64,000 nucleotides of DNA from Burkholderiales bacterium (GTDB lineage: Bacteria > Pseudomonadota > Gammaproteobacteria > Burkholderiales > Burkholderiaceae_C), in NCBI GenBank assembly GCA_016192425.1, contig JACPUE010000059.1, positions 1 to 64,000 on the forward strand, given 5' to 3'. Below the pieces are notes generated by a model. The model saw only the letters and a list, made by a program, of their open reading frames with translations. It was not told where the DNA came from and searched no databases. Every line of letters starts with the position of its first letter. Within the stretch, counting starts at the first letter, position 1. Below, piece after piece: positions 1-64,000 of this stretch. Made by a program: the position numbers and the translations under genes.

Positions 1-674
1 AGCACCCGCAGCCCGCCGTACTCCACACGGATGACCCCGCGCGCCTGCAAGGCCGAGAGCGCCTCGTTCACGCGCTGGCGCGACAGGCCCACCAGGTAGG
101 CCAGCTCCTGCTGGGTGATGCGCAGCACCTCGCCCACGCCGGGGTACAGCGTGGGGTTGAACAAGGCCGCCAGGCTGCGCGCCACGCGGGCGTCGGGGCT
201 GCCCAGGCGGTCGATCTCGCGCGCTGCAATGAACTGGCCCAGGCGCTCGTTGAGCTGGTGCATGACAAAGCGGTTGAAGCCCAGCGAATGGTCCAGCAGC
301 CAGTGGAAGGTGTCTATGGGCAGGCCCGCCACCACGCTTTTGCGCAGGGCCTGCACGTTGTAGCGGTAGGGCTCGCGCTTGACGGCCGTACCCTCGCCAA
401 ACCAGCCGCCCGGCGGCAGGCCGGCAAAGGTCATGGTGCCGCCCTCGGGGTTGTCGTTGCTCATCTTGAGCAGGCCTTCGATCACGCCGAACCAGTAGGT
501 GACCGGCCGCCCCACCCGGCACACGTAGTCGCCGGGCAGCGCATCGCCCACCAGCAGCACTTCCTCGGCACAGGCTCGCTCCTGCGGCTGCAGCAAGGGA
601 AGCCAGGGGATGCCCGCCAGTTCGTCGGCCGTGGGCTTGCGGCGGCGGTGGTGCAAGGACAGGTCGGTGCTCAT
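1..674 (-). CDS. Crp/Fnr family transcriptional regulator (partial, 3' end off window)
   Basis: The reading frame is open from an ATG at 674 down to the left edge, giving about 224 visible residues; the C-terminus is missing. Residues about 25-125 fit a cyclic-nucleotide-binding-type sensor barrel, followed by a long dimer helix and a winged helix (about 186-216, with TQQELAYLVGLSRQRVNEAL) typical of the Crp/Fnr DNA-binding domain. No N-terminal cysteine cluster of the Fnr oxygen-sensing type is seen, so the signal is unknown. It is divergent from the solute-binding-protein gene at 835, and a perfect palindrome (805-820) lies in the shared upstream region, which suggests local control. Confidence 0.9.
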   Translation of the reverse strand, partial: MSTDLSLHHRRRKPTADELAGIPWLPLLQPQERACAEEVLLVGDALPGDYVCRVGRPVTYWFGVIEGLLKMSNDNPEGGTMTFAGLPPGGWFGEGTAVKREPYRYNVQALRKSVVAGLPIDTFHWLLDHSLGFNRFVMHQLNERLGQFIAAREIDRLGSPDARVARSLAALFNPTLYPGVGEVLRITQQELAYLVGLSRQRVNEALSALQARGVIRVEYGGLRV

Positions 675-804
675 GCGGTGCAAGAAAAGCGAAAGGCAGC
701 AGGGGCAGAGTGCGGCGCGGCATGCGGGAATACCACGACCCAAAATGTCGTCGCCAGGACAAAATAATTCCAATCCCAAGCCGAAGATACAACGATACAG
801 GAAG

Positions 805-820
805 TTACACCGCTGTGTAA
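805..820. promoter_or_regulatory. Perfect palindrome, possible Crp/Fnr-type operator
   Basis: TTACAC-CGCT-GTGTAA is a perfect 6-4-6 palindrome ending four bases before the Shine-Dalgarno (AGGAG, 825-829) of the gene at 835. Crp/Fnr-family dimers bind two-fold symmetric sites of this size, and a gene of that family starts at 674 in the opposite direction. Binding is inferred; a position this close to the start would favour repression of the binding-protein gene. Confidence 0.4.
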
Positions 821-834
821 ACCCAGGAGCCACC

Positions 835-1989
835 ATGCCTACTGAACAAGCCCCCACCATGAACCGCCGCCGCGTGCTGGCCAGCGCAGCCATTGCACTG
901 CCCTGGCTGGCCGCCAATGACTCCCAGGCCCAGGAGGCCCCGCTCAAGCTGTGCCAGTCCACGGCCTTGACCGGCCCGCTGGGCGACCTGGGCACGGCCC
1001 TGCACCAGGGCGCCGTGGCGGCGTTTTCCGCCATCAACGCCAAGGGCGGCATCCACGGGCGCCAGATCCAGCTGCAGACCCTGGACGACGGCTACGAAGT
1101 GCCACGCGCGCTGGCCAACCTGGACCAGCTCCTGGCCGACAAGGACTGCTTTGCGCTGTTCAACTGCATGGGCACGCCCATGGTCGAAGCCATGCTGCCC
1201 AAGGTGAAGGAGAGCGGCATCCCCTTCTTCGCACCGTTCACGGGCGGCCAGCTCAGCCGCATTCCGGGCGTGCGCAATGTGTTCAACATCCGCGCCAGCT
1301 ATGCCGAAGAGGCCGAAAAGTGCATCCAGCACCTGGCTACGCTGGGCATTCAGCACATTGCCATTGCGCACCAGAACAACGTCTTTGGCAAGGAGGTGCT
1401 GGCCGGCGCGCGCGCCGCCATGGAGCGCGCCAAGCTGCCCGATGGCCGCATTGCCACGGTGGAAAACAACGCCTCGGACGCCGCTGCCGCCGCGCAGAAG
1501 ATTGCCGAAGCCAACCCCGAGGCCGTGCTGCTGGGGCTGGCGGGCAAACCGGCGCTGGAGTTCGTCAAGGCCTTTCGCACCCTGCGGCCGGGGGTCACGC
1601 TGTATGCGCTGTCGGTGCTGGGCACGGCGGCCAACGTCAAGGCGCTGGGCAGCCATGCCACGGGCCTGGTGGTGTCGCAGGTGATGCCCCTGCCCTCCAA
1701 CGCCATCATCCCGGTGGTGCGCGACTTTCAGGCGGCCTGGAAAGCAACGGACACCCAGATGGAACCTTCGCACCTGGCGCTGGAGGGGTACATCAACGCC
1801 CGCGTGTTTGCCGAGGCCCTGCAGCGCGCGGGCAAGAACCCGACCCGCGCCGCCTTCATCGACGCGACTTGGAGCCTGCGCAAGATGGATCTGGGCGGCT
1901 TCGAGATCAATGCCAGCACCCCCGAGCGCAACGCTTCGCGCTTTGTGGAGCTGACCCTGGTCAACCGCCAAGGCCGCTTTGTGCGCTGA
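835..1989 (+). CDS. ABC transporter substrate-binding protein (Liv/LivK type, Peripla_BP_6)
   Basis: This is a 384-residue periplasmic binding protein of the branched-chain amino acid/amide family (type I periplasmic fold; LTGPLGDLGTALHQGAVAAF is the usual N-terminal ligand-site segment). The ATG at 835 follows AGGAG by five bases; a second in-frame ATG at 859 would also keep the signal peptide. That signal has an RRR tract before a hydrophobic stretch, so Tat export is possible but not certain. It is separated by 174 bases from the ligase-transporter operon that follows and differs from the binding protein at 6992, so it may be a second specificity component for that importer or an independently regulated sensor protein. 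Confidence 0.9.
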   Translation: MPTEQAPTMNRRRVLASAAIALPWLAANDSQAQEAPLKLCQSTALTGPLGDLGTALHQGAVAAFSAINAKGGIHGRQIQLQTLDDGYEVPRALANLDQLLADKDCFALFNCMGTPMVEAMLPKVKESGIPFFAPFTGGQLSRIPGVRNVFNIRASYAEEAEKCIQHLATLGIQHIAIAHQNNVFGKEVLAGARAAMERAKLPDGRIATVENNASDAAAAAQKIAEANPEAVLLGLAGKPALEFVKAFRTLRPGVTLYALSVLGTAANVKALGSHATGLVVSQVMPLPSNAIIPVVRDFQAAWKATDTQMEPSHLALEGYINARVFAEALQRAGKNPTRAAFIDATWSLRKMDLGGFEINASTPERNASRFVELTLVNRQGRFVR

Positions 1990-2163
1990 ACGGGGCGATT
2001 ACGGGTTATCCCCCGCCGGTATTTACCCCTAGATTGTCATCACAAAGACAAGATGGCGTCAAAGTAGCTCCTACCATGCAATCATAAGTTACAAAGCCCC
2101 AGGAGCGAACCTGGGCTTGTTGCCCCGCAAGGGCCACTGGCAGACCAATCGATAGGACCCGGA

Positions 2164-4098
2164 ATGAAGACCACGTTCCCGCAACTGCTGCTCAAACACG
2201 CAGCCGAGCGCCCGACAGACCCGGCCGTACGCGAAAAAGAGTACGGCATCTGGCAGACCTGGACCTGGAAGGACGCTGCACAGACGGTGCAGCAACTGGC
2301 CTGCGGTCTGCTGGCCCTGGGGTTCCGCCGGGGGCAGAACCTGGCACTGATCGGTGACAACCGCCCACACCTGTACATGACCATGGTGGCCGTGCAAAGC
2401 GTGGGCGGCGTGCCCATTCCGCTGTACCAGGACGCAGTGGCCACGGAGATGAGCTTCGTGATCGAGGACGCCGAGGTCCAGTTCTTCTTTGCCGAGAACC
2501 AGGAGCAGGTGGACAAGCTGCTGGAGGTGCGCGAGTCGGTGCCCAGCGTCACCCACATCATTTACGACGACCCGCGCGGCCTGCGCAACTACGACCAGCC
2601 CGGCCTCATCAGCACCGAGAAGCTCATGGCGCTGGGCGCCGAATGGGAGCGTGCCCACCAGGGCGCATGGATGGCCGAGGTGGAACGCAACCGCCCCGAA
2701 GACGTGTCGGTGATCCTCTACACCTCGGGCACCACGGGCAAGCCCAAGGGCGTGTGCCAGACGCATGCATCCTTCATTGCATCGGCCCAGGGCGGGGTCG
2801 AGGTCGATCGCCTGGCGCCCAGCGACAACATCATTTCCTACCTGCCGCCCGCCTGGGTGGGCGACCACCTGTTTTCGGTGGCGCAGTGGCTGGTGGCGGG
2901 CTTCACCATCAACTGTCCCGAGTCGGCTGGCACCGTGTCGATCGACCTGCGCGAGATCGGCCCGACCTACTACTTTGCGCCGCCGCGCGTGTTCGAGGGC
3001 ATGCTGACCTCGGTGTCCATCCGCATGGAGGACGCCGCCCCTTTCAAGCGCTGGCTGTACGCCAGGGCCATGGACTTGGCGCGCCGCGTGGGCGCCGACA
3101 TCCTGGACGGCAAGCCGGTGAGCAGCAGCGACAGCCTGCTGTACAAGCTGTACGACCTGACCGTGTACGGCCCGCTGCGCAACGTGCTGGGGCTCTCGCG
3201 CATCCGCGTGGCCTACACCGCAGGCGCGGCCATCGGCCCGGATCTGTTCCGCTTCTACCGCTCCATCGGCATCAACCTCAAGCAGCTCTACGGCCAGACC
3301 GAAACCTGCGCCTATGTGTGCCTGCAGCGCGACCGGCAGGTAGACCTCAACAGCGTGGGCCAGGCGGCGCCCGGCATCGAACTGAAGATCGCCGACAACG
3401 GCGAGGTGCTGGTCAAGGGCGTGTCGGTGCTCAAGGAATACTACAAGCGCCCGGACGCCACGGCCGAGGTGATCGACGAACGCGGCTACTTCCACACGGG
3501 CGACGCGGGCGTGATCGACGCCAACGGCCAGCTGCGCATCATCGACCGCGCCAAGGACGTGGGCAAGCTCAAGGGCGGCGCCATGTTTGCGCCCAACTAC
3601 ATCGAGAACAAGCTCAAGTTCTTCCCGCAGATCAAGGAAGCCGTGTGCTTCGGGCACGACCGCGACCAGGTCTGCGCCTTCATCAACATCGACTTCGAGG
3701 CCGTGGGCAACTGGGCCGAGCGCCAGGGGCTGCCCTACGGCGGCTATGTGGATCTGGCCTCCAAGCAGCAGGTGCTGCAGCTCATCATCGACTGCGTGTC
3801 GCAGGTCAATGCCGACCTCGCCAGCGAGCCAGGTATGGCCGACACGCAGGTAGCGCGCTTCCTGGTGCTGCACAAGGAGCTCGATCCCGACGATGACGAG
3901 CTGACCCGCACCCGCAAGGTGCGCCGCGGCTTCATCGCCCAGAAATACGCCGTACTCGTCGATGCGCTGTACGGCGGCCGCACCGAGCAATTCATCGAAA
4001 CGCAGGTCAAGTTCGAGGACGGGCGCACGGGCAGCGTCAGCGCCACGCTCAAGATCCTCGACGCCAAGATCCATGCGCCCGCCAAGGCCAGCGCCTGA
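2164..4098 (+). CDS. AMP-dependent acyl-CoA ligase (long-chain fatty-acid-CoA ligase-like)
   Basis: The 644-residue product is an ANL-superfamily adenylating enzyme that activates a carboxylic acid with ATP and transfers it to CoA. The P-loop-like motif LYTSGTTGKPKG lies near residue 185, YGQTET near 376 and the FHTGD motif near 442, so the core catalytic signatures are intact. The length and C-terminal region match the large fatty-acyl-CoA synthetase branch. The gene begins the cluster that continues with the ABC importer 18 bases later, and a second CoA ligase closes the cluster at 9347. This suggests the imported substrate is an acid trapped as a CoA thioester; which acid cannot be read from the sequence. 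Confidence 0.93.
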   Translation: MKTTFPQLLLKHAAERPTDPAVREKEYGIWQTWTWKDAAQTVQQLACGLLALGFRRGQNLALIGDNRPHLYMTMVAVQSVGGVPIPLYQDAVATEMSFVIEDAEVQFFFAENQEQVDKLLEVRESVPSVTHIIYDDPRGLRNYDQPGLISTEKLMALGAEWERAHQGAWMAEVERNRPEDVSVILYTSGTTGKPKGVCQTHASFIASAQGGVEVDRLAPSDNIISYLPPAWVGDHLFSVAQWLVAGFTINCPESAGTVSIDLREIGPTYYFAPPRVFEGMLTSVSIRMEDAAPFKRWLYARAMDLARRVGADILDGKPVSSSDSLLYKLYDLTVYGPLRNVLGLSRIRVAYTAGAAIGPDLFRFYRSIGINLKQLYGQTETCAYVCLQRDRQVDLNSVGQAAPGIELKIADNGEVLVKGVSVLKEYYKRPDATAEVIDERGYFHTGDAGVIDANGQLRIIDRAKDVGKLKGGAMFAPNYIENKLKFFPQIKEAVCFGHDRDQVCAFINIDFEAVGNWAERQGLPYGGYVDLASKQQVLQLIIDCVSQVNADLASEPGMADTQVARFLVLHKELDPDDDELTRTRKVRRGFIAQKYAVLVDALYGGRTEQFIETQVKFEDGRTGSVSATLKILDAKIHAPAKASA

Positions 4099-4116
4099 GA
4101 AGCCGGAAAGCATCCC

Positions 4117-4902
4117 ATGACCCAGAAAAAGATTGGCGACGTCATCCTCGACGTCAAGAACATCAGCCTGCGCTTTGGCGGCGTGAAGGCACTGACCGAC
4201 ATTTCGTTCAACGTGCGCGAGCATGAGATCCGCTCCATCATCGGCCCCAACGGCGCGGGCAAGAGCTCCATGCTCAACTGCATCAACGGGGTGTACACCC
4301 CGTCCGAAGGTTCGATCACCTTCCGGGGCAAGACCTTCGACCACATGAACAGCCGCCAGGTGGCCGAGATGGGCATCGCGCGCACCTTCCAGAACCTGGC
4401 GCTGTTCAAGGGCATGAGCGTGATCGACAACATCATGACCGGGCGCAACCTCAAGATCAGAAGCAACCTGTTCCTGCAGGCGCTGCGCATCGGCCCGGCC
4501 GAGCGCGAGGAGATCGCGCACCGCGAGAAGGTCGAGCACATCATCGACTTCCTGGAAATCCAGGCCTTCCGCAAGACCCCCGTGGGCCAACTGCCCTACG
4601 GCCTGCAAAAGCGCGTGGATCTGGGCCGCGCCCTGGCCATGGAGCCGCAGGTGCTGCTGCTCGACGAGCCCATGGCGGGCATGAACGTCGAGGAAAAGCA
4701 GGACATGTGCCGCTTCATCCTGGACGTGAACGACGAGTTCGGCACCACCATCGTGCTGATCGAGCACGACATGGGCGTGGTGATGGACATCTCCGACCGC
4801 GTCGTGGTGCTGGACTACGGCAAGAAGATCGGCGACGGCGCCCCCGATGAAGTACGCAACAACGAAGACGTGATCCGTGCCTACCTGGGCACCGGCCACT
4901 GA
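4117..4902 (+). CDS. ABC transporter ATP-binding protein (LivG type)
   Basis: A 261-residue cytoplasmic ATPase. Walker A (GPNGAGKSS) is near residue 43, the divergent signature YGLQKRVDLGRAL near 161, and Walker B LLLLDEPMAGMN near 180, with the LivG-type ending about VIRAYLG. It pairs with the LivF-type ATPase at 8445 to drive the two permeases encoded immediately downstream. Start ATG 4117 lies 18 bases after the ligase stop, consistent with one transcript. Confidence 0.95.
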   Translation: MTQKKIGDVILDVKNISLRFGGVKALTDISFNVREHEIRSIIGPNGAGKSSMLNCINGVYTPSEGSITFRGKTFDHMNSRQVAEMGIARTFQNLALFKGMSVIDNIMTGRNLKIRSNLFLQALRIGPAEREEIAHREKVEHIIDFLEIQAFRKTPVGQLPYGLQKRVDLGRALAMEPQVLLLDEPMAGMNVEEKQDMCRFILDVNDEFGTTIVLIEHDMGVVMDISDRVVVLDYGKKIGDGAPDEVRNNEDVIRAYLGTGH

Positions 4903-4929
4903 AGCGATAGCACCGCGCGGAGCAACAAC

Positions 4930-5859
4930 ATGGCATTTTTTCTCGAAACCCTGTTCGGCGGCCTGATGGCAGGCATGCTGTATTCCCTGGTGGCACTGGG
5001 CTTTGTGCTGATCTTCAAGGCCTCGGGCGTGTTCAATTTTGCGCAAGGGGCCATGGTGCTGTTTGCCGCCCTGGCCATGGCCCGCTTTTCGGAGTGGGTG
5101 CCCAAGTGGACGGGCATTGACAACGCCATCTTTGCCAACCTGGTGGCGTTCATGATCGCGGGCGTGTTCATGTTCGCCGTGGCCTGGCTCATCGAACGCC
5201 TGGTGCTGCGCCACCTGGTGAACCAGGAAGGCGCAACGCTGCTGATGGCCACGCTGGGCATCACCTACTTCCTGGAAGGCCTGGGCCAGACCTTTTTCGG
5301 CAGCGACATCTACAAGATCGACGTGGGCATGCCCAAGGATCCGATGTTCCTGCTGGAATCCGTGTTCGAGGGCGGCGTGCTGGTCAACAAGGAAGACATG
5401 ATCGCCGCAGGCATTGCCGCCGCGCTGGTGCTGCTGCTGAGCATCTTCTTCCAGAAGACCAAGACCGGCCGCGCGCTGCGCGCCGTGGCCGACGACCACC
5501 AGGCCGCGCAGTCCATCGGCATTCCGCTCAACCGCATCTGGGTCATCGTCTGGTGCGTGGCCGGGGTGGTGGCCCTGGTGGCCGGGATGATCTGGGGCTC
5601 CAAGCTGGGTGTGCAGTTCTCGCTCACCACGGTGGCGCTACGCGCCCTGCCGGTGGTGATCCTGGGGGGGCTGACCTCGGTGCCCGGCGCCATCATCGGC
5701 GGCCTGATCATCGGCGTGGGCGAGAAGCTCTCCGAGGTGTACCTGGGCCCCTTTGTCGGCGGCGGCATCGAGATCTGGTTTGCCTATGTGCTGGCCCTCG
5801 TGTTCCTGCTGTTCCGGCCCCAAGGGCTGTTCGGCGAGAAAATCATTGACCGCGTGTAA
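4930..5859 (+). CDS. Branched-chain amino acid-type ABC transporter permease (LivH type)
   Basis: A 309-residue hydrophobic protein with about eight membrane segments; the N-terminal region (LFGGLMAGMLYSLVALGFVL) and the EAA-like stretch TGRALRAVADDHQAAQSIGI are characteristic of LivH permeases. It forms a heterodimeric channel with the LivM-type protein encoded 15 bases downstream. The clean packing between the LivG and LivM genes supports operon membership. The substrate is unknown and, given the ligase neighbours, need not be an amino acid. Confidence 0.95.
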   Translation: MAFFLETLFGGLMAGMLYSLVALGFVLIFKASGVFNFAQGAMVLFAALAMARFSEWVPKWTGIDNAIFANLVAFMIAGVFMFAVAWLIERLVLRHLVNQEGATLLMATLGITYFLEGLGQTFFGSDIYKIDVGMPKDPMFLLESVFEGGVLVNKEDMIAAGIAAALVLLLSIFFQKTKTGRALRAVADDHQAAQSIGIPLNRIWVIVWCVAGVVALVAGMIWGSKLGVQFSLTTVALRALPVVILGGLTSVPGAIIGGLIIGVGEKLSEVYLGPFVGGGIEIWFAYVLALVFLLFRPQGLFGEKIIDRV

Positions 5860-5874
5860 GAAAGAGAAGCAACC

Positions 5875-6951
5875 ATGTTTTACCGCGAAAACGGCCAGTT
5901 CAAGACGACCTACAAAGCCGACCAGCAGATCTTCCCGATCGACCAGGATCGCATTGCCATCTTTCTGCTGCTGGCCTTTGCCTTCCTGGCGGTGCCCATG
6001 CTGGCCACGGACTATTTCTACCGCGCCATCCTGATCCCGCTGGCCATCATGTCGATGGCCGCGCTGGGGGTGAACATCCTGGTCGGCTACTGCGGCCAGA
6101 TCTCCCTGGGCTCGGGCGCCTTCATGGCCGTGGGGGCCTACGGTGCGTTCAACTTCTTTGTGCGCTTTCCCGGCATGCCGCTGATTCCGGCGCTCATCCT
6201 GGGCGGCCTGTGCGCCACCTTCTTCGGCATCCTGTTCGGACTGCCCAGCCTGCGCGTCAAGGGCCTGTACCTGGCAGTGGCCACGCTGGCGGCGCAGTTC
6301 TTCAGCGACTGGATGTTCCTGCGCATCAAGTGGTTCACCAACAATTCGGACTCGGGCTCCGTCTCGGTCGGCAACCTGCAGGTGTTCGGCCTGCCGATCG
6401 ACAGCGCCATGAGCAAGTACCTGTTCTGCCTCACGCTGCTGGTGGTCGTGGCCCTGCTGGCCAAGAACCTGGTGCGCAGCGCCATCGGCCGCGAGTGGAT
6501 GGCCATCCGCGACATGGACGTGGCCGCCGCAGTGATCGGCATCCGCCCCATGTACGCCAAGCTCAGCGCCTTTGCCGTCAGCTCCTTCATCGTGGGCATG
6601 GCTGGCGCGCTGTGGGCCTTTGTCCACCTGGGCTCCTGGGAGCCCGCCGCGTTCTCGGTGGAAATCTCGTTCCGCCTGCTGTTCATGGTGATCATCGGCG
6701 GCATGGGGTCCATCATGGGGGCATTCTTTGGCGCCGCCTTCATCGTGGTGCTGCCCATTTTCCTCAACCAGTTTCTGCCCGCGCTGGCCAGCCTGGCCGG
6801 GATGGATATTTCCACCGCGACGGTCTCGCACGCCGAACTCATGATCTTCGGCACGCTCATCGTCTGGTTCCTGATCGTCGAGCCCCACGGCCTGGCCAAG
6901 CTCTGGTCCATCGGCAAGCAGAAGATGCGCCTGTGGCCCTTCCCGCACTGA
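5875..6951 (+). CDS. Branched-chain amino acid-type ABC transporter permease (LivM type)
   Basis: A 358-residue polytopic protein of the LivM family. After a polar N-terminus of about 25 residues come the membrane segments; the signature GYCGQISLGSGAFMAVGAYG and the cytoplasmic REWMAIRDMDVAAAVIGI loop, which contacts the ATPases, are both present. It is the partner of the permease ending 15 bases upstream. Start ATG 5875 follows an AAGAGAAG stretch. Confidence 0.95.
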   Translation: MFYRENGQFKTTYKADQQIFPIDQDRIAIFLLLAFAFLAVPMLATDYFYRAILIPLAIMSMAALGVNILVGYCGQISLGSGAFMAVGAYGAFNFFVRFPGMPLIPALILGGLCATFFGILFGLPSLRVKGLYLAVATLAAQFFSDWMFLRIKWFTNNSDSGSVSVGNLQVFGLPIDSAMSKYLFCLTLLVVVALLAKNLVRSAIGREWMAIRDMDVAAAVIGIRPMYAKLSAFAVSSFIVGMAGALWAFVHLGSWEPAAFSVEISFRLLFMVIIGGMGSIMGAFFGAAFIVVLPIFLNQFLPALASLAGMDISTATVSHAELMIFGTLIVWFLIVEPHGLAKLWSIGKQKMRLWPFPH

Positions 6952-6991
6952 TTCCCCCGCGCTTCAGCACTTTCACACTAAGGAGACATCC

Positions 6992-8320
6992 ATGAAGCTT
7001 TCAAAAATCGTGATTGCAGCAGCCATCGTGGCCGCCGGTGCCTCGGCACTGAGCACCAGCGCCTTCGCGCAGGCCAAGGAACAGTTCTTCCCGCTGCTGT
7101 CCTACCGCACCGGGCCCTACGCACCCAACGGCACGCCCTGGGCCAATGGCAAGCAGGATTACATCAAGATGGTGAACGCCCGTGACGGCGGCATCAACGG
7201 CGTCAAGCTGACCTTTGAAGAATGCGAAACCGGCTATGCCACGGATCGCGGCGTGGAGTGCTACGAACGCCTCAAGAGCAAGCCCGGCGTGTCCCTGATC
7301 GACCCGCAATCGACCGGCATCACCTTCGCCCTGACCGAGAAGGCCCCGGCCGACAAGATCCCGCTGATGACCCTGGGCTACGGCCTGTCGGTCTCGCAGG
7401 ACGGCATGGCGTTCAAGTGGAACTTCCCGTTCATGGGCAGCTACTGGACCGGCGCCGACATCCTGCTGCAGCACATCGGCAAGGGCCTGGGCGGCATGGA
7501 CAAGCTCAAGGGCAAGAAGATCGCCTTGGTGTACCACGACAGCCCGTTCGGCAAGGAGCCGATTCCGCTGCTGCAGGAACGCGCAAAGATGCACGGCTTC
7601 GAGCTGCAGCTGCTGCCCGTGACCGCACCGGGCGTGGAGCAAAAGGCCACCTGGCTGCAGGTGCGCCAGAGCCGTCCTGATTTCGTGATGCTGTGGGGCT
7701 GGGGCGTGATGAACTCGACCGCACTGAAGGAAGCCCAGGCCACCGGCTACCCGCGCGAGAAGATGTATGGCGTGTGGTGGGCAGGTGCCGAGCCCGATGT
7801 GCGCGACGTGGGCGAGGGCGCCAAGGGCTACAACGCGCTGGCGCTCAATGGCTCGGGCCAGCAGCCCAAGGTCATCCAGGACATCCTCAAGCATGTGCAC
7901 GATAAGGGTCAGGGCACGGGTCCCAAGGACGAAGTGGGCTCGGTGCTCTACACCCGCGGCGTGATCATCCAGATGCTGAGCATCGAAGCCGTGCGCCGCG
8001 CGCAGGAGCGCTTTGGCAAGGGCAAGGTCATGACCGGCGAGCAAGTGCGCTGGGGTCTTGAGAACCTCGCACTCGACCAGAAAAAGCTCGATGCGCTGGG
8101 CTTCAATGGCGTGATGCGCCCGCTGTCCACCAGCTGCGTGGACCACATGGGTTCGACCTGGGCACGCGTGCAGACCTGGGACGGCAAGAAGTGGAACATC
8201 GGCGCCGATTGGTACCAGGCCGACGAAATGATCCTCAAGCCCATGGTCAAGACCGGCTCCGACAAATACCTGGGCGACAAGAAGATGCAACGCCGCGAAG
8301 CCGCAGACTGCCAGAGCTAA
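6992..8320 (+). CDS. ABC transporter substrate-binding protein of the importer
   Basis: A 442-residue exported binding protein with a clear Sec signal peptide (cleavage about STSAFAQA). It belongs to the Peripla_BP_6/LivK superfamily but is longer than classical LivK (about 370 residues), as is usual for binding proteins accompanying acyl-CoA ligases. AAGGAGA just upstream supports ATG 6992. It sits between the permease and the second ATPase; three hairpins follow in the 124-base gap, which may stabilise the upstream message and raise binding-protein level over the ATPase. Confidence 0.94.
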   Translation: MKLSKIVIAAAIVAAGASALSTSAFAQAKEQFFPLLSYRTGPYAPNGTPWANGKQDYIKMVNARDGGINGVKLTFEECETGYATDRGVECYERLKSKPGVSLIDPQSTGITFALTEKAPADKIPLMTLGYGLSVSQDGMAFKWNFPFMGSYWTGADILLQHIGKGLGGMDKLKGKKIALVYHDSPFGKEPIPLLQERAKMHGFELQLLPVTAPGVEQKATWLQVRQSRPDFVMLWGWGVMNSTALKEAQATGYPREKMYGVWWAGAEPDVRDVGEGAKGYNALALNGSGQQPKVIQDILKHVHDKGQGTGPKDEVGSVLYTRGVIIQMLSIEAVRRAQERFGKGKVMTGEQVRWGLENLALDQKKLDALGFNGVMRPLSTSCVDHMGSTWARVQTWDGKKWNIGADWYQADEMILKPMVKTGSDKYLGDKKMQRREAADCQS

Positions 8321-8334
8321 GGGCATCCCCCTAA

Positions 8335-8427
8335 GGCGCTGCGCGCCAGACCAACGGCTGACTATGTAGCGGCTGCCCTCGGGCAGCCGCCAATCGAAAG
8401 GGTTGTGCCGCAATCCTTTCGATTGGC
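8335..8427 (+). promoter_or_regulatory. Three consecutive RNA hairpins between binding-protein and ATPase genes
   Basis: GGCGC-TGC-GCGCC (8335-8347), GCGGCTGCCC-TC-GGGCAGCCGC (8369-8390) and a 13-bp perfect stem (8389-8401 with 8415-8427, loop 13 bases) follow the binding-protein stop. No T-run follows any of them, so they look like processing, stability or partial-attenuation structures and not like full terminators. The last arm ends six bases before the GAAGG ribosome site of the next gene. Confidence 0.55.
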
Positions 8428-8444
8428 ACAGCGAAGGCAACACC

Positions 8445-9254
8445 ATGGACAGCAAAAGAATCGTTCTCAACGTCAACGGCATCGAGGTCATCTACAACCA
8501 CGTGATCCTTGTGCTCAAGGGCGTATCGCTGCAGGTGCCCGAAGGCGGCATTGTGGCTATCCTGGGCGGCAACGGCGCGGGCAAGACGACCACGCTGCGC
8601 GCCATCTCCAACCTGCTCAAGGGCGAGCGCGGCGAGGTGACCAAGGGCACGATTGAGCTGCGCGGCGAGCGCATCGAGAACCTCTCCCCGGCCGAGCTGG
8701 TCAAGCGCGGCGTGGTGCAGGTGATGGAAGGGCGCCATTGCTTTGCGCACCTGACCATCGAGGAAAACCTGCTCACCGGCTCGTACACGCGCACGAGCAA
8801 GGCCGAGATCGCCGCCAACCTGGAAAAGGTCTACAACTACTTTCCACGCCTCAAGACCCGGCGCACCAGCCAGGCCGCCTACACCTCAGGGGGCGAGCAG
8901 CAGATGTGCGCCATCGGCCGCGCCATCATGTCCAACCCCAACATCGTGCTGCTGGACGAACCCTCCATGGGCCTGGCGCCGCAGATCGTGGAAGAGGTGT
9001 TCCACATCGTGCAGGACCTGAACAAGAAGGAGAAGGTGACCTTCGTCCTGGCCGAGCAGAACACCAACATGGCGCTCAAATATTCGGACTACGGCTACAT
9101 CATGGAAAGCGGCCGCATCGTCATGGACGGCAGCGCGCAGGACCTGGCCAACAACGAGGACGTCAAGGAGTTCTACCTGGGCGTGGGCGGCGGCGAGCGC
9201 AAGAGCTTCAAGGACGTCAAGAGCTACAAGCGGCGCAAGCGCTGGCTGGCCTGA
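8445..9254 (+). CDS. ABC transporter ATP-binding protein (LivF type)
   Basis: A 269-residue ATPase with Walker A GGNGAGKTT near residue 42, signature TSGGEQQMCAIGRA near 147 and Walker B VLLDEPSMGLAP near 168; the SMGLAP form is the LivF hallmark. ATG 8445 is preferred over an in-frame TTG at 8403 because GAAGG (8433-8437) stands seven bases before it and the TTG lies inside the upstream hairpin. It has about 25 extra C-terminal basic residues compared with classical LivF. Confidence 0.94.
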   Translation: MDSKRIVLNVNGIEVIYNHVILVLKGVSLQVPEGGIVAILGGNGAGKTTTLRAISNLLKGERGEVTKGTIELRGERIENLSPAELVKRGVVQVMEGRHCFAHLTIEENLLTGSYTRTSKAEIAANLEKVYNYFPRLKTRRTSQAAYTSGGEQQMCAIGRAIMSNPNIVLLDEPSMGLAPQIVEEVFHIVQDLNKKEKVTFVLAEQNTNMALKYSDYGYIMESGRIVMDGSAQDLANNEDVKEFYLGVGGGERKSFKDVKSYKRRKRWLA

Positions 9255-9307
9255 TTGCTACTCTTTTTATAGCTTCCGACGCTTACTGAATGGGCGCCAG
9301 GGGCCTT
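9255..9307 (+). repeat. Dispersed ATAGC-core repeat, copy A
   Basis: The repeat begins directly after the TGA of the LivF-type gene with TTGCTACTC, then TTTTTATAGC, then CGCTT, GGGCGCC and a GGCC end. The same order of blocks recurs at 10766, 16219, 19799, 27606, 36361 and 56992. It is read forward here and ends before the next gene's ribosome site. Confidence 0.6.
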
Positions 9308-9346
9308 TTTCATCAAAAATTTCTTTCAGACACAGGAGCCCCTGGC

Positions 9347-10594
9347 ATGAGAAAGTTCTACGACGCCCTGGAAACCCGCTCCAGCGCCGAACGCGAAGCC
9401 GCCCACATGGCCGCCTTGCCCCAGCAAGTGGCCCATGCGCAAAAGGCCAGCAGCGCGTTTGCCGGCATTCTGGCCGGTGTGGACGCCGCAGCCGTCACCA
9501 GCCGCGCGGCCCTGGCCCGCCTGCCCGTCACGCGCAAGCACGAGCTGCTGGAGCGCCAGCAAGCCCAGCGCGCGAGCAGCCCCTTCGGCGGGTTCTCTGC
9601 GGTGGGCTTTGGCAGCGCCATGCCGCGCGTTTTTGCCAGCCCCGGCCCGCTGTACGAGCCCGAAGGCGCGCAGCGCGACTACTGGCGCATGGCGCGCGCC
9701 ATCTACGCGGCAGGCTTTCGGCCCGGCGAACTGATCCACAACTGCTTTTCCTACCACTTCGTGCCTGCGGGCTCGATGATGGAAAGCGGCGCGCACGCGC
9801 TGGGCTGCACGGTGTTTCCGGGCGGTACGGGCCAGACCGAGCAGCAGGTGCAGGCCATTGCCGACCTGCGGCCCGCAGGCTACATCGGTACGCCGAGCTT
9901 CCTCAAGATCATCGTGGAAAAGGCCGCCGAGATGGGCGTGCCCTTGCCCAGCCTGCGCAAGGCCATGCTCTCGGCCGAGGCCTTCCCGCCCTCGCTGCGC
10001 GACTGGCTGATCGAACGCGGCATCACCGGCTACCAGTGCTACGGCACGGCCGACCTGGGCCTGATCGCCTACGAAACCCAGGCGCGCGAAGGCCTGGTGC
10101 TGGACGAAGGCGTGATCGTGGAGATCGTGCGCCCCGGCACCGGCGACCCCGTGCCCGAAGGCGAGGTGGGCGAGCTGGTGGTCACCACGCTCAACCCCGT
10201 CTACCCGCTGATCCGCTTTGGCACCGGCGACCTCTCGGCGGTACTGCCCGGCACCTGCCCCACGGGCCGCACCAACACCCGCATCAAGGGCTGGATGGGC
10301 CGTGCCGACCAGACCACCAAGGTGCGCGGCATGTTCGTGCACCCCGGCCAGGTGGACGCCATTGCCAAGCGCTTTCCGCAGGTGCAGCGCGCGCGCCTGG
10401 TCGTCAGCGGCGAGATGGCCAACGACCAGATGGTGCTGCAGGTCGAGACCACCGAAACCTCCGGCGGCCTGGCCGTGCAACTGCAGGACGCCGTGCGCGA
10501 AGTGACCAAGCTGCGCAGCGAAGTGCAGATGCTGCCCCCCGGGGGCCTGCCCAACGATGGCAAGGTGATCGAGGACGCTAGGAGTTATAGGTAG
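9347..10594 (+). CDS. Phenylacetate-CoA ligase family protein (PaaK-like)
   Basis: A 415-residue adenylate-forming ligase of the PaaK subgroup, which activates aromatic acids to CoA thioesters. It shows the PaaK-type segments SAEAFPP, GYQCYGTADLGLIAYE and YPLIRFGTGDLSAVLPG, and a C-terminal subdomain GWMGRADQTTKVRGMFVHP. ATG 9347 has AGGAG at 9334-9338; an upstream in-frame ATG at 9290 lies inside the repeat and is rejected. It ends the transporter cluster. Two ligases of different ANL branches with one importer suggest either two related acids or an uptake system for a family of aromatic or fatty acids. Confidence 0.9.
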   Translation: MRKFYDALETRSSAEREAAHMAALPQQVAHAQKASSAFAGILAGVDAAAVTSRAALARLPVTRKHELLERQQAQRASSPFGGFSAVGFGSAMPRVFASPGPLYEPEGAQRDYWRMARAIYAAGFRPGELIHNCFSYHFVPAGSMMESGAHALGCTVFPGGTGQTEQQVQAIADLRPAGYIGTPSFLKIIVEKAAEMGVPLPSLRKAMLSAEAFPPSLRDWLIERGITGYQCYGTADLGLIAYETQAREGLVLDEGVIVEIVRPGTGDPVPEGEVGELVVTTLNPVYPLIRFGTGDLSAVLPGTCPTGRTNTRIKGWMGRADQTTKVRGMFVHPGQVDAIAKRFPQVQRARLVVSGEMANDQMVLQVETTETSGGLAVQLQDAVREVTKLRSEVQMLPPGGLPNDGKVIEDARSYR

Positions 10595-10604
10595 CACCCC
10601 CCTG

Positions 10605-10621
10605 AGGCGCCTTTGGCGCCT
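10605..10621. terminator. Hairpin after the ligase gene
   Basis: AGGCGCC-TTT-GGCGCCT is a 7-bp perfect stem about ten bases after the ligase stop. The preceding CCCCCTGAGGCGC resembles the CCCCCTAAGGCGC at 8328-8340, so it is likely a recurrent terminator-type element. No T-run follows. The rest of the gap (to 10808) shows only GC-rich inverted segments and repeat copy B. Confidence 0.4.
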
Positions 10622-10765
10622 GGCCTGGGATGTGCCCATTTTTGGCACCAGTGACCTGCCCCTGAGACGCCCCTGGCGCGGGAGCCTTGGGCTGGGGCTC
10701 GCCAGTTTTCGTCGGCGCGGGGGAGACACCTTGGCGCCGTGCTACGCCTGCTATGCCACCGCTGA

Positions 10766-10797
10766 TTGCTATGTTTTTAATAGCAACTAGGGCCGTT
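10766..10797. repeat. Dispersed ATAGC-core repeat, copy B (short)
   Basis: TTGCTAT-GTTTTTA-ATAGCAA forms a 7-bp stem with a seven-base loop, followed by CTAGGGCC. Only the first half of the repeat seen in the other copies is present. It lies between the converging ligase gene and DUF1840 gene, so it could act as a shared transcript end. Confidence 0.5.
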
Positions 10798-10808
10798 TTT
10801 GCTTGAAA

Positions 10809-11123
10809 TCACCAGGTCACATCACGCCCGGCTGCGGCGCTGCGGCGCAGCATGTCGAGCAGGGGGGCGGCGCGCTGGCGCAGGTGTACGGGCTCGGGGC
10901 GGTGGTCGATGCCGTCGCCCTCGTGCTCTTGTGCGGCCTGGGCCAGGGCGCGGTCTTCGGCAGCGATGGCGGCCTCGATGGCGGCGATGGCGGCCGGGAT
11001 TTGCGCCGCCGTGACGATGCCGCTGGCCCCCGGCTCCTTGCCCATGATGTGCACGAGCTGGCGCCCGTTGGGCTCCAGCATGATCACGTCGGCCGTGGCC
11101 CGGGATTTGAATTTGTAGAGCAT
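10809..11123 (-). CDS. DUF1840 domain-containing protein
   Basis: A 104-residue cytoplasmic protein starting MLYKFKSRATADVIML, the typical opening of the DUF1840 family, which is widespread in betaproteobacteria and has no assigned function. An ATG at 11123 is chosen over the longer open frame (to 11195) because the family begins at MLYKF and the extra residues are low-complexity. An alanine-rich helix follows in the middle. It starts 11 bases after the EamA transporter gene ends, so the two may be co-transcribed. Confidence 0.85.
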   Translation of the reverse strand: MLYKFKSRATADVIMLEPNGRQLVHIMGKEPGASGIVTAAQIPAAIAAIEAAIAAEDRALAQAAQEHEGDGIDHRPEPVHLRQRAAPLLDMLRRSAAAGRDVTW

Positions 11124-11133
11124 GGCTGGCTTG

Positions 11134-12111
11134 CTACTGTGTGGTGTCGGGTGCAAGCATACGCCGCGCCCCGCCCCTCCCCGGCATGCGCGCACGCAGG
11201 CTTTGCATCCACTTCAGCAGTTGCGGGCCGTAGAGCAGCAAGCCCAGCGCCGCGCCAATCAGGGGCAGGGCCGCGTACACCCAGCCCGTGAGCCGCTCGC
11301 CCCCCAGGGCCACGCCCACCAGCAGCGCCACGGCCGGGTTGACGAAGGAATAGCTCCCCGCCAGTGCGGCCGAGGTGTTTTGCAGCAGCCACAGGTAGGC
11401 GTTGAGCGCCACCAGCGTGCCCAGGCCCAGCAGGTACACCCAGGCCAGCCAGGAGCGCGCGCTCACATCGGCCAGCGCGCCCACAGGCTCCACCATCAGC
11501 GCCACCACCATGCCCATGGCCCCGCCGGTGAGCCACTGCGCGCCCGAGGCCATGGCCGGTGCGGGCAGCGAGAGCTTGCGCGAGGCGTAAGAGCCTATGC
11601 TCCAGCACAGCGGCGCGCCAAAGGCCAGCAACGCGCCCAGGCCCGATGCGGAAAAGTCGCCCTCCAGCGCCAGCAGCAAGGCCCCGGCCACGCCCAGGGC
11701 CAGGCCCACCCAGCTGGTGGCGGGCACGCGCTCGCCGCCCCAGCGCGTCCACAGCGCCAGCCACATGGGCATGGTGGTGACCACCGTGGCCATCAGGCCC
11801 GAGCCAATGCCCATCTTCTGCGCAAAGCCAATGCAGTTCATGGCCAGGAACACCATCAGCCCGCCGACCAGCGCGCTGTGGCGCCACTGCGCCGCCGTGG
11901 GCAGCGCCTGGCCTTGCACCAGGGCGACCAACAGCATGACCACCCCTGCGCACAGGAACCGGCTGGCGTTCATGAGCAGCGGCGGCATGGTCTGCAGCGC
12001 AATGCCCAGCGCGTAGTAGGTGGTGCCCCAGACCACATAGACCAGCAGCAAGGCCACGGCAACCGCCCAAGCCCGCGAGGGTTCTGCTTGCGCCTTGAAA
12101 AATGTCGGCAT
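11134..12111 (-). CDS. EamA/DMT-superfamily transporter
   Basis: A 325-residue inner-membrane protein with about ten hydrophobic segments in two EamA repeats (VVWGTTYYALGIALQTMPPL in the first, YASRKLSLPAPAM near the middle). The family exports amino acids, nucleosides or other small metabolites; the substrate cannot be told. ATG 12111 has an AGGTGAAGG stretch upstream; a GTG three codons earlier is possible. It is divergent from an Lrp/AsnC regulator 70 bases away, a common arrangement for amino-acid exporters controlled by that regulator. Confidence 0.9.
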   Translation of the reverse strand: MPTFFKAQAEPSRAWAVAVALLLVYVVWGTTYYALGIALQTMPPLLMNASRFLCAGVVMLLVALVQGQALPTAAQWRHSALVGGLMVFLAMNCIGFAQKMGIGSGLMATVVTTMPMWLALWTRWGGERVPATSWVGLALGVAGALLLALEGDFSASGLGALLAFGAPLCWSIGSYASRKLSLPAPAMASGAQWLTGGAMGMVVALMVEPVGALADVSARSWLAWVYLLGLGTLVALNAYLWLLQNTSAALAGSYSFVNPAVALLVGVALGGERLTGWVYAALPLIGAALGLLLYGPQLLKWMQSLRARMPGRGGARRMLAPDTTQ

Positions 12112-12125
12112 ATCCTTCACCTGAC

Positions 12126-12157
12126 CGGAAAATTGATGGAAACGACTCTGTTTTCCG
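12126..12157. promoter_or_regulatory. Inverted repeat in the EamA-Lrp divergent promoter region
   Basis: CGGAAAA (12126-12132) and TTTTCCG (12151-12157) form a 7-bp inverted repeat with an 18-base AT-rich spacer between the two divergent starts. Lrp/AsnC proteins bind such AT-rich symmetric sites. Assignment to the adjacent regulator is inference. Confidence 0.35.
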
Positions 12158-12181
12158 AATTTTTACCGATTCAAGAGCGCT

Positions 12182-12673
12182 ATGCAAGCAAATATTCAGA
12201 TAGACGACATGGACGCCAGAATTATTTCGGCCCTGGGGGCTGATGGCCGTCGATCGTACGCAGAGGTGGGCGCCGAAGTCGGCCTCTCGACCGCAGCCGT
12301 GCACGAGCGCGTCAAGAAAATGCTGGAGCGCGGCGTGATCCGGCGCTTCTCCATCAGCGTGGACCCCGAGCGCGTGGGCCTGAACTTCACGGCGTTTGTC
12401 GCCATCCGCAACGACGGCGGCATCCACTGCCGCGACGTGGCGCCGCGCCTGCGCGCCATGCCGCAGGTGGAGGAGTTGCACAGCGTGGCGGGCGAGTACG
12501 ACTTTCTGGCCAAGGTGCGCACCACGCACGCACGCGCGCTCGAAGAGGTGATCTACCAGATCAAGGCCATCGAGGGCGTGGCCCGCACCACCAGCACCGT
12601 GGTGCTGAACACCGAATTCGAAGACCGCCCGCTGGACCTGGGATGGATGGGAGCCGACAAGGCGGGCGGCTGA
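12182..12673 (+). CDS. Lrp/AsnC family transcriptional regulator
   Basis: A 163-residue feast/famine regulator. Residues about 8-60 carry the AsnC-type helix-turn-helix (DARIISALGADGRRSYAEVG then STAAVHERVKKML), and residues about 70-150 the RAM ligand-sensing domain. The ending is a short Gly-rich tail. It is divergent from the EamA exporter and probably regulates it in response to an amino acid or related ligand. Confidence 0.94.
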   Translation: MQANIQIDDMDARIISALGADGRRSYAEVGAEVGLSTAAVHERVKKMLERGVIRRFSISVDPERVGLNFTAFVAIRNDGGIHCRDVAPRLRAMPQVEELHSVAGEYDFLAKVRTTHARALEEVIYQIKAIEGVARTTSTVVLNTEFEDRPLDLGWMGADKAGG

Positions 12674-12711
12674 CGCGGCACCCGTTGGGTGCGGGGAAGG
12701 GGCGCCTGCCG

Positions 12712-13875
12712 TCAAGGCGCGGCCGCCAGCGCGGTGCAATCGTCCTGCGCTTCGTCGTATTCCAACTGCGTGGCCACCCACTGCCGCGTGCCGTTGCCGT
12801 AACGCTGGCCGATGGCGTGCAGAGTAGCGCGCAGCGCGCAGGCGGGCGGCCCGCCGGGCACCGCTGCGGGCACGGCTGCGGCCTGCGGGGGCGCCACGCG
12901 CAACACCAGCCCGCTGCGCAGCCGCACCGCCTGGGCCGGGGCCAGCGGGTTCACCGCCACGGCCTGGGAGCGGTAGGTGCGCGACCACGCATCCGCCGCC
13001 AAGGCCAGGGCCACGTCGTCCGCGCCGTCGGCCACGGGCAGCTCGATGCGTTCGTGTCGCCAGAAGAGCGCCGTGTTGGCGGCCAGGGTCCATACCTGCG
13101 CCAGCCCCAGCCCGAACCGGTCGCTGCGGTGCGCGGCATGCCAGGTCGCCAGGCCCAGTTCTTCGGCCACGGCGCGGGCGCGGGCGGCGCCCGCCAGCGC
13201 CTCCACCAGCGCCAGCGACACCGGCAGCGAGGCCGAAACACCGGTGGTGGTCACCACGGGCCCGTCGGCCAGGTAGCGCTGCCCCGGCATATACACCGCC
13301 CCCGCATGGCGGCGCAGCAGGGTGCTGCGGTCGTACCAATGGCCGGTGAAGCGCCGCCCCTCCAGCAGGCCTGCCTGCCCCACGACGCGGGCGCCTGAAC
13401 ACACGGCCACCACCACCGCGCCCTGGGCCGCCTGGCGCTGCAGCCAGGCCCGCACGGCCGGGTCGTCGTCACGGTACATGGCGGGCACCACCACGATGTC
13501 CGCCCCGGCAGGATAGGCCGCGTCGAACGACGCGAAGTCGCGCACGCCCTCGACCTCCAGCGCCGGCATCAGCACCACCGGGCCGGGCTGGGGCGCCACG
13601 GCTTCCACCACCCCCACCTGGGCCTGGCGCAGCACGGCATGCGGCACAAGGAAATCGGTGGTCTCGGTGCCCTCGTTCAGGGCCAGCACGGCAATCACCG
13701 GGCGTGCGCCGGTCGCGCCTGGGGGCGGTGCCGTGCGCAGGGGCAGCGCCAGCGGGTGCGCGGCGGCTGCGGTCGCCGCCATCCCGCCCGCAGCAGCCTC
13801 CAGGCCCGCCAGCGCGCACCAGGCCAGCGGCGCCATCCACCACCCTCGTCCCATCCAACGCCACAATACCGCCAC
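12712..13875 (-). CDS. DJ-1/PfpI family protein, exported, lacking the AraC domain
   Basis: A 387-residue protein. The first 40 residues form a hydrophobic, signal-like or anchor segment (WWMAPLAWCALAG). A class I glutamine-amidotransferase-like DJ-1/PfpI domain follows, with the nucleophile elbow VVAVCSGARVVGQAGLL. The remainder (about residues 240-387) has no AraC-type helix-turn-helix, unlike GlxA regulators. The gene is divergent from a complete GlxA-type regulator 48 bases away. A periplasmic or membrane-tethered sensor or hydrolase role is possible; nothing in the sequence gives the substrate. Confidence 0.8.
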   Translation of the reverse strand: MAVLWRWMGRGWWMAPLAWCALAGLEAAAGGMAATAAAAHPLALPLRTAPPPGATGARPVIAVLALNEGTETTDFLVPHAVLRQAQVGVVEAVAPQPGPVVLMPALEVEGVRDFASFDAAYPAGADIVVVPAMYRDDDPAVRAWLQRQAAQGAVVVAVCSGARVVGQAGLLEGRRFTGHWYDRSTLLRRHAGAVYMPGQRYLADGPVVTTTGVSASLPVSLALVEALAGAARARAVAEELGLATWHAAHRSDRFGLGLAQVWTLAANTALFWRHERIELPVADGADDVALALAADAWSRTYRSQAVAVNPLAPAQAVRLRSGLVLRVAPPQAAAVPAAVPGGPPACALRATLHAIGQRYGNGTRQWVATQLEYDEAQDDCTALAAAP

Positions 13876-13923
13876 GTTTCGCCCCCCGCTGTTGCCGTTG
13901 CCAGAAGCTTAGGTTCCACCGCC

Positions 13924-14946
13924 ATGCCACGCCAGGCCAAATCCGCCGCACATCCTGCCAATTTCCCCACCTGTTCATCGCCGTTGCCAGGCGCAGTGCG
14001 CGAGGTGGTGCTGCTGGCCTTTGAAGGGGTGGAGGCCATCGACGTGGCGTCGCCCGCCAGCGCGTTCAGCAAGGCATCGCTGCTCGTGCCCGGCGCCTAC
14101 CGCGTGCGCATCGCATCGCCGCGCGGGGGCACCGTGGCCACCAGCGCCGGGTTCGCCCTGGCCGACACGCTGCCCCTGCACGCAGTCCATGGCCCCATCG
14201 ACACCCTGGTGGTGGCGGGCGGCGAGGAAGACGCGCTGCGCCGCGCCATCTTCGACGACGGCGCGGGCCGCTGGCTGGCCGAAGCCGCGCCGCACGCACG
14301 GCGCGTGGCCAGCGTGTGCACCGGGGCCTTCGTGCTGGCCGCCGCCGGGCTGCTGGAGCAGCGCGAGGCCACCACGCATGCCAACGCCTGCGAGCTGCTG
14401 GCCCAGCTGTGCCCCGGCACCCGCGTGCTGCGCGACCGCATCTATGTGCGCGATGGCGCGCTGTGGACCTCCGCGGGCGTGACCACAGGGCTGGACCTGG
14501 CCCTGGCGCTCATCGAGGACGACCTGGGCCGCGCCACGGCCATGCAGATTGCGCGCGACCTCGCGCTCTTCCTGCTGCGCCCCGGCAGCGCGCCGCAGCA
14601 CAGCCCGGCGCTGCAGGCCCAGGCCGATGCCTCGGCCCGCATGCGCGAGCTGATGGCCTGGGCGCAGGGACACCTGACGCACGACCTGTCGGTGGAAGCA
14701 CTGGCGCAGCGGGCCCACATGAGCCCGCGCAACTTCGCGCGCGCCTTTGCCGCGCAGGCCCATTGCACCCCCGCGCGCTTCGTGGCGCAGGCGCGTGCGC
14801 AACAGGCCGCCACCCTGCTGCGCCAGACCGACTGGCCGCAGGACAAGGTGGCGCAGCGCAGCGGCTTCGGCTCGGTGGACGCCATGGCCCGCGCGGTACG
14901 CCAGCACCTGGGGCAGGGCCTGGCGCAGCTGCGTGAAGCGCGTTGA
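13924..14946 (+). CDS. GlxA family AraC-type transcriptional regulator
   Basis: A 340-residue protein with an N-terminal DJ-1/PfpI domain (elbow VASVCTGAFVLAAAGLL) and a C-terminal AraC helix-turn-helix pair (LSVEALAQRAHMSPRNFARA and a second helix pair ending FGSVDAMARAVRQHL). GlxA-type proteins are cytoplasmic activators. ATG 13924 fits the domain boundary; the frame is open further upstream, but into the divergent gene. Its N-terminal domain resembles the neighbouring exported DJ-1 protein, so the two may derive from one ancestor or act on the same signal. Confidence 0.9.
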   Translation: MPRQAKSAAHPANFPTCSSPLPGAVREVVLLAFEGVEAIDVASPASAFSKASLLVPGAYRVRIASPRGGTVATSAGFALADTLPLHAVHGPIDTLVVAGGEEDALRRAIFDDGAGRWLAEAAPHARRVASVCTGAFVLAAAGLLEQREATTHANACELLAQLCPGTRVLRDRIYVRDGALWTSAGVTTGLDLALALIEDDLGRATAMQIARDLALFLLRPGSAPQHSPALQAQADASARMRELMAWAQGHLTHDLSVEALAQRAHMSPRNFARAFAAQAHCTPARFVAQARAQQAATLLRQTDWPQDKVAQRSGFGSVDAMARAVRQHLGQGLAQLREAR

Positions 14947-15019
14947 GGCGTCTGCCACTACCATGCAGGCTTTCCAGCGCAGGCGCTGGAGCACCTTCAC
15001 GATTCACCGGCCACCGCCC

Positions 15020-15385
15020 ATGTCCCGCATCACGATCTACCACAACCCCCGCTGCGGCACCTCGCGCAACACCCTGGCGCTGCTGCGCGAACGCGGCATT
15101 GAGCCCGAAGTCGTCGAATACCTGCGCAGCCCTCCCGACCGCCAGACCCTGCTGGCGCTGATCGCGGCCACTGGGCGGCCCGCCATCGACCTCGTGCGGA
15201 GCAAGGAGCCGCTGTTCGCCGAGCTGGGCCTGGATGCACCGGGCGTGAGCGATGCGCAGCTCGTCGATGCCATGCTGCAGCATCCCATCCTCATCAACCG
15301 CCCCATCGTGGCCACGCCGCTGGGCGCGCGCCTGTGCCGGCCTGCCGAGCAGGTGCTGGAGATCCTGCCCACGCAGGACGCTTGA
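15020..15385 (+). CDS. arsC: Arsenate reductase (glutaredoxin), ArsC family
   Basis: A 121-residue thioredoxin-fold reductase. HNPRCGTSRNTLALL carries the catalytic cysteine near residue 12, and NRPIVATPLGARLCRPAEQV near 94 carries the arginines that bind arsenate in the glutaredoxin-dependent ArsC family. ATG 15020 matches the family start; the longer frame to 14747 overlaps the GlxA gene. No arsR, arsB or acr3 lies nearby, so it may serve general thiol or arsenate detoxification outside an ars operon. Confidence 0.9.
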   Translation: MSRITIYHNPRCGTSRNTLALLRERGIEPEVVEYLRSPPDRQTLLALIAATGRPAIDLVRSKEPLFAELGLDAPGVSDAQLVDAMLQHPILINRPIVATPLGARLCRPAEQVLEILPTQDA

Positions 15386-15410
15386 TGCGGCCGCAAACAC
15401 CCGCCAGCGC

Positions 15411-16553
15411 ATGAACCACCCCGCGCGGCACTGGGTGGTGGCGCGTCCGGGCCTGGCCCGGACGCTGGCCCTGCTCGCGTGCCTGGCGCTGGCAGGCTGC
15501 GCTTATACCGAGGGTGCGCTGGGCTACTACTGGCAGTCGGTGCAAGGGCATGCACGCCTGCTGCAGGCCGCACGGCCGCTGGACGAATGGATGGCACACG
15601 AGGGCACCCCCGCCCCCCTGCGCGCGCGCCTGCAACTGGCACAGCGCGCACGCCAGTTTGCCGTGCAAGAGCTGGGCCTGCCCGACAACGCCAGCTACCG
15701 CAGCTATGCCGACCTGGGCCGCAGCGCCGCGGTGTGGAACGTGGTGGCCGCGCCGCCCTACGCGCTGGAGCTGCACCGCTGGTGCTTCCCCATCACCGGC
15801 TGCATTGGCTACCGGGGCTACTTCCAGGAGGCCCACGCGCAGGCCGAGGGCGCACGCCTGGCCGCGCAGGGGCTGGAGGTGGACGTGTACGGCGTGCCCG
15901 CCTATTCCACGCTGGGCTACCTGGACTGGGCGGGCGGCGACCCGCTGCTCTCCACCTTCATCGGCTGGCCCGAGGGCGAGTTTGTGCGCCTGCTGTTCCA
16001 CGAGCTTGCGCACCAGGTGGTGTACGCCCAGGGCGACACGCTGTTCAACGAGTCCTTTGCCACCGCCGTGGAGCGCCTGGGCACCGCGCAGTGGCTGGCC
16101 ACCCAGGCCCGCCCCGAGGTGGGCCAGGCCTTTGCCGCCAGCGAGGAACGGCGCCAGTCCTTCCGCGCACTGACGCGCGCCACGCGCGCGCGGCTGGCCC
16201 AAATCTATGAGCAAAACAAGGCCCCAGCGCAAGACAGGCAAGCGCTAGATGCTATGAAATCAGAAGCAATGCAGGACTTCCGCACCCAATACGCTGCGCT
16301 GCGCGAACACTGGCTGGCCCAGGGCGCGCGGGTGGAAGGCTACGACCGCTGGGTGGCCCATGCCAACAACGCCAGCTTTGCCGCACAGGCCGCCTACGAC
16401 GCCTGGGTACCCGCCTTTGAGGCCTTGTTTGCGCAGCAGGACCGGCACTGGGGCGCGTTTTATGATGCAGTGCGCAGCCTGGCCGCCTTGCCGCAGGACG
16501 AGCGCCATGCGCGCCTGCAGGCCCTGCTGCCACCGCCCCACCAAGGAGACTGA
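15411..16553 (+). CDS. Predicted zinc aminopeptidase lipoprotein (Aminopep/DUF2265 family)
   Basis: A 380-residue protein with a lipoprotein signal (LALAGC, lipidated Cys30) and a HELAH zinc-protease motif at residues 197-201, placed in the family of putative secreted aminopeptidases. It should be tethered to the envelope facing the periplasm. Residues 273-286 are encoded by the dispersed ATAGC-core repeat in reverse, which interrupts an otherwise normal family alignment region without breaking the frame. ATG 15411 lies 25 bases after arsC. Confidence 0.85.
   Translation: MNHPARHWVVARPGLARTLALLACLALAGCAYTEGALGYYWQSVQGHARLLQAARPLDEWMAHEGTPAPLRARLQLAQRARQFAVQELGLPDNASYRSYADLGRSAAVWNVVAAPPYALELHRWCFPITGCIGYRGYFQEAHAQAEGARLAAQGLEVDVYGVPAYSTLGYLDWAGGDPLLSTFIGWPEGEFVRLLFHELAHQVVYAQGDTLFNESFATAVERLGTAQWLATQARPEVGQAFAASEERRQSFRALTRATRARLAQIYEQNKAPAQDRQALDAMKSEAMQDFRTQYAALREHWLAQGARVEGYDRWVAHANNASFAAQAAYDAWVPAFEALFAQQDRHWGAFYDAVRSLAALPQDERHARLQALLPPPHQGD
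16219..16269 (-). repeat. Dispersed ATAGC-core repeat, copy C, inside the aminopeptidase gene
   Basis: Read on the minus strand, TTGCTTCTGATTTCATAGC, then CTAGCGCTTG, then TTGCGCTGGGGCC follow the same block order as the intergenic copies. It lies wholly within the reading frame and encodes residues about 270-286, including QALDAMKSEA. No stop codon is introduced. Confidence 0.65.
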
Positions 16554-16555
16554 AC

Positions 16556-16894
16556 TTGTCCGAGATCCACATCCACCGCCACCACCACCTGGGCCTGGAG
16601 GAGGCCCGGAAAGTCGCCTTCCTGTGGGCGGAACATGCCGAGGAACGGTTCGACATGGAATGCGCCTACGAAGAGGGCGACGGCCTCGACACCGTGTACT
16701 TCCGCCGCGCCGGGGTCAAGGGCACGCTGCAGGTGCAGCACAACCAGTTCGAACTGCGGGCCGAGCTGGGCTTTCTGGTCAGCGCGTTCAAGGGCCGCAT
16801 CGAGCAGGAGATCACCGAACAGCTCGACACCCTGCTGCAGCCCGCAGCGCCGGGAAAGAAGCACAAGCACGCCGCCCACAAGAAGAAAGGCTGA
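16556..16894 (+). CDS. Polyhydroxyalkanoic acid system family protein
   Basis: A 112-residue protein of the PHA_gran_rgn family, implicated in polyhydroxyalkanoate granule systems. It has a His-rich start (HIHRHHH) and a Lys/His-rich tail (GKKHKHAAHKKKG). The start is TTG at 16556: AAGGAG at 16543-16548 stands seven bases upstream and no closer ATG exists. It follows the aminopeptidase stop by two bases, so the two are probably co-transcribed. No PHA synthase is in the window. Confidence 0.8.
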   Translation: MSEIHIHRHHHLGLEEARKVAFLWAEHAEERFDMECAYEEGDGLDTVYFRRAGVKGTLQVQHNQFELRAELGFLVSAFKGRIEQEITEQLDTLLQPAAPGKKHKHAAHKKKG

Positions 16895-16904
16895 GGCACC
16901 AATG

Positions 16905-16930
16905 GCAAGGCCCTCCGAAGAGGGCCTTGC
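16905..16930. terminator. Hairpin terminator between converging genes
   Basis: GCAAGGCCCT and AGGGCCTTGC form a 10-bp perfect stem with a six-base loop (CCGAAG), ten bases after the PHA-family gene stop and facing the small minus-strand gene. No T-run follows on either strand, so termination may be Rho-assisted. Confidence 0.6.
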
Positions 16931-16975
16931 AGTGCGCGCGGGCTGGGCGCCGCGCGGGCGGCGCCAGACGCAGGC

Positions 16976-17137
16976 TCACTTATGGCGCTTGCCAGCGTTC
17001 TTCTTGCTGCGCGTGTGCGAGCCGCGCTCCAGGCTCACGCGCTGGCCACGGCCGGGGGTGGGCAGCACAACGCCATTGGGCGTCTTGGGTTGGGGGGTGA
17101 ACTTGCGGTCGGCTTCGGTAACGATTTTGTTGCCCAT
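16976..17137 (-). CDS. Small basic conserved hypothetical protein (53 aa)
   Basis: An ATG at 17137 opens a 53-residue frame beginning MGNKIVTEADRKF and ending SKKNAGKRHK. It is proline-containing in the middle and strongly basic at the end, with no membrane segment or known domain. The codon use follows the GC-rich third-position pattern of the neighbours, and the frame ends next to the terminator at 16905, which supports a real gene. The basic tail suggests nucleic-acid or ribosome contact, but function is unknown. Confidence 0.6.
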   Translation of the reverse strand: MGNKIVTEADRKFTPQPKTPNGVVLPTPGRGQRVSLERGSHTRSKKNAGKRHK

Positions 17138-17223
17138 GGCGAGGTCTCTGTCGGTCAGGTTGAAAACCCCGTATTAGGCCACAGACGCCCGGCGGGCACT
17201 GGCGGGGTTGTTGGCAGGCGGCT

Positions 17224-17478
17224 TCAGCTCAGGGATTCGATCAGGTCGATGTACTGCTGCTTGGCAGCGTCCTGCGCCGTGCCCTGCAGGCTGTTCCAGG
17301 CGTCCCACTTGGCGCGGCCCACCATGTCGCTGAAGCCGGGCTTCTTCTCGGTGTTGTCGCCTGCGGTGCCCTGCTTGTACAGCGCGTAGATCTTGAGCAG
17401 CGTGGCGTTGTCGGGGCGCTCGCTAAGGTTCTTGGAGTTGGCCACGGCGGCTTCGAAGGCGGCGTTCAGGTCGGACAT
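17224..17478 (-). CDS. Acyl-CoA-binding protein
   Basis: An 84-residue four-helix acyl-CoA-binding protein. The family signature YALYKQGTAGDN followed by KPGFSDMVGRAKWDAW is intact, and the length is that of a stand-alone ACBP. It buffers acyl-CoA esters in the cytoplasm. The gene is divergent from a wax-ester synthase/diacylglycerol acyltransferase that uses the same acyl-CoA pool. Confidence 0.95.
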   Translation of the reverse strand: MSDLNAAFEAAVANSKNLSERPDNATLLKIYALYKQGTAGDNTEKKPGFSDMVGRAKWDAWNSLQGTAQDAAKQQYIDLIESLS

Positions 17479-17615
17479 GCGGTGTTCCTCGGGTTGGGGT
17501 GGGGTAAGAACGGGGATGCCTTCCCCGGCTGGCGTTGTATCTTACGGGCGAGAATCACCGTATTGCTTAGACGACTGCCTCCAATCCGCCAACCCAGCCA
17601 CTGCTGCCCTCGCCC

Positions 17616-19232
17616 ATGGTGACCCGCATTTCCACCCACAAGACCTCCGGCACTGCCCACAACGCCCCGACCACCCCTGCTGCAGCCCATGCGCCCCACC
17701 ACGGCCTGCCTTTGCCGGACCTGGCCCTGGACGCCGCCAAGGCCGTACAGAAGAACGTGCGCCGCGCCGCCACGGGCATGCTGGGCCTGTCGGGCGAGCG
17801 CATGAGCAAGGTGGACACCGCCTGGCTGCGCATGGATTCGCCCAGCAACCTGATGATGATCAACGGGGTGTGGACGGTCTCGCCCGGCATCACGCTGGCC
17901 GCCCTGCGCGAGCGCGTGCAGGAGCGCATGCTGCAGTACCCGCGCTTTCGCCAGCGCGTGGTGGAAGACGCCGCCGGTGCCACCTGGGTGGAAGACCAGC
18001 GCTTTGACATCGACGCCCATGTGCAAAGCGCCAAGCTGCCCCAGCGCAAGGGCCAGAGCCCGCAGGCCGCACTGCAGGAATTTGTGGGCACGCTCGCCAC
18101 GCAGCCGCTGGATCCCAAGCGCCCGCTGTGGCACTTCTACCTGGTCGAGCACTTCACCGGCGACGACGGCTTGAGCGGCAGCGCCCTGGTGGTACGGCTG
18201 CACCACTGCATTGCCGACGGCATTGCGCTAATTTCGGTGACCATGTCCATCGTCGATGGCGGCACCGAGCCCCCCAAGCGCCGCAAGAAGGGCCCCGCCA
18301 GCGCCGAGGACTGGATTGCCGACACCCTCATCAAGCCCTTCACCGGCATGACCGTGAAGGCGCTGGACCTGGTGGGCGAGAGCGCCGCCAAATCCCTGCA
18401 CCTGCTGCTGGACCCCGAAAAGGCCGTGCAGCACGGGCTTTCGGGCTCGGTCGATGCCGCGCGCCTGGGCTACCAGCTGGTGAGCGATGCCGCATCACTG
18501 GCCCTGATGCCCGACGACTCGCCCACCGCCCTCAAGGGCGTGCCGGGCACGCAAAAGCGCGTGGCCTGGTGCCCGCCGCTGCCGCTCGATGAGGTCAAGG
18601 CCATCGGCAAGGCGCTCAACTGCTCGGTCAACGACGTGCTGCTGTCCTGCGTGGCCGGCGCCATTGGCGGCTACCTGCGCAGCCAGGGCGAGGACACCGA
18701 GGGCAAGGAAATCCGCGCCATGATCCCGGTGAACCTGCGCCCCATCGAGGAGGCCTGGAAGCTGGGCAACCACTTCGGCCTGGTGCCGCTGGTGCTGCCC
18801 ATCGGCATCACCAACCCCATCGAGCGCGTGTACGAAGTGCGCAGCCGCATGGCCGCGCTCAAGGGCAGCACCCAGCCGCTGCTGGCCTTTGGGCTGCTGG
18901 CCGTGGCGGGCCTGCTCATCAAGCCCGCGCAGGACGCGCTGCTGGGCCTGTTCAGCCGCAAGACCACGGCCGTGATGACCAACGTGCCCGGCCCGCGCGA
19001 GCCCATCTACCTGTGCGGCTCGCGCGTGACGCAGTGCATGTTCTGGGTGCCGCAGTCGGGCAACGTGGGGCTGGGCGTATCCATCCTGAGCTACGGCGGT
19101 GGCGTGCAGTTCGGCGTCATCACCGACACGCAGCTGTGCCCCGAGCCGCAGAAAATCATCGACGCCTTCGCACCCGAATTCGCCGCGCTCTCCACCCTGA
19201 CCCTGATGCTGCCGTGGGGCGAGGAGGACTGA
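17616..19232 (+). CDS. Wax ester synthase/diacylglycerol O-acyltransferase (WS/DGAT)
   Basis: A 538-residue bifunctional acyltransferase that esterifies fatty alcohols or diacylglycerol with acyl-CoA for storage lipids. The catalytic HHxxxDG motif (LHHCIADG, histidines near 196-197) is intact, and the C-terminal domain contains the conserved PGP segment (MTNVPGPREPIYLCG). It has about 55 residues before the usual start of the domain (WLRMDSPSNLMMINGVW), a low-complexity extension. ATG 17616 is the first in frame; a later start at about 17778 is possible. Confidence 0.92.
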   Translation: MVTRISTHKTSGTAHNAPTTPAAAHAPHHGLPLPDLALDAAKAVQKNVRRAATGMLGLSGERMSKVDTAWLRMDSPSNLMMINGVWTVSPGITLAALRERVQERMLQYPRFRQRVVEDAAGATWVEDQRFDIDAHVQSAKLPQRKGQSPQAALQEFVGTLATQPLDPKRPLWHFYLVEHFTGDDGLSGSALVVRLHHCIADGIALISVTMSIVDGGTEPPKRRKKGPASAEDWIADTLIKPFTGMTVKALDLVGESAAKSLHLLLDPEKAVQHGLSGSVDAARLGYQLVSDAASLALMPDDSPTALKGVPGTQKRVAWCPPLPLDEVKAIGKALNCSVNDVLLSCVAGAIGGYLRSQGEDTEGKEIRAMIPVNLRPIEEAWKLGNHFGLVPLVLPIGITNPIERVYEVRSRMAALKGSTQPLLAFGLLAVAGLLIKPAQDALLGLFSRKTTAVMTNVPGPREPIYLCGSRVTQCMFWVPQSGNVGLGVSILSYGGGVQFGVITDTQLCPEPQKIIDAFAPEFAALSTLTLMLPWGEED

Positions 19233-19798
19233 GCCTGCACGGTGCGCTGGGCGCCTGCGCCCTGGCCTGCATGGCCCTGGCCGCGCAGGCCGAGGTGCAG
19301 GAATCCCAGGCGCTGGAGCCCTACCCCGTGCGCGCCCGGCCCGGGCAGACACTGCGCGAGGCGCTGAACGCGGCCACGCCCATCACCTCGGGCGGCCAGC
19401 GCTTTCATGGCTACACGCACTGGAACGTGCGCTGGCACTTCCGGTGGCAGCAGGACGCTGCGGGCCGCTGCCGCATCACGCACGTGAGCACCCGGCTGCA
19501 GTCGCGCATCCAGATGCCCGAACTGGCCGCGGGCACACCGGCACAGACGGCGGCGTTTCGCCGCTACCACGCCGCACTGCACCAGCATGAGCTGGGCCAT
19601 GTGGAATTCGGCCGCAAGGCCGCACAGGCCATCGACCGCGGCATTGCCGCCCTGCCCCCGGCCCCGGATTGCCCCGCGCTGGAGCAGCAGGCCAACGCCC
19701 TGGGCCAGCGCCTGCTGGCCGAACAGGTGCAGCAGGAGCGCGACTACGACCAGCGCACCCGCCACGGCGCCACCCAGGGCGCACAGCTCACAGACTGA
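19214..19798 (+). CDS. DUF922 domain-containing exported protein
   Basis: The frame encodes a DUF922 family protein, with WNVRWHFRW and a HELGHVEFG segment resembling a zinc-protease motif. The start is uncertain. GTG 19214, overlapping the acyltransferase gene, gives a complete signal peptide (MGRGGLSLHGALGACALACM, cleavage about AQA-EV) but has no ribosome site. CTG 19235 has GAGGAGG at 19221-19227 with ideal spacing but is a rare start codon. ATG 19271 would remove most of the signal. Length from GTG is 194 residues. Confidence 0.75.
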   Translation: MGRGGLSLHGALGACALACMALAAQAEVQESQALEPYPVRARPGQTLREALNAATPITSGGQRFHGYTHWNVRWHFRWQQDAAGRCRITHVSTRLQSRIQMPELAAGTPAQTAAFRRYHAALHQHELGHVEFGRKAAQAIDRGIAALPPAPDCPALEQQANALGQRLLAEQVQQERDYDQRTRHGATQGAQLTD

Positions 19799-19853
19799 TG
19801 CTATTGTTTTGATAGCTATTTGCGCTTTATGGACGGGCGCTAGAGACTAAAAA
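19799..19853 (+). repeat. Dispersed ATAGC-core repeat, copy D
   Basis: TGCTATTG-TTTTGATAGC, then TGCGCTT, then CGGGCGCTAGAG follows the stop of the DUF922 gene without a gap. It has the same orientation as copy E at 27606, and the two bracket the pqq-type cluster. Confidence 0.6.
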
Positions 19854-20079
19854 CACTTCAAATTTCTTTCCCCTGTGCGCCAGGCAACGAAGGCCAGGCT
19901 GCTCCACGCCACAGGCTGCTCCACAAATTACCAGTTGCTTCAAAGCGGCACACCTTGTGCGGGGGATTGGCGCACCCCACAAGCGTGGCCGCATTGGCAC
20001 GGTGATTGCAGCGCAACAGGCTGCACCCACCGGGATACGCAGTGGCAGGCCCGTCCGTATCCAGCGCCAAGGAGAGAAG

Positions 20080-21450
20080 ATGAGCATTCCGCCCCGCAGC
20101 CTGCATACACGCATCAGCCTTTTGCTCACCGGGCTGGCGGCCACCATGCTGATGGTGCTGGCCCTGCTGTGGGTGCATGGCGTGCGCAGCAGCATCCACG
20201 AGGAAATCTCTGCCGCCAACCGGGTCACCGTCCAGTGGCTCGTGGCCCTGGCTTCGGACATGCAATCCGCGCCCGCGGCGCAGGCCACGCAGCGCGTGCT
20301 GCCGATGGTGCAGTCCCTGGGGCGCATTCGCGCCAATGCCCTGGAGGTGCTGGCAGAAGATGGCCAGCGCCTCTATGCCTCGCCAGCGCCCACCTACAAG
20401 GCCGACCGCGTCGCGCCAGGCTGGTTTGCCGCGCTGGTGACGCCGGTGTTTGCCGTGCACCGCGTGATCGTGGGCGACCTGGAGCTGGTGGTCACGCCCG
20501 ACGCCTCGCGCGCGGTTCTCGATGCGTGGGACGACCTGCAGGTGCTGGGCCTGTGGGCCGTGGCGCTGCTGGGGGCGCTGTTTGCGCTGGTGCGCTGGGC
20601 GCTGGGCCGCACCATGCGGCCGCTCGAACAGGTGATGGCCGCACTGGACTGCACCGGCCACGGCCGTTTCGACGTTCGCCTGCCGGTCTTCCCCCTGCGC
20701 GAGCTGGGGCGCCTGTCGCTGGCCTTCAACGGCATGGCAGACCGCCTGGAGGAAGCCGTCGAGGACAACGTACGCCTGGAAAGCGAACGCGAGGTGGCAC
20801 GCCTCGTCCAGGCGCGCCTGGAAGATGAGCGGCACGCCATTGCCCGCGAACTGCACGACACCCTGGCCCAAGGCATTACCGGCGTGCGCACGCTGGCTGG
20901 CGCCATTGCCCAGCGCACCCCCGACCAGCCTGCGCTGCACCAGCCTGCGCAAAGCATCGTTGCCGTCACCGGGGAGATGCAGGACGGGGTCAAGGCCATC
21001 CTGTACCGCCTGCGCGCGGTGCTGGACCATGACCTCGCCACCGCCATCGCGCATGAACGCACACGCTGGGAGCTGCTGCACCCCCACATTGCGCTGAGCT
21101 GCCGCATGGATATTGGCACCGCGCCGCTGGCCGCAGAGCTCACCCAGACAGCCCTGCGCGTGGTGCAGGAGGGGCTGACCAACATCGTGCGGCACGCCAA
21201 GGCCACGCGGGCCGAGCTCTGGATCGAGCGCAAGGGCGGCTGGCTCAACATCCGCCTGAGCGACAACGGCTGCGGCCTGGGCAGCGCCACCAGCCATGCG
21301 GGCAGCGGGCTGGGCCTGACGGGCATGCGCGAGCGCATTGCCTTGCAGGGCGGGCAGCTCCAGCTCAACACCTCGGCCAGCGGCGGCCTGTGCGTGGTGG
21401 CACGGCTGCCGGACTGCTTCCCCCAGCCCACCCTGGAGCCTGCACCATGA
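20080..21450 (+). CDS. Sensor histidine kinase (HisKA_3 / NarX-UhpB subfamily)
   Basis: A 456-residue membrane kinase: first membrane segment about 12-35, a periplasmic sensor of about 110 residues, a second segment near 155-175, a HAMP-like linker, then the HisKA_3 box ERHAIARELHDTLAQGI (phospho-His near 258) and an ATPase domain (LRVVQEGLTNIVRHAKA, GLGLTGMRERI). ATG 20080 follows AAGGAGA. It overlaps the response regulator gene by four bases. Such kinase-LuxR pairs often control PQQ-dependent alcohol oxidation genes; here they head the pqqE cluster. The signal is unknown. Confidence 0.92.
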   Translation: MSIPPRSLHTRISLLLTGLAATMLMVLALLWVHGVRSSIHEEISAANRVTVQWLVALASDMQSAPAAQATQRVLPMVQSLGRIRANALEVLAEDGQRLYASPAPTYKADRVAPGWFAALVTPVFAVHRVIVGDLELVVTPDASRAVLDAWDDLQVLGLWAVALLGALFALVRWALGRTMRPLEQVMAALDCTGHGRFDVRLPVFPLRELGRLSLAFNGMADRLEEAVEDNVRLESEREVARLVQARLEDERHAIARELHDTLAQGITGVRTLAGAIAQRTPDQPALHQPAQSIVAVTGEMQDGVKAILYRLRAVLDHDLATAIAHERTRWELLHPHIALSCRMDIGTAPLAAELTQTALRVVQEGLTNIVRHAKATRAELWIERKGGWLNIRLSDNGCGLGSATSHAGSGLGLTGMRERIALQGGQLQLNTSASGGLCVVARLPDCFPQPTLEPAP

Positions 21451-22094
21451 ACCCCCACCTGCACGGAACCCGCATCATGCTGGCCGACGACCATGCCGTC
21501 GTGCGCCTGGGCCTGCGGCTGCTGCTGGAAGGCGCTGGCGCCACCGTGGTGGGCGAGGCAGAGTCCGGCGAAAGCGCGTCGCGCATGTACGGGCCGCTGG
21601 ACCCCGACGTGCTGGTGATGGACATCTCCATGCCCGGCATCGGCGGCCTGGGCGCGCTCGAGCGCATCCTCATCCACTCCCCCAAGGCGCGGGTGCTCAT
21701 GCTCTCGGCCCACAGCGACGACATCATGCCCACCCGCGCGCTGCGCGCGGGCGCGCGGGGCTACCTGTGCAAGCGTGCAGACCCTGAAGAGTTCTTGCGC
21801 GCCGTGTCTGCGGTAGCGGCAGACCAGCGCTACATCGACCCCGAGCTGGCCGCAGCACTGGCCCTGGCGCAGCTCTCGAAATCGGCCAACCCCGTGGAGA
21901 CGCTGTCCGAGAAGGAACTGGCGGTGTTCATGCAACTGGCCCTGGGGCGCTCCGTCCAGCAGGTGGCCGAGGACTTCCGCCTGAGCCCCAGCACCGTGGG
22001 CACGCACCTGTACCACATCAAGCAAAAGCTCAACGTCAACAACGCCGCCGAACTGGCGCTGGTGGCCTTGCGCAACGGCATGATCGACATCTGA
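21447..22094 (+). CDS. LuxR-family response regulator
   Basis: A 215-residue two-domain regulator. The receiver domain has the acidic pocket (LADDH) and phospho-acceptor in DPDVLVMDISMPG near residue 55; the C-terminal LuxR helix-turn-helix spans about 145-210 (SVQQVAEDFRLSPSTVGTHL). It overlaps the kinase stop (ATGA) and precedes the hydrolase gene by 13 bases, so the pair heads one transcript with the downstream pqqE group. Its binding site is not known. Confidence 0.93.
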   Translation: MNPHLHGTRIMLADDHAVVRLGLRLLLEGAGATVVGEAESGESASRMYGPLDPDVLVMDISMPGIGGLGALERILIHSPKARVLMLSAHSDDIMPTRALRAGARGYLCKRADPEEFLRAVSAVAADQRYIDPELAAALALAQLSKSANPVETLSEKELAVFMQLALGRSVQQVAEDFRLSPSTVGTHLYHIKQKLNVNNAAELALVALRNGMIDI

Positions 22095-22107
22095 CGCCCG
22101 CCCTGCC

Positions 22108-23073
22108 ATGCCCGCCGCCACAGATGCACCGCTGTTTGCACCCACCGAGCCCTCGCGCTGCGGGTGGCTGGCGGTGCCTGATGGGCACCGGCTTTACTTC
22201 GAGGAATGCGGCCCCCCGGACGGCATACCGGTGCTCTTTCTCCATGGCGGGCCCGGCAGCGGCTGCCAGCCCCGGCAGCGCCAGTTGTTCGACCCCTCCC
22301 GCTATCGCGCCATTTTGCTGGACCAGCGCGGCTGCGGCCGCAGCGAGCCGCTGGGCGCCCTCGCTGCCAACACCACGGCACACCTGGTGCAAGACCTGGA
22401 AGCCCTGCGCCAGCACCTGGGCCTGGCGGGCTGGTTCGTCCTGGGCGGGTCCTGGGGCAGCACGCTGGCGCTGGCCTATGCCCAGCGCCACCCGGGCGCC
22501 GTGCGGGGACTGGTGCTGCGCGGCCTGTTCCTGGGCTCCCGGCAAGAAGTCAGCGCCTATCTGGAGCACCCGCAGTTCGCCGCCGCCCGCAGCGCGCTGG
22601 AGGCCCTTGCAGGCGGCGGAAAAGAGACCGCTGCGGCCCATTGGCAGCCGACGGCTTCCAGGTCCGGCAGGCTCCTCGCGTCGCTGGCCCAAGGCATGGC
22701 GCAGGAACACCGTGCTGGCGCCATTGCCCTGGCCTGGCTCAACTACGAAGCAGCCCTGATGGGGCTGGAGCCGCTGCAGGGCGAACCCGATGCGCGCCAG
22801 CGGGCCAAGGTGCGCGTGCAGTTGCACTACCTTGCGCACGACTGCTTTCTTGCGCCAGGCGAATTGCTGCAGAAGGCCTACCGCCTGCGCGGCATTCCGG
22901 GCGTCATCGTCCAGGGGCTGCGCGACGCCGTGTGCCCCCCGCAAGCCGCAGCAGCGCTGCACAGGGCCTGGCCCCAGGCCCTCTGGTCGCCGGTAGCAGG
23001 CGGCGGCCACAGCGCACTCTCCCCCCCCATGGCCAGCGCCACGATATGGGCGCTGGAGCACCTGTGCGCCTGA
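22108..23073 (+). CDS. Prolyl aminopeptidase-like alpha/beta hydrolase
   Basis: A 321-residue alpha/beta hydrolase of the proline iminopeptidase (S33) family. The oxyanion segment HGGPGSG, nucleophile GGSWGS near residue 115, the acid in LRDAVCPP and the final GGGHSA complete a catalytic triad. The family removes N-terminal proline from peptides in the cytoplasm. It sits between the two-component genes and pqqE. PqqA processing needs a peptidase, and Pseudomonas PQQ operons carry a peptidase of the prolyl-oligopeptidase type (pqqH), so a role in peptide release is a reasonable inference. Confidence 0.82.
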   Translation: MPAATDAPLFAPTEPSRCGWLAVPDGHRLYFEECGPPDGIPVLFLHGGPGSGCQPRQRQLFDPSRYRAILLDQRGCGRSEPLGALAANTTAHLVQDLEALRQHLGLAGWFVLGGSWGSTLALAYAQRHPGAVRGLVLRGLFLGSRQEVSAYLEHPQFAAARSALEALAGGGKETAAAHWQPTASRSGRLLASLAQGMAQEHRAGAIALAWLNYEAALMGLEPLQGEPDARQRAKVRVQLHYLAHDCFLAPGELLQKAYRLRGIPGVIVQGLRDAVCPPQAAAALHRAWPQALWSPVAGGGHSALSPPMASATIWALEHLCA

Positions 23074-23182
23074 TCGGCGCGCTCGTGATTTTCATGAGGC
23101 GCGAATGCGGATTTGCTGGTAGCCGACTGCAGGCCGGGCAGGAAGAATGGGACATCTTGTCGCTGATGCCGGAAGGAGCGCT

Positions 23183-24328
23183 ATGCCAAAAGAAGAACAG
23201 GGCCTGAGCCTGGACGGCCAGGGCAAGCCCCTTTGGCTGTCCCTGGAGCTGACGTACCGCTGCCCCCTCAAGTGCAGCTGGTGCAACAACCCGCTGAACT
23301 TCGAGGACTACACCTCGCAGGAGCTGAGCACCCAGGAGTGGAAGCGCGTGCTGCGCGAAGCGCGCGATCTGGGCGCCTTGCAGCTGGGGTTCACCGGGGG
23401 CGAGCCGCTGATGCGCGACGACCTGGAGGAGCTGGTGGCCTACGCCGACAGCATCGGTTTCTACACCAACCTCATCACCTCCGGCGTGGGCCTGAGCGAG
23501 GAGCGCCTGGTGGCGCTCAAGGCGGCAGGGCTCAAGCAGATCCAGCTCTCCGTCCAGGCCACCCGCGCGGAACTGACCGACGCACTGGTCGGCGCGCGCG
23601 CCCATGCGCTCAAGATGGACGCGGCCCGCCGCATCAAGGCGCATGGCTTCCCCATGGTGCTCAACATGCCGGTGTTCAAGCAGAACATCGGGCTGATCGG
23701 CGAGATGTGCGAGTGGGCTGCGGATCTGGGCATCGAGTACATCGAGTTCGCCAACATCCAGTACTACAACTGGGCCCTGCTCAACCGGGACGAACTGCTG
23801 CCCAGCCTGGAGCAGATCCGCCAGGCCGAGGCCACGGTCAACGCATGGCGCGCCAAGCTGGGCAAGCGCATGACGCTGTATTTCGTGGTGCCCGACTACT
23901 TCGAGGGCCGCCCCAAGGCCTGCATGAACGGCTGGGGCGCCATCCACCTGACCATTGCACCCGATGGCGTGGCCATGCCCTGCCAGGAATCCAGGGTCAT
24001 TCCAGGGCTGGAGTTCGAGTCGGTGCGCGAGCGCTCGCTCTCGTGGCTGTGGCACGAGTCCCCCCTGTTCCGCAAGTACCGCGGCCTGGACTGGCTGCCC
24101 GAGCCCTGCAGCTCGTGCAGCGAAAAGGAAAAGGACTTCGGCGGCTGCCGCTGCCAGGCGTTCCTGCTCACCGGCGATGCAGGCAACACCGACCCGGCCT
24201 GCAGCCGCTCGCCCTTCCACACCCGCATCACCGACGCGGTGCAGGAGGTGGTGCGGCCCCTGCGCTTCAAGAAGCCGCTGGTCAAGCGCTCGGCCAGCGC
24301 CGTATCCACCACGTTCATGGAGGAATGA
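23183..24328 (+). CDS. pqqE: Pyrroloquinoline quinone biosynthesis radical SAM protein PqqE
   Basis: A 381-residue radical SAM enzyme that cross-links Glu and Tyr of PqqA. The cluster motif is TYRCPLKCSWC (Cys27, 31, 34). The SPASM-type auxiliary-cluster cysteines lie in PKACMNGWG, MPCQES, CSSCSEKEKDFGGCRCQAF and DPACSRSP, all as expected for PqqE. From memory of the Klebsiella protein, the match runs over the full length. ATG 23183 follows GGAAGGAG. The gene overlaps the next small frame. Its usual partners pqqB and pqqC are not adjacent. Confidence 0.93.
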   Translation: MPKEEQGLSLDGQGKPLWLSLELTYRCPLKCSWCNNPLNFEDYTSQELSTQEWKRVLREARDLGALQLGFTGGEPLMRDDLEELVAYADSIGFYTNLITSGVGLSEERLVALKAAGLKQIQLSVQATRAELTDALVGARAHALKMDAARRIKAHGFPMVLNMPVFKQNIGLIGEMCEWAADLGIEYIEFANIQYYNWALLNRDELLPSLEQIRQAEATVNAWRAKLGKRMTLYFVVPDYFEGRPKACMNGWGAIHLTIAPDGVAMPCQESRVIPGLEFESVRERSLSWLWHESPLFRKYRGLDWLPEPCSSCSEKEKDFGGCRCQAFLLTGDAGNTDPACSRSPFHTRITDAVQEVVRPLRFKKPLVKRSASAVSTTFMEE

Positions 24329-24420
24329 TGCGGCACCCCTACGACAGCGCCCTCGCCACCGTGGCGCTCGGCGTGGCACTGACCGCCGTGCTGGCTGCGC
24401 TGGTGCGCCTTCTGGCCTAG
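24325..24420 (+). CDS. Single-pass membrane peptide (31 aa)
   Basis: An ATGATG start overlaps the pqqE stop, with GGAGG at 24319-24323 placed for the second ATG (24328). The frame reads MMRHPYDSALATVALGVALT and then a further hydrophobic stretch to LVRLLA, i.e. a short polar head and one membrane helix of about 20 residues. It is followed 21 bases later by a polytopic membrane protein. Tiny helices of this kind often act as accessory subunits of membrane enzymes. No known family was recognised. Confidence 0.6.
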   Translation: MMRHPYDSALATVALGVALTAVLAALVRLLA

Positions 24421-24441
24421 GACAACGCAAGGAACCACACC

Positions 24442-24948
24442 ATGGACATGGCAATGCTGGACCTGCTGGCGCGCTGGCTGCATTTTCTGGCGGGCGTCAT
24501 CTGGGTCGGCCACAACTACGCCAGTGTGGTGAACCGCCCCCAATGGCGCCCCTTGGCTGCCAGCGACCTGAGCGACCCGGACAGCCCCAAGCTCAAGGAG
24601 GTCATCAACCGCGAGCACGGCACCTTCCGCTGGGCGTCCGTGGTGACCTGGTGCGCCGGGATCTTCATGCTCTGGCACCGGGGCTGGCTCCCTGGCGCCT
24701 TGCAGCTGCAGGGCAGCCTCGCTCCGATCGGCGTGGGCGTCTACATCGGCACGGTGATGATGCTCAACGTCTGGTTCGTCCTCTGGCCCCACCAGAAGAA
24801 GGTGCTGGGCCTGGTTCCCGCACCCGTGCACGAGCGCCTGCGCTGCTCGCGCATCACCCACCTTTCGTCGCGCACCAACACCATGCTGTCGATCCCGCTG
24901 CTGTTCTTCATGGCAGCGGGCAGCCATGGCGGATTCCTGGTGCGATGA
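24442..24948 (+). CDS. PuuD-like membrane protein (DUF989/urate hydroxylase membrane domain)
   Basis: A 168-residue protein with about four membrane helices. The opening WLHFLAGVIWVGHNYASVV and the closing RTNTMLSIPLLFFM resemble the membrane domain of PuuD-type urate hydroxylases; the C-terminal cytochrome c domain of full-length PuuD is absent. Several histidines (WLHF, VGHN, ITHL) could bind heme. AAGGA precedes ATG 24442. It lies nine bases before the aminotransferase gene, inside the pqqE string. A redox or electron-transfer role for that pathway is inference; urate breakdown has no other support here. Confidence 0.65.
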   Translation: MDMAMLDLLARWLHFLAGVIWVGHNYASVVNRPQWRPLAASDLSDPDSPKLKEVINREHGTFRWASVVTWCAGIFMLWHRGWLPGALQLQGSLAPIGVGVYIGTVMMLNVWFVLWPHQKKVLGLVPAPVHERLRCSRITHLSSRTNTMLSIPLLFFMAAGSHGGFLVR

Positions 24949-24957
24949 GATAGCGGC

Positions 24958-26037
24958 ATGTCCTACAGCTTTGCCGCAGGCCCGGCACGACTGCCTGATG
25001 CCGTGCTGGCCCAGGCCCGGGAGACGCTGTTCAGCCGTGGGGCAGACGGCGCGGCGCCGGTGGAGCGGCCATTTTCTGCACCCCAGTTTCGCGCCGTGCT
25101 GGCCCAGGCCCAGAGCCGCCTGCGCGCGCTGCTGTGCCTGCCAGAGGGGTACCGCATCCTGTTTCTGGCCGGTGGGGCCATGCACCAGTTCGCCATGGTG
25201 CCCGCCAACCTGGCCACCCCAGGGGGCACGGTGGCCTATGCCGATTCGGGCTACTGGGCGCAGCGCGCCATGGCCGAGGCGGCCCGGCAGTGCCGGGTCT
25301 CCGTGGTGGCACGGCATGGCGGCACGCAGGCGCTGGCCGCCCCGGATTTGCAGGACTGGCACCTGCCGCCCGATTGCGCCTACTGCCACATCACCCCCAA
25401 CGAAACCGCCGAGGGCATCGCCTATCCCGGCCTGCCAGCGGTGGGCGATGTGCCGCTGGTGGCCGACTGCACGTCCTGCCTGCTCACAGCGCCCCTGCCC
25501 ATCACGCGCTTCGGGCTGGTCTATGCCGGGGCGCAGAAGAACCTTGGCATTGCGGGCCTGACCGTGGTGATTATTCAGGAGGCGCTGCTGGCGCGCAGCC
25601 CGGCCAGCCTGGCCTCGGTCGCCTCGTACCGCCTGCAGGCGCAAGCGGACAGCTGCGTCAACACGCCGCCCGTGGCGGCCCTGCTGGTGACGGCCATGGT
25701 GCTGGACTGGATCAGCGCGCAAGGCGGCCTGCCCGCCATGGCCGATGCCAACCAGCGCAAGGCGGCCACGCTGTACCAGGCCATAGACGCCAGCCAAGGC
25801 TTTTACCGCGCACCGGTGGCGCCGGGACACCGCTCGCCGGTCAACGTGCGGTTTGGCTGCGCCAACACGGCGCTGGACACGGTGTTTGCCGCAGAGGCCG
25901 AAGACGCCGGGCTGCACCACCTGCGCGGCCACCCGCGCATTGGCGGCATGCGCGCCAGCCTGTACAACGCGATGCCGCAGGCCGGGGTCGATGCGCTGGT
26001 CGGCTTCATGGCGCACTTTCAACGGCGCTACGGATGA
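24958..26037 (+). CDS. Phosphoserine aminotransferase-like protein (SerC paralogue)
   Basis: A 359-residue class V PLP aminotransferase of the SerC type. It has the SerC opening FAAGPARLPDAVL, the HITPNETAEGIAY segment and the PLP lysine in YAGAQKNLGIAGLTVVII, and ends with HPRIGGMRASLYNAMP. The catalytic lysine and phosphate-loop features are kept. Its position inside a pqq-type operon, with overlapping stop and start to the next gene, argues for a role other than serine synthesis; an unlinked serC would be expected elsewhere in the genome. Confidence 0.82.
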   Translation: MSYSFAAGPARLPDAVLAQARETLFSRGADGAAPVERPFSAPQFRAVLAQAQSRLRALLCLPEGYRILFLAGGAMHQFAMVPANLATPGGTVAYADSGYWAQRAMAEAARQCRVSVVARHGGTQALAAPDLQDWHLPPDCAYCHITPNETAEGIAYPGLPAVGDVPLVADCTSCLLTAPLPITRFGLVYAGAQKNLGIAGLTVVIIQEALLARSPASLASVASYRLQAQADSCVNTPPVAALLVTAMVLDWISAQGGLPAMADANQRKAATLYQAIDASQGFYRAPVAPGHRSPVNVRFGCANTALDTVFAAEAEDAGLHHLRGHPRIGGMRASLYNAMPQAGVDALVGFMAHFQRRYG

Positions 26038-26822
26038 GAGCCCCCACGCCGCAGGCCGCCGGGCACGCCACCTGGCTCCAGCGCCCCGGCCTTGCGGGCG
26101 GCATCGACCAGGACGGGAGCCGCGCCGCCGAGCTGCTCACCTGCGGGTTTGGCAGCGTGGAGTTTGGCAGCGTGACGGCCCAGCCGCTGCCGGGGCAGAA
26201 CGCCGGTGTGGCGGCGCTGGTGCAGGCGCTGGCAGCAGCCCTGGCGGCGGTGCCGCAGGGCACGGCGCTGCGCGCGCGGCCCTGCGCCGTGGGCATTGGC
26301 CTGGCCGTCCCCCCCACCGTGGCCCTGGCGCAGGTAGCCGTGCAGTGGATGGCGGGCTATGAGGCAGCGGCCAAGGTGGCCGACTACGCCAGCCTGAACC
26401 TCAGCGCCCGCGCACACCAGCGCTTGCTGGAGCCCGCCGGGCTGGCCGTTCTGGGTGCGGCCTTTTCTGCCGTGGCCTGGCTGCGCCAGCAACAAGGCCA
26501 CAGCGTGCGCCTGGCGGTCAAGCTGCCTGGCAGCCATCCGGCAGCACCCATGGTGGCGGCGCTGGCCATGGCAGCGGGCTTCGACCAGTTGACCGTGGTG
26601 CTGCCAGGCGGCAGCGAACGCTGGGCCTGCCTGTCTGCGCTGCGCCAGCAGATCGGGCCGACGCCCGACCTCGTGGCCGTGGGCGGCATCCGCTGCAGCG
26701 CCGATGTGGCCCAGGCGCTGGCCTGCGGCGCCAGCGGTGTGCAGGTGCACGGCCTGTTTGCCGCGTACGGAGCCCAGTGCCTGCAGCGGCTGGCCCTGCC
26801 CGCCAGCAACGCCAGCTCATGA
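26034..26822 (+). CDS. Diverged dihydroorotate dehydrogenase-like flavoprotein (PyrD-like)
   Basis: A 262-residue protein whose segments AGGIDQDGSRAAELLTCGFG, SVEFGSVTAQPLPG, AVKLPGSHPAAPMVAALAMA and AVGGIRCSADVAQALACG follow the order of the FMN-binding TIM barrel of class 2 PyrD. It is about 70 residues shorter than PyrD. The catalytic loop NxSSPNTPG is replaced by NLSARAHQRL and the orotate-binding MGFNN segment is not kept, so it is unlikely to oxidise dihydroorotate. It overlaps the aminotransferase gene by four bases and ends the operon before the palindromic element. Confidence 0.72.
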   Translation: MRAPTPQAAGHATWLQRPGLAGGIDQDGSRAAELLTCGFGSVEFGSVTAQPLPGQNAGVAALVQALAAALAAVPQGTALRARPCAVGIGLAVPPTVALAQVAVQWMAGYEAAAKVADYASLNLSARAHQRLLEPAGLAVLGAAFSAVAWLRQQQGHSVRLAVKLPGSHPAAPMVAALAMAAGFDQLTVVLPGGSERWACLSALRQQIGPTPDLVAVGGIRCSADVAQALACGASGVQVHGLFAAYGAQCLQRLALPASNASS

Positions 26823-27199
26823 TTTTCTGGAGCCCCAATCCCACAAAACCTGGACGACCGCGGCCACCGGCCCCGGAACAATGTCAGTGCAGTGTTTCGC
26901 TCTAATTAGCACTTTCAGAGCCCCGAAAAAGCTGCCCGGCTAGGCGCAGCGCGCAGGCAATGGCGGCGCCCTTGCCAAGCGCTGCAACGACGCTGGGCGG
27001 CTTTTTCGGGGCTCCCTTCGGGCCAGTGGCCAAGGGGCCATCTGCGTTGTTGCAGTGGCTTGCCGTAACCCGTTATGCCTGCGCCCCTGCGCCTAGCAGT
27101 TGGCCCCTTGGCCACTGGCTGAAAGTGCTAATTAGAGCGAAACACTGCACTAGGAGCTGCGCAGTGCAGCTTCGCAACACCTCACAAGGAGACACACCC
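26823..27199. other. Long noncoding region between the pqqE operon and pqqA
   Basis: These 377 bases contain no supported gene. Positions 26886-27151 are a nested inverted-repeat element (separate entry). The first 63 bases carry no obvious terminator. The last 48 bases carry the pqqA ribosome site (AAGGAGA, 27186-27192) but no convincing promoter, so the pqqA promoter should lie within or before the element. An open frame covering 26960-27274 is noncoding upstream of the pqqA ATG. Confidence 0.7.
26886..27151. repeat. 266-bp element with 33-bp perfect terminal inverted repeats
   Basis: The outer arms (26886-26918 and 27119-27151) are perfect inverted repeats of 33 bp, each containing CTAATTAG. 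Inside are a 20-bp arm pair with one mismatch (26918-26937 with 26995-27014) and a perfect 19-bp pair (27022-27040 with 27101-27119). A longer imperfect pairing (about 26939-26994 with 27043-27097) crosses these two, so two alternative folds are possible. No target-site duplication and no transposase are seen. It could be a miniature mobile element or a switchable leader of pqqA. Confidence 0.8.
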
Positions 27200-27274
27200 A
27201 TGACCTGGCAAACCCCCGCTTTCTGCGAAATCCGCCTCGGCTTTGAAGTGACCGCCTACGTTTACGTGCGCTAA
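27200..27274 (+). CDS. pqqA: PqqA precursor peptide
   Basis: A 24-codon gene, MTWQTPAFCEIRLG followed by FEVTAYVYVR. Glu16 and Tyr20 sit in the ExxxY spacing that PqqE cross-links, and the RLGFEVT context is the PqqA consensus. AAGGAGA at 27186-27192 stands seven bases before ATG 27200. It is 52 bases upstream of pqqD and directly downstream of the palindromic element, separate from pqqE. Cys9 is uncommon in the PqqA sequences I remember. Confidence 0.92.
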   Translation: MTWQTPAFCEIRLGFEVTAYVYVR

Positions 27275-27326
27275 GCCCTTGCGCCGCAGCGGCTTGGGCT
27301 GCTGCGCGCGGGCCGCCCCCACTCCC

Positions 27327-27605
27327 ATGGACGCCACCACCACCGCCACCTGCCCGCAGCTGCATCCGCGCTTCATCATGCGCTGGGAGGAGAGCCAGGA
27401 CGCGCATGTCATCCTCTACCCCGAAGGGCTGATCAAGCTCAACCCATCGGCGGCAGAAATCCTCAAGCGCTGCGACGGCACACGCACCGACAGCGACATC
27501 GTTGACGACCTGGCCCTGGCCTACCCCGACCAGCGTGAAGCCATCGCCCAAGGCACCGCCAGCTTCCTCGCCGTGGCGCGGGACAAGGGCTGGATTCTGG
27601 GCTGA
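27327..27605 (+). CDS. pqqD: PQQ biosynthesis peptide chaperone PqqD
   Basis: A 92-residue PqqD-type winged-helix chaperone (RRE fold) that binds PqqA and presents it to PqqE. The sequence HPRFIMRWEESQDAHVILYP and LNPSAAEILKRCDGTRTDSD match the PqqD family closely, including the core where the leader peptide docks. ATG 27327 is at the family start. It is last in the pqqA transcript and is followed at once by repeat copy E. Confidence 0.92.
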   Translation: MDATTTATCPQLHPRFIMRWEESQDAHVILYPEGLIKLNPSAAEILKRCDGTRTDSDIVDDLALAYPDQREAIAQGTASFLAVARDKGWILG

Positions 27606-27661
27606 TTGCTATTATTTTTATAGCTGCTTACGCTTGATGTACGGGCGCTGCAGGCCAAAAT
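27606..27661 (+). repeat. Dispersed ATAGC-core repeat, copy E
   Basis: It begins directly after the pqqD stop: TTGCTATTA-TTTTTATAGC, then TACGCTT, then CGGGCGCTGCAGGCC. It has the same orientation and block order as copy D at 19799. It ends four bases before the end of the converging DUF2817 gene. Confidence 0.65.
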
Positions 27662-27664
27662 AAC

Positions 27665-28768
27665 TCATAAACCCAGCCCCGCCACCGCCTGGAACAAGGC
27701 CTGGCGCGCCTGGGCAATGACCTGGCCTTTCCAGGTGTCCGTGTCTGTGTAGAAGGCGTTGCGCATGCGCGCCTTGATCTGCGCGGCCAGCGCGGCGTCG
27801 GCCTCGGGGTGGAGCTGCAGCCACTGTTCGCCGCGCAGGGCCTCGATCACTTCCATGACGGGCACGGTGCCGTACTCCAGCGCAATGCCGGTGAACTCGG
27901 CCTGCGGGCATTCGTCGTAGATGGCGTTCCACATCAGGCCGGTAAGGTAGGCCGAGGTGGAGGAGCCGTCGTAGATCGAGGTCACCGGCGTGCTGCCGCC
28001 GCCGTCCCACCAGCGGCGTGCGCGTACCACGGCAGCAGCGTCGTCGCGGCCTGCGTAGATGCGTTCGCCATGGCCGCTGGGGCCCAGGCCGGTGTGCAGG
28101 TCGATCCAGCCGATGCGCCGCGCTGCGCCACCGTGCGCGCGCAGCACCTGGCGCAGCGTGCGGTGGCTCCAGGTGGGCTCGGTGCCGCCGAAGAACAGGC
28201 CCTGCGGGTAGGTATGTTGACCGCGCGAGATGGCGGCCTGCCAGGCCGACTCGCCGTGCGCGGCCAGGTACTGCTGCACGGCCGCCTGGTTGGCCGCGCC
28301 CGGCGGCCAGGCGTCGGGGATGACAAGGTGCGCAATGGCGGCGTAATCCGTGTTGACCGGCAGGGGCTGGCTGAAGTCCTGGAAATTGCGGTTGAGGTCC
28401 ACGTTTTCGTGCGTGACCCGGCGCAGGTATGAGAAGCCATAGGGGTTGAGCGCATGCAGGTACAGCACAGCCACGCCCTGCGCGTGCGCCGCCGCACGCC
28501 ATTCCTGGTCGTGCAGCGCGTACACCTGCGCGCCGCTGCCGCAAAAGCCCTCCACGCCATGGCAGGCACTGCTGACGATCAGCAGCTTGTCGGCATCCAG
28601 CGGGCCATCACGCGCCACGTCCAATGCCAGCGCTTCGCCCTCGCTGCCGGGCAGCGGGTGCGGGTGGGACTGCACTGGCAGGCCCGCCGTGGCAGCGGCC
28701 TCCAGAAAGCGCACCCTGGCCTGTGCGTAGCGGGGCGCAAAGGCCTGCACCACGCCCACTGCGCTCAT
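27665..28768 (-). CDS. DUF2817 domain-containing protein (M14-like zinc carboxypeptidase fold)
   Basis: A 367-residue protein of the DUF2817 family, related to M14 carboxypeptidases and aspartoacylases. SSACHGVEGFCGSG carries the first metal-binding His-x-x-Glu, and GWIDLHTGLGPSG a later His. The LYLHALNPYGFSYLRRVTHE segment is typical. ATG 28768 overlaps the stop of the M20 amidohydrolase by four bases, so the two are co-translated. A role in peptide or amide hydrolysis is expected; the substrate is unknown. Confidence 0.85.
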   Translation of the reverse strand: MSAVGVVQAFAPRYAQARVRFLEAAATAGLPVQSHPHPLPGSEGEALALDVARDGPLDADKLLIVSSACHGVEGFCGSGAQVYALHDQEWRAAAHAQGVAVLYLHALNPYGFSYLRRVTHENVDLNRNFQDFSQPLPVNTDYAAIAHLVIPDAWPPGAANQAAVQQYLAAHGESAWQAAISRGQHTYPQGLFFGGTEPTWSHRTLRQVLRAHGGAARRIGWIDLHTGLGPSGHGERIYAGRDDAAAVVRARRWWDGGGSTPVTSIYDGSSTSAYLTGLMWNAIYDECPQAEFTGIALEYGTVPVMEVIEALRGEQWLQLHPEADAALAAQIKARMRNAFYTDTDTWKGQVIAQARQALFQAVAGLGL

Positions 28769-29976
28769 GCCGCGCCCCGGGGCTGTGCCAGCCATTGCTG
28801 CGCCAGGCGCACCCAGTAGGTGGCGCCCAGCGGGATCAGCGCGTCGTTGAAGTCGTAGCTGGGGTTGTGCAGCGTGCACGGGCCGCCGCCATGGCCCAGC
28901 GTGCGGTGGTCGCCGTCGCCGTTGGCGATGAAGCAGTACGCGCCCGGCTTGGCCTGCAGCATGTAGGCAAAGTCTTCGGCGCCCATGGTGGGCTCCTGCG
29001 CCAGCACCTTGTCGGCACCGACGATGCCCTCCATCACGCGGCGGGCAAACGCGGATTCTGCGGCGCTGTTGATGGTGGGCGGGTAGTTGCGCTGGAAGTG
29101 GAATTCGCACTGCGCCTCGTGCGCGGCGCAGGTGTGCTCGGCCACCTGCTGCATGCGCCGCTCGATCAGATCCAGCGCCTCCAGCGAGAAGGTGCGCACC
29201 GTGCCCTGCAGTTCGCAGCTGTCGGGCACCACGTTGGTGGCCTCGCCTGCATGCACCATGGTGACCGAAATCACCCCGGCATCGACCGGCTTCTTGTTGC
29301 GGCTCACGATGGTCTGGAAGCCCAGCACCATCTGGCAAGCGATGGTCACCGGGTCGATGGTGGTGTGCGGCATGGCCGCATGGCCGCCCTTGCCGCGCAC
29401 CACGATGCGGAACTCGTTGGACGAGCCCATCACCGGCCCCGGGCTCACGGCAAAGCTGCCTGCGGGCATGCCGGGCCAGTTGTGCATGCCGAACACGGCC
29501 TCCATGGGAAAGCGCTCGAACAGGCCGTCCCGGATCATCTCGCGCGCGCCGCCGCCACCCTCTTCGGCGGGCTGGAAGATCAGGTACACGGTGCCGTCAA
29601 AGTCGCGGTGTGCGGCGAGGTGCTGCGCGGCCGCCAGCAGCATGGCGGTGTGGCCGTCGTGGCCGCAGGCGTGCATCTTGCCCGCGTGCTGGCTGGCGTG
29701 GGCGAAGGTGTTGAACTCCTGCATGGGCAGCGCGTCCATGTCGGCGCGCAGGCCGATGGCGCGGCCGCAGGCGCCGCCGTCGCGCCCATGCACGATGCCC
29801 ACCACCCCGGTGGTGCCCATGCCCCGGTGGATGGCGATGCCCCATTCGGTGAGCTTGGCGGCCACCAGGTCGGCGGTGCGCTGCTCTTCAAAGCACAGTT
29901 CGGGGTGGGCGTGGATGTCGCGGCGCAGCGCGGCCATGGCGTCGGCCTGCGCGGCAATGGTGTCTATGACTTTCAT
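28765..29976 (-). CDS. M20 family amidohydrolase (hippurate hydrolase-like)
   Basis: A 403-residue dinuclear-metal amidohydrolase of the M20D group, which cleaves N-acyl amino acids such as hippurate or aminoacylated auxin. The metal-site motif HACGHDGHTAML and the catalytic pair IFQPAEEGGGGA are intact, as is the dimerisation-domain segment GKGGHAAMPH. It is cytoplasmic. It starts 88 bases from the divergent molybdopterin oxidoreductase and is followed by the overlapping DUF2817 gene. Confidence 0.93.
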   Translation of the reverse strand: MKVIDTIAAQADAMAALRRDIHAHPELCFEEQRTADLVAAKLTEWGIAIHRGMGTTGVVGIVHGRDGGACGRAIGLRADMDALPMQEFNTFAHASQHAGKMHACGHDGHTAMLLAAAQHLAAHRDFDGTVYLIFQPAEEGGGGAREMIRDGLFERFPMEAVFGMHNWPGMPAGSFAVSPGPVMGSSNEFRIVVRGKGGHAAMPHTTIDPVTIACQMVLGFQTIVSRNKKPVDAGVISVTMVHAGEATNVVPDSCELQGTVRTFSLEALDLIERRMQQVAEHTCAAHEAQCEFHFQRNYPPTINSAAESAFARRVMEGIVGADKVLAQEPTMGAEDFAYMLQAKPGAYCFIANGDGDHRTLGHGGGPCTLHNPSYDFNDALIPLGATYWVRLAQQWLAQPRGAA

Positions 29977-30064
29977 GGCGAAGTCCTGTGTTGTCTTCCT
30001 TGGAAGGCACAGTCTATCGCCGGTACCGGCAGCGCGCAGCCGTGGGCATGATTACCATCTCGCC

Positions 30065-32137
30065 ATGCTCCACGATCAGAACTCCAGCACCACCACTGCC
30101 CGCCAGGTGCGCGGCGCCTGCCCGCACGACTGCCCCGACACCTGCGCCCTGCTCACCACCGTGGAAAACGGCGTGGCCACGCGCGTGCAGGGCAACCCGG
30201 CGCACGCGCAGACCGGCGGCGTGCTCTGCGCCAAGGTGTCCAAATACCCCGAGCGCACCTACCACGCCGAGCGCATCCTCACGCCGCGGAGGCGCAACGG
30301 CCCCAAGGGCAGCGGCCAGTTCACGCCCGTGGGCTGGGATGAGGCGCTGGCGGACATCGCCGCGCGCCTGGGCGCGATCGCCGCGCGCGACCCGCAGGCC
30401 ATCCAGCCCTACAGCTACGCGGGCACCATGGGCCTGGTGCAGGGCGAGAGCATGGACCGGCGCTTCTTCCACCGCCTGGGCGCATCGCTCCTGCACCGCA
30501 GCATCTGCGCCACGGCGGGCGGCGAGGGGCTGGTGCACACGCTGGGCGGCAAGGTGGGCATGAGGGTGGAGTTCTTCGCCGAATCCAAGCTCATCCTCAT
30601 CTGGGGCAGCAACTCGATTGGCAGCAACCTGCATTTCTGGCGCATCGCCCAGCAGGCCAAGCGGGGCGGCGCCAAGCTGGTGTGCATCGACCCGCGCAAG
30701 AGCGAAACCGCCGAGAAATGCCACGAGCACATCCAGCTCTTGCCCGGCACCGACGCGGCGCTGGCGCTGGCGCTGATGCACGAGCTCATCACCCACGGCT
30801 GGCTCGACCACGACTACATCACGCGTCACACCGTGGGCTGGGAACGGCTGCGCGAACGCGCCCTGCAATGGCCCCCGGAGCGCACCGCGCAGGTGTGCGG
30901 CGTGCCGGTGGAGCAGATCCGCCAGCTCGCGCGCGATTACGGCACCACGCAGCCCGCCGCCATCCGTCTGAACTACGGCATGCAGCGCGTGCACGGCGGC
31001 GCCAACGCAGTGCGCGCCGTGGCCTGCCTGCCCGCACTCACGGGCGCCTGGCGCCACCGCGCGGGCGGCGTGCTGCTGTCCAGCTCGGGCCAATTCCCGG
31101 TGGACCGCGCCGCGCTGCAGCGCCCGGATCTGCTGGCGGGCCGCAACCCGCGCACCATCAACATGGTGACCATCGGCGACGACCTGCTGCGCGAAGCCTC
31201 GCCCGCCTTCGGCCCCAAGATCGAAGCCCTGGTGGTTTACAACAGCAACCCCGTGGCCGTGGCGCCCGATTCAAGCAAGGTGGTGCAGGGCTTCGCGCGC
31301 GAGGACCTGTTCACCGTGGTGCTGGAGCACTTCCAGACCGACACCGCCGACTACGCCGACTACCTCCTGCCCGCCACCACCCAGCTCGAACACTGGGACG
31401 TGCACGTGGCCTACGGCCACACCGACGTGCTGCTGAACCAGCCCGCCATTGCGCCGCTGGGCCAGGCGCGCAGCAACACGCAAATCTTCCGCGAGCTGGC
31501 GGCGCGCATGGGCTTCACCGAGCCCTGCTTCCAGGAGAGCGACGAGCAGCTCTGCCGCCAGGCCTATGGCGACAAGGTGGATTTCAACCGGCTGCTGGAA
31601 CAGGGCTTCGCCCCGCTGGGCGGGCCGGACGCGCCGTTCGCCGAGGGGGGCTTTCCCACGCCCTCGGGCCGCTGCGAATTCTTCAGCGAGCGCCTGGCCG
31701 CGCAGGGCCTGGACGGCCTGCCGGGCCATGTGCCCAACCACGAGGCGGCGGGCACGTCCACGCAGTACCCGCTGGCCATGATCTCGCCGCCAGCGCGCAA
31801 CTTCCTCAACTCGACCTTCGTCAATGTGAAGAGCCTGCGCGACATCGAGGGTCGACCGCTGCTGGAGATCCACCCGCAGGATGCGGCGGCGCGCGGCATC
31901 CAGGACGGCAGCGTGGTGCGCGTGTTCAACGGCCGGGGCAGCTACCGCTGCCACGCCCATGTGAGCGAGCGCGCACGGCCAGGCGTGGTCAACGGCCTGG
32001 GCATCTGGTGGCGCAAGTACGGGCTGGACGGCAACAACGTGAACCAGCTCACCAGCCAGGCCCTGACCGACCTGGGGCAAGGGCCGACCTTCTACGACTG
32101 TGTGGTGCAGGTGGAGGCCCGTCCAGAATCGCAATAA
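30065..32137 (+). CDS. Molybdopterin-dependent oxidoreductase
   Basis: A 690-residue DMSO-reductase-superfamily enzyme. ACPHDCPDTCALLTTVENG carries the N-terminal cysteines of an iron-sulfur site, and the bis-MGD-binding segments (LIWGSNSIGSNLHF, DPRKSETAEK, LVVYNSNPVAV) follow in order, with a C-terminal molydop-binding domain near 580-680. No Tat signal is present, so it is cytoplasmic. It has no partner subunit in the neighbourhood. The family includes assimilatory and dehydrogenase members; substrate unknown. Confidence 0.9.
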   Translation: MLHDQNSSTTTARQVRGACPHDCPDTCALLTTVENGVATRVQGNPAHAQTGGVLCAKVSKYPERTYHAERILTPRRRNGPKGSGQFTPVGWDEALADIAARLGAIAARDPQAIQPYSYAGTMGLVQGESMDRRFFHRLGASLLHRSICATAGGEGLVHTLGGKVGMRVEFFAESKLILIWGSNSIGSNLHFWRIAQQAKRGGAKLVCIDPRKSETAEKCHEHIQLLPGTDAALALALMHELITHGWLDHDYITRHTVGWERLRERALQWPPERTAQVCGVPVEQIRQLARDYGTTQPAAIRLNYGMQRVHGGANAVRAVACLPALTGAWRHRAGGVLLSSSGQFPVDRAALQRPDLLAGRNPRTINMVTIGDDLLREASPAFGPKIEALVVYNSNPVAVAPDSSKVVQGFAREDLFTVVLEHFQTDTADYADYLLPATTQLEHWDVHVAYGHTDVLLNQPAIAPLGQARSNTQIFRELAARMGFTEPCFQESDEQLCRQAYGDKVDFNRLLEQGFAPLGGPDAPFAEGGFPTPSGRCEFFSERLAAQGLDGLPGHVPNHEAAGTSTQYPLAMISPPARNFLNSTFVNVKSLRDIEGRPLLEIHPQDAAARGIQDGSVVRVFNGRGSYRCHAHVSERARPGVVNGLGIWWRKYGLDGNNVNQLTSQALTDLGQGPTFYDCVVQVEARPESQ

Positions 32138-32149
32138 GAACTTGCCAGG

Positions 32150-33124
32150 TTACCCGCGCGATGCTTGCCGAAACTGCCGCCGGTATTGGGCTGGGCTCAG
32201 GCCGACCCGTTGGGCGAACAGCCTGCAAAACGAAGATACGTCGGCATACCCCACCTCGGCAACCACCCCCTCCAGCGCCAGATGTCCCTCCTCCAGCAAG
32301 GTTTTGGCGCGCTCCACCCGAAGTGTCTGCAGGTAGTCCAGCGGCGGCAGCCCTGCCGCCTCACGGAAGCGTCTATGCAGCGTGCGGTAGCTCACATGGC
32401 AGGCCGCAGCCAGGTCGCGTACGGAAAACGTCCCGGAGAGATGCAGCGCCATCCAGTCGGCAGCCCGCTGGGCCAATGGGTCTGCAAACTGCCGGAGTGG
32501 CTGCATGAAGGGGCGTTGCGATGGTCGGGCTTCATTCACCAGCATGATGGATGCCACACCGCGCGCAACCTCGGCACCCGCCAGATCCCGTAGCAATTGC
32601 ATGGACAGGTCGACATGGGCGGTCATTGCGCCAGCGGTCAGCCGCCGGCCATCGGCCATCAGCGCCCGATCCGCGTCCAGCCGCACCTTCGGATAGCGTT
32701 GCGCGAACGCGTGCCGCATCCACCACGTGGTGGTCGCAGCCCGCCCGTTGAGCAGGCCGCTCTCGGCCAGCACGAAAGTGCCGTAGCAACTGGCCCCGAT
32801 CAACGGCCTCTCACCCGCGGTGCGCAGACGCTCGATCACGGGCTGCCAACTGGTCTGCAGTTGCCCCACCAGGGAAACCAGGTCGGCGGCAAAGAAGCCC
32901 GGAAGGATCACGGCATCGTAGCCCCGCAAGGACGCCGGCAGCGGCTGCGTCTGAACGCGGATTTCCTCGGCCAACGCAACCGCGCCACCGACAGCCGACA
33001 GCAGGTCGATCTGGAAGCGGCCTGCATCAGACACAAAGCGGTCGGCAATGCGAAAGATGTCCAGCGAGGCCATCACACTGGATGGCGTCGCGCCGGGCTG
33101 AACCATCAATGCAAGCACTGGCAT
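32150..33124 (-). CDS. GlxA/AraC family transcriptional regulator
   Basis: A 324-residue regulator with a DJ-1/PfpI-type N-terminal domain (elbow LIGASCYGTFVLAESGLL, Cys present) and a C-terminal AraC domain (FSVRDLAAACHVSYRTLHRR and DVSSFCRLFAQRVGLSPAQY). ATG 33124 fits the domain start; the frame opens further to 33214. It is divergent from a SnoaL-like gene 110 bases away that it may control. It is a distant relative of the regulator at 13924. Confidence 0.9.
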   Translation of the reverse strand: MPVLALMVQPGATPSSVMASLDIFRIADRFVSDAGRFQIDLLSAVGGAVALAEEIRVQTQPLPASLRGYDAVILPGFFAADLVSLVGQLQTSWQPVIERLRTAGERPLIGASCYGTFVLAESGLLNGRAATTTWWMRHAFAQRYPKVRLDADRALMADGRRLTAGAMTAHVDLSMQLLRDLAGAEVARGVASIMLVNEARPSQRPFMQPLRQFADPLAQRAADWMALHLSGTFSVRDLAAACHVSYRTLHRRFREAAGLPPLDYLQTLRVERAKTLLEEGHLALEGVVAEVGYADVSSFCRLFAQRVGLSPAQYRRQFRQASRG

Positions 33125-33234
33125 GGCAGTTTTCGCATAAATACTGTCAAGTGTGCCACTTACGCCTGAACCTGCCAGAGCCCATGATTGCGGCTTCGAA
33201 TCCCGTCCCACCACCCCATGGAAAGGAAGACCGC

Positions 33235-33639
33235 ATGGTGCCCATCCAATTTGACGACCCGATCAAGCAGGAAATCTGGACCACTGTCCGCGCAATGAAC
33301 GACGCCTGGACCAAAGGCGACCCGGACGAACTGTCACGCTATTTCCATCCGAACATGGTGGCATTCGCAGCCACCGAGCGAAACCGCATCGATGGCGGCG
33401 CTGCCTGCGTGGCTGGATGGAAGGGCTTTGCCACTTCCAACCGCATCCACCACTGGGAGGAACTCGACCCGGTGATCCATGTCTACGGCAACGCCGCAGT
33501 AGTCGCCTATTACTTTGACATGTCGTTCGAGATGAACGGGCGCACTGTCGATCTGGGCGGACGCGACCTGTTCTATTTCGTGAAAGAGCGCGGATGCTGG
33601 TGGGCCGTGGCGGATCAATTTTCATCGTATCCGGCGTGA
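33235..33639 (+). CDS. SnoaL-like/NTF2-fold protein (DUF4440 type)
   Basis: A 134-residue small alpha-beta barrel protein; the opening helix (EIWTTVRAMNDAWTKGDPDE) and the strand segment VYGNAAVVAYYFDMSFEMNG fit the NTF2/SnoaL-like superfamily, used for small-molecule binding or isomerisation. GAAAGGAAG precedes ATG 33235. It is divergent from the AraC-type regulator, suggesting substrate-induced expression. It looks less GC-rich at third positions than its neighbours, which could mean recent transfer. Confidence 0.8.
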   Translation: MVPIQFDDPIKQEIWTTVRAMNDAWTKGDPDELSRYFHPNMVAFAATERNRIDGGAACVAGWKGFATSNRIHHWEELDPVIHVYGNAAVVAYYFDMSFEMNGRTVDLGGRDLFYFVKERGCWWAVADQFSSYPA

Positions 33640-33680
33640 CAGCACCTCTTCGCGGAGCCCTTTCACTGCATAGCTGATGC

Positions 33681-34691
33681 TCAGCGCCCAGCCACCACGC
33701 TCTGCTCGATCGCGCCGCACAGGCTCAGCCCGTCGCGGCCCTTCATGTCGATGCGCAGGGTATCGCCCGGCTGCAGCCAGGGGCTCAGGGTTTTGGCGCC
33801 CTGCAGGGTTTCGATCCAGCGCTTTTCCGCCAGGCAGCCCACGCCCCGGGGCCAGTCACGGCGGCCCTGGGCGTCCTGCACGGGCGGGTTGCTGACGGGG
33901 CCTGCCAGCAGGATGCTGCCTGCGCGTAGCGCGCGCGTGCGGCAGGCCTGGGCGATGAGCTGGCCGAAGTGAAAGCCCATGTCCGGCCCGGCCTCACACA
34001 GGCCCAGCTTGCGGCCGTTGAGCGCCGTTTGCACCGTCAGGTGCACGCGGCCCTGCGCCCAGGCGGGGCCCAGTTCGTCCGGTGTGACGGCCACCGGGCT
34101 GAAGGCGGTGGCCGGGCGGCTGAGCAGCGGGCCCTGGCCGCGTTCGCGCTCCAGCGCCTGCGGGCCGCGCAGCACCACGGCGCTGGCCAGCAGGATCAGG
34201 CGCACGCCATCGAGCGCCTGATCGGCCGTGCTGGCGCGTGCCACATCGCCCGTCACCACGGCCAGCGCGGCGGCGGCGTCGATGTCCATGGCGGCGCTTT
34301 CGGCCACGATGTCCTCGCAGGGGCCTTGCAGCGCATCGCTGGCCAGTTGCTCCACCAGCGGCTCCTGCAGGCTGGGGGCGTGCGCTGCGGCAGCGCCCGC
34401 CTCTTGCGCCAGCTGGGCATGGTGCGGGTAGGCCGATGCCTGCAGGCACTGGTAGGCACGCGGCAGCGGGGCCAGGCATTGATGGGGGTCGAAGGGGAAG
34501 GCGTGACGCGCCCGGCCGGCGTTAAGGCTGTCGTACACATCCTGCAACTGGGGCGACAGAAAGCCCCAGTCGTCCAGTACCTGCTGCAGGCGGTGGGCAA
34601 TGCCGGTGGCGTAGTGGGCGCTGCCCAGGTCGCGCGAGACGACCACCAACTGGCCGTCGCGGGAGCCGTCCTTGAGGGTGGCGAGTTTCAT
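33681..34691 (-). CDS. Fumarylacetoacetate hydrolase family protein
   Basis: A 336-residue FAH-superfamily protein starting MKLATLKDGSRDGQLVVVSRD, the usual opening of the long bacterial FAA hydrolases. The later segments DMGFHFGQLIAQACRTR, LLAGPVSNPPVQDAQGR and PGDTLRIDMKGRDGLS fit the C-terminal catalytic barrel. The family cleaves carbon-carbon bonds of acylpyruvates in aromatic breakdown. ATG 34691 is chosen by family start; the frame runs upstream only as antisense of the DUF3108 gene. Confidence 0.9.
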   Translation of the reverse strand: MKLATLKDGSRDGQLVVVSRDLGSAHYATGIAHRLQQVLDDWGFLSPQLQDVYDSLNAGRARHAFPFDPHQCLAPLPRAYQCLQASAYPHHAQLAQEAGAAAAHAPSLQEPLVEQLASDALQGPCEDIVAESAAMDIDAAAALAVVTGDVARASTADQALDGVRLILLASAVVLRGPQALERERGQGPLLSRPATAFSPVAVTPDELGPAWAQGRVHLTVQTALNGRKLGLCEAGPDMGFHFGQLIAQACRTRALRAGSILLAGPVSNPPVQDAQGRRDWPRGVGCLAEKRWIETLQGAKTLSPWLQPGDTLRIDMKGRDGLSLCGAIEQSVVAGR

Positions 34692-34776
34692 GGTGCGGTG
34701 TGGGGGGAGGGAAGCGCGGGCGATTCTATTGCAGCCGTTCGTAGGGGGATGGCTGTGTAGGTTACGCTTGGGGTTC

Positions 34777-35946
34777 ATGATTCCACGCCGCCCCCTGTTG
34801 TTGCTGTCTGCTGCCGTGCTGGGCCTGCATGCGCTGGTGCTGGGGCTGGCGGCGCATTCGGGGCTGCCTGCGGCGGCCAGCCCTGCGCCCCTGGTGTTCC
34901 ACACGCGCACGGTGGCGCCACCCGCGCCCGAGCCGCCGGCTGCCGCAACGGCTGCGGTCGCGCCGCCGCAGGCCGTTGCCGCGCCCACACCCAAACGCCC
35001 GCGCGCCCCCACTGCGCGCACACCCGCACCGCACGCTCCTGTCGCAGTGGCCGAGGAACCCTTGCCCGAGGTCGGCACGGCGGTGGCGGACGCATCGCAG
35101 GCCCCGGCGCCCGAAGCGGCGGCATCCGAGGCAGCCGTTGTGGCCGAGGCCACGGCCCATGCGGCCTCGGCCCCCGAAGCGCAGGCAGTGCCTGCGCCAC
35201 AGGCCGCTGCTTCAGACAGCGCAGTGCCTGCACCGGCACCCGTACCAGGCATTGCCATTCTTGCGCCGGGTGCAGCGCAGGATGGCGGCACCGCGCAGCG
35301 TGTGCCGGTGCGCCTGCCCGCACCGGCACGGCTGGAGTTTGACGTACAGGGCCAGGCCAAGCATCTGCAGTACAACGCAAGCGCCGAACTGGTCTGGCAG
35401 CATGACGGCCAGCAGTACCAGGCGCGGCAGGAAATCCGCGTGCTGTTCCTGGGCTCGCGCGCGCAGACCAGCGTGGGCGAGATCACGCCGCTGGGCCTGC
35501 AGCCCCGGCGCTTTGGCGACCGCTCGCGCAGCGAGAAGGCGGCGCATTTCGACTTTGCCCAGGGCCAGGTGACTTTCAGCGCCAACAACCCATCGGCGCG
35601 CATTGCACCGGGCGCGCAGGACCGGCTCAGCGTGTTTTTGCAGCTCAGCGCCATGCTGGCCGCCGCGCCCCAGGCCTACCCGGTGGGCACGCGCATCCAG
35701 GTGCCCACGGTGAGTTCGCATGCGGCCGACCTGTGGACGTTCACCATCGAGCGCGAGGAGACCCTGAACCTGCCGCTGGGCCGCGTGCGTGCGGTGGCGC
35801 TGCAGCGCCTGCCCGTGCGCGACTACGACCAGAAGGCCCAGGTCTGGCTGGCCCCGGAGCTGGACTATCTGCCCGTACGCATCCGCATCACCCAGGCCAA
35901 CGGCGACTTTGCCGAGCTGAACCTGCGCAGCCGCGAGGCGCCTTGA
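34777..35946 (+). CDS. DUF3108 domain-containing protein with Ala/Pro-rich linker
   Basis: A 389-residue envelope protein: a short N-terminal membrane anchor (about residues 5-25), a long Ala/Pro-rich, poorly ordered linker (about 35-175) and a C-terminal DUF3108 domain (about 185-385; TLNLPLGRVRAVALQR is characteristic). The architecture resembles TonB-like proteins that span the periplasm, but the C-terminal domain differs. Function unknown. It is divergent from the FAA hydrolase gene. Confidence 0.85.
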   Translation: MIPRRPLLLLSAAVLGLHALVLGLAAHSGLPAAASPAPLVFHTRTVAPPAPEPPAAATAAVAPPQAVAAPTPKRPRAPTARTPAPHAPVAVAEEPLPEVGTAVADASQAPAPEAAASEAAVVAEATAHAASAPEAQAVPAPQAAASDSAVPAPAPVPGIAILAPGAAQDGGTAQRVPVRLPAPARLEFDVQGQAKHLQYNASAELVWQHDGQQYQARQEIRVLFLGSRAQTSVGEITPLGLQPRRFGDRSRSEKAAHFDFAQGQVTFSANNPSARIAPGAQDRLSVFLQLSAMLAAAPQAYPVGTRIQVPTVSSHAADLWTFTIEREETLNLPLGRVRAVALQRLPVRDYDQKAQVWLAPELDYLPVRIRITQANGDFAELNLRSREAP

Positions 35947-35996
35947 AAAACCACGGCCTGCGTGCACGCCAATGCAGTTCGTGGAATACTGGCAGC

Positions 35997-36022
35997 GCAG
36001 CCCCTTGAACTTTGGGGGCTGC
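35997..36022 (+). promoter_or_regulatory. Hairpin in the leader of the DUF3567 gene
   Basis: GCAGCCCC and GGGGCTGC form an 8-bp perfect stem with a ten-base loop, 50 bases after the DUF3108 stop and 41 bases before the next start. It may end the upstream transcript or form part of the DUF3567 leader; no T-run follows. Confidence 0.35.
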
Positions 36023-36063
36023 ACAGCCATCTCATCCAGGAACGCCAATCAGGGAGAACTCAC

Positions 36064-36354
36064 ATGCACATGCTCTACGATTCGGATTCCTTCGTGGTAG
36101 TCCACATGCTGGCCGAAACGGGCCTGTCCGTAGCGGGCAACGACACCACGCCCCCCGAGCCCCAACTCGTGCGCCACGGCTTCGAGATCGTGGACAAGCG
36201 CAGCGGCAAGGAGGTCTATCTGGACGGCTCCTGGGCCGAGATGTTCCAGCAACAGATCCAGGCCTGGCAGCGCGAGGCCCCCACCCAGGAAGAGGTGGAG
36301 GACACCCTGGATCGCTACACCGGGCTGGCGCAGAACCCGGTGGTGGTGCACTGA
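36064..36354 (+). CDS. DUF3567 domain-containing protein
   Basis: A 96-residue cytoplasmic protein starting MHMLYDSDSFVVVHML, the typical DUF3567 opening; the family is common in betaproteobacteria and lacks an assigned role. It has an acidic C-terminal half with a helix (EEVEDTLDRYTGLAQ). AGGGAG at 36051-36056 precedes ATG 36064 by seven bases. It converges with the hemerythrin gene across repeat copy F. Confidence 0.88.
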   Translation: MHMLYDSDSFVVVHMLAETGLSVAGNDTTPPEPQLVRHGFEIVDKRSGKEVYLDGSWAEMFQQQIQAWQREAPTQEEVEDTLDRYTGLAQNPVVVH

Positions 36355-36360
36355 GCTTTT

Positions 36361-36416
36361 TTGGGCTCCAGCGCCCATTCCACGGGCGCCAACAGCTACT
36401 GATTCAATAGCAAAAC
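36361..36416 (-). repeat. Dispersed ATAGC-core repeat, copy F
   Basis: Read on the minus strand it follows the hemerythrin gene stop by about seven bases: TTGCTATTGAATCAGTAGC, then GGCGCCCG, GGGCGCTGGAGCCC and a run of A. It lies between two converging genes and could serve as their common transcript end. Confidence 0.6.
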
Positions 36417-36423
36417 AGGGCCT

Positions 36424-36975
36424 TCAATCCGCCGCCCCACGGCGCCGCCGCATCTCGGCCCCCATGGCCTGCAGCGCCGCCGGTGCCAGCAGCGCCCGGG
36501 CGGCGGGGTACACCAGGTCTTCCTCGGTGCGGATGTGGGCGCCGTAGCCGCTGGCAAAGCGCTCGAACAGGGCTTCGTCTTCGGGGGTGAAAGCATCGAT
36601 CTGGCCCTGCGCCAGAGCCTGCAGGCGCTCGCGCGCGGCCTGCCAGTGGGTGTGCATGGCCTGGTGGTCGGCCTGCAGCTGGTGCACGGCGGCGCGCACC
36701 TCGGGGGTGCCGTTGTCCAGCAGGGGCGGAAAGACGTGCTTCTCCTCGTCCTCGTGGTGCAGCGGCGCGGCGATGTCGAAGTAGCGCAGCACGTCGCGCG
36801 CGGCCTGGCGCGCCGATGCGTCGCAACCATCGGTGTGCAGGTAGGCAGTCAGCCGATCCAGCAGGCCCAGGGTGCGCTGCACGCGCTCGTGGCAGGCTTC
36901 CAGCATTTCAAACGGTGTGTCAAAGCCCACGGCGGGGGCGCCAAAGCCGGGCAAGGGGGTGCGCTGTGCGGCCAT
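36424..36975 (-). CDS. Hemerythrin HHE domain protein
   Basis: A 183-residue four-helix protein. The metal ligands fall in ACHERVQRTL, APLHHEDEEKHVFPPLL, LQADHQAMHTHW and HIRTEEDLVYPAARALL, the pattern of the HHE di-iron family, which binds oxygen or nitric oxide or repairs iron-sulfur centres. ATG 36975 follows the stop of the upstream gene by four bases; a longer start at 37002 overlaps it. It is the last gene of the nrdJ-nnrS string, which fits an oxygen/NO-stress role. Confidence 0.88.
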   Translation of the reverse strand: MAAQRTPLPGFGAPAVGFDTPFEMLEACHERVQRTLGLLDRLTAYLHTDGCDASARQAARDVLRYFDIAAPLHHEDEEKHVFPPLLDNGTPEVRAAVHQLQADHQAMHTHWQAARERLQALAQGQIDAFTPEDEALFERFASGYGAHIRTEEDLVYPAARALLAPAALQAMGAEMRRRRGAAD

Positions 36976-36979
36976 GGCG

Positions 36980-37384
36980 TCACCCGAAATGCACCGGCTC
37001 ACCCTGCCGGTTGAAGGGGATGAAGGACCCCAGCATGCCCTGCTTGATGGCTTCGACCATGTGCTGCAGGGGCTTCTCGGCCTCTTCGCTGGTGGGCACG
37101 TGGTTCAGCGTGCCGGACATGGCCGCCACAAAGACGATCACCCATTCCTGGCCGAACTGCTGCGACTCCTGCGCCAGGGCGTCGAAGCTGGCGATCTCGG
37201 CAGGCAGCTTGTCCACGCACATGCGCGGTACCAGCGCACCGCCGTGGCCCGCCGCAAAGGCCGCGCGCTGCTCGGCCGTGGCGTCATCGGGCAACTCGAC
37301 CCCGGTGAACACGAACAGCAGGCGCTGGGGTTCGGGTTGGGCATGCGCTGCGCGCAGCAAGTCGTCAAAGCAGGTGATTTCCAT
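36980..37384 (-). CDS. Conserved hypothetical protein of the nrdJ operon
   Basis: A 134-residue soluble protein with no motif I can assign. It has a compact alpha-beta pattern (QRLLFVFTGVELPDDAT, EWVIVFVAAMSGTL) and contains one Cys. I recall homologues in Comamonadaceae labelled after the ribonucleotide reductase next to which they lie, but nothing in the sequence resembles a reductase. ATG 37384 is 26 bases after the nitroreductase gene, and it is followed by hemerythrin. Confidence 0.75.
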   Translation of the reverse strand: MEITCFDDLLRAAHAQPEPQRLLFVFTGVELPDDATAEQRAAFAAGHGGALVPRMCVDKLPAEIASFDALAQESQQFGQEWVIVFVAAMSGTLNHVPTSEEAEKPLQHMVEAIKQGMLGSFIPFNRQGEPVHFG

Positions 37385-37410
37385 GGCGGGGTTCCGTTGT
37401 GGGGTGGTGG

Positions 37411-38046
37411 TCAGGGGGCCTTGGGCGCATCGTGCCCAGGCACCCATGTTTGCAAAAAATCGTCGGTCTGCGGGCGTACCCGCGCGCCCTTGCGTGCCAG
37501 CACGGTGCCCAGGCTCACGCAGCACAACGCATGTTCTTGCGGCCCCAGGCCCAGCAGGCTGCGCAGGGCGGCCGATTGCATGGCCTTGCCGCTGGTGAGC
37601 GCCGAGCCAAAGCCCAGCGCAGTGGCCATGAGCAGCACATTCTGCACGGCGCAGCCCGCGCTGAGGATGCGCTCGTGCAAGCCAATGCCGGCATCGCCCT
37701 TGGCGCCATCGACCACCAGCACCAGCAGCTCGGGGGCGCGGAAGGCTTTTTCACTGGCCTGCGCACACTGCTCGGCGCTGGCCTGGGGGTCGCGCTCGCG
37801 CAGTGCTGCGGCAAAGGCTTCGGCCAGCAGGTGCCGCTGCGCGGGCAGCACGCGCACCAGGCGCCAGGGCAGCAGCTGCCCGTGGTCCGGCGCGTGCGCC
37901 GCCGCGCCCGCAATGGCGCGCAACTGCGCTTCGTCCGGCCCGGGCGCACCCAGGCGCTTGGGCAGCACCGTCTGGCGCGCCTGCATCAGCGCTGCGGCCA
38001 TTGCGGGCAGATCCGCAGGGGTGGGGGATGGGGTGGAGGATTCCAT
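37411..38046 (-). CDS. Nitroreductase family protein
   Basis: A 211-residue FMN-dependent oxidoreductase of the YdjA/TdcB-like nitroreductase group: RQTVLPKRLGAPGPDEAQL near the N-terminus gives the FMN phosphate site, HAPDHGQLLPWR is the usual second motif and SAGCAVQNVLLMATALGFGS the helix packing on FMN. Acts in the cytoplasm on quinones or nitro compounds. It lies 15 bases after nnrS in a minus-strand operon. Confidence 0.9.
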   Translation of the reverse strand: MESSTPSPTPADLPAMAAALMQARQTVLPKRLGAPGPDEAQLRAIAGAAAHAPDHGQLLPWRLVRVLPAQRHLLAEAFAAALRERDPQASAEQCAQASEKAFRAPELLVLVVDGAKGDAGIGLHERILSAGCAVQNVLLMATALGFGSALTSGKAMQSAALRSLLGLGPQEHALCCVSLGTVLARKGARVRPQTDDFLQTWVPGHDAPKAP

Positions 38047-38061
38047 GCGCAGAAACGGTTT

Positions 38062-39381
38062 TCAGCCCGGTCGGCCATCGGGCCGCACGCGCCCATACCA
38101 GGAACCCAGGCGCACGCCCCACACGGCCGCCACGGCAGCCCACAGCAGCGCGGCGCCCAGCAGCAGCGCCGTGGACAGGCGGCCGGGCACGCTGGCCGCA
38201 ATGCGCAGCAGTGTTGCCAGTTGCAGCAGCCAGAACAAGGACCAGGCCACGGCGTCGGCCACCTGGGCACGGCCGCTGTGCCCGCAGGACACGCGCGTGA
38301 CCATGGCCAGCATCAGCGAGCCCAGGCAGCCCATGGTGAGCGCGTGCAGCGCGCCCAGGCCCAATGCAGGCATACCCTCAATCAGGGCCAGGCCGCGCGC
38401 CAGCCCGGCCAGCACCAGGGCCACGCCCAGCCACAGGAAACCGATGTGCAGCATGGCCATCATGCGGTTGCGCAGGCTCTGGGTCAGGCTCCAGAGGCGC
38501 GCAATCCACAGCAGCGCGCCGCCTGCACCCAGTTGCCACAGCGCGTGCGCCCATTGCATGGCGCTGTGATTGCCGGGCACCCAGGCCTCAAGCCACAGGG
38601 CCAGCACCTCGCCCACGGCAGCGCCCCACATCAGCCACAGCAGCCAGAAGGCGTAGCGCCCTTCGATGAAGGGCATGGCGTGCGAGGTGAAGAACGGAAT
38701 CATGCGGTGCGCCGCCGTGACGAACACCACCACCATGCAGCCCCACAGCGCCGACAGCACGCAGGTGCGTGCCACATCCCAGGCCTGCAATCCAGCCGCC
38801 GCCAGCAGGCCTACCAGGCACAGCAGGCCCCAGCCCAGGGCCAGGCCCACGGCGCGCGGGTGCAGTTGGTCGGTCTCGCGGCTGCGCAGCAGCATGCGCC
38901 AGAAGTGGGCCGCCATCCAGGCCAGCCCGGCGGCTGCCAGCAGTACGCCGCCCAGGGCCAGGGTTTCGCTGGCCAGGGCACCTGCCAGCCACAGCAGCCA
39001 ACCCAGCGCCTGCAGCAGCAGCGCGGGGCGCAGCGCGGCCAGCGGCGGCGGCTCCACGCGCAACCATTTGGGCGCGGCGGTGAACAGGAAACCCGCAAAG
39101 AACAAGGGCATGAAGCCGTACACCATGGCGGCTGCATGCCCCACCGAGGGGGGCAGCGCCGCAGGCAGGGCGGGCACCAGGCCTGCCTGCGCGGCCTGCA
39201 CGAGCGCCCACCAGGCGCCAGAGGCCACGAGCAGCACCATGGCCAGGAAGAACCCCAGCCGGTGCGGTGCCAGCATGAGGTGGCGCGGGCGCCAGCGGCG
39301 GTCCAGCCGCGCCAGCGCCTCGGGAGACGGCTTGCCCGCTACCGGCCGCAGGGGCAGGATGGGGTGTTTGGGGTCACCCAC
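38062..39381 (-). CDS. nnrS: NnrS family protein
   Basis: A 439-residue inner-membrane protein with about twelve helices, of the NnrS heme/copper protein family associated with denitrification and relief of nitric-oxide stress. [20 protein letters not shown] and [20 protein letters not shown] are family-typical, and several His residues in membrane segments may bind heme. The start is GTG 39381, overlapping the nrdJ stop by eight bases with GGGAAG just before it. Its presence fits the nitrate reductase locus further along the same strand. Confidence 0.92.
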
Positions 39382-41818
39382 AGCTTCCCATGTGCCCGCA
39401 CTGGGTGCAGAGGTCGCAGCCGTCCTTGCGGATCATGGCGTGCGCGCCGCACTCCGGGCACTTCTTGCCGGCGAGCACCGGCATCTGGCTGCCCTGGGCT
39501 GCAGTAGCTCCACCGCTGTCCTGCTCGATGGCGCTGTGCTGCTGGCGCGCGCGGCGGGCCAGGATGTTCTGGATGGCGTAGGCAATGGCGGCCACTTCGG
39601 AGTCATGCCACTTGGGCACATGGGTGCCGTCGCTCTTCTGGTAGGTGCCCAGGCGCACCGGGCCACGGTCCCAGGCCACCTTGCGCATGTCGGACAGGGC
39701 GCGCTCCAGGAAGCCGCCGCGTGCCGCCAGCGACAGCAGGCGCATGCTGGACGTGACCCACTGCTGCGATTCGCCGCTCTGGCCCACGGGCATGAAGAAC
39801 TCGATGGCGCGATCCACCGTGCCCGTGCCCTCGGCGTTTGGCACCGGCAGGAAGGAGACGATGAGGTACAGGCGCTTCTGGCCTTCCTGCGTCCAGTACT
39901 CGACCTTCTCGGCCACGGCAGACAAGGCGCCGTTGGGGCGGCTTTCGATCACCGTGCGCATCGGGTCGATGGGTGTGGCTTCGGGCGTTGCCGCTTCATT
40001 TTTTGCAGGCTCGGGGGCAGCATGGGTCTCCAGCACCGCGCCCAGGATGTTGTTGGGCCGGTAGGTCGCCAGGCCCTTGAGGTGCGCACGCCAGGCCTGC
40101 AGGTACAGGCCCTTGAAGTCGTCGTAAGGGTAGTCGGCCGGGATGTTCACGGTCTTGGAGATGGCCGTGTCCACATAGGGCTGCACCACCTCCATCATGG
40201 CGATGTGGTCCTGGGCGGACATTTCGAGTGCCGAGACAAAGTACTCGGGCAGCTTGTCCACGTCGCCGCCCAGTTCGCGGTACAGGCGCCAGGAATGGTC
40301 TTCCACGGCGTACTCGGCCATGCTGCCGTCGGCCTCGCGCTTCTTGCGCTTGTACATCCAGGAGAACGGCGGTTCGATGCCGTTGGAGGCGTTGTCGGCA
40401 AAGGCCAGGCTGACCGTGCCGGTGGGCGCGATGGACAGCAGGTGGCTGTTGCGGATGCCGTGCGCGCGGATCTTCTTCTTGATGTCTGCGGGCAGGCGGC
40501 TGGCAAAGGTGCCTTCCTTGAGGTAGCCGTCGGCATCGAACTTGGGGAAGGCCCCCTTCTCGCGCGCCAGTTCGACCGATGCGGAATACGCCGCATCGCG
40601 CATACCTTCGGCAATGCGCGTGGCCATGGCGCGGCCCTCGGCGCTGTCGTAGCGCAGGCACATCATGGCCAGGGTGTTGCCCATGCCCGTGAATCCCACG
40701 CCGATGCGGCGCTTGGCCTTGGCTTCGGCGTCCTGCTGCGGCAGGGGCCAGAAGGTCACGTCGAGCACGTTGTCCAGCGCACGCACCTGGATGGCCACCG
40801 ACTTGGCGAAGGCCTCGAAGTCGAACACCGGCACGCCATCAAAACCAAAGGGGTTGCGCACGAAGCGCGTGAGGATGATGGGCCCCAGGTCGCAGCAGCC
40901 ATACGACGGCAGCGGCTGCTCGCCACAGGGGTTGGTGGCCGAAATGGTTTCGCAGTAGTTGAGGTTGTTGTCGCGGTTGATGTGGTCCAGGAACAGAATG
41001 CCCGGCTCGGCGAAGTCGTAGGTGGACTTCATGATGGTGTCCCACAGCGCGCGCGCGGGCAGGCACTGGTACACCCACAGGCCGTCGGCGCGCTGGTAGG
41101 CGCCCTGCTCCATGACGGCAGCGCCGGGCTTGGCGCGGTGCACCAGCTCCCAGGGCTGGTCGTCCAGCACGGCCTGGATGAAGGCGTCGCTCACGCCGAC
41201 GGACACGTTGAAATTGTTCCAGCGGCCCGGCGTGCGCTTGGCGGTGATGAAGTCGTGCACGTCCGGGTGGTCGATGCGCAGCACGCCCATTTGCGCGCCA
41301 CGGCGCGCACCGGCGCTCTCCACCGTGGAGCAGGACTGGTCGAACACGTTGATGTAGCTGCACGGGCCCGAGGCCATGGAGTGCGTGCCCTTGACCTCGG
41401 CGCCGCGCGGGCGGATGCGCGAGAAGTCATAGCCCACGCCGCCGCCGCGGCGCATGGTTTCGGCGGCCTCGCGCAGGGCTTCGTAGATGCCGGGGAAGCC
41501 CTCGTCGTCCGCGCCCTGGATGCAGTCGCCCACGGGCTGGACAAAGCAGTTGATCAACGTGGCCTGGATATCCGTGCCCGCTGCGCTCATGATGCGGCCC
41601 GCACCGATGGCGCCGGCATGCAGGTTGGCCAGGAACAGGGCTTCGTATTTTTCCTGGTTGGCTGGTTTTTCCACCGAAGCCAGCGCGCGTGCCACGCGCC
41701 GGAACAGGTCTTCGGCGCTGGTTTCACCCGCCTTGAGGTATTTTTCCTTCAGCACATCCAGGCTGATGGGCTGCGTGGCCGTCACATCCTGTGCACGGCC
41801 CAGGTTTTCTCGCTTCAT
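39374..41818 (-). CDS. nrdJ: Adenosylcobalamin-dependent ribonucleoside-diphosphate reductase (class II)
   Basis: An 814-residue class II ribonucleotide reductase, which makes deoxyribonucleotides without oxygen. [14 protein letters not shown] and [20 protein letters not shown] carry the redox and radical cysteines, [18 protein letters not shown] is family-specific, and the C-terminus has a zinc-ribbon with CPECGAHAM and [17 protein letters not shown] 41818 is chosen over an upstream start because of the family opening. It heads the nnrS-nitroreductase-hemerythrin operon, linking DNA synthesis to low-oxygen growth. No cobalamin riboswitch was recognised upstream. Confidence 0.95.
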
Positions 41819-42047
41819 GGTGTGGGTTTCCGTTGGTGGTGCTGGGGCTGGTGATCCCGGTTGCCGCAAGGCCCGGGAAAACGACGCCGCCCAAGAACAG
41901 GGACGGCGCAAGGGTGGCAGTTTAGCGAGTTGGGGACGCCGGGTTTTGCGGGTTTTCCTGCGCTCCCCCGGTAAGCCGCGCCAAGGCTTGCTTCGTGCGA
42001 TTGTAATATTTTGTTACCGCGCTGATGACCCAACGCAAGACCGGGTT

Positions 42048-42728
42048 TTACTCATCGACCAGTACCTGCCCGTCGTGTTCGACGTAGGGATGGTAAGGAC
42101 CGGTACCGCTGGAGGTGGCCCGCGATGCGGGCACGAAACCGCCCGTGCGCACATCGAACACATGGACTTCCCCGTCCTCGATCACATAGTGCCAGCCGTG
42201 CAGGGTGATACTGCCTTCTTCGACGCGCCGGCGCACCATGGGATAGTCCATCAGCCGCTCCAGCTGCAACACCACGGCGCGCTGCTCGGTGCGGCACAGG
42301 GCTTCGGGGCCCGGCATCACAGGCAGGATGGCTTCGCGGCCCAGTTCGAGCCAGCGCCGCAGGTTTTGCGCCTCGGGCGGCACTTCGCCATACAGCGTCT
42401 TGATGGCACCGCAGTGGCTGTGCCCGCAGACGACGATGCGGCTGACCTGCAGGCTGAGCACCGCAAACTCGATCGCGGCAGCCGTGCCATGCAAGCCGTA
42501 GGAACCGTCGTAGGGCGGCACAAAGGCGCCCACGTTGCGCACGATGAACAGCTCACCGGGCCCCGCCCCAGTCAGCAGGTAGGGGACGAGGCGCGAGTCC
42601 GAACAGCCGATGAACAAGGTGGTCGGGCGCTGCCCCTCTTCCACCAGGGTCTTGAACTGCTCCCGGTACTGCGGAAACGCGTCCTCATTGAAGCGGCGCA
42701 GGCGCGCCAGCAGTTCGTCGTCGGGCAT
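42048..42728 (-). CDS. Beta-class carbonic anhydrase
   Basis: A 226-residue zinc enzyme that interconverts carbon dioxide and bicarbonate. Zinc ligands are Cys42 (IGCSDSRL, with the Asp44-Arg46 dyad), His103 and Cys106 (CGHSHCGAI). The length is typical. It is cytoplasmic. The gene lies 20 bases after the PpiC-like gene, on the nitrate reductase strand, so it may be read from the nar transcript; no functional link is proven. Confidence 0.95.
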   Translation of the reverse strand: MPDDELLARLRRFNEDAFPQYREQFKTLVEEGQRPTTLFIGCSDSRLVPYLLTGAGPGELFIVRNVGAFVPPYDGSYGLHGTAAAIEFAVLSLQVSRIVVCGHSHCGAIKTLYGEVPPEAQNLRRWLELGREAILPVMPGPEALCRTEQRAVVLQLERLMDYPMVRRRVEEGSITLHGWHYVIEDGEVHVFDVRTGGFVPASRATSSGTGPYHPYVEHDGQVLVDE

Positions 42729-42748
42729 GGCCGAACCTTCGTCGGCGC

Positions 42749-43651
42749 CTATTGCACCAGCGGGGTTTCGGCGCCTTCGATGTCCACGCCTTCGAGCACG
42801 GCAGACCCCGCCAGCAGTTGCAGGTACTGGCGCAGGGCGTTGGTCCAGGTCTGCTGGCGCAGCGTCAGGGCCACAGCCCCCCGAACCTGTTCAAAGGTAG
42901 GCTGCTGTCCCGCTTCGCGCTCCAGCACTTCCACCACATGCAGGCCAAAGCGGCTGTGCACCAGGCGCGAGAGCACGCCGATTTCAGCGCCGCCGAAGAC
43001 TTCACGGGCAAACTCCGGGGCGCAGTCCGCCCGGGTGAGCCAGCCGAGCTCGCCGCCCTCGCCGCCGCTGGGGCAGTTGGACCACTTGGCCGCTGCAGCG
43101 CGGAAGGTCTCGCCGCCGTCGTTGGCGCAGCGCAGTTCCAGCAGCAGGGCTTCGGCCCGCAGGCGCAGTTGCTTGACATCCACGCCAGGGGTCACGGCAA
43201 ACAGCACATGGCGCATGCGCGCACGCTCGCCCTGCATGTACTGCGAGGGGTGGGCCTCGTGGTAGCGGCGGCAGGCTTCGTCCGATGGCTCGGGCACCTG
43301 CAGCTCGCGCTCCAGCAATTGTTCCATGGCGGCGGCGGCGGCCGCACTGGTGGAGCCATCGGTGCCGGGCACATCATCCGCTGACAGCAAGCCTGCCTGC
43401 TGCGCAGCCTGGCGCAGCAGCTCGGTGCAGGCGCGCTGGCGCAGGCTCTGCTCGTCCAGCAAGTCGCCTGCGGCATGCAGCGCCACGCCATTGACCCGGG
43501 CCACCGGCCCTTGCGGCTGCGCTGCCGGGGCGGCAGGCGCCGCCACGCTGGCGGCCAGGGCCTCAAATTGCGCCTGCTGCTCGGGTGTCAGCAACTTTGC
43601 AGGCTCCGGGGTGCCTGCACAACCGCAGCCACCGCTTCCACATCCACTCAT
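42749..43651 (-). CDS. Peptidylprolyl isomerase (parvulin/PpiC type) of the nar locus
   Basis: A 300-residue protein with a Cys/Gly-rich start (MSGCGSGGCGCAG), a central helical chaperone-like region and a parvulin domain (about 160-260; RMRHVLFAVTPGV, CPSGGEGGELGWLTRADCAP, HSRFGLHVVEVLERE). No signal peptide, so cytoplasmic, like the NifM type. It is 27 bases after narI and commonly accompanies nar operons in betaproteobacteria, where it may help fold or assemble the reductase. Confidence 0.9.
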   Translation of the reverse strand: MSGCGSGGCGCAGTPEPAKLLTPEQQAQFEALAASVAAPAAPAAQPQGPVARVNGVALHAAGDLLDEQSLRQRACTELLRQAAQQAGLLSADDVPGTDGSTSAAAAAAMEQLLERELQVPEPSDEACRRYHEAHPSQYMQGERARMRHVLFAVTPGVDVKQLRLRAEALLLELRCANDGGETFRAAAAKWSNCPSGGEGGELGWLTRADCAPEFAREVFGGAEIGVLSRLVHSRFGLHVVEVLEREAGQQPTFEQVRGAVALTLRQQTWTNALRQYLQLLAGSAVLEGVDIEGAETPLVQ

Positions 43652-43678
43652 GGGGTTCTCCTTGCTGGGGGACGGGCT

Positions 43679-44413
43679 TCAGTGCGAAGGGCGACCGCCG
43701 GGCTGGTTGTGGCCAGCAGGCAGGTTCAGGCGGCGGGCACGCACCAGCTGGTAGGGGCGCAGCACATAGGCCAGCGTGCCAAAACCGCTCCATACGTGCA
43801 CCAAGCGGGTGAACGGGAAGATCAGGAACACGCTCATGCCCAGGAACATGTGCAGCTTGAAGATCCAGCTCGCCTCGGCCAGCAGTTCGACCCCGCCAGA
43901 GCGGAAGGTGACGACGCGCTGGCCCCACTCGGCCAGCCGCATCATCATGGAGCCGTCCAGGTGCTGTGCCGACAGCGGAATGGTCGCCAGGCCCAGAGCG
44001 AGCTGAACCCACAGCAGCCACAGCAGCACGATGTCGCTGGTCTTGGACGTTGCGCGGACGCGCACATCGGTCAGGCGGCGGTGCAGCAGCAGCGTCAGCC
44101 CCAGGATGCCCAGCACGCCCGCCACGCCGCCCACGGCCATGGCCATGATCTGCTTGGCGCCAGCGCTCATGAAGTGCTCGTAGAGCGCGTGGGGCGTGAG
44201 CATGCCCACGAAATGGCCGAAGAACAGCACCAGCACGCCTATGTGGAACAGGTTGCTGCCCCAGCGCAGGCTGCCCGTGCGCAGGAGTTGGGAGGAATCG
44301 CTCTTCCAGGTGTACTGGTCGCGGTCAAAGCGGATCAGGCTGCCGATGAAGAAAACGGCCAGGCAAATATAGGGATAGATGCCAAACAGCAGGGTATCAA
44401 GCCAGGCGGTCAT
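43679..44413 (-). CDS. narI: Respiratory nitrate reductase gamma subunit NarI
   Basis: A 244-residue membrane cytochrome b with five helices that oxidises quinol and passes electrons to NarH. The heme-ligand histidines lie in GSNLFHIGVLVLFFGHFVGM and FKLHMFLGMSVFLIFPFTRL followed by VHVWS, the two pairs expected for the b-type hemes. It overlaps the narJ stop by four bases. A short hydrophilic tail follows the last helix. Confidence 0.96.
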   Translation of the reverse strand: MTAWLDTLLFGIYPYICLAVFFIGSLIRFDRDQYTWKSDSSQLLRTGSLRWGSNLFHIGVLVLFFGHFVGMLTPHALYEHFMSAGAKQIMAMAVGGVAGVLGILGLTLLLHRRLTDVRVRATSKTSDIVLLWLLWVQLALGLATIPLSAQHLDGSMMMRLAEWGQRVVTFRSGGVELLAEASWIFKLHMFLGMSVFLIFPFTRLVHVWSGFGTLAYVLRPYQLVRARRLNLPAGHNQPGGRPSH

Positions 44414-45102
44414 ACGGAGGCTCCTTGGGATGCACGGGGATTACGGACAAAATGCAATGGCTGCGGCTGTCCAGGCTTGGCCTGGCCGCGGTTGCTGCAA
44501 CCATCGAAAGCGGCGGGTTCGTCCCAAGACTCGTCGATCTCGGGTTCTGGCGTCACGGGCACGGACTGCACCTGTTGGCCGGAGACTTCCAGGATGGCCG
44601 CCACGACGCTGGCATAGGGCGTACCCCGCGCCAGCAGTGCGCTGAACAGCGCGTTGAGGATATGCGCCATTTCGCCCAGAAAATTGCGCGCCACCTCGGG
44701 CGGTTGCGTGGAGGCGAACTCCAGCACCACGGGCAGGTGGTCGGGCAGCTCGCTGGCACTGAAATGCAGGCCCGCGCGTTCGTAGGTCTTCATCAGGTCG
44801 ATGAGCGCAGGCCCGCGGTCGCGCGAGTCGCCATGCACATGCTCGAACAGGTGCAGCGAGGTGGAGCGCCCGCGGTCAAAGGTCTCGACATAGCGCGCCT
44901 CGACCTCGATCGGATCGCCCAGCGCCAGTTGCCGGCACAGGGCCTGCAGCTCAGCCAGCCGCTCGGGCCGCAGCACCTGCTCGCCCTCCAGCGCCTCGGC
45001 CAGTTGCGGCAGCACCGCGCGCAATGGTGCGTCCGGGTAGGCCAGCAGGGCACCCAGCGCCCGCAGCGTCAGGCGCAGGGACTGTGGTTTCTTGGAAAAC
45101 AT
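44410..45102 (-). CDS. narJ: Nitrate reductase molybdenum cofactor assembly chaperone NarJ
   Basis: A 230-residue soluble chaperone for NarG maturation; residues about 10-165 match the NarJ/TorD helical fold (RALGALLAYPDAPLR, YVETFDRGRSTSLHLFEHVH, DHLPVVLEFAST). The C-terminal 50 residues are Pro/Gln-rich and poorly conserved. It lies nine bases after narH and overlaps narI. Confidence 0.95.
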   Translation of the reverse strand: MFSKKPQSLRLTLRALGALLAYPDAPLRAVLPQLAEALEGEQVLRPERLAELQALCRQLALGDPIEVEARYVETFDRGRSTSLHLFEHVHGDSRDRGPALIDLMKTYERAGLHFSASELPDHLPVVLEFASTQPPEVARNFLGEMAHILNALFSALLARGTPYASVVAAILEVSGQQVQSVPVTPEPEIDESWDEPAAFDGCSNRGQAKPGQPQPLHFVRNPRASQGASV

Positions 45103-45111
45103 GGCGCGTCC

Positions 45112-46635
45112 TTACAAGGTTGCCTTGATCGGGATCGTGCGCGGCTTCTTGCCGCCGAACAGGCTCACTTCCGAAGCGCCATCAGAGCATCCGTTGCCGA
45201 ACGAGAAACCACAGCCGCCACGCAGGTCGAAGGCGTTTTCGGCGTATTCGCGGTGCGTGGACGGGATCACGAAGCGGTCTTCGTAGTTGGCAATGGCCAT
45301 GGTCTGGTACATGTCCTCGGCCTCGTGCTGGGTGATGCCCGCCTGCTTGAGCACGTGCAGGTTCTGGCGCTGCTCCACATGCTTGGCACGCTGGTAGGCG
45401 CGCATGGCCAGCATGCGCTCCAGCGCACGCACCACGGGTGCGGTGTCCCCCGCCGTGAGCAGGTTGGCCAGGTACTGCACCGGGATGCGCAGTTGGGAAA
45501 CGTCGGGGATTTCGCCATTGACGCCCACATGGCCTGCGTTGGCAGCCGACTGGATGGGCGAGAGCGGCGGCACGTACCACACCATGGGCAGCGTGCGGTA
45601 CTCGGGGTGCAGCGGCAGGGCCACCTTCCATTCGACGGCCATCTTGTACACCGGGCTGTTGCGTGCGGCTTCCATCCAGTTGTCGGGGATGCCGTCGATG
45701 CGCGCCTGGCGGATCACTTCGGGATCGTTGGGATCCAGGAAGATGTCGAGCTGCGCCTGGTACAGGTCGCGGTCACGCTCCACGCTGGCGGCTTCCTGGA
45801 TGCGGTCTGCGTCGTACAGCAGCACGCCCAGGTAGCGGATGCGGCCCACGCAGGTTTCCGAGCACACGGTGGGCTGGCCCGCCTCGATGCGCGGGTAGCA
45901 GAAGATGCACTTCTCGGCCTTGCCGGTCTGCCAGTTGTAATAGATCTTCTTGTACGGGCAGCCCGAGATGCACATGCGCCAGCCACGGCACTTGTCCTGG
46001 TCGATCAGCACGATGCCGTCTTCCTCGCGCTTGTAGATCGAGCCCGAGGGGCACGATGCCACGCACGCCGGGTTCAGGCAGTGCTCGCACAGGCGCGGCA
46101 GGTACATCATGAAGGTGTTTTCGAACTGGCCGTAGATGTCCTTCTGGACATCGTCGAAGTTCTTGTCCTTGCTGCGCTTGCTGAACTCGCCGCCCAGGAT
46201 TTCTTCCCAGTTCGGACCCCACTCGATCTTCTCCATGCGCTGGCCCGTGATCAGGCTGCGCGGGCGCGCCGTGGGCGGCGCCTTCATTTCAGGCGCCGAC
46301 TGCAGATGGTCGTAGTCGAAGGTGAAGGGCTCGTAGTAGTCGTCGATCTGCGGCAGGTTGGGGTTGGCGAAGATGCGCATGAGCAACTTCCACTTGCCAC
46401 CCTGGCGCGGGACGATGGAGCCGTCGGGGTTGCGGTTCCAGCCGCCGTTCCACTTGTCCTGGTTCTCCCATTCCTTGGGGTAGCCAATGCCGGGCTTGGT
46501 CTCGACGTTGTTGAACCAGGCGTATTCCACGCCGGGGCGACTGGTCCAGACGTTCTTGCAGGTGACCGAGCAGGTGTGGCAGCCAATGCACTTGTCCAGG
46601 TTCAGCACCATGCCGATCTGTGCGCGAATTTTCAT
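45112..46635 (-). CDS. narH: Respiratory nitrate reductase beta subunit NarH
   Basis: A 507-residue iron-sulfur subunit. CIGCHTCSVTCKNVW, CEHCLNPACVASCPSGSIY and CRGWRMCISGCPYKKIYYNW followed by CIFC supply ligands for three [4Fe-4S] and one [3Fe-4S] centre; the Trp in CRGWRMC marks the [3Fe-4S] site. It carries electrons from NarI to NarG on the cytoplasmic side. AAGGAGA precedes ATG 46635. It is 27 bases after narG. Confidence 0.97.
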   Translation of the reverse strand: MKIRAQIGMVLNLDKCIGCHTCSVTCKNVWTSRPGVEYAWFNNVETKPGIGYPKEWENQDKWNGGWNRNPDGSIVPRQGGKWKLLMRIFANPNLPQIDDYYEPFTFDYDHLQSAPEMKAPPTARPRSLITGQRMEKIEWGPNWEEILGGEFSKRSKDKNFDDVQKDIYGQFENTFMMYLPRLCEHCLNPACVASCPSGSIYKREEDGIVLIDQDKCRGWRMCISGCPYKKIYYNWQTGKAEKCIFCYPRIEAGQPTVCSETCVGRIRYLGVLLYDADRIQEAASVERDRDLYQAQLDIFLDPNDPEVIRQARIDGIPDNWMEAARNSPVYKMAVEWKVALPLHPEYRTLPMVWYVPPLSPIQSAANAGHVGVNGEIPDVSQLRIPVQYLANLLTAGDTAPVVRALERMLAMRAYQRAKHVEQRQNLHVLKQAGITQHEAEDMYQTMAIANYEDRFVIPSTHREYAENAFDLRGGCGFSFGNGCSDGASEVSLFGGKKPRTIPIKATL

Positions 46636-46662
46636 CGTGTTCTCCTTGTAGCTTGGTGCGGA

Positions 46663-49600
46663 TCAGGCGTGCGAGGCTGCTGCGGCCCCGGCTTCCTCGT
46701 CCATCCAGTCCACCCGTTTCATCTTGCGCACCAGCACGAATTCGTCGCGGTTGGTGCCAATGGTGCCGTAGTAGTTGAAGCCGTAGCTGTACTGCGCGTA
46801 GCCGCCGATCATGTGGGTGGGCTTGAGCACCACGCGCGTGACCGAGTTGTGGATACCGCCGCGCGTATTGGTGATCTCGGAACCCGGGGTGTTCACGATT
46901 TTTTCCTGCGCGTGGTACATCAGCACCATGCCGTTGTTCACGCGCTGGCTCACCACCGCGCGTGCCGCAATGGCACCGTTGGCGTTGAAGAGCTCGATCC
47001 AGTCGTTGTCTTCAATCCCGGCGCTCTTGGCGTCGTCCTCGCTGAGCCACACCACCGGACCGCCACGGTTGAGCGTGAGCATGTGCAGGTTGTCGCTGTA
47101 CGTGCTGTGGATGCCCCACTTCTGGTGCGGTGTGATGAAGTTGAGTGCGATTTCCTTGTTGCCGTTGGACATCTTGCCTTCGACCTCGTGCAAGGCCTTC
47201 AGGTGGACGGGCGGACGGTAGCTGCAGAACCCTTCGCCGAAGTCGCGCATCCAGGGGTGGTCCTGGTAGAACTGCTGGCGGCCCGTGAGGGTGCGCCATG
47301 GGATCAGCTCGTGCACGTTGGTGTAGCCGGCGTTGTAGCTGACCTTTTCGCTCTCCAGGCCCGACCAGGTGGGCGAGCTGATGATCTTGCGCGGCTGGGC
47401 CTGGATGTCGCGGTAGCGGATCTTTTCGTCCTCGCGGTGCAGGGCCAGGTGCACGTGGTCACGCCCGGTGAACTGCGACAGCGCCTCCCAGGCCTTGCAA
47501 GCCACATGGCCGTTGGTCTCGGGGGCGAGCTGCAGCACCACTTCGCAGGCGTCGATGTCGCTGACGATGCGCGGCATACCCTGGGTGACGCCTTCTTCGC
47601 GCACACGGCCGTTGAGGTCGCCCAGTTGCGCCACTTCGGTCTTGGTATCCCAGGAGATGCCCTTGCCGCCGTTGCCCACTTTTTCCATCAGCGGCCCCAG
47701 GGCCGTGAAGCGCTTGTACAGGTTGGGGTAGTCGCGCTCGACCACCGAAATGGCAGGAGCCGTCTTGCCGGGGATGAGGTCGATCTCGCCCTTCTTCCAG
47801 TCGCGCACGTCGTAGGGCTGTGCAATTTCAGCCGCGGTGTCGTGCATGATGGGGGTGAGCACCACCTCTTTTTCCACGCTCAGGTGGCCCACGCTCACCT
47901 CGCTGACGGCCTTGGCAAAGCCCTTGTAGATTTCCCAGTCGCTGCGCGCCTGCCAGGCGGGCTCCACCGCCGTGGACAGCGGGTGGATGAAGGGGTGCAT
48001 GTCGCTGGTGTTGAGGTCGTTCTTCTCGTACCAGGTGGCCGTAGGCAGCACGATGTCGGAATACAGGCAGGTGGTGGACAGGCGGAAGTCCAGCGTCACC
48101 AGCAGATCCAGCTTGCCTTCGGGGGCCTGGGCATGCCAGCGCACCTCTTCGGGCTTGGCGTCGTCCTTGCCCAGGTCCTTGCCCTGCACGCCGTGGGTGG
48201 TGCCCAGCAGGTGCTTGAGGAAGTACTCGTGGCCCTTGCCCGAGGAGCCCAGGATGTTGGAGCGCCACACGAACATGTTGCGCGGCCAGTTGACGGGGTT
48301 GTCAGGATCCTCGCAGCTCATCTTGAGCGAGCCGTCCTTGAGCGACTGCACCACGTAGTCCTTGGCGTCCATGCCGCGGGCCTGCGCATCCCTGACCACC
48401 TGCAGGGGGTTGGTTTCGAGCTGCGGCGCCGAGGGCAGCCAGCCCATGCGTTCGGCGCGCACGTTGTAGTCGATCATGGAGCCGCTGTAGAGCTTCTTGT
48501 CGGCCAGGGGCGAGAGCACCTCTTCCATGGCCAGCTTTTCGTAGCGCCACTGGTCGGTGTGGGCGTAGAAGAAGCTGGTGGAGTTCTGCTGGCGCGGTGG
48601 GCGGATCCAGTCCAGCGCAAAGGCCAGTGCCGTCCAGCCGGTCTGCGGGCGCAGCTTTTCCTGGCCCACGTAGTGCGCCCAGCCGCCGCCGCTCTGGCCG
48701 ATACAGCCGCACAGCATCAGCATGTTGATGATGCCGCGGTAGTTCATGTCGCAGTGGTACCAGTGGTTCATGGCCGCGCCGATGATGACCATGCTCTTGC
48801 CATGGGTCTTGTCGGCGTTGTCGGCGAACTGGCGCGCGATGGTGATGACCTGCTCGCGCGGCACGCCGGTGATGCGCTCCTGCCAGGCGGGGGTGTAGGG
48901 GCGGTCAGCCTCGTAGCCTGCGGCACCGGTCTCGCCGGGCAGGCCGCGCTGGATGCCATAGTTGGCCGCCAGCAGGTCGAACACGGTAGCCACCACCACG
49001 CTGCCGGACACGCCTTCGCCTTGCAGTTGCAGGCGCGTCACCGGCACGGGGCTGACCATGATGTCTTCGCCCAGGTGCGGGTTGGCCGGGAAGTGGGGGG
49101 TCTCGACTCCGCCGAAATACGGGAAGGCCACTTGGCCCACCTCATGGGCCTGCGCACCGTCTTCCAGCACGGAGAGCTTGAGCTTGACCTCGCCGCCGTT
49201 GCGTGCTTCCTTGTTTTCCAGGTTCCACTTGCCCTGGTCGAGACGGTCCTTGGCGCCCCAGCGGAAACCGACGGAACCGTTGGGCAGCACCACCTGGCCG
49301 TCTTCGGCGTAGGCCACGGTCTTCCAGTCGGGGTTGTTGCCCTGATCGAGCTTGCCGGGGAAATCACTGGCACGCACATAGCGGTCGGGCACCATGACGG
49401 TGCGGCCGTCGGCCAATTGCTTTTCCTTGAGCACGACGAGCAGCGGAAGGTCGGTGTAGCGGCGCGCGTAGTCGTCGAAGTAGGCCGAGCGCTTGTCGAA
49501 GTAGAACTCCTTGAGGATCACATGCCCCATGGCCATGGCCACGGCGGCATCCGTACCCTGCTTGGGGTGCATCCACAGGTCGGCCAATTTTGCGACTTCG

Positions 49601-50457
49601 GAATAGTCGGGCGTGACCGCCACGGTCTTGGCACCCTTGTAGCGCACCTCGGTGAAGAAGTGGGCGTCGGGCGTGCGCGTCTGGGGCACGTTGGAACCCC
49701 AGGCCATGATGAAGGTGGAGTTGTACCAGTCGGCCGACTCGGGCACGTCGGTCTGCTCGCCCCACACCTGCGGGCTGCTGGGGGGCAGGTCGCAGTACCA
49801 GTCGTAGAAGCTCATGCACACGCCGCCGATCAGGCTCAGGTAGCGGCTGCCAGCGGCATAGCTGATCATGGACATGGCCGGAATCGGCGAGAAGCCGATG
49901 ATGCGGTCCGGGCCGTGCTTCTTGATGGTGTACACATTGGCTGCGGCGATGATCTGGTTGACCTCGTCCCAGCTGGAGCGCACGAAGCCGCCCAGGCCGC
50001 GCTGCTTCTGCCACTCGCGGCGTGCCGGTTCGTTTTCGACGATGGCGGCCCAGGCATCCACCGGGCTCTTGGCCACGGCCATGGCGGCACGCCAGTGCTT
50101 GAGCAGGCGCCCGCGCACCATGGGGTACTTGACGCGGTTGGCGCTGTACAGGTACCAGGAATAGCTGGCACCGCGCGCGCAGCCACGCGGCTCATGGTTG
50201 GGCAGGTCTGGCCGGGTGCGGGGGTAATCGGTCTGCTGGGTTTCCCAGGTAACGATACCGCCCTTGACGTAAATCTTCCACGAGCACGAGCCCGTACAGT
50301 TCACCCCGTGGGTGGAGCGCACGATCTTGTCGTGGGCCCAGCGGTCACGGTAGGCGTCTTCCCAGGTGCGATCCTCACCGGTGGCAACGCCATGGTCGCC
50401 CGAAAACGGCTCCTGTTCGCGGTTGAAGTAGTTCAGCCGGTCCAGAAAATGGCTCAT
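46663..50457 (-). CDS. narG: Respiratory nitrate reductase alpha subunit NarG
   Basis: A 1264-residue catalytic subunit that reduces nitrate to nitrite at a bis-MGD molybdenum site. His50, Cys54, Cys58 and Cys93 (STHGVNCTGSCSW and PRGCARGASYSWY) bind the FS0 cluster, in the positions known for E. coli NarG, and the YDWYCDLPP segment contains the expected Mo-ligand aspartate. Length is full. TTGGAGAAA precedes ATG 50457. It follows narK2 by 48 bases. Confidence 0.97.
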   Translation of the reverse strand: MSHFLDRLNYFNREQEPFSGDHGVATGEDRTWEDAYRDRWAHDKIVRSTHGVNCTGSCSWKIYVKGGIVTWETQQTDYPRTRPDLPNHEPRGCARGASYSWYLYSANRVKYPMVRGRLLKHWRAAMAVAKSPVDAWAAIVENEPARREWQKQRGLGGFVRSSWDEVNQIIAAANVYTIKKHGPDRIIGFSPIPAMSMISYAAGSRYLSLIGGVCMSFYDWYCDLPPSSPQVWGEQTDVPESADWYNSTFIMAWGSNVPQTRTPDAHFFTEVRYKGAKTVAVTPDYSEVAKLADLWMHPKQGTDAAVAMAMGHVILKEFYFDKRSAYFDDYARRYTDLPLLVVLKEKQLADGRTVMVPDRYVRASDFPGKLDQGNNPDWKTVAYAEDGQVVLPNGSVGFRWGAKDRLDQGKWNLENKEARNGGEVKLKLSVLEDGAQAHEVGQVAFPYFGGVETPHFPANPHLGEDIMVSPVPVTRLQLQGEGVSGSVVVATVFDLLAANYGIQRGLPGETGAAGYEADRPYTPAWQERITGVPREQVITIARQFADNADKTHGKSMVIIGAAMNHWYHCDMNYRGIINMLMLCGCIGQSGGGWAHYVGQEKLRPQTGWTALAFALDWIRPPRQQNSTSFFYAHTDQWRYEKLAMEEVLSPLADKKLYSGSMIDYNVRAERMGWLPSAPQLETNPLQVVRDAQARGMDAKDYVVQSLKDGSLKMSCEDPDNPVNWPRNMFVWRSNILGSSGKGHEYFLKHLLGTTHGVQGKDLGKDDAKPEEVRWHAQAPEGKLDLLVTLDFRLSTTCLYSDIVLPTATWYEKNDLNTSDMHPFIHPLSTAVEPAWQARSDWEIYKGFAKAVSEVSVGHLSVEKEVVLTPIMHDTAAEIAQPYDVRDWKKGEIDLIPGKTAPAISVVERDYPNLYKRFTALGPLMEKVGNGGKGISWDTKTEVAQLGDLNGRVREEGVTQGMPRIVSDIDACEVVLQLAPETNGHVACKAWEALSQFTGRDHVHLALHREDEKIRYRDIQAQPRKIISSPTWSGLESEKVSYNAGYTNVHELIPWRTLTGRQQFYQDHPWMRDFGEGFCSYRPPVHLKALHEVEGKMSNGNKEIALNFITPHQKWGIHSTYSDNLHMLTLNRGGPVVWLSEDDAKSAGIEDNDWIELFNANGAIAARAVVSQRVNNGMVLMYHAQEKIVNTPGSEITNTRGGIHNSVTRVVLKPTHMIGGYAQYSYGFNYYGTIGTNRDEFVLVRKMKRVDWMDEEAGAAAASHA

Positions 50458-50505
50458 AGGTTTTCTCCAATCAATGTATTTATCGTGGGGCGATAGAGGT
50501 GGTGG

Positions 50506-52134
50506 TCAGGGGTTCTTGAACTCGGAGTCCTTGCGCAGGTAGAACCACCAATTGAGCACCAGGCACACGGCGTAGAACACCGCGAAGCCATAAAACGCAT
50601 TCTGGGGCGTGCCCGCCTTGATCTGCTGGCCAATCAGCACCGGCGCAATGAAGGCGCCGTAAGCGGCCACCGCCGAAGTCCAGCCCAGCACCGGGCCTGC
50701 CTGGGCGCGGTCGTACATGACGCCGATGGTGCGGAAGGTGGATCCGTTGCCGATACCGCTGGCAGCAAACAGGACGATGAACAGCCCCATGAACATGGGG
50801 AAATACTGTTCCGGCGTTGCCGAACCGTAAGCCTGCATCATCACGTAACCCACAGCCACAGAGGCCACCACCATAACGGCCGAAATGATCTGCGTCACGA
50901 TCGACCCACCAAATTTATCGGATATCCAGCCGCCAACGGGCCGCACGGCGGCGCCCACGAAGGGGCCGATCCAGGCGTAGGTGAGCGCAGAGGGCGCATT
51001 GGGGTTCTTCAGCGTGTGCTGTACCACGCCTGCGGCGTCGGGAATGTGCTGGAAGCCGAAGATCACCGTGATGGCCAGCGGCAATGCCATGGAAAAGCCG
51101 ATGAAGGAGCCGAACGTTACCACGTACAGCGCTGTCAGAGACCAGGTGTGCTTGTTGCGGAAGATGGCGAACTGCTTGGCCACGTTTTCCTTCATGGCAC
51201 CGAAGGCGGCAAACTTCATTACTGCCAGTGCCGCAATGATGTCGAGCGGAATGGCCACCCACATATTCAAAAGGCCAAGCCCTGTAGGCGCTGGAAGGTA
51301 GAGGTACAGCATCCCGATCGAAGGGATGAAAGCCAGCGAGTACAGATAGGTGATCTTCAAAAACGCCGTGATCGGGTTGCCCGATGCAGGCGTCACCGAC
51401 TTGAGGTTGTTCATGCCAAACCAGCACAGGATGGACAGCGGCACCAGCGAGAGCACCCAGGCAAAGCCCGCGTTCTGGATCCAGGTGGGCGTGCCCGCCG
51501 CAATCTTGCCGAAGATCCAGCCGCTGTCCTTGATGAGCGACTTGGCCTCACCGCCCAGGGCGCCAAACAGGCCCACGGTCATGACCAGCGGAATGACGAT
51601 CTGCATGGTGGTCACGCCGAAATTGCCCAGGCCCGCGTTCAAGCCCAGCGCCGTGCCCTGCAGGCGCTTGGGGAAGAAGGTGCTGATGTTGGACATGCTG
51701 GAGGCAAAGTTGCCACCGCCCACACCGGACCACAGCGCCATGAGCTGGAACACCCACAGCGGCCACTCGGGGTGCTGCAGGGCAACGCCGGTGCCGATGG
51801 CGGGCGCCAGCAGCATGGCCGTGGTCAGGAAAATGGTGTTGCGCCCGCCCGCCATGCGGATCAGGAAGGACGCAGGGATGCGCATGGTGGCACCAGAGAT
51901 ACCCGCAATGGCCGTCAGCGTGAACAATTCAGCCTGCGTGAACGGGAAGCCCAGGTTGAGCATCTGCACCGTGATGATGCCCCACATGCCCCACACGGCA
52001 AAGCCGCACAGCAGGGCCGGGATGGAAATCCAGAGGTTGCGGTAGGCCACCTTCTTGCCGGTCTGCTCCCAGAACTTCTCGTCCTCGGGGTGCCAGTCGT
52101 CGATGGTGCGTCCGCCTGCATTTGGGTTGGTCAT
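50506..52134 (-). CDS. narK2: NarK2-type nitrate/nitrite transporter
   Basis: A 542-residue MFS protein, longer than the usual 430-470, with about twelve helices and nitrate-signature-like glycine motifs (GLNAGLGNFGVTTMQIVIPL and ASGIGNGSTFRTIGVMYDR). By position and length it matches the NarK2 type, thought to exchange nitrate for nitrite. ATG 52134 is chosen; a TTG four codons earlier abuts the narK1 stop. An N-terminal hydrophilic stretch of about 35 residues precedes the first helix. Confidence 0.92.
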   Translation of the reverse strand: MTNPNAGGRTIDDWHPEDEKFWEQTGKKVAYRNLWISIPALLCGFAVWGMWGIITVQMLNLGFPFTQAELFTLTAIAGISGATMRIPASFLIRMAGGRNTIFLTTAMLLAPAIGTGVALQHPEWPLWVFQLMALWSGVGGGNFASSMSNISTFFPKRLQGTALGLNAGLGNFGVTTMQIVIPLVMTVGLFGALGGEAKSLIKDSGWIFGKIAAGTPTWIQNAGFAWVLSLVPLSILCWFGMNNLKSVTPASGNPITAFLKITYLYSLAFIPSIGMLYLYLPAPTGLGLLNMWVAIPLDIIAALAVMKFAAFGAMKENVAKQFAIFRNKHTWSLTALYVVTFGSFIGFSMALPLAITVIFGFQHIPDAAGVVQHTLKNPNAPSALTYAWIGPFVGAAVRPVGGWISDKFGGSIVTQIISAVMVVASVAVGYVMMQAYGSATPEQYFPMFMGLFIVLFAASGIGNGSTFRTIGVMYDRAQAGPVLGWTSAVAAYGAFIAPVLIGQQIKAGTPQNAFYGFAVFYAVCLVLNWWFYLRKDSEFKNP

Positions 52135-52146
52135 AAGGGATTCCAA

Positions 52147-53436
52147 TCAGTGTTGTTGGGCCAGGCCCTGGGCCTGGTTGCCCATGAATTCAGAACGGCG
52201 CACTTCGGTCCAGTACATCCAGATGAGCGACACCCAGACCACGCCGTACATCAGCATGAAGGCGCTGGAGCGGATGCCGGTCAAATCCATCAGCGCGCCG
52301 AACATGATGGGCAGGATGAAGCCGCCCATGCCCCCGGCCAGGCCCACGATGCCGCTGATGGTGCCGATGTTGCCGGGGTAGTCGTCGCTGATGTACTTGA
52401 AGACGCTGGCCTTGCCGAAGGCCCAGGCCACGCCCAGCACGGCCATGATGGCAGTGAACAGGTAGACGTTGAGGCCGATGTGGAAGGTTGCCGGGCCGTT
52501 GACGGTGGTGACGGTGAAATCCGTCTGCGGGTAGGAGAGCAGGAACAGGCAGATCCAGCTCACCCACATGACCCACCAGGTGACGCTGTGCGCACCATAC
52601 TTGTCGCTCAATACGCCACCGATGGCGCGCAGCACGCCGCCGGGCAATGAGAAGCAGGCTGCCAGCAAGGCCGCCACGCGGATGTCCAGGCCGTATTCGC
52701 CCACGTAGTACTGCACCATCCACAGCGCCAGCGCCACGTAGCCGCCAAACACGATGCTGTAGTACTGGCAGTACTTGAGCACCTTGGGATCCTTGAGCGC
52801 CTTGAGCTGGTCGGTGAACTTGATGCTGCTGGACACCAGGTGCGAGGGGTCGCTGTGGCTGAACAGCCAGAACAGGATCAGCGTGCCCAGCATGATGGCC
52901 GCATAGACCTGCGGCACCATGGTCCAGCCAAAAGCCACCACCAGCACCGGCGCCACAAACTTGTTGACCGCCGCACCCGAGTTGCCCGCACCGTACACAC
53001 CCATGGCCGTGCCCTGGCGGTTCTTGGGGAACCAGCGTGCCACATAGGGCGTGCCCACGGAGAAGGTGCCGCCTGCCAGGCCGACGAACAGGCCGATGGT
53101 CAGGAAATGCCAGTATTCGGTGGCGTAGCTCATGAGCCAGATGGCGGGCACCGTGGTGGCCATGACGGCAGCCATCACCACGCGGCCACCGAATTTGTCG
53201 GTCCAGATGCCCAGCGGAACGCGCACGAGCGAGCCCGTGAGCACGGGCATGGACATGAGCAGGCCGAACTGGGTGGAGTTGAGGCTCAGCATCTTCTTGA
53301 TCGGGATGCCGATCACGCCGAACATCATCCAGACCATGAAGCAGACCGTGAAGGACAGGGTGCTGACGATCAGCACCGACCAGGCCTTGCGCATATTTCG
53401 CGGGCTTTCGACCGCTTGCAGTGGAGCTTGTGCCAT
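52147..53436 (-). CDS. narK1: NarK1-type nitrate transporter
   Basis: A 429-residue MFS protein with twelve helices; GVYGAGNSGAAVNKFVAPVL and GIVGLAGGMGGFILPIMFG are the two nitrate-signature motifs. NarK1-type carriers bring nitrate in with protons to start denitrification, while NarK2 exchanges it for nitrite. AGAGGAAG stands before ATG 53436; the frame starts six codons earlier but without a ribosome site. It heads narK1-narK2-narGHJI. Confidence 0.94.
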   Translation of the reverse strand: MAQAPLQAVESPRNMRKAWSVLIVSTLSFTVCFMVWMMFGVIGIPIKKMLSLNSTQFGLLMSMPVLTGSLVRVPLGIWTDKFGGRVVMAAVMATTVPAIWLMSYATEYWHFLTIGLFVGLAGGTFSVGTPYVARWFPKNRQGTAMGVYGAGNSGAAVNKFVAPVLVVAFGWTMVPQVYAAIMLGTLILFWLFSHSDPSHLVSSSIKFTDQLKALKDPKVLKYCQYYSIVFGGYVALALWMVQYYVGEYGLDIRVAALLAACFSLPGGVLRAIGGVLSDKYGAHSVTWWVMWVSWICLFLLSYPQTDFTVTTVNGPATFHIGLNVYLFTAIMAVLGVAWAFGKASVFKYISDDYPGNIGTISGIVGLAGGMGGFILPIMFGALMDLTGIRSSAFMLMYGVVWVSLIWMYWTEVRRSEFMGNQAQGLAQQH

Positions 53437-53526
53437 GGGAACGCTTCCTCTCAAGTGTGAGTGGATGTATCGTCCCGTAACGTGGCCGGATTGCCCATCC
53501 TTCGGCGGAGGGGCTGCGCCAAGGCA

Positions 53527-53571
53527 AAAGAACTAGGGTTTTCCCGAGGCCACCCTCCCAAAGAACTAGGG
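53527..53571. promoter_or_regulatory. Two 12-bp direct repeats upstream of narK1
   Basis: AAAGAACTAGGG occurs at 53527-53538 and again at 53560-53571, 33 bases apart start to start, about three helical turns. They lie about 90-135 bases upstream of the narK1 start, between narL and narK1. The reverse complement CCCTAGTTCTTT loosely recalls NarL heptamers, but does not fit TACYYMT. No clear Fnr box was found in this gap. Binding by NarL or another activator is inference. Confidence 0.4.
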
Positions 53572-53605
53572 GAGTCGCACTCGGGTATTCGGGAAACGCC
53601 CGCTT

Positions 53606-54301
53606 TCAGCGCCCGCGGTCGGATGCGTACACCGCAGCCTGCACGCGCGAACTCAGGCCCAGCTTGCGCAGGATGTGCTGTACGTGGATCTTGACAGTGG
53701 TTTCCGCAATCTGCAGCGTGCGGGCGATTTCCTTGTTGCTCGACCCCCGGGCAATCTCGCGCAGCACTTCTTCCTCGCGCGGCGACAAGGGCGAAGCGCC
53801 TGCCTCGGGCGCTGGGTCAGGCTCGGCCTGCACCACCGCCTCCGGGAGCACGGGCGGCCCGCCCTGGGCCTGGAAGGCTGCCACCAGCTTGCCCATCAGC
53901 TCCTGGCTGACCACGGGCTCGCCCTGGGCCGCCCGCCGTATGGCCTGGGCCAGCAGGTCGCCGTCGATGGTCTTGAGCAGGTAGCCCTGGGCGCCGTTGC
54001 GCAGCGCAGTGGCCAGGTCCTGCGCGTCCTCGCTCACGGTGAGCATGAGCACGCGCGAGCGAGGCGACAGCGCGCGCAGGTCTTTCACTGCGTCGATGCC
54101 CAGCACACCCGGCAAATGGTTGTCCAGCAGGATCACGTCGGGCTGCAGGCCGGGCACCACGCGCAGCGCCTGCGCGGCGTCGGCCGCCTCGCCCACCACG
54201 CGCAGGCCGCTGTCTTGCTCCAGCAGGGCGATCAGTCCACGGCGGAACAGGGTGTGGTCATCGACCACCAGAATCGAAATGGCAGAGGGAGTCACGGTCA
54301 T
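53606..54301 (-). CDS. narL: Nitrate/nitrite response regulator NarL
   Basis: A 231-residue response regulator. The receiver domain has acidic residues in LVVDDHT, phospho-Asp in DVILLDNHLPG and the Lys in GYLLKTI; a linker rich in Pro/Ala precedes the LuxR helix-turn-helix (LSPREEEVLREIARGSSNKE, IAETTVKIHVQHILRKL). It should activate the adjacent nar genes in nitrate. It overlaps the narX stop by four bases. Confidence 0.94.
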   Translation of the reverse strand: MTVTPSAISILVVDDHTLFRRGLIALLEQDSGLRVVGEAADAAQALRVVPGLQPDVILLDNHLPGVLGIDAVKDLRALSPRSRVLMLTVSEDAQDLATALRNGAQGYLLKTIDGDLLAQAIRRAAQGEPVVSQELMGKLVAAFQAQGGPPVLPEAVVQAEPDPAPEAGASPLSPREEEVLREIARGSSNKEIARTLQIAETTVKIHVQHILRKLGLSSRVQAAVYASDRGR

Positions 54302-56217
54302 GGACGGGAGGGAGGGAGTGCGTCGCCGGGCTCGGCGGCGTCTTCGGTACTGGGCAGCAGCTGGTGGGGCAACGCAATGCGCACCGTGGTGCCCTGGCCC
54401 GGCGCAGACTGCACCTGCACCGTGGCACCAATGCCCTGGGCGCGCTCGCGCATGATGCCCAGGCCTACGTGCAGCGAATCGGGCGAGCGTTGCGCGCTGG
54501 TATCAAAACCCACGCCATCGTCCTGCACCTCGAAGCTCCAGGGGTGGCGCTGCACCCGCAACTGCACCCGGTGCGCCTGCGAATGCTTGCGCACATTCGA
54601 CAGTGCTTCCTGCACCATGTGCAGCACCTGGATCTGGACATCGGCAGCCAGCGGCAGGCCGTGCCCACTGATGGCCAGTTCGGCGGCAATGCCGGTCTGG
54701 TGTTCGAACTTGGAGAGCGTGGAGCGCAGCGCCACCTCGATGTCCTCCTGGTTGGCACGGGTGCGGAAATGCACCAGCAGCTCGCGCACGTCGGCATAGC
54801 ACTCGCGCACGCCCACATCGAGTTCGGCCATGCTGCGGTCGCGCGCAGCGGTGTTGCCCTTGGCCACGGCGTCGCGCAGCAACTGGGTCTGGATCTTGAG
54901 GAAGGCCAGCGATTGCGCGATGGAATCATGCAGCTCGCGCGCCAGCAGGCTGCGCTCGTCAGAGACGGCGGCCTCGCGCTCCAGGGCAATGGCGCGCAGC
55001 CCCTCCATGGCGCTGGCCAGGTGGCGCACCAGGGCTTCGAGCAGGTCGCGCATCTCGCTGCTGAGCTCGGCGCTGGAGCGGAAGAACAGGTTGAGTTCAC
55101 CCAGCACGCGGTGCTGCACCATGATCGGAATGGCCACCAGCACCTCGTAGCCCGCCTCGTGGCAGTGGGGCAGCAGCATGTCCTTCTGCGTGATGATGGG
55201 GATCACGCGCGTGCGCGGCTGGTCGCCGATGGGGCCGCACAGGCAGGTGCCCGCGTTCAGGCAATGCTCGCGCTGGGCAATCACCCTGGGCAAGCCATCG
55301 GCGGCCAGGATCACGTAGCGTTCGTTGGCCTCGTCGGACCAGCGCACCACGGCGGCGTCGGCCCCGGCAAGCGTGCGCACCTGCTGTACAAAGCCCTGCG
55401 CCAGCGTGGCCAGCGAACCAGCTTCCGAGGCCATGGCGCTGATCTCGTACAGGGCCGACAGGCGCTGGTTCTTGATCTCGACGCTGGCGGTCTTCTCGCG
55501 CACCTTGCGCTCCAGGTCTTCGTGCGAAGTCTGCAACGCACTGGCCATGAGGTTGAAGCCCTCGGCCAACTGGCCGAATTCGTCGTCCGAATCCACGGGC
55601 ACCCGGGTGCCCAGGTCACCCTGGCGCACACGGGCCAGGGCCTGCTGCATGCGCGAGACAGGCGCCAGCACCAGCAGAAAACTCAGCGCCATGAACACCA
55701 CGGCCGCCACGATGGCCATGCCCATCATGAAGATCTGGAACACATGGAGTGCCGCCGTCCAGCGCGCAATCTGCACCTCGATGGCATCGACAAACAGATC
55801 CACACCGCGCACGAAAGCATCGGCCTGCGCCACCAGCACCGCCGACTCGGGCTTGCGCGGCGCAGTCCAGGCTTCGCGCAGGCCCACCCATTCGGTGCGG
55901 ATGCCATCGAAGCGCGCGCGGCCATCGTCGCTCCAGGGCACAAACAGCGGGCGCATGGAGGTGCCCGCGCGCAGCAGCTCCAGGCTGCTGTCGAAATCCT
56001 TCATCAAAGCCTGCAGCCGGGCATCATCGTGCGTCTCCAGCGCCAACGCCATGCGCACGGTGTACATGCGCAGGCGGCCTGCTTCGTTGACAGCGGCAGC
56101 GCCACCTTCGAGCTTCCAGGTGACCCACAGCGTCAGGCCGATGGACACCATGGCCAGGAACAGGAAGGCGCACCCCGTGGCCATGAGCTTGGTCGTCAGC
56201 GTGGGGGTGGTGCGCAT
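54298..56217 (-). CDS. narX: Nitrate/nitrite sensor histidine kinase NarX
   Basis: A 639-residue membrane kinase: first helix about 10-33, a periplasmic sensor starting with the P-box NEAGRLRMYTVRM (44-56) that binds nitrate, a second helix near 160, HAMP, a GAF-like region with Cys residues (LNAGTCLCGP), then HisKA_3 (RSLLARELHDSIAQSLA near 415-431) and the ATPase domain. ATG 56217 fits; an upstream frame runs into the divergent chaN-like gene. It controls the nar genes via NarL. Confidence 0.95.
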   Translation of the reverse strand: MRTTPTLTTKLMATGCAFLFLAMVSIGLTLWVTWKLEGGAAAVNEAGRLRMYTVRMALALETHDDARLQALMKDFDSSLELLRAGTSMRPLFVPWSDDGRARFDGIRTEWVGLREAWTAPRKPESAVLVAQADAFVRGVDLFVDAIEVQIARWTAALHVFQIFMMGMAIVAAVVFMALSFLLVLAPVSRMQQALARVRQGDLGTRVPVDSDDEFGQLAEGFNLMASALQTSHEDLERKVREKTASVEIKNQRLSALYEISAMASEAGSLATLAQGFVQQVRTLAGADAAVVRWSDEANERYVILAADGLPRVIAQREHCLNAGTCLCGPIGDQPRTRVIPIITQKDMLLPHCHEAGYEVLVAIPIMVQHRVLGELNLFFRSSAELSSEMRDLLEALVRHLASAMEGLRAIALEREAAVSDERSLLARELHDSIAQSLAFLKIQTQLLRDAVAKGNTAARDRSMAELDVGVRECYADVRELLVHFRTRANQEDIEVALRSTLSKFEHQTGIAAELAISGHGLPLAADVQIQVLHMVQEALSNVRKHSQAHRVQLRVQRHPWSFEVQDDGVGFDTSAQRSPDSLHVGLGIMRERAQGIGATVQVQSAPGQGTTVRIALPHQLLPSTEDAAEPGDALPPSRP

Positions 56218-56280
56218 GGGCGCAGTGTACGAGAACGCCCCCTGCAGGGGCAGGCATCCCCGCCGCCGTAGCATGGCGGC

Positions 56281-57120
56281 ATGCCAACCCTGCAACCTTC
56301 CCCTTGGGCAGCACTGCTGCTGACCGCCCTGCTGGCCCTGAGCGCCTGCTCCGCTCCCCCCCGCAACCCCGAACCACAGGCCTGGCCCCAGGCGCTGCCC
56401 AGGCTGCTGCCCACCGATGTGCTGCTGCTGGGCGAGCGCCACGACGCCCCCCAGCACCAGGACATGCAGCGCCAGACCGTGCAATGGCTGGCCCAGCGCG
56501 GCCTGCTGGCGGCGCTGGTGATGGAGATGGCCGAAGCGGGCCACAGCACCCAGGGCCTGGACCCGCAGGCCAGCGAAGCCGAGGTGCAAACCGCACTGGG
56601 CTGGAGCGAAGCGCTCTGGCCCTGGCAGCGCTACGCCCCGGTGGCCATGGCGGCCGTGCGCGCAGGCGTGCCCGTGCTGGGCGGCAACCTGCCCCGGCGC
56701 CAATTGCGCACCGCCCAGACCGATACCAGCCTCGAAGCGCTGCTGAGCCCCGCCGCCATGGAGCGCCAGCACCAGGCCGTGCGCGACGGACACTGCGGCC
56801 TGCTGCCCGAACCGCGCGTGCCCGGCATGGCCCGCGTGCAGGTGGCGCGCGACCAGTCCCTGGCCCAGACCGCCGCTGCGGCACACCGCCCCGGCCAGGT
56901 CGTGCTGCTGGTGGCGGGCGCAGCCCATGTGCAGCGCAGCCTGGGCGTGCCCGTGCACCTGCCACAAGACATAGGCACAAAAGTGGTGATAGCGCACGCC
57001 GATATTGCGCAAGCAGCTATCAAAACAGAAGCAGACTGGTGGCACAGCACCGATGCCCTGCCACCCGACGACGCCTGCGAGCAGTTGCGCCAGCAGTGGC
57101 AAAACAGACCTGCGCGCTGA
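56281..57120 (+). CDS. ChaN family lipoprotein
   Basis: A 279-residue lipoprotein with a lipobox (LLALSAC, Cys23) and the ChaN heme-binding/iron-regulated fold: VLLLGERHDAPQHQ near residue 48 and VVLLVAGAAHVQRSLGVP near 210 carry the conserved His residues. Residues 238-251 are encoded by the dispersed ATAGC-core repeat in reverse. It lies 63 bases from the divergent narX. Periplasmic heme or iron handling is likely from the family. Confidence 0.86.
   Translation: MPTLQPSPWAALLLTALLALSACSAPPRNPEPQAWPQALPRLLPTDVLLLGERHDAPQHQDMQRQTVQWLAQRGLLAALVMEMAEAGHSTQGLDPQASEAEVQTALGWSEALWPWQRYAPVAMAAVRAGVPVLGGNLPRRQLRTAQTDTSLEALLSPAAMERQHQAVRDGHCGLLPEPRVPGMARVQVARDQSLAQTAAAAHRPGQVVLLVAGAAHVQRSLGVPVHLPQDIGTKVVIAHADIAQAAIKTEADWWHSTDALPPDDACEQLRQQWQNRPAR
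56992..57033 (-). repeat. Dispersed ATAGC-core repeat, copy G, inside the chaN-like gene
   Basis: Minus-strand reading TGCTTCTGTTTTGATAGC, then TGCTTGCGC and GGCGTGCGC follows the repeat's block order. It is in frame within the coding sequence and encodes residues 238-251, including QAAIKTEA. It uses the same codon phase as copy C in the aminopeptidase gene (QALDAMKSEA). Confidence 0.6.
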
Positions 57121-57142
57121 GGGCTGCGAAAATGCACCCCTT

Positions 57143-57994
57143 ATGAATGCTCCTGCCTACATCCTGACCCTTTCCTGCCCCGACCGCCTGGGGCTGGTGC
57201 ACGCCGTCTCCGGCTTTCTGCTGGAGCATGGCGGCAACATCGAAGAAGCCGCCCAGTTCAACGACCACGACACAGGCCTGTTCTTCATGCGCGTGCAGTT
57301 CGCCTGCAGCCAGCACGACCACGCCACGCTGCGCGAGCGCCTGGCAGCGTTTGCCGAGCCCTTCCAGATGCACTGGCGCCTGCACGCCACGGCAGAGCCC
57401 ATGAAGACCGTCATCCTGGTCAGCAAGGAGGGCCACTGCCTCAACGACCTGCTGTTCCGCTGGAAGTCGGGGCTGCTGCCGGTGGACATCCGCGCCATCA
57501 TCAGCAACCACCGCGATTTTTACCAGCTCGCCGCCAGCTACAACGTGCCCTTCCACCACATCCCGGTCACGGCCGCCACCAAGGCCCAGGCCGAGGCGCG
57601 GCAGTTCGACATCATCGAGCAGGAGGGCGCCGAACTGGTGGTGTTGGCGCGCTACATGCAGATCCTGTCGGACGACCTGTGCCGCAAGCTCTCCGGGCGC
57701 GCCATCAACATCCACCACAGCTTCCTGCCCAGCTTCAAGGGTGCCAAGCCCTACTACCAGGCGCACGACCGCGGCGTGAAGCTCATCGGCGCCACGGCGC
57801 ACTACGTGACGGCAGACCTGGACGAAGGCCCCATCATCGAGCAGGACGTGGCCCGCGCCGACCACACCGACACCGTGGAAGACCTCACCGCCCGCGGGCG
57901 CGACACCGAAAGCCAGGTGCTGGCGCGCGCCGTGAAGTGGCACAGCGAGCACCGCGTGCTGCTGGGCGGCCACCGCACGGTGGTTTTTCGCTGA
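57143..57994 (+). CDS. purU: Formyltetrahydrofolate deformylase
   Basis: A 283-residue enzyme that hydrolyses 10-formyl-THF to formate and THF, balancing one-carbon pools. An ACT domain (about 5-80, LTLSCPDRLGLVHAVSGFLL) precedes the formyltransferase-fold domain with NIHHSFLPSFKGAKPYYQA and DLDEGPIIEQD, which hold the catalytic His and Asp. ATG 57143 matches the family start; it follows the chaN-like gene by 22 bases. Confidence 0.96.
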   Translation: MNAPAYILTLSCPDRLGLVHAVSGFLLEHGGNIEEAAQFNDHDTGLFFMRVQFACSQHDHATLRERLAAFAEPFQMHWRLHATAEPMKTVILVSKEGHCLNDLLFRWKSGLLPVDIRAIISNHRDFYQLAASYNVPFHHIPVTAATKAQAEARQFDIIEQEGAELVVLARYMQILSDDLCRKLSGRAINIHHSFLPSFKGAKPYYQAHDRGVKLIGATAHYVTADLDEGPIIEQDVARADHTDTVEDLTARGRDTESQVLARAVKWHSEHRVLLGGHRTVVFR

Positions 57995-58006
57995 AACGGA
58001 GCACCC

Positions 58007-58918
58007 ATGACCTCGCAGGACTCGAACCAGGCCACCGTGCGGCGCATACCGCCCATCCAGTGCTTGCTGACGTTCGAGGCGCTTGCGCGCCTGCGCAGCG
58101 TGACGCTGACCGCCGATGAACTGTGCGTCACGCCCAGCGCGGTCAGCCACCGCATCAAACAGCTGGAGCAGACCCTGGGCACCAAGCTGTTTGGCCGATC
58201 CGACTTCTCATTGACCACCGCCGGGAGCGAGTACCTCGCCCATGTGCGCGAGGGATTGGGCAGCCTGCAGAAGTTTCCGTCCTCGGCCTCCGCGCCCGGC
58301 AAACGCAAGCTGCGGGTCGCCGTCACGCCCACCTTTGCACGCTCCATCCTGATACCGCGCCTGCGCCAGTTCACCGATGTGTATCCGGAAATCGACCTCA
58401 CGCTGCAAGTCACCATCCCGCTGCTGGACGTGGTGGCCGAAGACGCCGATCTGACGGTCCGTTTCGGCACCGGCCGCTACGCCGACTTGGAACACCTCTG
58501 CCTGTTCAAGGACGAGGTGCTGCCCCTGGCATCGCCAGCATTCGTGCGCGAACAAGGCCCGTTCGAAGAATGCGCCGACATGGCATCCCTGCCGCTGCTG
58601 CGCAGCCCGCTGGAACCCTGGCGCACCTGGTTTGCGGCCCATGCGCTGGATTGGCCTGAACCCACCGACGGCTCCCAGTTCAACGACGTGGGCCTCATGT
58701 GCGACGCTGCGGCAGCCGGCATGGGCATCGCACTGGTGCGCCTGCGCCTGGCAGCCCCGTGGCTGGACCATGGCACGCTGGTGCGACTGGGAACCAGTGC
58801 CCCGTTCAGCCAGGCCATCCCCAGCCCCCATGCCCACTACCTGTGCTGGCGCACCGGCGCCATGGACCGCTGGGAAGTCGCCGCCTTCACCGATTGGCTG
58901 CGCCAGGCCTGCACCTGA
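58007..58918 (+). CDS. LysR family transcriptional regulator (GcvA-like)
   Basis: A 303-residue LysR regulator: helix-turn-helix near 25-60 (SVTLTADELCVTPSAVSHRI), then the effector-binding domain (LRVAVTPTFARSILIPRLRQ). IPPIQCLLTFEALARL and the later layout resemble the GcvA/AmpR branch. It starts 12 bases after purU, in the same direction, so read-through is likely, and glycine or one-carbon genes could be among its targets; no target is evident here. Confidence 0.92.
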   Translation: MTSQDSNQATVRRIPPIQCLLTFEALARLRSVTLTADELCVTPSAVSHRIKQLEQTLGTKLFGRSDFSLTTAGSEYLAHVREGLGSLQKFPSSASAPGKRKLRVAVTPTFARSILIPRLRQFTDVYPEIDLTLQVTIPLLDVVAEDADLTVRFGTGRYADLEHLCLFKDEVLPLASPAFVREQGPFEECADMASLPLLRSPLEPWRTWFAAHALDWPEPTDGSQFNDVGLMCDAAAAGMGIALVRLRLAAPWLDHGTLVRLGTSAPFSQAIPSPHAHYLCWRTGAMDRWEVAAFTDWLRQACT

Positions 58919-58944
58919 GCGCTGCCGCCGGCCCGGCGGGCCGC

Positions 58945-60441
58945 TCATGCCAGCGCGTGGGACACCTCGATCACCCGTGCGCGCGCTGCCAGCTGGCGCA
59001 CCAGTGCAACCGCCTTGTCCCGGTTCGCCGCGTCCAGATTGGCATCCCACTCGTCCAGCAGGTAGTAGCGGCAACGGGTGTGCTCGACCAGCTCCCGCAG
59101 CACCTGCAACTGCCGCTCGCCGCTGGAATAGCCCTGGGTCTCGGCGGCTGCCTCGGCTGCGCAAAAGTCCTCGGCTTCGGGGGCATCGTCCTCGCTGATC
59201 TCGGCGTCATCGCCAAGGCCGGCCACGGGCAGCGGGGCCTGGGCGTTGAAACGGAACCGCAATCTGTCATGCGCCGGCCAGTAAAAGGCGCGCGCGCCCA
59301 GGCGCGCCTTCAGTTCCGCCAGCAAGGAAGATTTGCCCGACCCATTGCGCCCCCGGATGCGCACCCAGCCCGTAGGCTGGCGGCCGATGCAGGCAAAAGC
59401 GTCGTCGAGCGCAGCACAAGTGGCCAGCGGCGCATCGTCCTCTCCCACCCGGATGTCGGCCAGTGCGATGCGCCCTGCGGGCCAGGCCGTCTGCTCGGGC
59501 TGCACGTGCGCCATGGCCCCCTGCATCCTCGACCAGATGGCCACCAGCTCATTCATGCCCGTCGTCAGCTGGTGCAGATCCATCGTCATTTCAAGCTGCC
59601 GGGGCAAGGTGGCGGCCAGCCCGATCAGCAAGGCAGCATTGCCCTGTTCCTGCCACACGATCAAGGCCGTGGCCGCCAGGATGATGCACAACGCCAGCAC
59701 GCCGCTGAGGGCACTCCAGCCTTCGCGGAGCATGATCGCTCGGATCTGGGCGCTGAGCGCCAGGTTCCAGCGCTCGCGGAAATCCCGTTGCCACAGCAAC
59801 AGGTTGTGCGGGTTTCCGGTGGCGACGTTGTCCCAGGCGTTGTAGGTGCGCGCCGTCATCCGGTTGGTCATGGTCTGGTTGTGCAGGTAAGCCCGTGTCA
59901 TGGGCTTGCGCAAGGCCCATTGAAGGGCCACCAACAGCGCGAAGGCCACCAGGTAGGCCAGCGGCAACGCGGCATCGATGGCAAGGCCAAAGACCGCCGC
60001 ATTGAACGCCACATTGGCCAACAGCCTCAGGTCGTATTGCAGGTCGTACACCAGGCTGAAGCTGACCTGAAACGCCTCGCCCGTCAAAAAGGGTTCCGTG
60101 GCTTCCCTGGCCGTGGTATCGCCCAAGAGGCCGGTGCGGCGGCGGTTGTTGCGCACGAAACACTGCAGGTACCGCGCATAGGCGCCAAACCCGGCACGCT
60201 CGACATACAGCCAACTGGCAGCCCCCGCCAGATAGGAAAGCGACTGGAGCGCCGCCAGTTCCCCCAGCGCCCTCAGGGCCAGGTGGCCGTCCGCAATGTC
60301 ACGGGCAATGGCAATCACCCACCAGGTCGCCATGGCGCCCGCAGCCTCCTGCGCCAGCACCAGGGCCACCATGGCCCACAGCGCAGGCCCCTGGACAAAT
60401 GCCAGAAATGCAGCCGCCCCGCGCGATGCCAGGCGGGTCAT
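58945..60441 (-). CDS. ABC protein with fused membrane and ATPase domains
   Basis: A 498-residue protein from ATG 60441. The first about 290 residues contain roughly six hydrophobic helices; the last 170 carry an ABC ATPase with Walker A RGRNGSGKSSLL, an acidic insertion of about 20 residues (DDAEISEDDAPEAEDF), a variant signature GYSSGERQLQ and Walker B YYLLDEWDANLD. The ATPase is compact. Export of a small molecule or peptide is plausible. An upstream TTG (60525) is possible but lies in the neighbouring terminator region; neither start has a good ribosome site. Confidence 0.8.
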   Translation of the reverse strand: MTRLASRGAAAFLAFVQGPALWAMVALVLAQEAAGAMATWWVIAIARDIADGHLALRALGELAALQSLSYLAGAASWLYVERAGFGAYARYLQCFVRNNRRRTGLLGDTTAREATEPFLTGEAFQVSFSLVYDLQYDLRLLANVAFNAAVFGLAIDAALPLAYLVAFALLVALQWALRKPMTRAYLHNQTMTNRMTARTYNAWDNVATGNPHNLLLWQRDFRERWNLALSAQIRAIMLREGWSALSGVLALCIILAATALIVWQEQGNAALLIGLAATLPRQLEMTMDLHQLTTGMNELVAIWSRMQGAMAHVQPEQTAWPAGRIALADIRVGEDDAPLATCAALDDAFACIGRQPTGWVRIRGRNGSGKSSLLAELKARLGARAFYWPAHDRLRFRFNAQAPLPVAGLGDDAEISEDDAPEAEDFCAAEAAAETQGYSSGERQLQVLRELVEHTRCRYYLLDEWDANLDAANRDKAVALVRQLAARARVIEVSHALA

Positions 60442-60531
60442 GGCGCCAAAAGCCCGCACACCGGGGACCGGACTGGAGCTGAAAAATAGGGGAAAACCAT
60501 GGGCGCCCGTAGAACAACAAGCCAAAGAAGC

Positions 60532-60566
60532 AACGAAAAAAGCAGGCGATGCCTGCTTTTTTCGTT
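60532..60566 (-). terminator. Strong intrinsic terminator
   Basis: Two 16-base arms (60532-60547 and 60551-60566) pair perfectly around a three-base loop; on either strand the stem core GCAGGC/GCCTGC is followed by TTTTTT. On the minus strand it follows the mini-gene at 60600-60632, the usual place of a transcript end. Confidence 0.85.
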
Positions 60567-60599
60567 AGTGGAACTGCAAGTCAGGAAACTTGCCCGTTC

Positions 60600-60632
60600 T
60601 CACTTTTTCTTCTTACCTTTTTTCTTGGCCAT
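60600..60632 (-). CDS. Ten-codon lysine-rich mini-gene (MAKKKGKKKK)
   Basis: ATG 60632 opens a frame of ten codons, MAKKKGKKKK, ended by TGA at 60600. GAGGA stands seven bases before the ATG, and the intrinsic terminator at 60532-60566 follows 33 bases after the stop. The codons AAG and AAA dominate. With ribosome site and terminator present it looks like a genuine small transcript, either coding for a basic peptide or a small RNA with a leader-type frame. No family known to me. Confidence 0.5.
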   Translation of the reverse strand: MAKKKGKKKK

Positions 60633-60811
60633 GGCAGTTTCCTCGTTAGGCACTCGCACATCGCGAGCAATTCCAGTGTAGCGCAGTCCCAGAGGAACCT
60701 GGCTCCATTTCCCCAAGTTTTTACAGAGAAGCACCGCGGTGCAGTTGTTTTCAAAGCACGCTGCAAGAAAGCTCAGTGCAAGAGCATTTCGCTTGGCCTA
60801 CAGTGGCGACC

Positions 60812-62308
60812 ATGACCACCGACATCCCGCCCACGCCGACCACTCCGGGGCAACGCGCCGCCCGCCAGGCAGAGGTGGTGCAGGCTTTGCAGCAGGCGCT
60901 CCCCTCCCAGGCCCTGCTGTGGCACGCCGAGGACACCACCCCCTACGAGTGCGACGGCCTCACCGCCTACCGCCAGCGGCCGCTGGCCGTGTGCCTGCCC
61001 GAAACCGAGGCCCAGGTGCAGGCCGTGCTGCGCACCTGCCACCGCCTGGGCGTGCCCGTGGTGGCACGCGGCACCGGCACGGGCCTCTCTGGCGGCGCCA
61101 TGCCGCATGCGCTGGGCGTGATCCTGTCGCTGGCGCGCTTCAACCGCATCCTGGCGATCGACCCTGTGGGCCGCACCGCGCGCGTGCAGTGCGGCGTGCG
61201 CAACCTCGCCATCAGCGAGGCGGCAGCACCCCACGGCCTGTACTACGCGCCCGACCCCAGCAGCCAGATCGCCTGCACCATCGGCGGCAACATTGCCGAA
61301 AACTCGGGCGGCGTGCACTGCCTGAAATACGGCCTGACGGTGCACAACGTGCTGCGCGTGCGCGGCTTCACCGCCGAGGGCGAAGAGGTCACTTTTGGCA
61401 GCGAGGCCCTGGACGCGCCCGGCTACGACCTGCTGGCCGCCGTGATCGGCAGCGAGGGCATGCTGGCCGTGGCCATCGAGGCCACCGTCAAACTGGTGCC
61501 CAAGCCGCAACTGGCGCGCTGCATCATGGCCAGCTTCGACAGCGTGCGCAAGGCGGGCGATGCCGTGGCCGCGGTGATTGCCGCGGGCATCATCCCCGCC
61601 GGGCTGGAGATGATGGACAAGCCCATGACCGCCGCCGTGGAAGACTATGTGCACGCAGGCTACGACCTCACGGCCGAGGCCATCCTGCTGTGCGAAAGCG
61701 ACGGCACACCCGAAGAGGTGGAAGAGGAAATCGGCCGCATGAGCGCCGTGCTGCAAGGCGCGGGCGCCACCGCCCTGGCCGTGAGCCGCGACGAGGCCGA
61801 GCGCATGCGCTTCTGGAGCGGGCGCAAGAACGCCTTCCCCGCCAGCGGCCGCATCAGCCCCGACTACATGTGCATGGACTCGACCATCCCGCGCAAGCGC
61901 CTGGCCGACATCCTGCTCGCCATTTCGGACATGGAAAAGAAATACGGCCTGCGCTGCTGCAACGTGTTCCATGCGGGCGACGGCAACCTGCACCCGCTGA
62001 TTTTGTTCGATGCCAACGACGCCGACCAGCTGCACCGCGCCGAGCAGTTCGGCGCCGACATCATGAAAACCAGCGTGGCCTTTGGCGGCGCCATCACCGG
62101 CGAGCACGGCGTGGGCATTGAAAAGCTCGCCAGCATGCGCGTGCAGTTCACCGACGCGGAGCTGGAGCAGATGGAACGCCTCAAGCTCGCCTTCGACCCG
62201 CAAGGCCTGCTCAACCCCGGCAAGGTCATCCCCACGCCCAACCGCTGCGGGGACATGGGCATGATGAAGGCCCTGGGCGGCGGCAACGCGGCGCTGTCGC
62301 GCGCCTGA
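60812..62308 (+). CDS. glcD: FAD-linked oxidase, glycolate oxidase subunit GlcD type
   Basis: A 498-residue flavoprotein of the VAO/FAD_binding_4 family that oxidises 2-hydroxy acids such as glycolate or D-lactate. The FAD loop VVARGTGTGLSGGAMP and the following IGGNIAENSGGVHCLKYGLT are conserved, and HAGDGNLHPLILFD is the C-terminal substrate-site segment. ATG 60812 fits the family. glcE and glcF do not follow; instead LrgA/LrgB genes do, so the enzyme may work alone or with distant subunits. Confidence 0.9.
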   Translation: MTTDIPPTPTTPGQRAARQAEVVQALQQALPSQALLWHAEDTTPYECDGLTAYRQRPLAVCLPETEAQVQAVLRTCHRLGVPVVARGTGTGLSGGAMPHALGVILSLARFNRILAIDPVGRTARVQCGVRNLAISEAAAPHGLYYAPDPSSQIACTIGGNIAENSGGVHCLKYGLTVHNVLRVRGFTAEGEEVTFGSEALDAPGYDLLAAVIGSEGMLAVAIEATVKLVPKPQLARCIMASFDSVRKAGDAVAAVIAAGIIPAGLEMMDKPMTAAVEDYVHAGYDLTAEAILLCESDGTPEEVEEEIGRMSAVLQGAGATALAVSRDEAERMRFWSGRKNAFPASGRISPDYMCMDSTIPRKRLADILLAISDMEKKYGLRCCNVFHAGDGNLHPLILFDANDADQLHRAEQFGADIMKTSVAFGGAITGEHGVGIEKLASMRVQFTDAELEQMERLKLAFDPQGLLNPGKVIPTPNRCGDMGMMKALGGGNAALSRA

Positions 62309-62334
62309 AGCCCGGCCCCCGCAGGCGCCACACC

Positions 62335-62697
62335 ATGCAAGTGCTCCAGGGCCTGGCCATCCTGCTGACCTTGCAGTCGGTGGGCGAGGCCCTGTCGCGC
62401 TTGCTGCACCTGCCCTACCCCGGACCGGTGATCGGCATGGTGCTGCTGCTGGTCGCGCTGCACTGGCCAGCGGTGCAGCAGCGGGTGCAGACCGTGGCCC
62501 GCTTTCTGCTGGGCCACCTCTCGCTGCTGTTCGTGCCCGTGGGGGTGGGCGTGGTCACGCAGCTGGGCCTTGTGGCGGAATACGGCCTGCGGCTGCTGGT
62601 GGTGATCGTGGCCTCCACCTGGATCGGCCTGGCCGTCACGGCGCTGGTGCTACGCCAGCTGATGCGCCAGGCCCCACCTGTGGGAGACAGGGAATGA
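62335..62697 (+). CDS. CidA/LrgA family protein
   Basis: A 120-residue membrane protein with about four helices, of the holin-like CidA/LrgA family (LHLPYPGPVIGMVLLLVALH is typical). With LrgB-type proteins it affects autolysis or, in plants and some bacteria, glycolate/lactate or pyruvate transport. It lies 26 bases after glcD and overlaps the LrgB-type gene by four bases, favouring a hydroxy-acid transport role here. Confidence 0.9.
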   Translation: MQVLQGLAILLTLQSVGEALSRLLHLPYPGPVIGMVLLLVALHWPAVQQRVQTVARFLLGHLSLLFVPVGVGVVTQLGLVAEYGLRLLVVIVASTWIGLAVTALVLRQLMRQAPPVGDRE

Positions 62698-63419
62698 CCG
62701 ATTTCGTGCAACTGTGGGTGTACCTGTCGTCCACCCCGCTGTTCGGGCTCAACGCCACGCTGGTGGTCTATGTGCTGGCACTGGCCTTCTACACCCGCAC
62801 GGGGCAAGCGCCCTGGGCCAACCCGGTGCTGTGGTCCATTCTTGCGCTGGGCACGGGCCTGTGGGCCACGGGCACGGCCTACCCCACCTACTTTGCCGGT
62901 GCGCAGTTCATCCACTTCCTGCTCGGCCCCGCCGTGGTCGCGCTGGCCTGGCCGCTGTGGGAGCGGCGCGCCGCACTGCGCGCGCACTGGGGGCGCTTTA
63001 CCGTGGCGGCGGTGGTGGGCGGCGCAGCCGCAGCCGCCAGCGCCGTGGGCCTGGCCTGGGCGCTGGGGCTGCCCACCGAGGTGGTGCTGTCGCTGGCGCC
63101 CAAGTCGGTAACTGCGCCCGTGGCCATGGGCATTGCCGACAAGGTCGGCGGCATTGCCTCGCTGGCTGCCGTGTTTGCCGTGCTGACCGGGCTGGTGGGC
63201 GCACTCAGCGGCAAAGCCTTGTTTACCCTGCTGGGCATAGGCCAGGACGCCACCGGCTGGATGGCACGCGGCTTTGCCCTGGGCACCGCCGCCCACGGCA
63301 TCGGCGCCGCCCGCGCCCTGCAGGTGCACCCGGACGCTGGCGCCTGGGCTGCGCTGGCGCTGGGGCTGCAGGTGGTGGTGGCGTCGCTGTTGATTCCGCT
63401 GGTGGCGGGCTGGTTTTGA
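62694..63419 (+). CDS. LrgB family protein
   Basis: A 241-residue membrane protein with about eight helices: the LrgB signature LAPKSVTAPVAMGIADKVGG is present, as is GFALGTAAHGIGAARAL near the C-terminus. Plant homologues (PLGG1) fuse LrgA and LrgB and carry glycolate/glycerate. Overlap of start with the LrgA stop and the preceding glcD support a glycolate/lactate uptake and oxidation operon. Confidence 0.92.
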   Translation: MTDFVQLWVYLSSTPLFGLNATLVVYVLALAFYTRTGQAPWANPVLWSILALGTGLWATGTAYPTYFAGAQFIHFLLGPAVVALAWPLWERRAALRAHWGRFTVAAVVGGAAAAASAVGLAWALGLPTEVVLSLAPKSVTAPVAMGIADKVGGIASLAAVFAVLTGLVGALSGKALFTLLGIGQDATGWMARGFALGTAAHGIGAARALQVHPDAGAWAALALGLQVVVASLLIPLVAGWF

Positions 63420-63440
63420 AGCCGCGGGCCCAAACAGCCG

Positions 63441-64000
63441 TCAGGAAAAATCAGCGCGCCAGATGTGCACTGCACGCTGTGCCATCTGCGACTGGCGCAA
63501 GTCCAAGGCCGCAGAAGTCCACTCGGCATAGCCGCCTGCAGCCAGGGCCTGGGTCATCTTGTAGCTGCTTGTCGCATAGGAGAGCGCTTTTTCGCTCCAT
63601 GCCTGGTTCCCGACCTGCCTGTTCAGCGAGGGCTCCAACAAGGTCAGATTTCCAAGCCGGTACACAAACCGGTCGTGCCGCTCCAAGTCGAAACAATCGC
63701 TCCAGGACTCCAGAGGGTTTTCCGGCAGGATGTGTTCTATCGAGGCGGGATCTGCTTCGTAGTCGCGTTGCACACCGGAGGCATCCGACTCCAGTTGGCA
63801 CAGCACGTACTTCACCAAGCGCTTGCGTTGCCCGCTGGTTTCGATTTCCAGCCGCTCAAAATCCCGCATGAACGCGCTGTCATCCACATAAATGCCTCGC
63901 AACAGGCTGAAGACATCCGCTGGTTTACTGGCTTGTCTTGTAAGAAGCGCTTTTGCCGCACGGTGGTACGCCGGTTCCAACTCATTGGTGTTGAGTCCCC
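63441..64000 (-). CDS. DUF262/DUF1524 (GmrSD-like) protein, C-terminal part
   Basis: The frame runs from the right edge to a stop at 63441; about 186 residues are visible and the N-terminus is outside the window. The segment SIEHILPENPLESW is the HNH nuclease-type His of DUF1524, followed by the RLGNLTLLEPSLNRQVGN motif typical of the C-terminus of GmrSD-like type IV restriction proteins. Base composition is lower in GC than its neighbours, suggesting recent acquisition. The missing N-terminal DUF262 domain would decide whether it is complete. Confidence 0.8.
   Translation of the reverse strand, partial: GLNTNELEPAYHRAAKALLTRQASKPADVFSLLRGIYVDDSAFMRDFERLEIETSGQRKRLVKYVLCQLESDASGVQRDYEADPASIEHILPENPLESWSDCFDLERHDRFVYRLGNLTLLEPSLNRQVGNQAWSEKALSYATSSYKMTQALAAGGYAEWTSAALDLRQSQMAQRAVHIWRADFS

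Follow-up and report, generated by a model that had tools for sequence, protein, structure and literature searches.

The locus described here raises the question of what becomes of the product of PqqA, PqqD and PqqE when their genes are grouped with those of a membrane protein, an aminotransferase and a flavoprotein, and pqqB and pqqC lie elsewhere. Together, PqqA, PqqD and PqqE give a PqqA intermediate in which Glu and Tyr are cross-linked; PqqB and PqqC require O2. The whole stretch of DNA analysed, 64,000 nucleotides long, is referred to below as the window, and the features of the locus are listed in window coordinates.

20080-21450, + strand: sensor histidine kinase (HAMP, HisKA_3, HATPase_c; Pfam/NCBIfam)
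21447-22094, + strand: LuxR-family response regulator (Pfam/NCBIfam profile matches)
22108-23073, + strand: prolyl-aminopeptidase-like alpha/beta hydrolase (TIGR01249, 249.7 bits)
23183-24328, + strand: PqqE, radical SAM/SPASM enzyme of the trio-associated clade (TIGR02109, 474 bits; tree)
24325-24420, + strand: 31-residue membrane peptide (open reading frame between pqqE and the PuuD-like gene)
24442-24948, + strand: PuuD-like (short DUF989/Urate_ox_N) four-helix membrane protein (partial PF06181 match)
24958-26037, + strand: SerC-like PLP aminotransferase (profile match, residue check)
26034-26822, + strand: PyrD-like flavoprotein fold (profile match, residue check, AlphaFold2 model)
26886-27151, no strand: MITE-like insertion of 266 bp (perfect 33-bp inverted ends)
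27200-27274, + strand: PqqA precursor peptide, 24 residues, E16/Y20
27327-27605, + strand: PqqD peptide chaperone (PF05402, TIGR03859)

A preliminary description of this DNA had read a complete PqqE, a PqqA with Glu16 and Tyr20, and a PqqD at these positions, and all three readings hold. PqqE and PqqD pass their curated cut-offs (474 bits against 381 for TIGR02109; 86.8 bits against 46 for TIGR03859), and PqqA carries the E-x3-Y motif of the PQQ pathway and belongs to a clade whose peptides end RLGFEVTAYVYVR. The gene order is E-peptide-PuuD-SerC-PyrD-A-D, with the PuuD-like protein and the membrane peptide placed between pqqE and the SerC-like gene. The same description gave every overlap or gap as 21 bases or less, which is correct from pqqE through the PyrD-like gene but not beyond it: pqqA starts 377 bp downstream of the PyrD-like gene, and 52 bp separate pqqA from pqqD. 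Most of the longer gap is filled by the 266-bp element, which is missing from the nearest relative (L011); this insertion is outside the pathway. Upstream of pqqE lie the kinase/response regulator pair (20080-22094) and the hydrolase. Kinase homologs of at least 48% identity occur in 18 of the best 80 of at least 583 PqqE loci. The hydrolase falls below the curated cut-off for prolyl aminopeptidase (259.75 bits) and has homologs close to pqq genes at other loci too; it is a candidate for the peptidase that processes PqqA.

A canonical PQQ-biosynthesis cluster would include pqqB and pqqC, and neither is found within the window's locus. A search of the genome, which the preliminary description had proposed, located both genes intact on a separate contig (C23:160864-162508). 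Each of pqqB, pqqC, pqqD and pqqE (the last counted above its cut-off) occurs once in the genome; that is, a genome-wide search for these four genes revealed no classical pqqABCDE beside the window's cluster. Since the only pqqD and pqqE of the genome are in the locus and intact pqqBC on another contig, the locus must feed ordinary PQQ synthesis. PQQ-dependent alcohol dehydrogenases, also proposed as a target of search, are present as well. The nearest named relative of this genome is Alicycliphilus sp.

We use the term trio for the PuuD-like, SerC-like and PyrD-like genes together. Their co-occurrence with pqq genes was examined in 80 PqqE loci, which are the best of at least 583 confirmed and hence yield no estimate of prevalence. 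The trio lies downstream of pqqE in 70 of these best 80, in alpha-, beta- and gammaproteobacteria, and on manual reading 56 of the 70 have a short hydrophobic reading frame, like that of the 31-residue peptide, separating pqqE from the PuuD-like gene. In the PqqE tree, where four canonical rows (L143, L159, L160, L164) have long branches that meet, the trio-associated enzymes form a single clade of 73 trio rows plus L035. The latter is the converse case: its trio-clade PqqE accompanies pqqBCAD, with no trio nearby. Among 399 genomes sampled from the order, 66 have PqqE and six have a trio-type PuuD-like gene, adjoined by PqqE in 6/6; lower-scoring DUF989 matches (112-158 bits; 100/399 genomes) were excluded from the carrier count. 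Two plasmids hold pqqADE with the trio, and pqqBC were not found within the 30-kb stretches examined. Because of the linkage in 70/80 loci and to one PqqE clade, the trio is not incidental. Thus, of the suggestion that pqqBC are unlinked and the other genes extra, the first half stands and the second does not, since those genes travel with a PqqE clade. The description had also held that its idea of an unusual role should be given up if pqqBC lay elsewhere and the extra genes showed no co-occurrence with pqqE; the former is the case, and the latter is contradicted by the strong linkage.

The labels SerC-like and PyrD-like are sound as names of folds, but key substrate residues are gone from both enzymes. 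In the SerC-like proteins (E. coli numbering) the PLP lysine K198 is kept in 70/70. Of the residues that we take to bind phosphate, H41 is replaced by F in 69/70 (with one gap), R42 and R77 are retained in 0/70, and R329 is retained in six of 70, the window's protein not among them. The PyrD-like proteins keep the FMN-site residues K217 and G297 in 58/58, and the AlphaFold2 model has DHODH as its nearest structure (TM 0.76, E 4e-15). S175, presumably the catalytic base, is retained in only 4/58, again not in the window's protein. In all 58 rows, at most 10 residues align N-terminal to position 41 of the E. coli protein, so that the N-terminal helices of class 2 PyrD, which we assume to form the quinone tunnel, are missing. 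Given the loss of the phosphoserine-binding residues from one protein, and of the catalytic serine and quinone tunnel from the other, both probably act on new substrates. We reject a housekeeping serC and pyrD identity on account of the linkage and these lost residues. The PuuD-like protein, 168 aa with four long helices, has only a partial PF06181 match; H14, H24, H59, H162 and several Arg are invariant in 39 sequences. Its profile found no match in a sequence search of the PDB, and Foldseek returned none at E <= 0.001.

Does the trio have any association with life without oxygen? An FNR-type box precedes pqqA in 31 of 59 trio loci among the best 80 of at least 583 (22 exact; 1.6 expected), compared with 0/7 and 1/30, i.e. 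1/37, for canonical pqqA; for the set of 30, 36 regions were fetched and six without pqqA dropped. The box is absent before pqqA in the other 28 of 59, in the window and in G035, which count as counter-evidence; in the window there is none upstream of pqqE or pqqA. Upstream of pqqE itself, it occurs in 1/69 trio loci, where 1.3 are expected by chance. UbiT, UbiU and UbiV constitute the oxygen-independent ubiquinone pathway. We find ubiV in 35/38 carriers of the trio versus 10/42 PqqE-positive non-carriers (p=2e-10). Kinship is a partial confounder of this contrast: in families that contain both groups the counts are 3/4 and 3/12. Here the 38 carriers are those judged betaproteobacterial by titles or tree position. 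Carriers from the alpha- and gammaproteobacteria were excluded, and G088 and G158, which have the same coordinates as G025 and G004, were dropped. The controls, with each genus giving one or two, are 42 of the 60 genomes in the order sample that have PqqE but are not carriers. Input lists for the carrier and FNR-box statistics were entered manually. UbiV is present in the window's genome, and the fetched flanking DNA encodes it at 11 of the 70 trio loci (among the best 80 of at least 583); curated models identify UbiU and UbiV in L043 and L063, and UbiV and UbiT in L049.

Most carriers examined have the trio cluster as a second copy in addition to a canonical pqq set, and often an FNR-type box with it. 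Two or three PqqE copies occur in 37/51 carriers; pqqC is retained in 49/51 and pqqB in 51/54, so that replacement is not the rule. Among the 14 carriers with a single PqqE, 12 have pqqC and no other PqqE was found; one single-PqqE carrier, G021, has no TIGR03075 dehydrogenase match. G013 and G035 combine a single PqqE, the trio and a PQQ dehydrogenase on the same contig, with pqqB and pqqC undetected in these draft genomes, which are MAGs of unstated completeness; the 19-kb locus of G013 yielded neither pqqA nor pqqD.

We propose, with a probability of roughly 0.7, that the trio finishes ordinary PQQ without oxygen, standing in for PqqB and PqqC, and that the window's shared pqqADE serves both endings. 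Oxygen-independent completion is supported by the trio's linkage, the FNR-type boxes, the association with UbiV, G013 and G035, L035, and the published transcript data on Hyphomicrobium denitrificans described below. PqqA, PqqD and PqqE of the locus would make the cross-linked intermediate, from which a peptidase, perhaps the prolyl-aminopeptidase-like hydrolase, would release cross-linked Glu-Tyr. By analogy with PuuD urate oxidase, the PuuD-like protein may oxidise or hydroxylate the ring with oxygen from water, the electrons going to the respiratory chain. Dehydrogenation of the nitrogen heterocycle may fall to the PyrD-like flavoprotein, and the SerC-like enzyme may work on an amino-acid moiety of the intermediate. 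The end product would be ordinary PQQ, and the window's pqqD and pqqE, the only ones of the genome, would supply the unlinked pqqBC when oxygen is present and the trio when it is absent. The fully specified route, in which water hydroxylation by the DUF989 protein and ring finishing by the PyrD- and SerC-like enzymes replace PqqBC and sole-copy lineages switch endings, we regard as somewhat better than an even bet.

The retention of pqqB and pqqC in nearly all carriers would also be expected if the trio merely aided ordinary synthesis at low oxygen, through electron supply, repair of intermediates or transport, with PqqB and PqqC not replaced. We consider this unlikely in view of the two carriers that have PQQ dehydrogenases and no detected pqqB or pqqC, and of the two plasmids, whose 30-kb stretches around the trio showed no pqqBC. 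The preliminary description offered, as one of two readings, a related but different redox cofactor made from the cross-linked peptide, and the distinct PqqA/PqqE clade, the altered active sites of the aminotransferase and flavoprotein, and the multiple PqqE copies, which imply that aerobic PQQ can be made without the trio copy, agree with it. But the trio-clade PqqE is the sole PqqE found here and in 11 other pqqC-positive carriers, where the same set feeds PqqBC; PQQ-dependent alcohol dehydrogenases occur in the window's genome, and G013 and G035 have PQQ-type dehydrogenases near the cluster with pqqBC undetected. Another cofactor is therefore decidedly improbable. That the genes are unrelated neighbours, such as a spare serC and pyrD, is scarcely credible: the SerC-like protein does score high against the SerC family, but the linkage extends to two plasmids, the substrate residues are lost, and a second serC match exists in 18/20 carriers, that of the window's genome being partial.

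PQQ synthesis has been held to need O2, and PQQ-dependent methanol dehydrogenases have hence been argued to be of limited anoxic use (in a passage of PMC11102522). If oxygen-independent completion is correct, the trio would lift this limit on PQQ-dependent alcohol-oxidising enzymes in anoxia, would help to explain alcohol oxidation by denitrifiers, and would assign a role to the short DUF989 proteins. A direct test by gene deletion is open in hosts with a sole copy and in genomes that have only the trio.

Compared with the canonical pqqABCDE operon, the window's locus has the same PqqA, PqqD and PqqE families but no pqqB or pqqC, another PqqE clade and another PqqA ending. The UbiT/UbiU/UbiV pathway follows a similar logic, in that it bypasses the O2-requiring steps in making a quinone, and it shares host organisms and at times a gene neighbourhood with the trio, but its proteins are unrelated to those of the trio. 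PuuD urate oxidase combines an eight-helix DUF989 domain with a C-terminal cytochrome c; the window's protein matches part of the DUF989 profile, with half the helices and no cytochrome c. Its long helices resemble those of the short four-helix DUF989 proteins, which correspond to helices I, II, V and VI and whose gene context is completely different, according to the relevant part of Doniselli et al. 2015 (PMC4562309). The closest precedent is a cluster described by Li et al. 2025 (PMC12423496), pqqAED-puuD-serC-pyrD, which occurs in Hyphomicrobium denitrificans and other denitrifiers. As the pertinent sections have it, that cluster is a second copy beside pqqABCDE, two regulator mutants of H. 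denitrificans show a loss of transcripts from both this cluster and ubiXDTUV, and PQQ synthesis without oxygen is ‘tempting to speculate’; the oxygen-independent reading is thus already in print. Neither the active-site losses nor the FNR boxes, the UbiV statistics or genomes with the trio and without pqqBC appear in sections 2.7 and 2.8 or the 2.9 passage of that paper. All six genes of the published cluster, as given there, are shared with the window's locus, which differs in its own gene order, its upstream two-component system and hydrolase and its lack of an FNR-type box, and in being the sole source of pqqD and pqqE in its genome, with pqqBC unlinked.

The window lies on contig C62 of a 3.67-Mb genome that is 99.99% complete with 0.04% contamination, and its pqq genes stand in the following order on the plus strand.

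Features of the locus in the window, plus strand, 5' to 3'
histidine kinase
LuxR-type response regulator
prolyl-aminopeptidase-like hydrolase
PqqE
31-residue membrane peptide
PuuD-like membrane protein
SerC-like protein
PyrD-like protein
26886-27151, between the PyrD-like gene and pqqA: MITE-like element of 266 bp, bounded by perfect 33-bp inverted ends and containing nested inverted repeats
PqqA
PqqD

The preliminary description had the whole string tightly spaced, which holds from pqqE to the PyrD-like gene (overlaps or gaps of at most 21 bases) but not for pqqA, which lies 377 bases beyond the PyrD-like gene; the 266-bp element makes up most of that gap. The element is absent from the locus of an Alicycliphilus sp. 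MAG (L011) whose PqqE shares 97% identity with the window's, and the element's one match among plasmids is weak. Near five canonical pqq operons, on the opposite strand, stand further prolyl-aminopeptidase-like genes with 37-40% identity to the one in the window (L082, L084, L086, L087, L089), a hint that such enzymes may have a general part in PqqA processing.

A profile search of the host genome found pqqB and pqqC intact and adjacent, outside the window locus, beside a gene on the opposite strand that looks like ssb.

Genes for PqqB and PqqC in the host genome
C23:160864-161772, pqqB, 397 bits, above the curated cut-off
C23:161840-162508, pqqC, 313 bits, above the curated cut-off

The window locus is the source of the genome's only pqqD and of its only pqqE above the cut-off and, given pqqB and pqqC on C23, the host therefore has a full set of PQQ genes. 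It also encodes two PQQ-dependent alcohol dehydrogenases (773 and 717 bits). The first alternative of the preliminary description, unlinked pqqB and pqqC with the other genes as extras, is thus borne out as to pqqB and pqqC. The host's second serC match (G000:C6:35677-36147) spans only residues 205-356 of the model, which may reflect a contig edge, a frameshift or loss.

The association of the PuuD-like, SerC-like and PyrD-like genes (the trio) with pqqE, which the preliminary description noted, recurs in other genomes. Among the 80 loci most similar to the query PqqE, which are the best 80 of at least 583 confirmed, a PuuD-like gene begins 4-290 bases past the end of pqqE in 70; a SerC-like gene is found in 69 of these 70 and a PyrD-like gene in 67. 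In the three without the latter (L047, L052, L061) the sequence stops at or shortly after the SerC-like gene. The trio is absent from the other ten fetched loci (L035, L081-L087, L089, L090). Within 399 genomes drawn evenly from the host's order, 66 of which have PqqE, trio-type PuuD-like matches (above 275 bits, the score next below being 158) occur in six, and PqqE adjoins in all six. Another DUF989-like family of similar length, scoring 112-158 bits, occurs in 100 of the 399 (e.g. L100-L123). In a PqqE tree of 123 rows, all 73 trio rows and L035 form one clade (SH-aLRT 95), needing 2 label changes where shuffles need 38.8, and the trio loci share, with small deviations, the PqqA ending RLGFEVTAYVY[VT]R. 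By record titles, carriers of the trio range over beta- and gammaproteobacteria and Hyphomicrobiales, and the cluster travels as a unit on two of 72,556 plasmid records.

Plasmid-borne pqqA-D-E-puuD-serC-pyrD units
L130, 13340-18601: Acidibrevibacterium plasmid, 46 kb, mobilizable; M48 peptidase gene next in line
L131, 12143-17341: Methylovirgula plasmid; Crp/Fnr-family regulator gene upstream of pqqA

An M48 gene also lies 3' of the trio in L066. The whole 21-kb pqq region (1-21173) of Dechloromonas agitata is5 (L022) and Acidovorax sp. 210-6 (L023) is 99.3% identical in DNA, which suggests that the region moved recently from one family to another or that an assembly is mixed.

We counted PqqE (E <= 1e-90) in 51 carriers, namely the host and 50 picked from the loci: 14 have one copy and 37 have two or three. 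pqqC is present in 49 of the 51, and pqqB in 51 of 54 when three further carriers (G114, G313, G378) are included. In 12 carriers the single PqqE occurs alongside pqqC, and the trio-clade PqqE must therefore serve PqqB and PqqC there. L035 shows the converse: its PqqE belongs to the trio clade and lies with pqqBCAD, and its 21 kb hold no trio. In two genomes that are MAGs by title, G013 and G035, neither pqqB nor pqqC was detected; each has a single PqqE with the trio, and genes for PQQ dehydrogenases lie no more than about 12 kb from them on that contig. In G035 pqqA and pqqD adjoin pqqE; neither was found in the 19-kb locus of G013. In a third MAG by title, G034 (L132, L133), pqqB was not detected, a pqqC without its N-terminal part lies beside pqqD, and pqqA stands with a C-terminally truncated pqqE some 330 kb away, reflecting either decay or misassembly of canonical genes.

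We searched the 300 bases upstream of pqqA for TTGAYNNNNRTCAA, which we take to be an FNR/ANR-type site, allowing at most one mismatch. Of 59 trio loci, 31 have such a box (22 without a mismatch), and shuffled sequence predicts 1.6. None of seven canonical pqqA genes has it, and of 30 canonical copies from carrier genomes one does, with no exact match (Fisher p = 9e-8 for trio versus canonical, on rows that are not independent of kinship). It is found at 22 of 37 loci of genomes with two or more copies versus none of nine single-copy loci, G035 included, and none was found within 300 bases upstream of the window's pqqA. UbiV is a marker of oxygen-independent ubiquinone synthesis. By model NF011991, whose proteins also match the UbiV model NF047965, it is present in 35 of 38 beta carriers versus 10 of 42 PqqE-positive non-carriers (p = 2e-10) and, in the four families of the order sample that hold both kinds, in 3 of 4 versus 3 of 12. 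Eleven of the 70 trio loci have UbiV genes in the flanks that were fetched, named by curated models in three of them (L043, L049, L063), and UbiV also lies near the cluster in G114.

The trio proteins themselves depart from their namesakes. In 70 SerC-like sequences aligned to E. coli SerC, the PLP lysine, D174, T153, W102 and H328 are kept in all and R335 in 69; Phe replaces H41 in 69, none retains R42 or R77, and six retain R329. On the roles that we assume for these positions, the losses argue that the proteins are probably not phosphoserine aminotransferases. All 58 PyrD-like sequences keep D65, N172, K217 and G297, only four keep S175, and the positions of N111, F115, S267 and G268 are gapped throughout; at most 10 residues align before E. 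coli residue 41, the stretch that presumably forms the quinone-tunnel helices. The predicted PyrD-like structure has pLDDT 93.5, and its closest matches are dihydroorotate dehydrogenases (TM 0.76). That of the PuuD-like protein (pLDDT 89.8) has four long helices, and sequence-profile and structure searches found no match among solved structures; H14, H24, H59, H162 and several Arg, invariant in 39 sequences, would suit heme or a polycarboxylate substrate. A short hydrophobic ORF resembling the 31-residue peptide was judged by eye to be present in 56 of 70 trio loci; L061, L063 and L064 have no room for one.

From these patterns we infer that the trio would stand in for PqqB and PqqC without oxygen, and the step assigned to each of its enzymes is likewise putative. 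An excerpt of PMC11102522 states that O2 is needed for PQQ synthesis. An anaerobic PQQ role of the cluster is already in print as speculation, in a passage of Li et al. 2025 (PMC12423496), the only work among the literature searched that joins pqqE, serC and pyrD, and we recognised no other treatment of the cluster there; what is new here is thus the tests and the sole-copy configuration, not the idea. The function of PuuD is given in an excerpt of Doniselli et al. 2015 (PMC4562309), according to which short four-helix DUF989 proteins have a different gene context.
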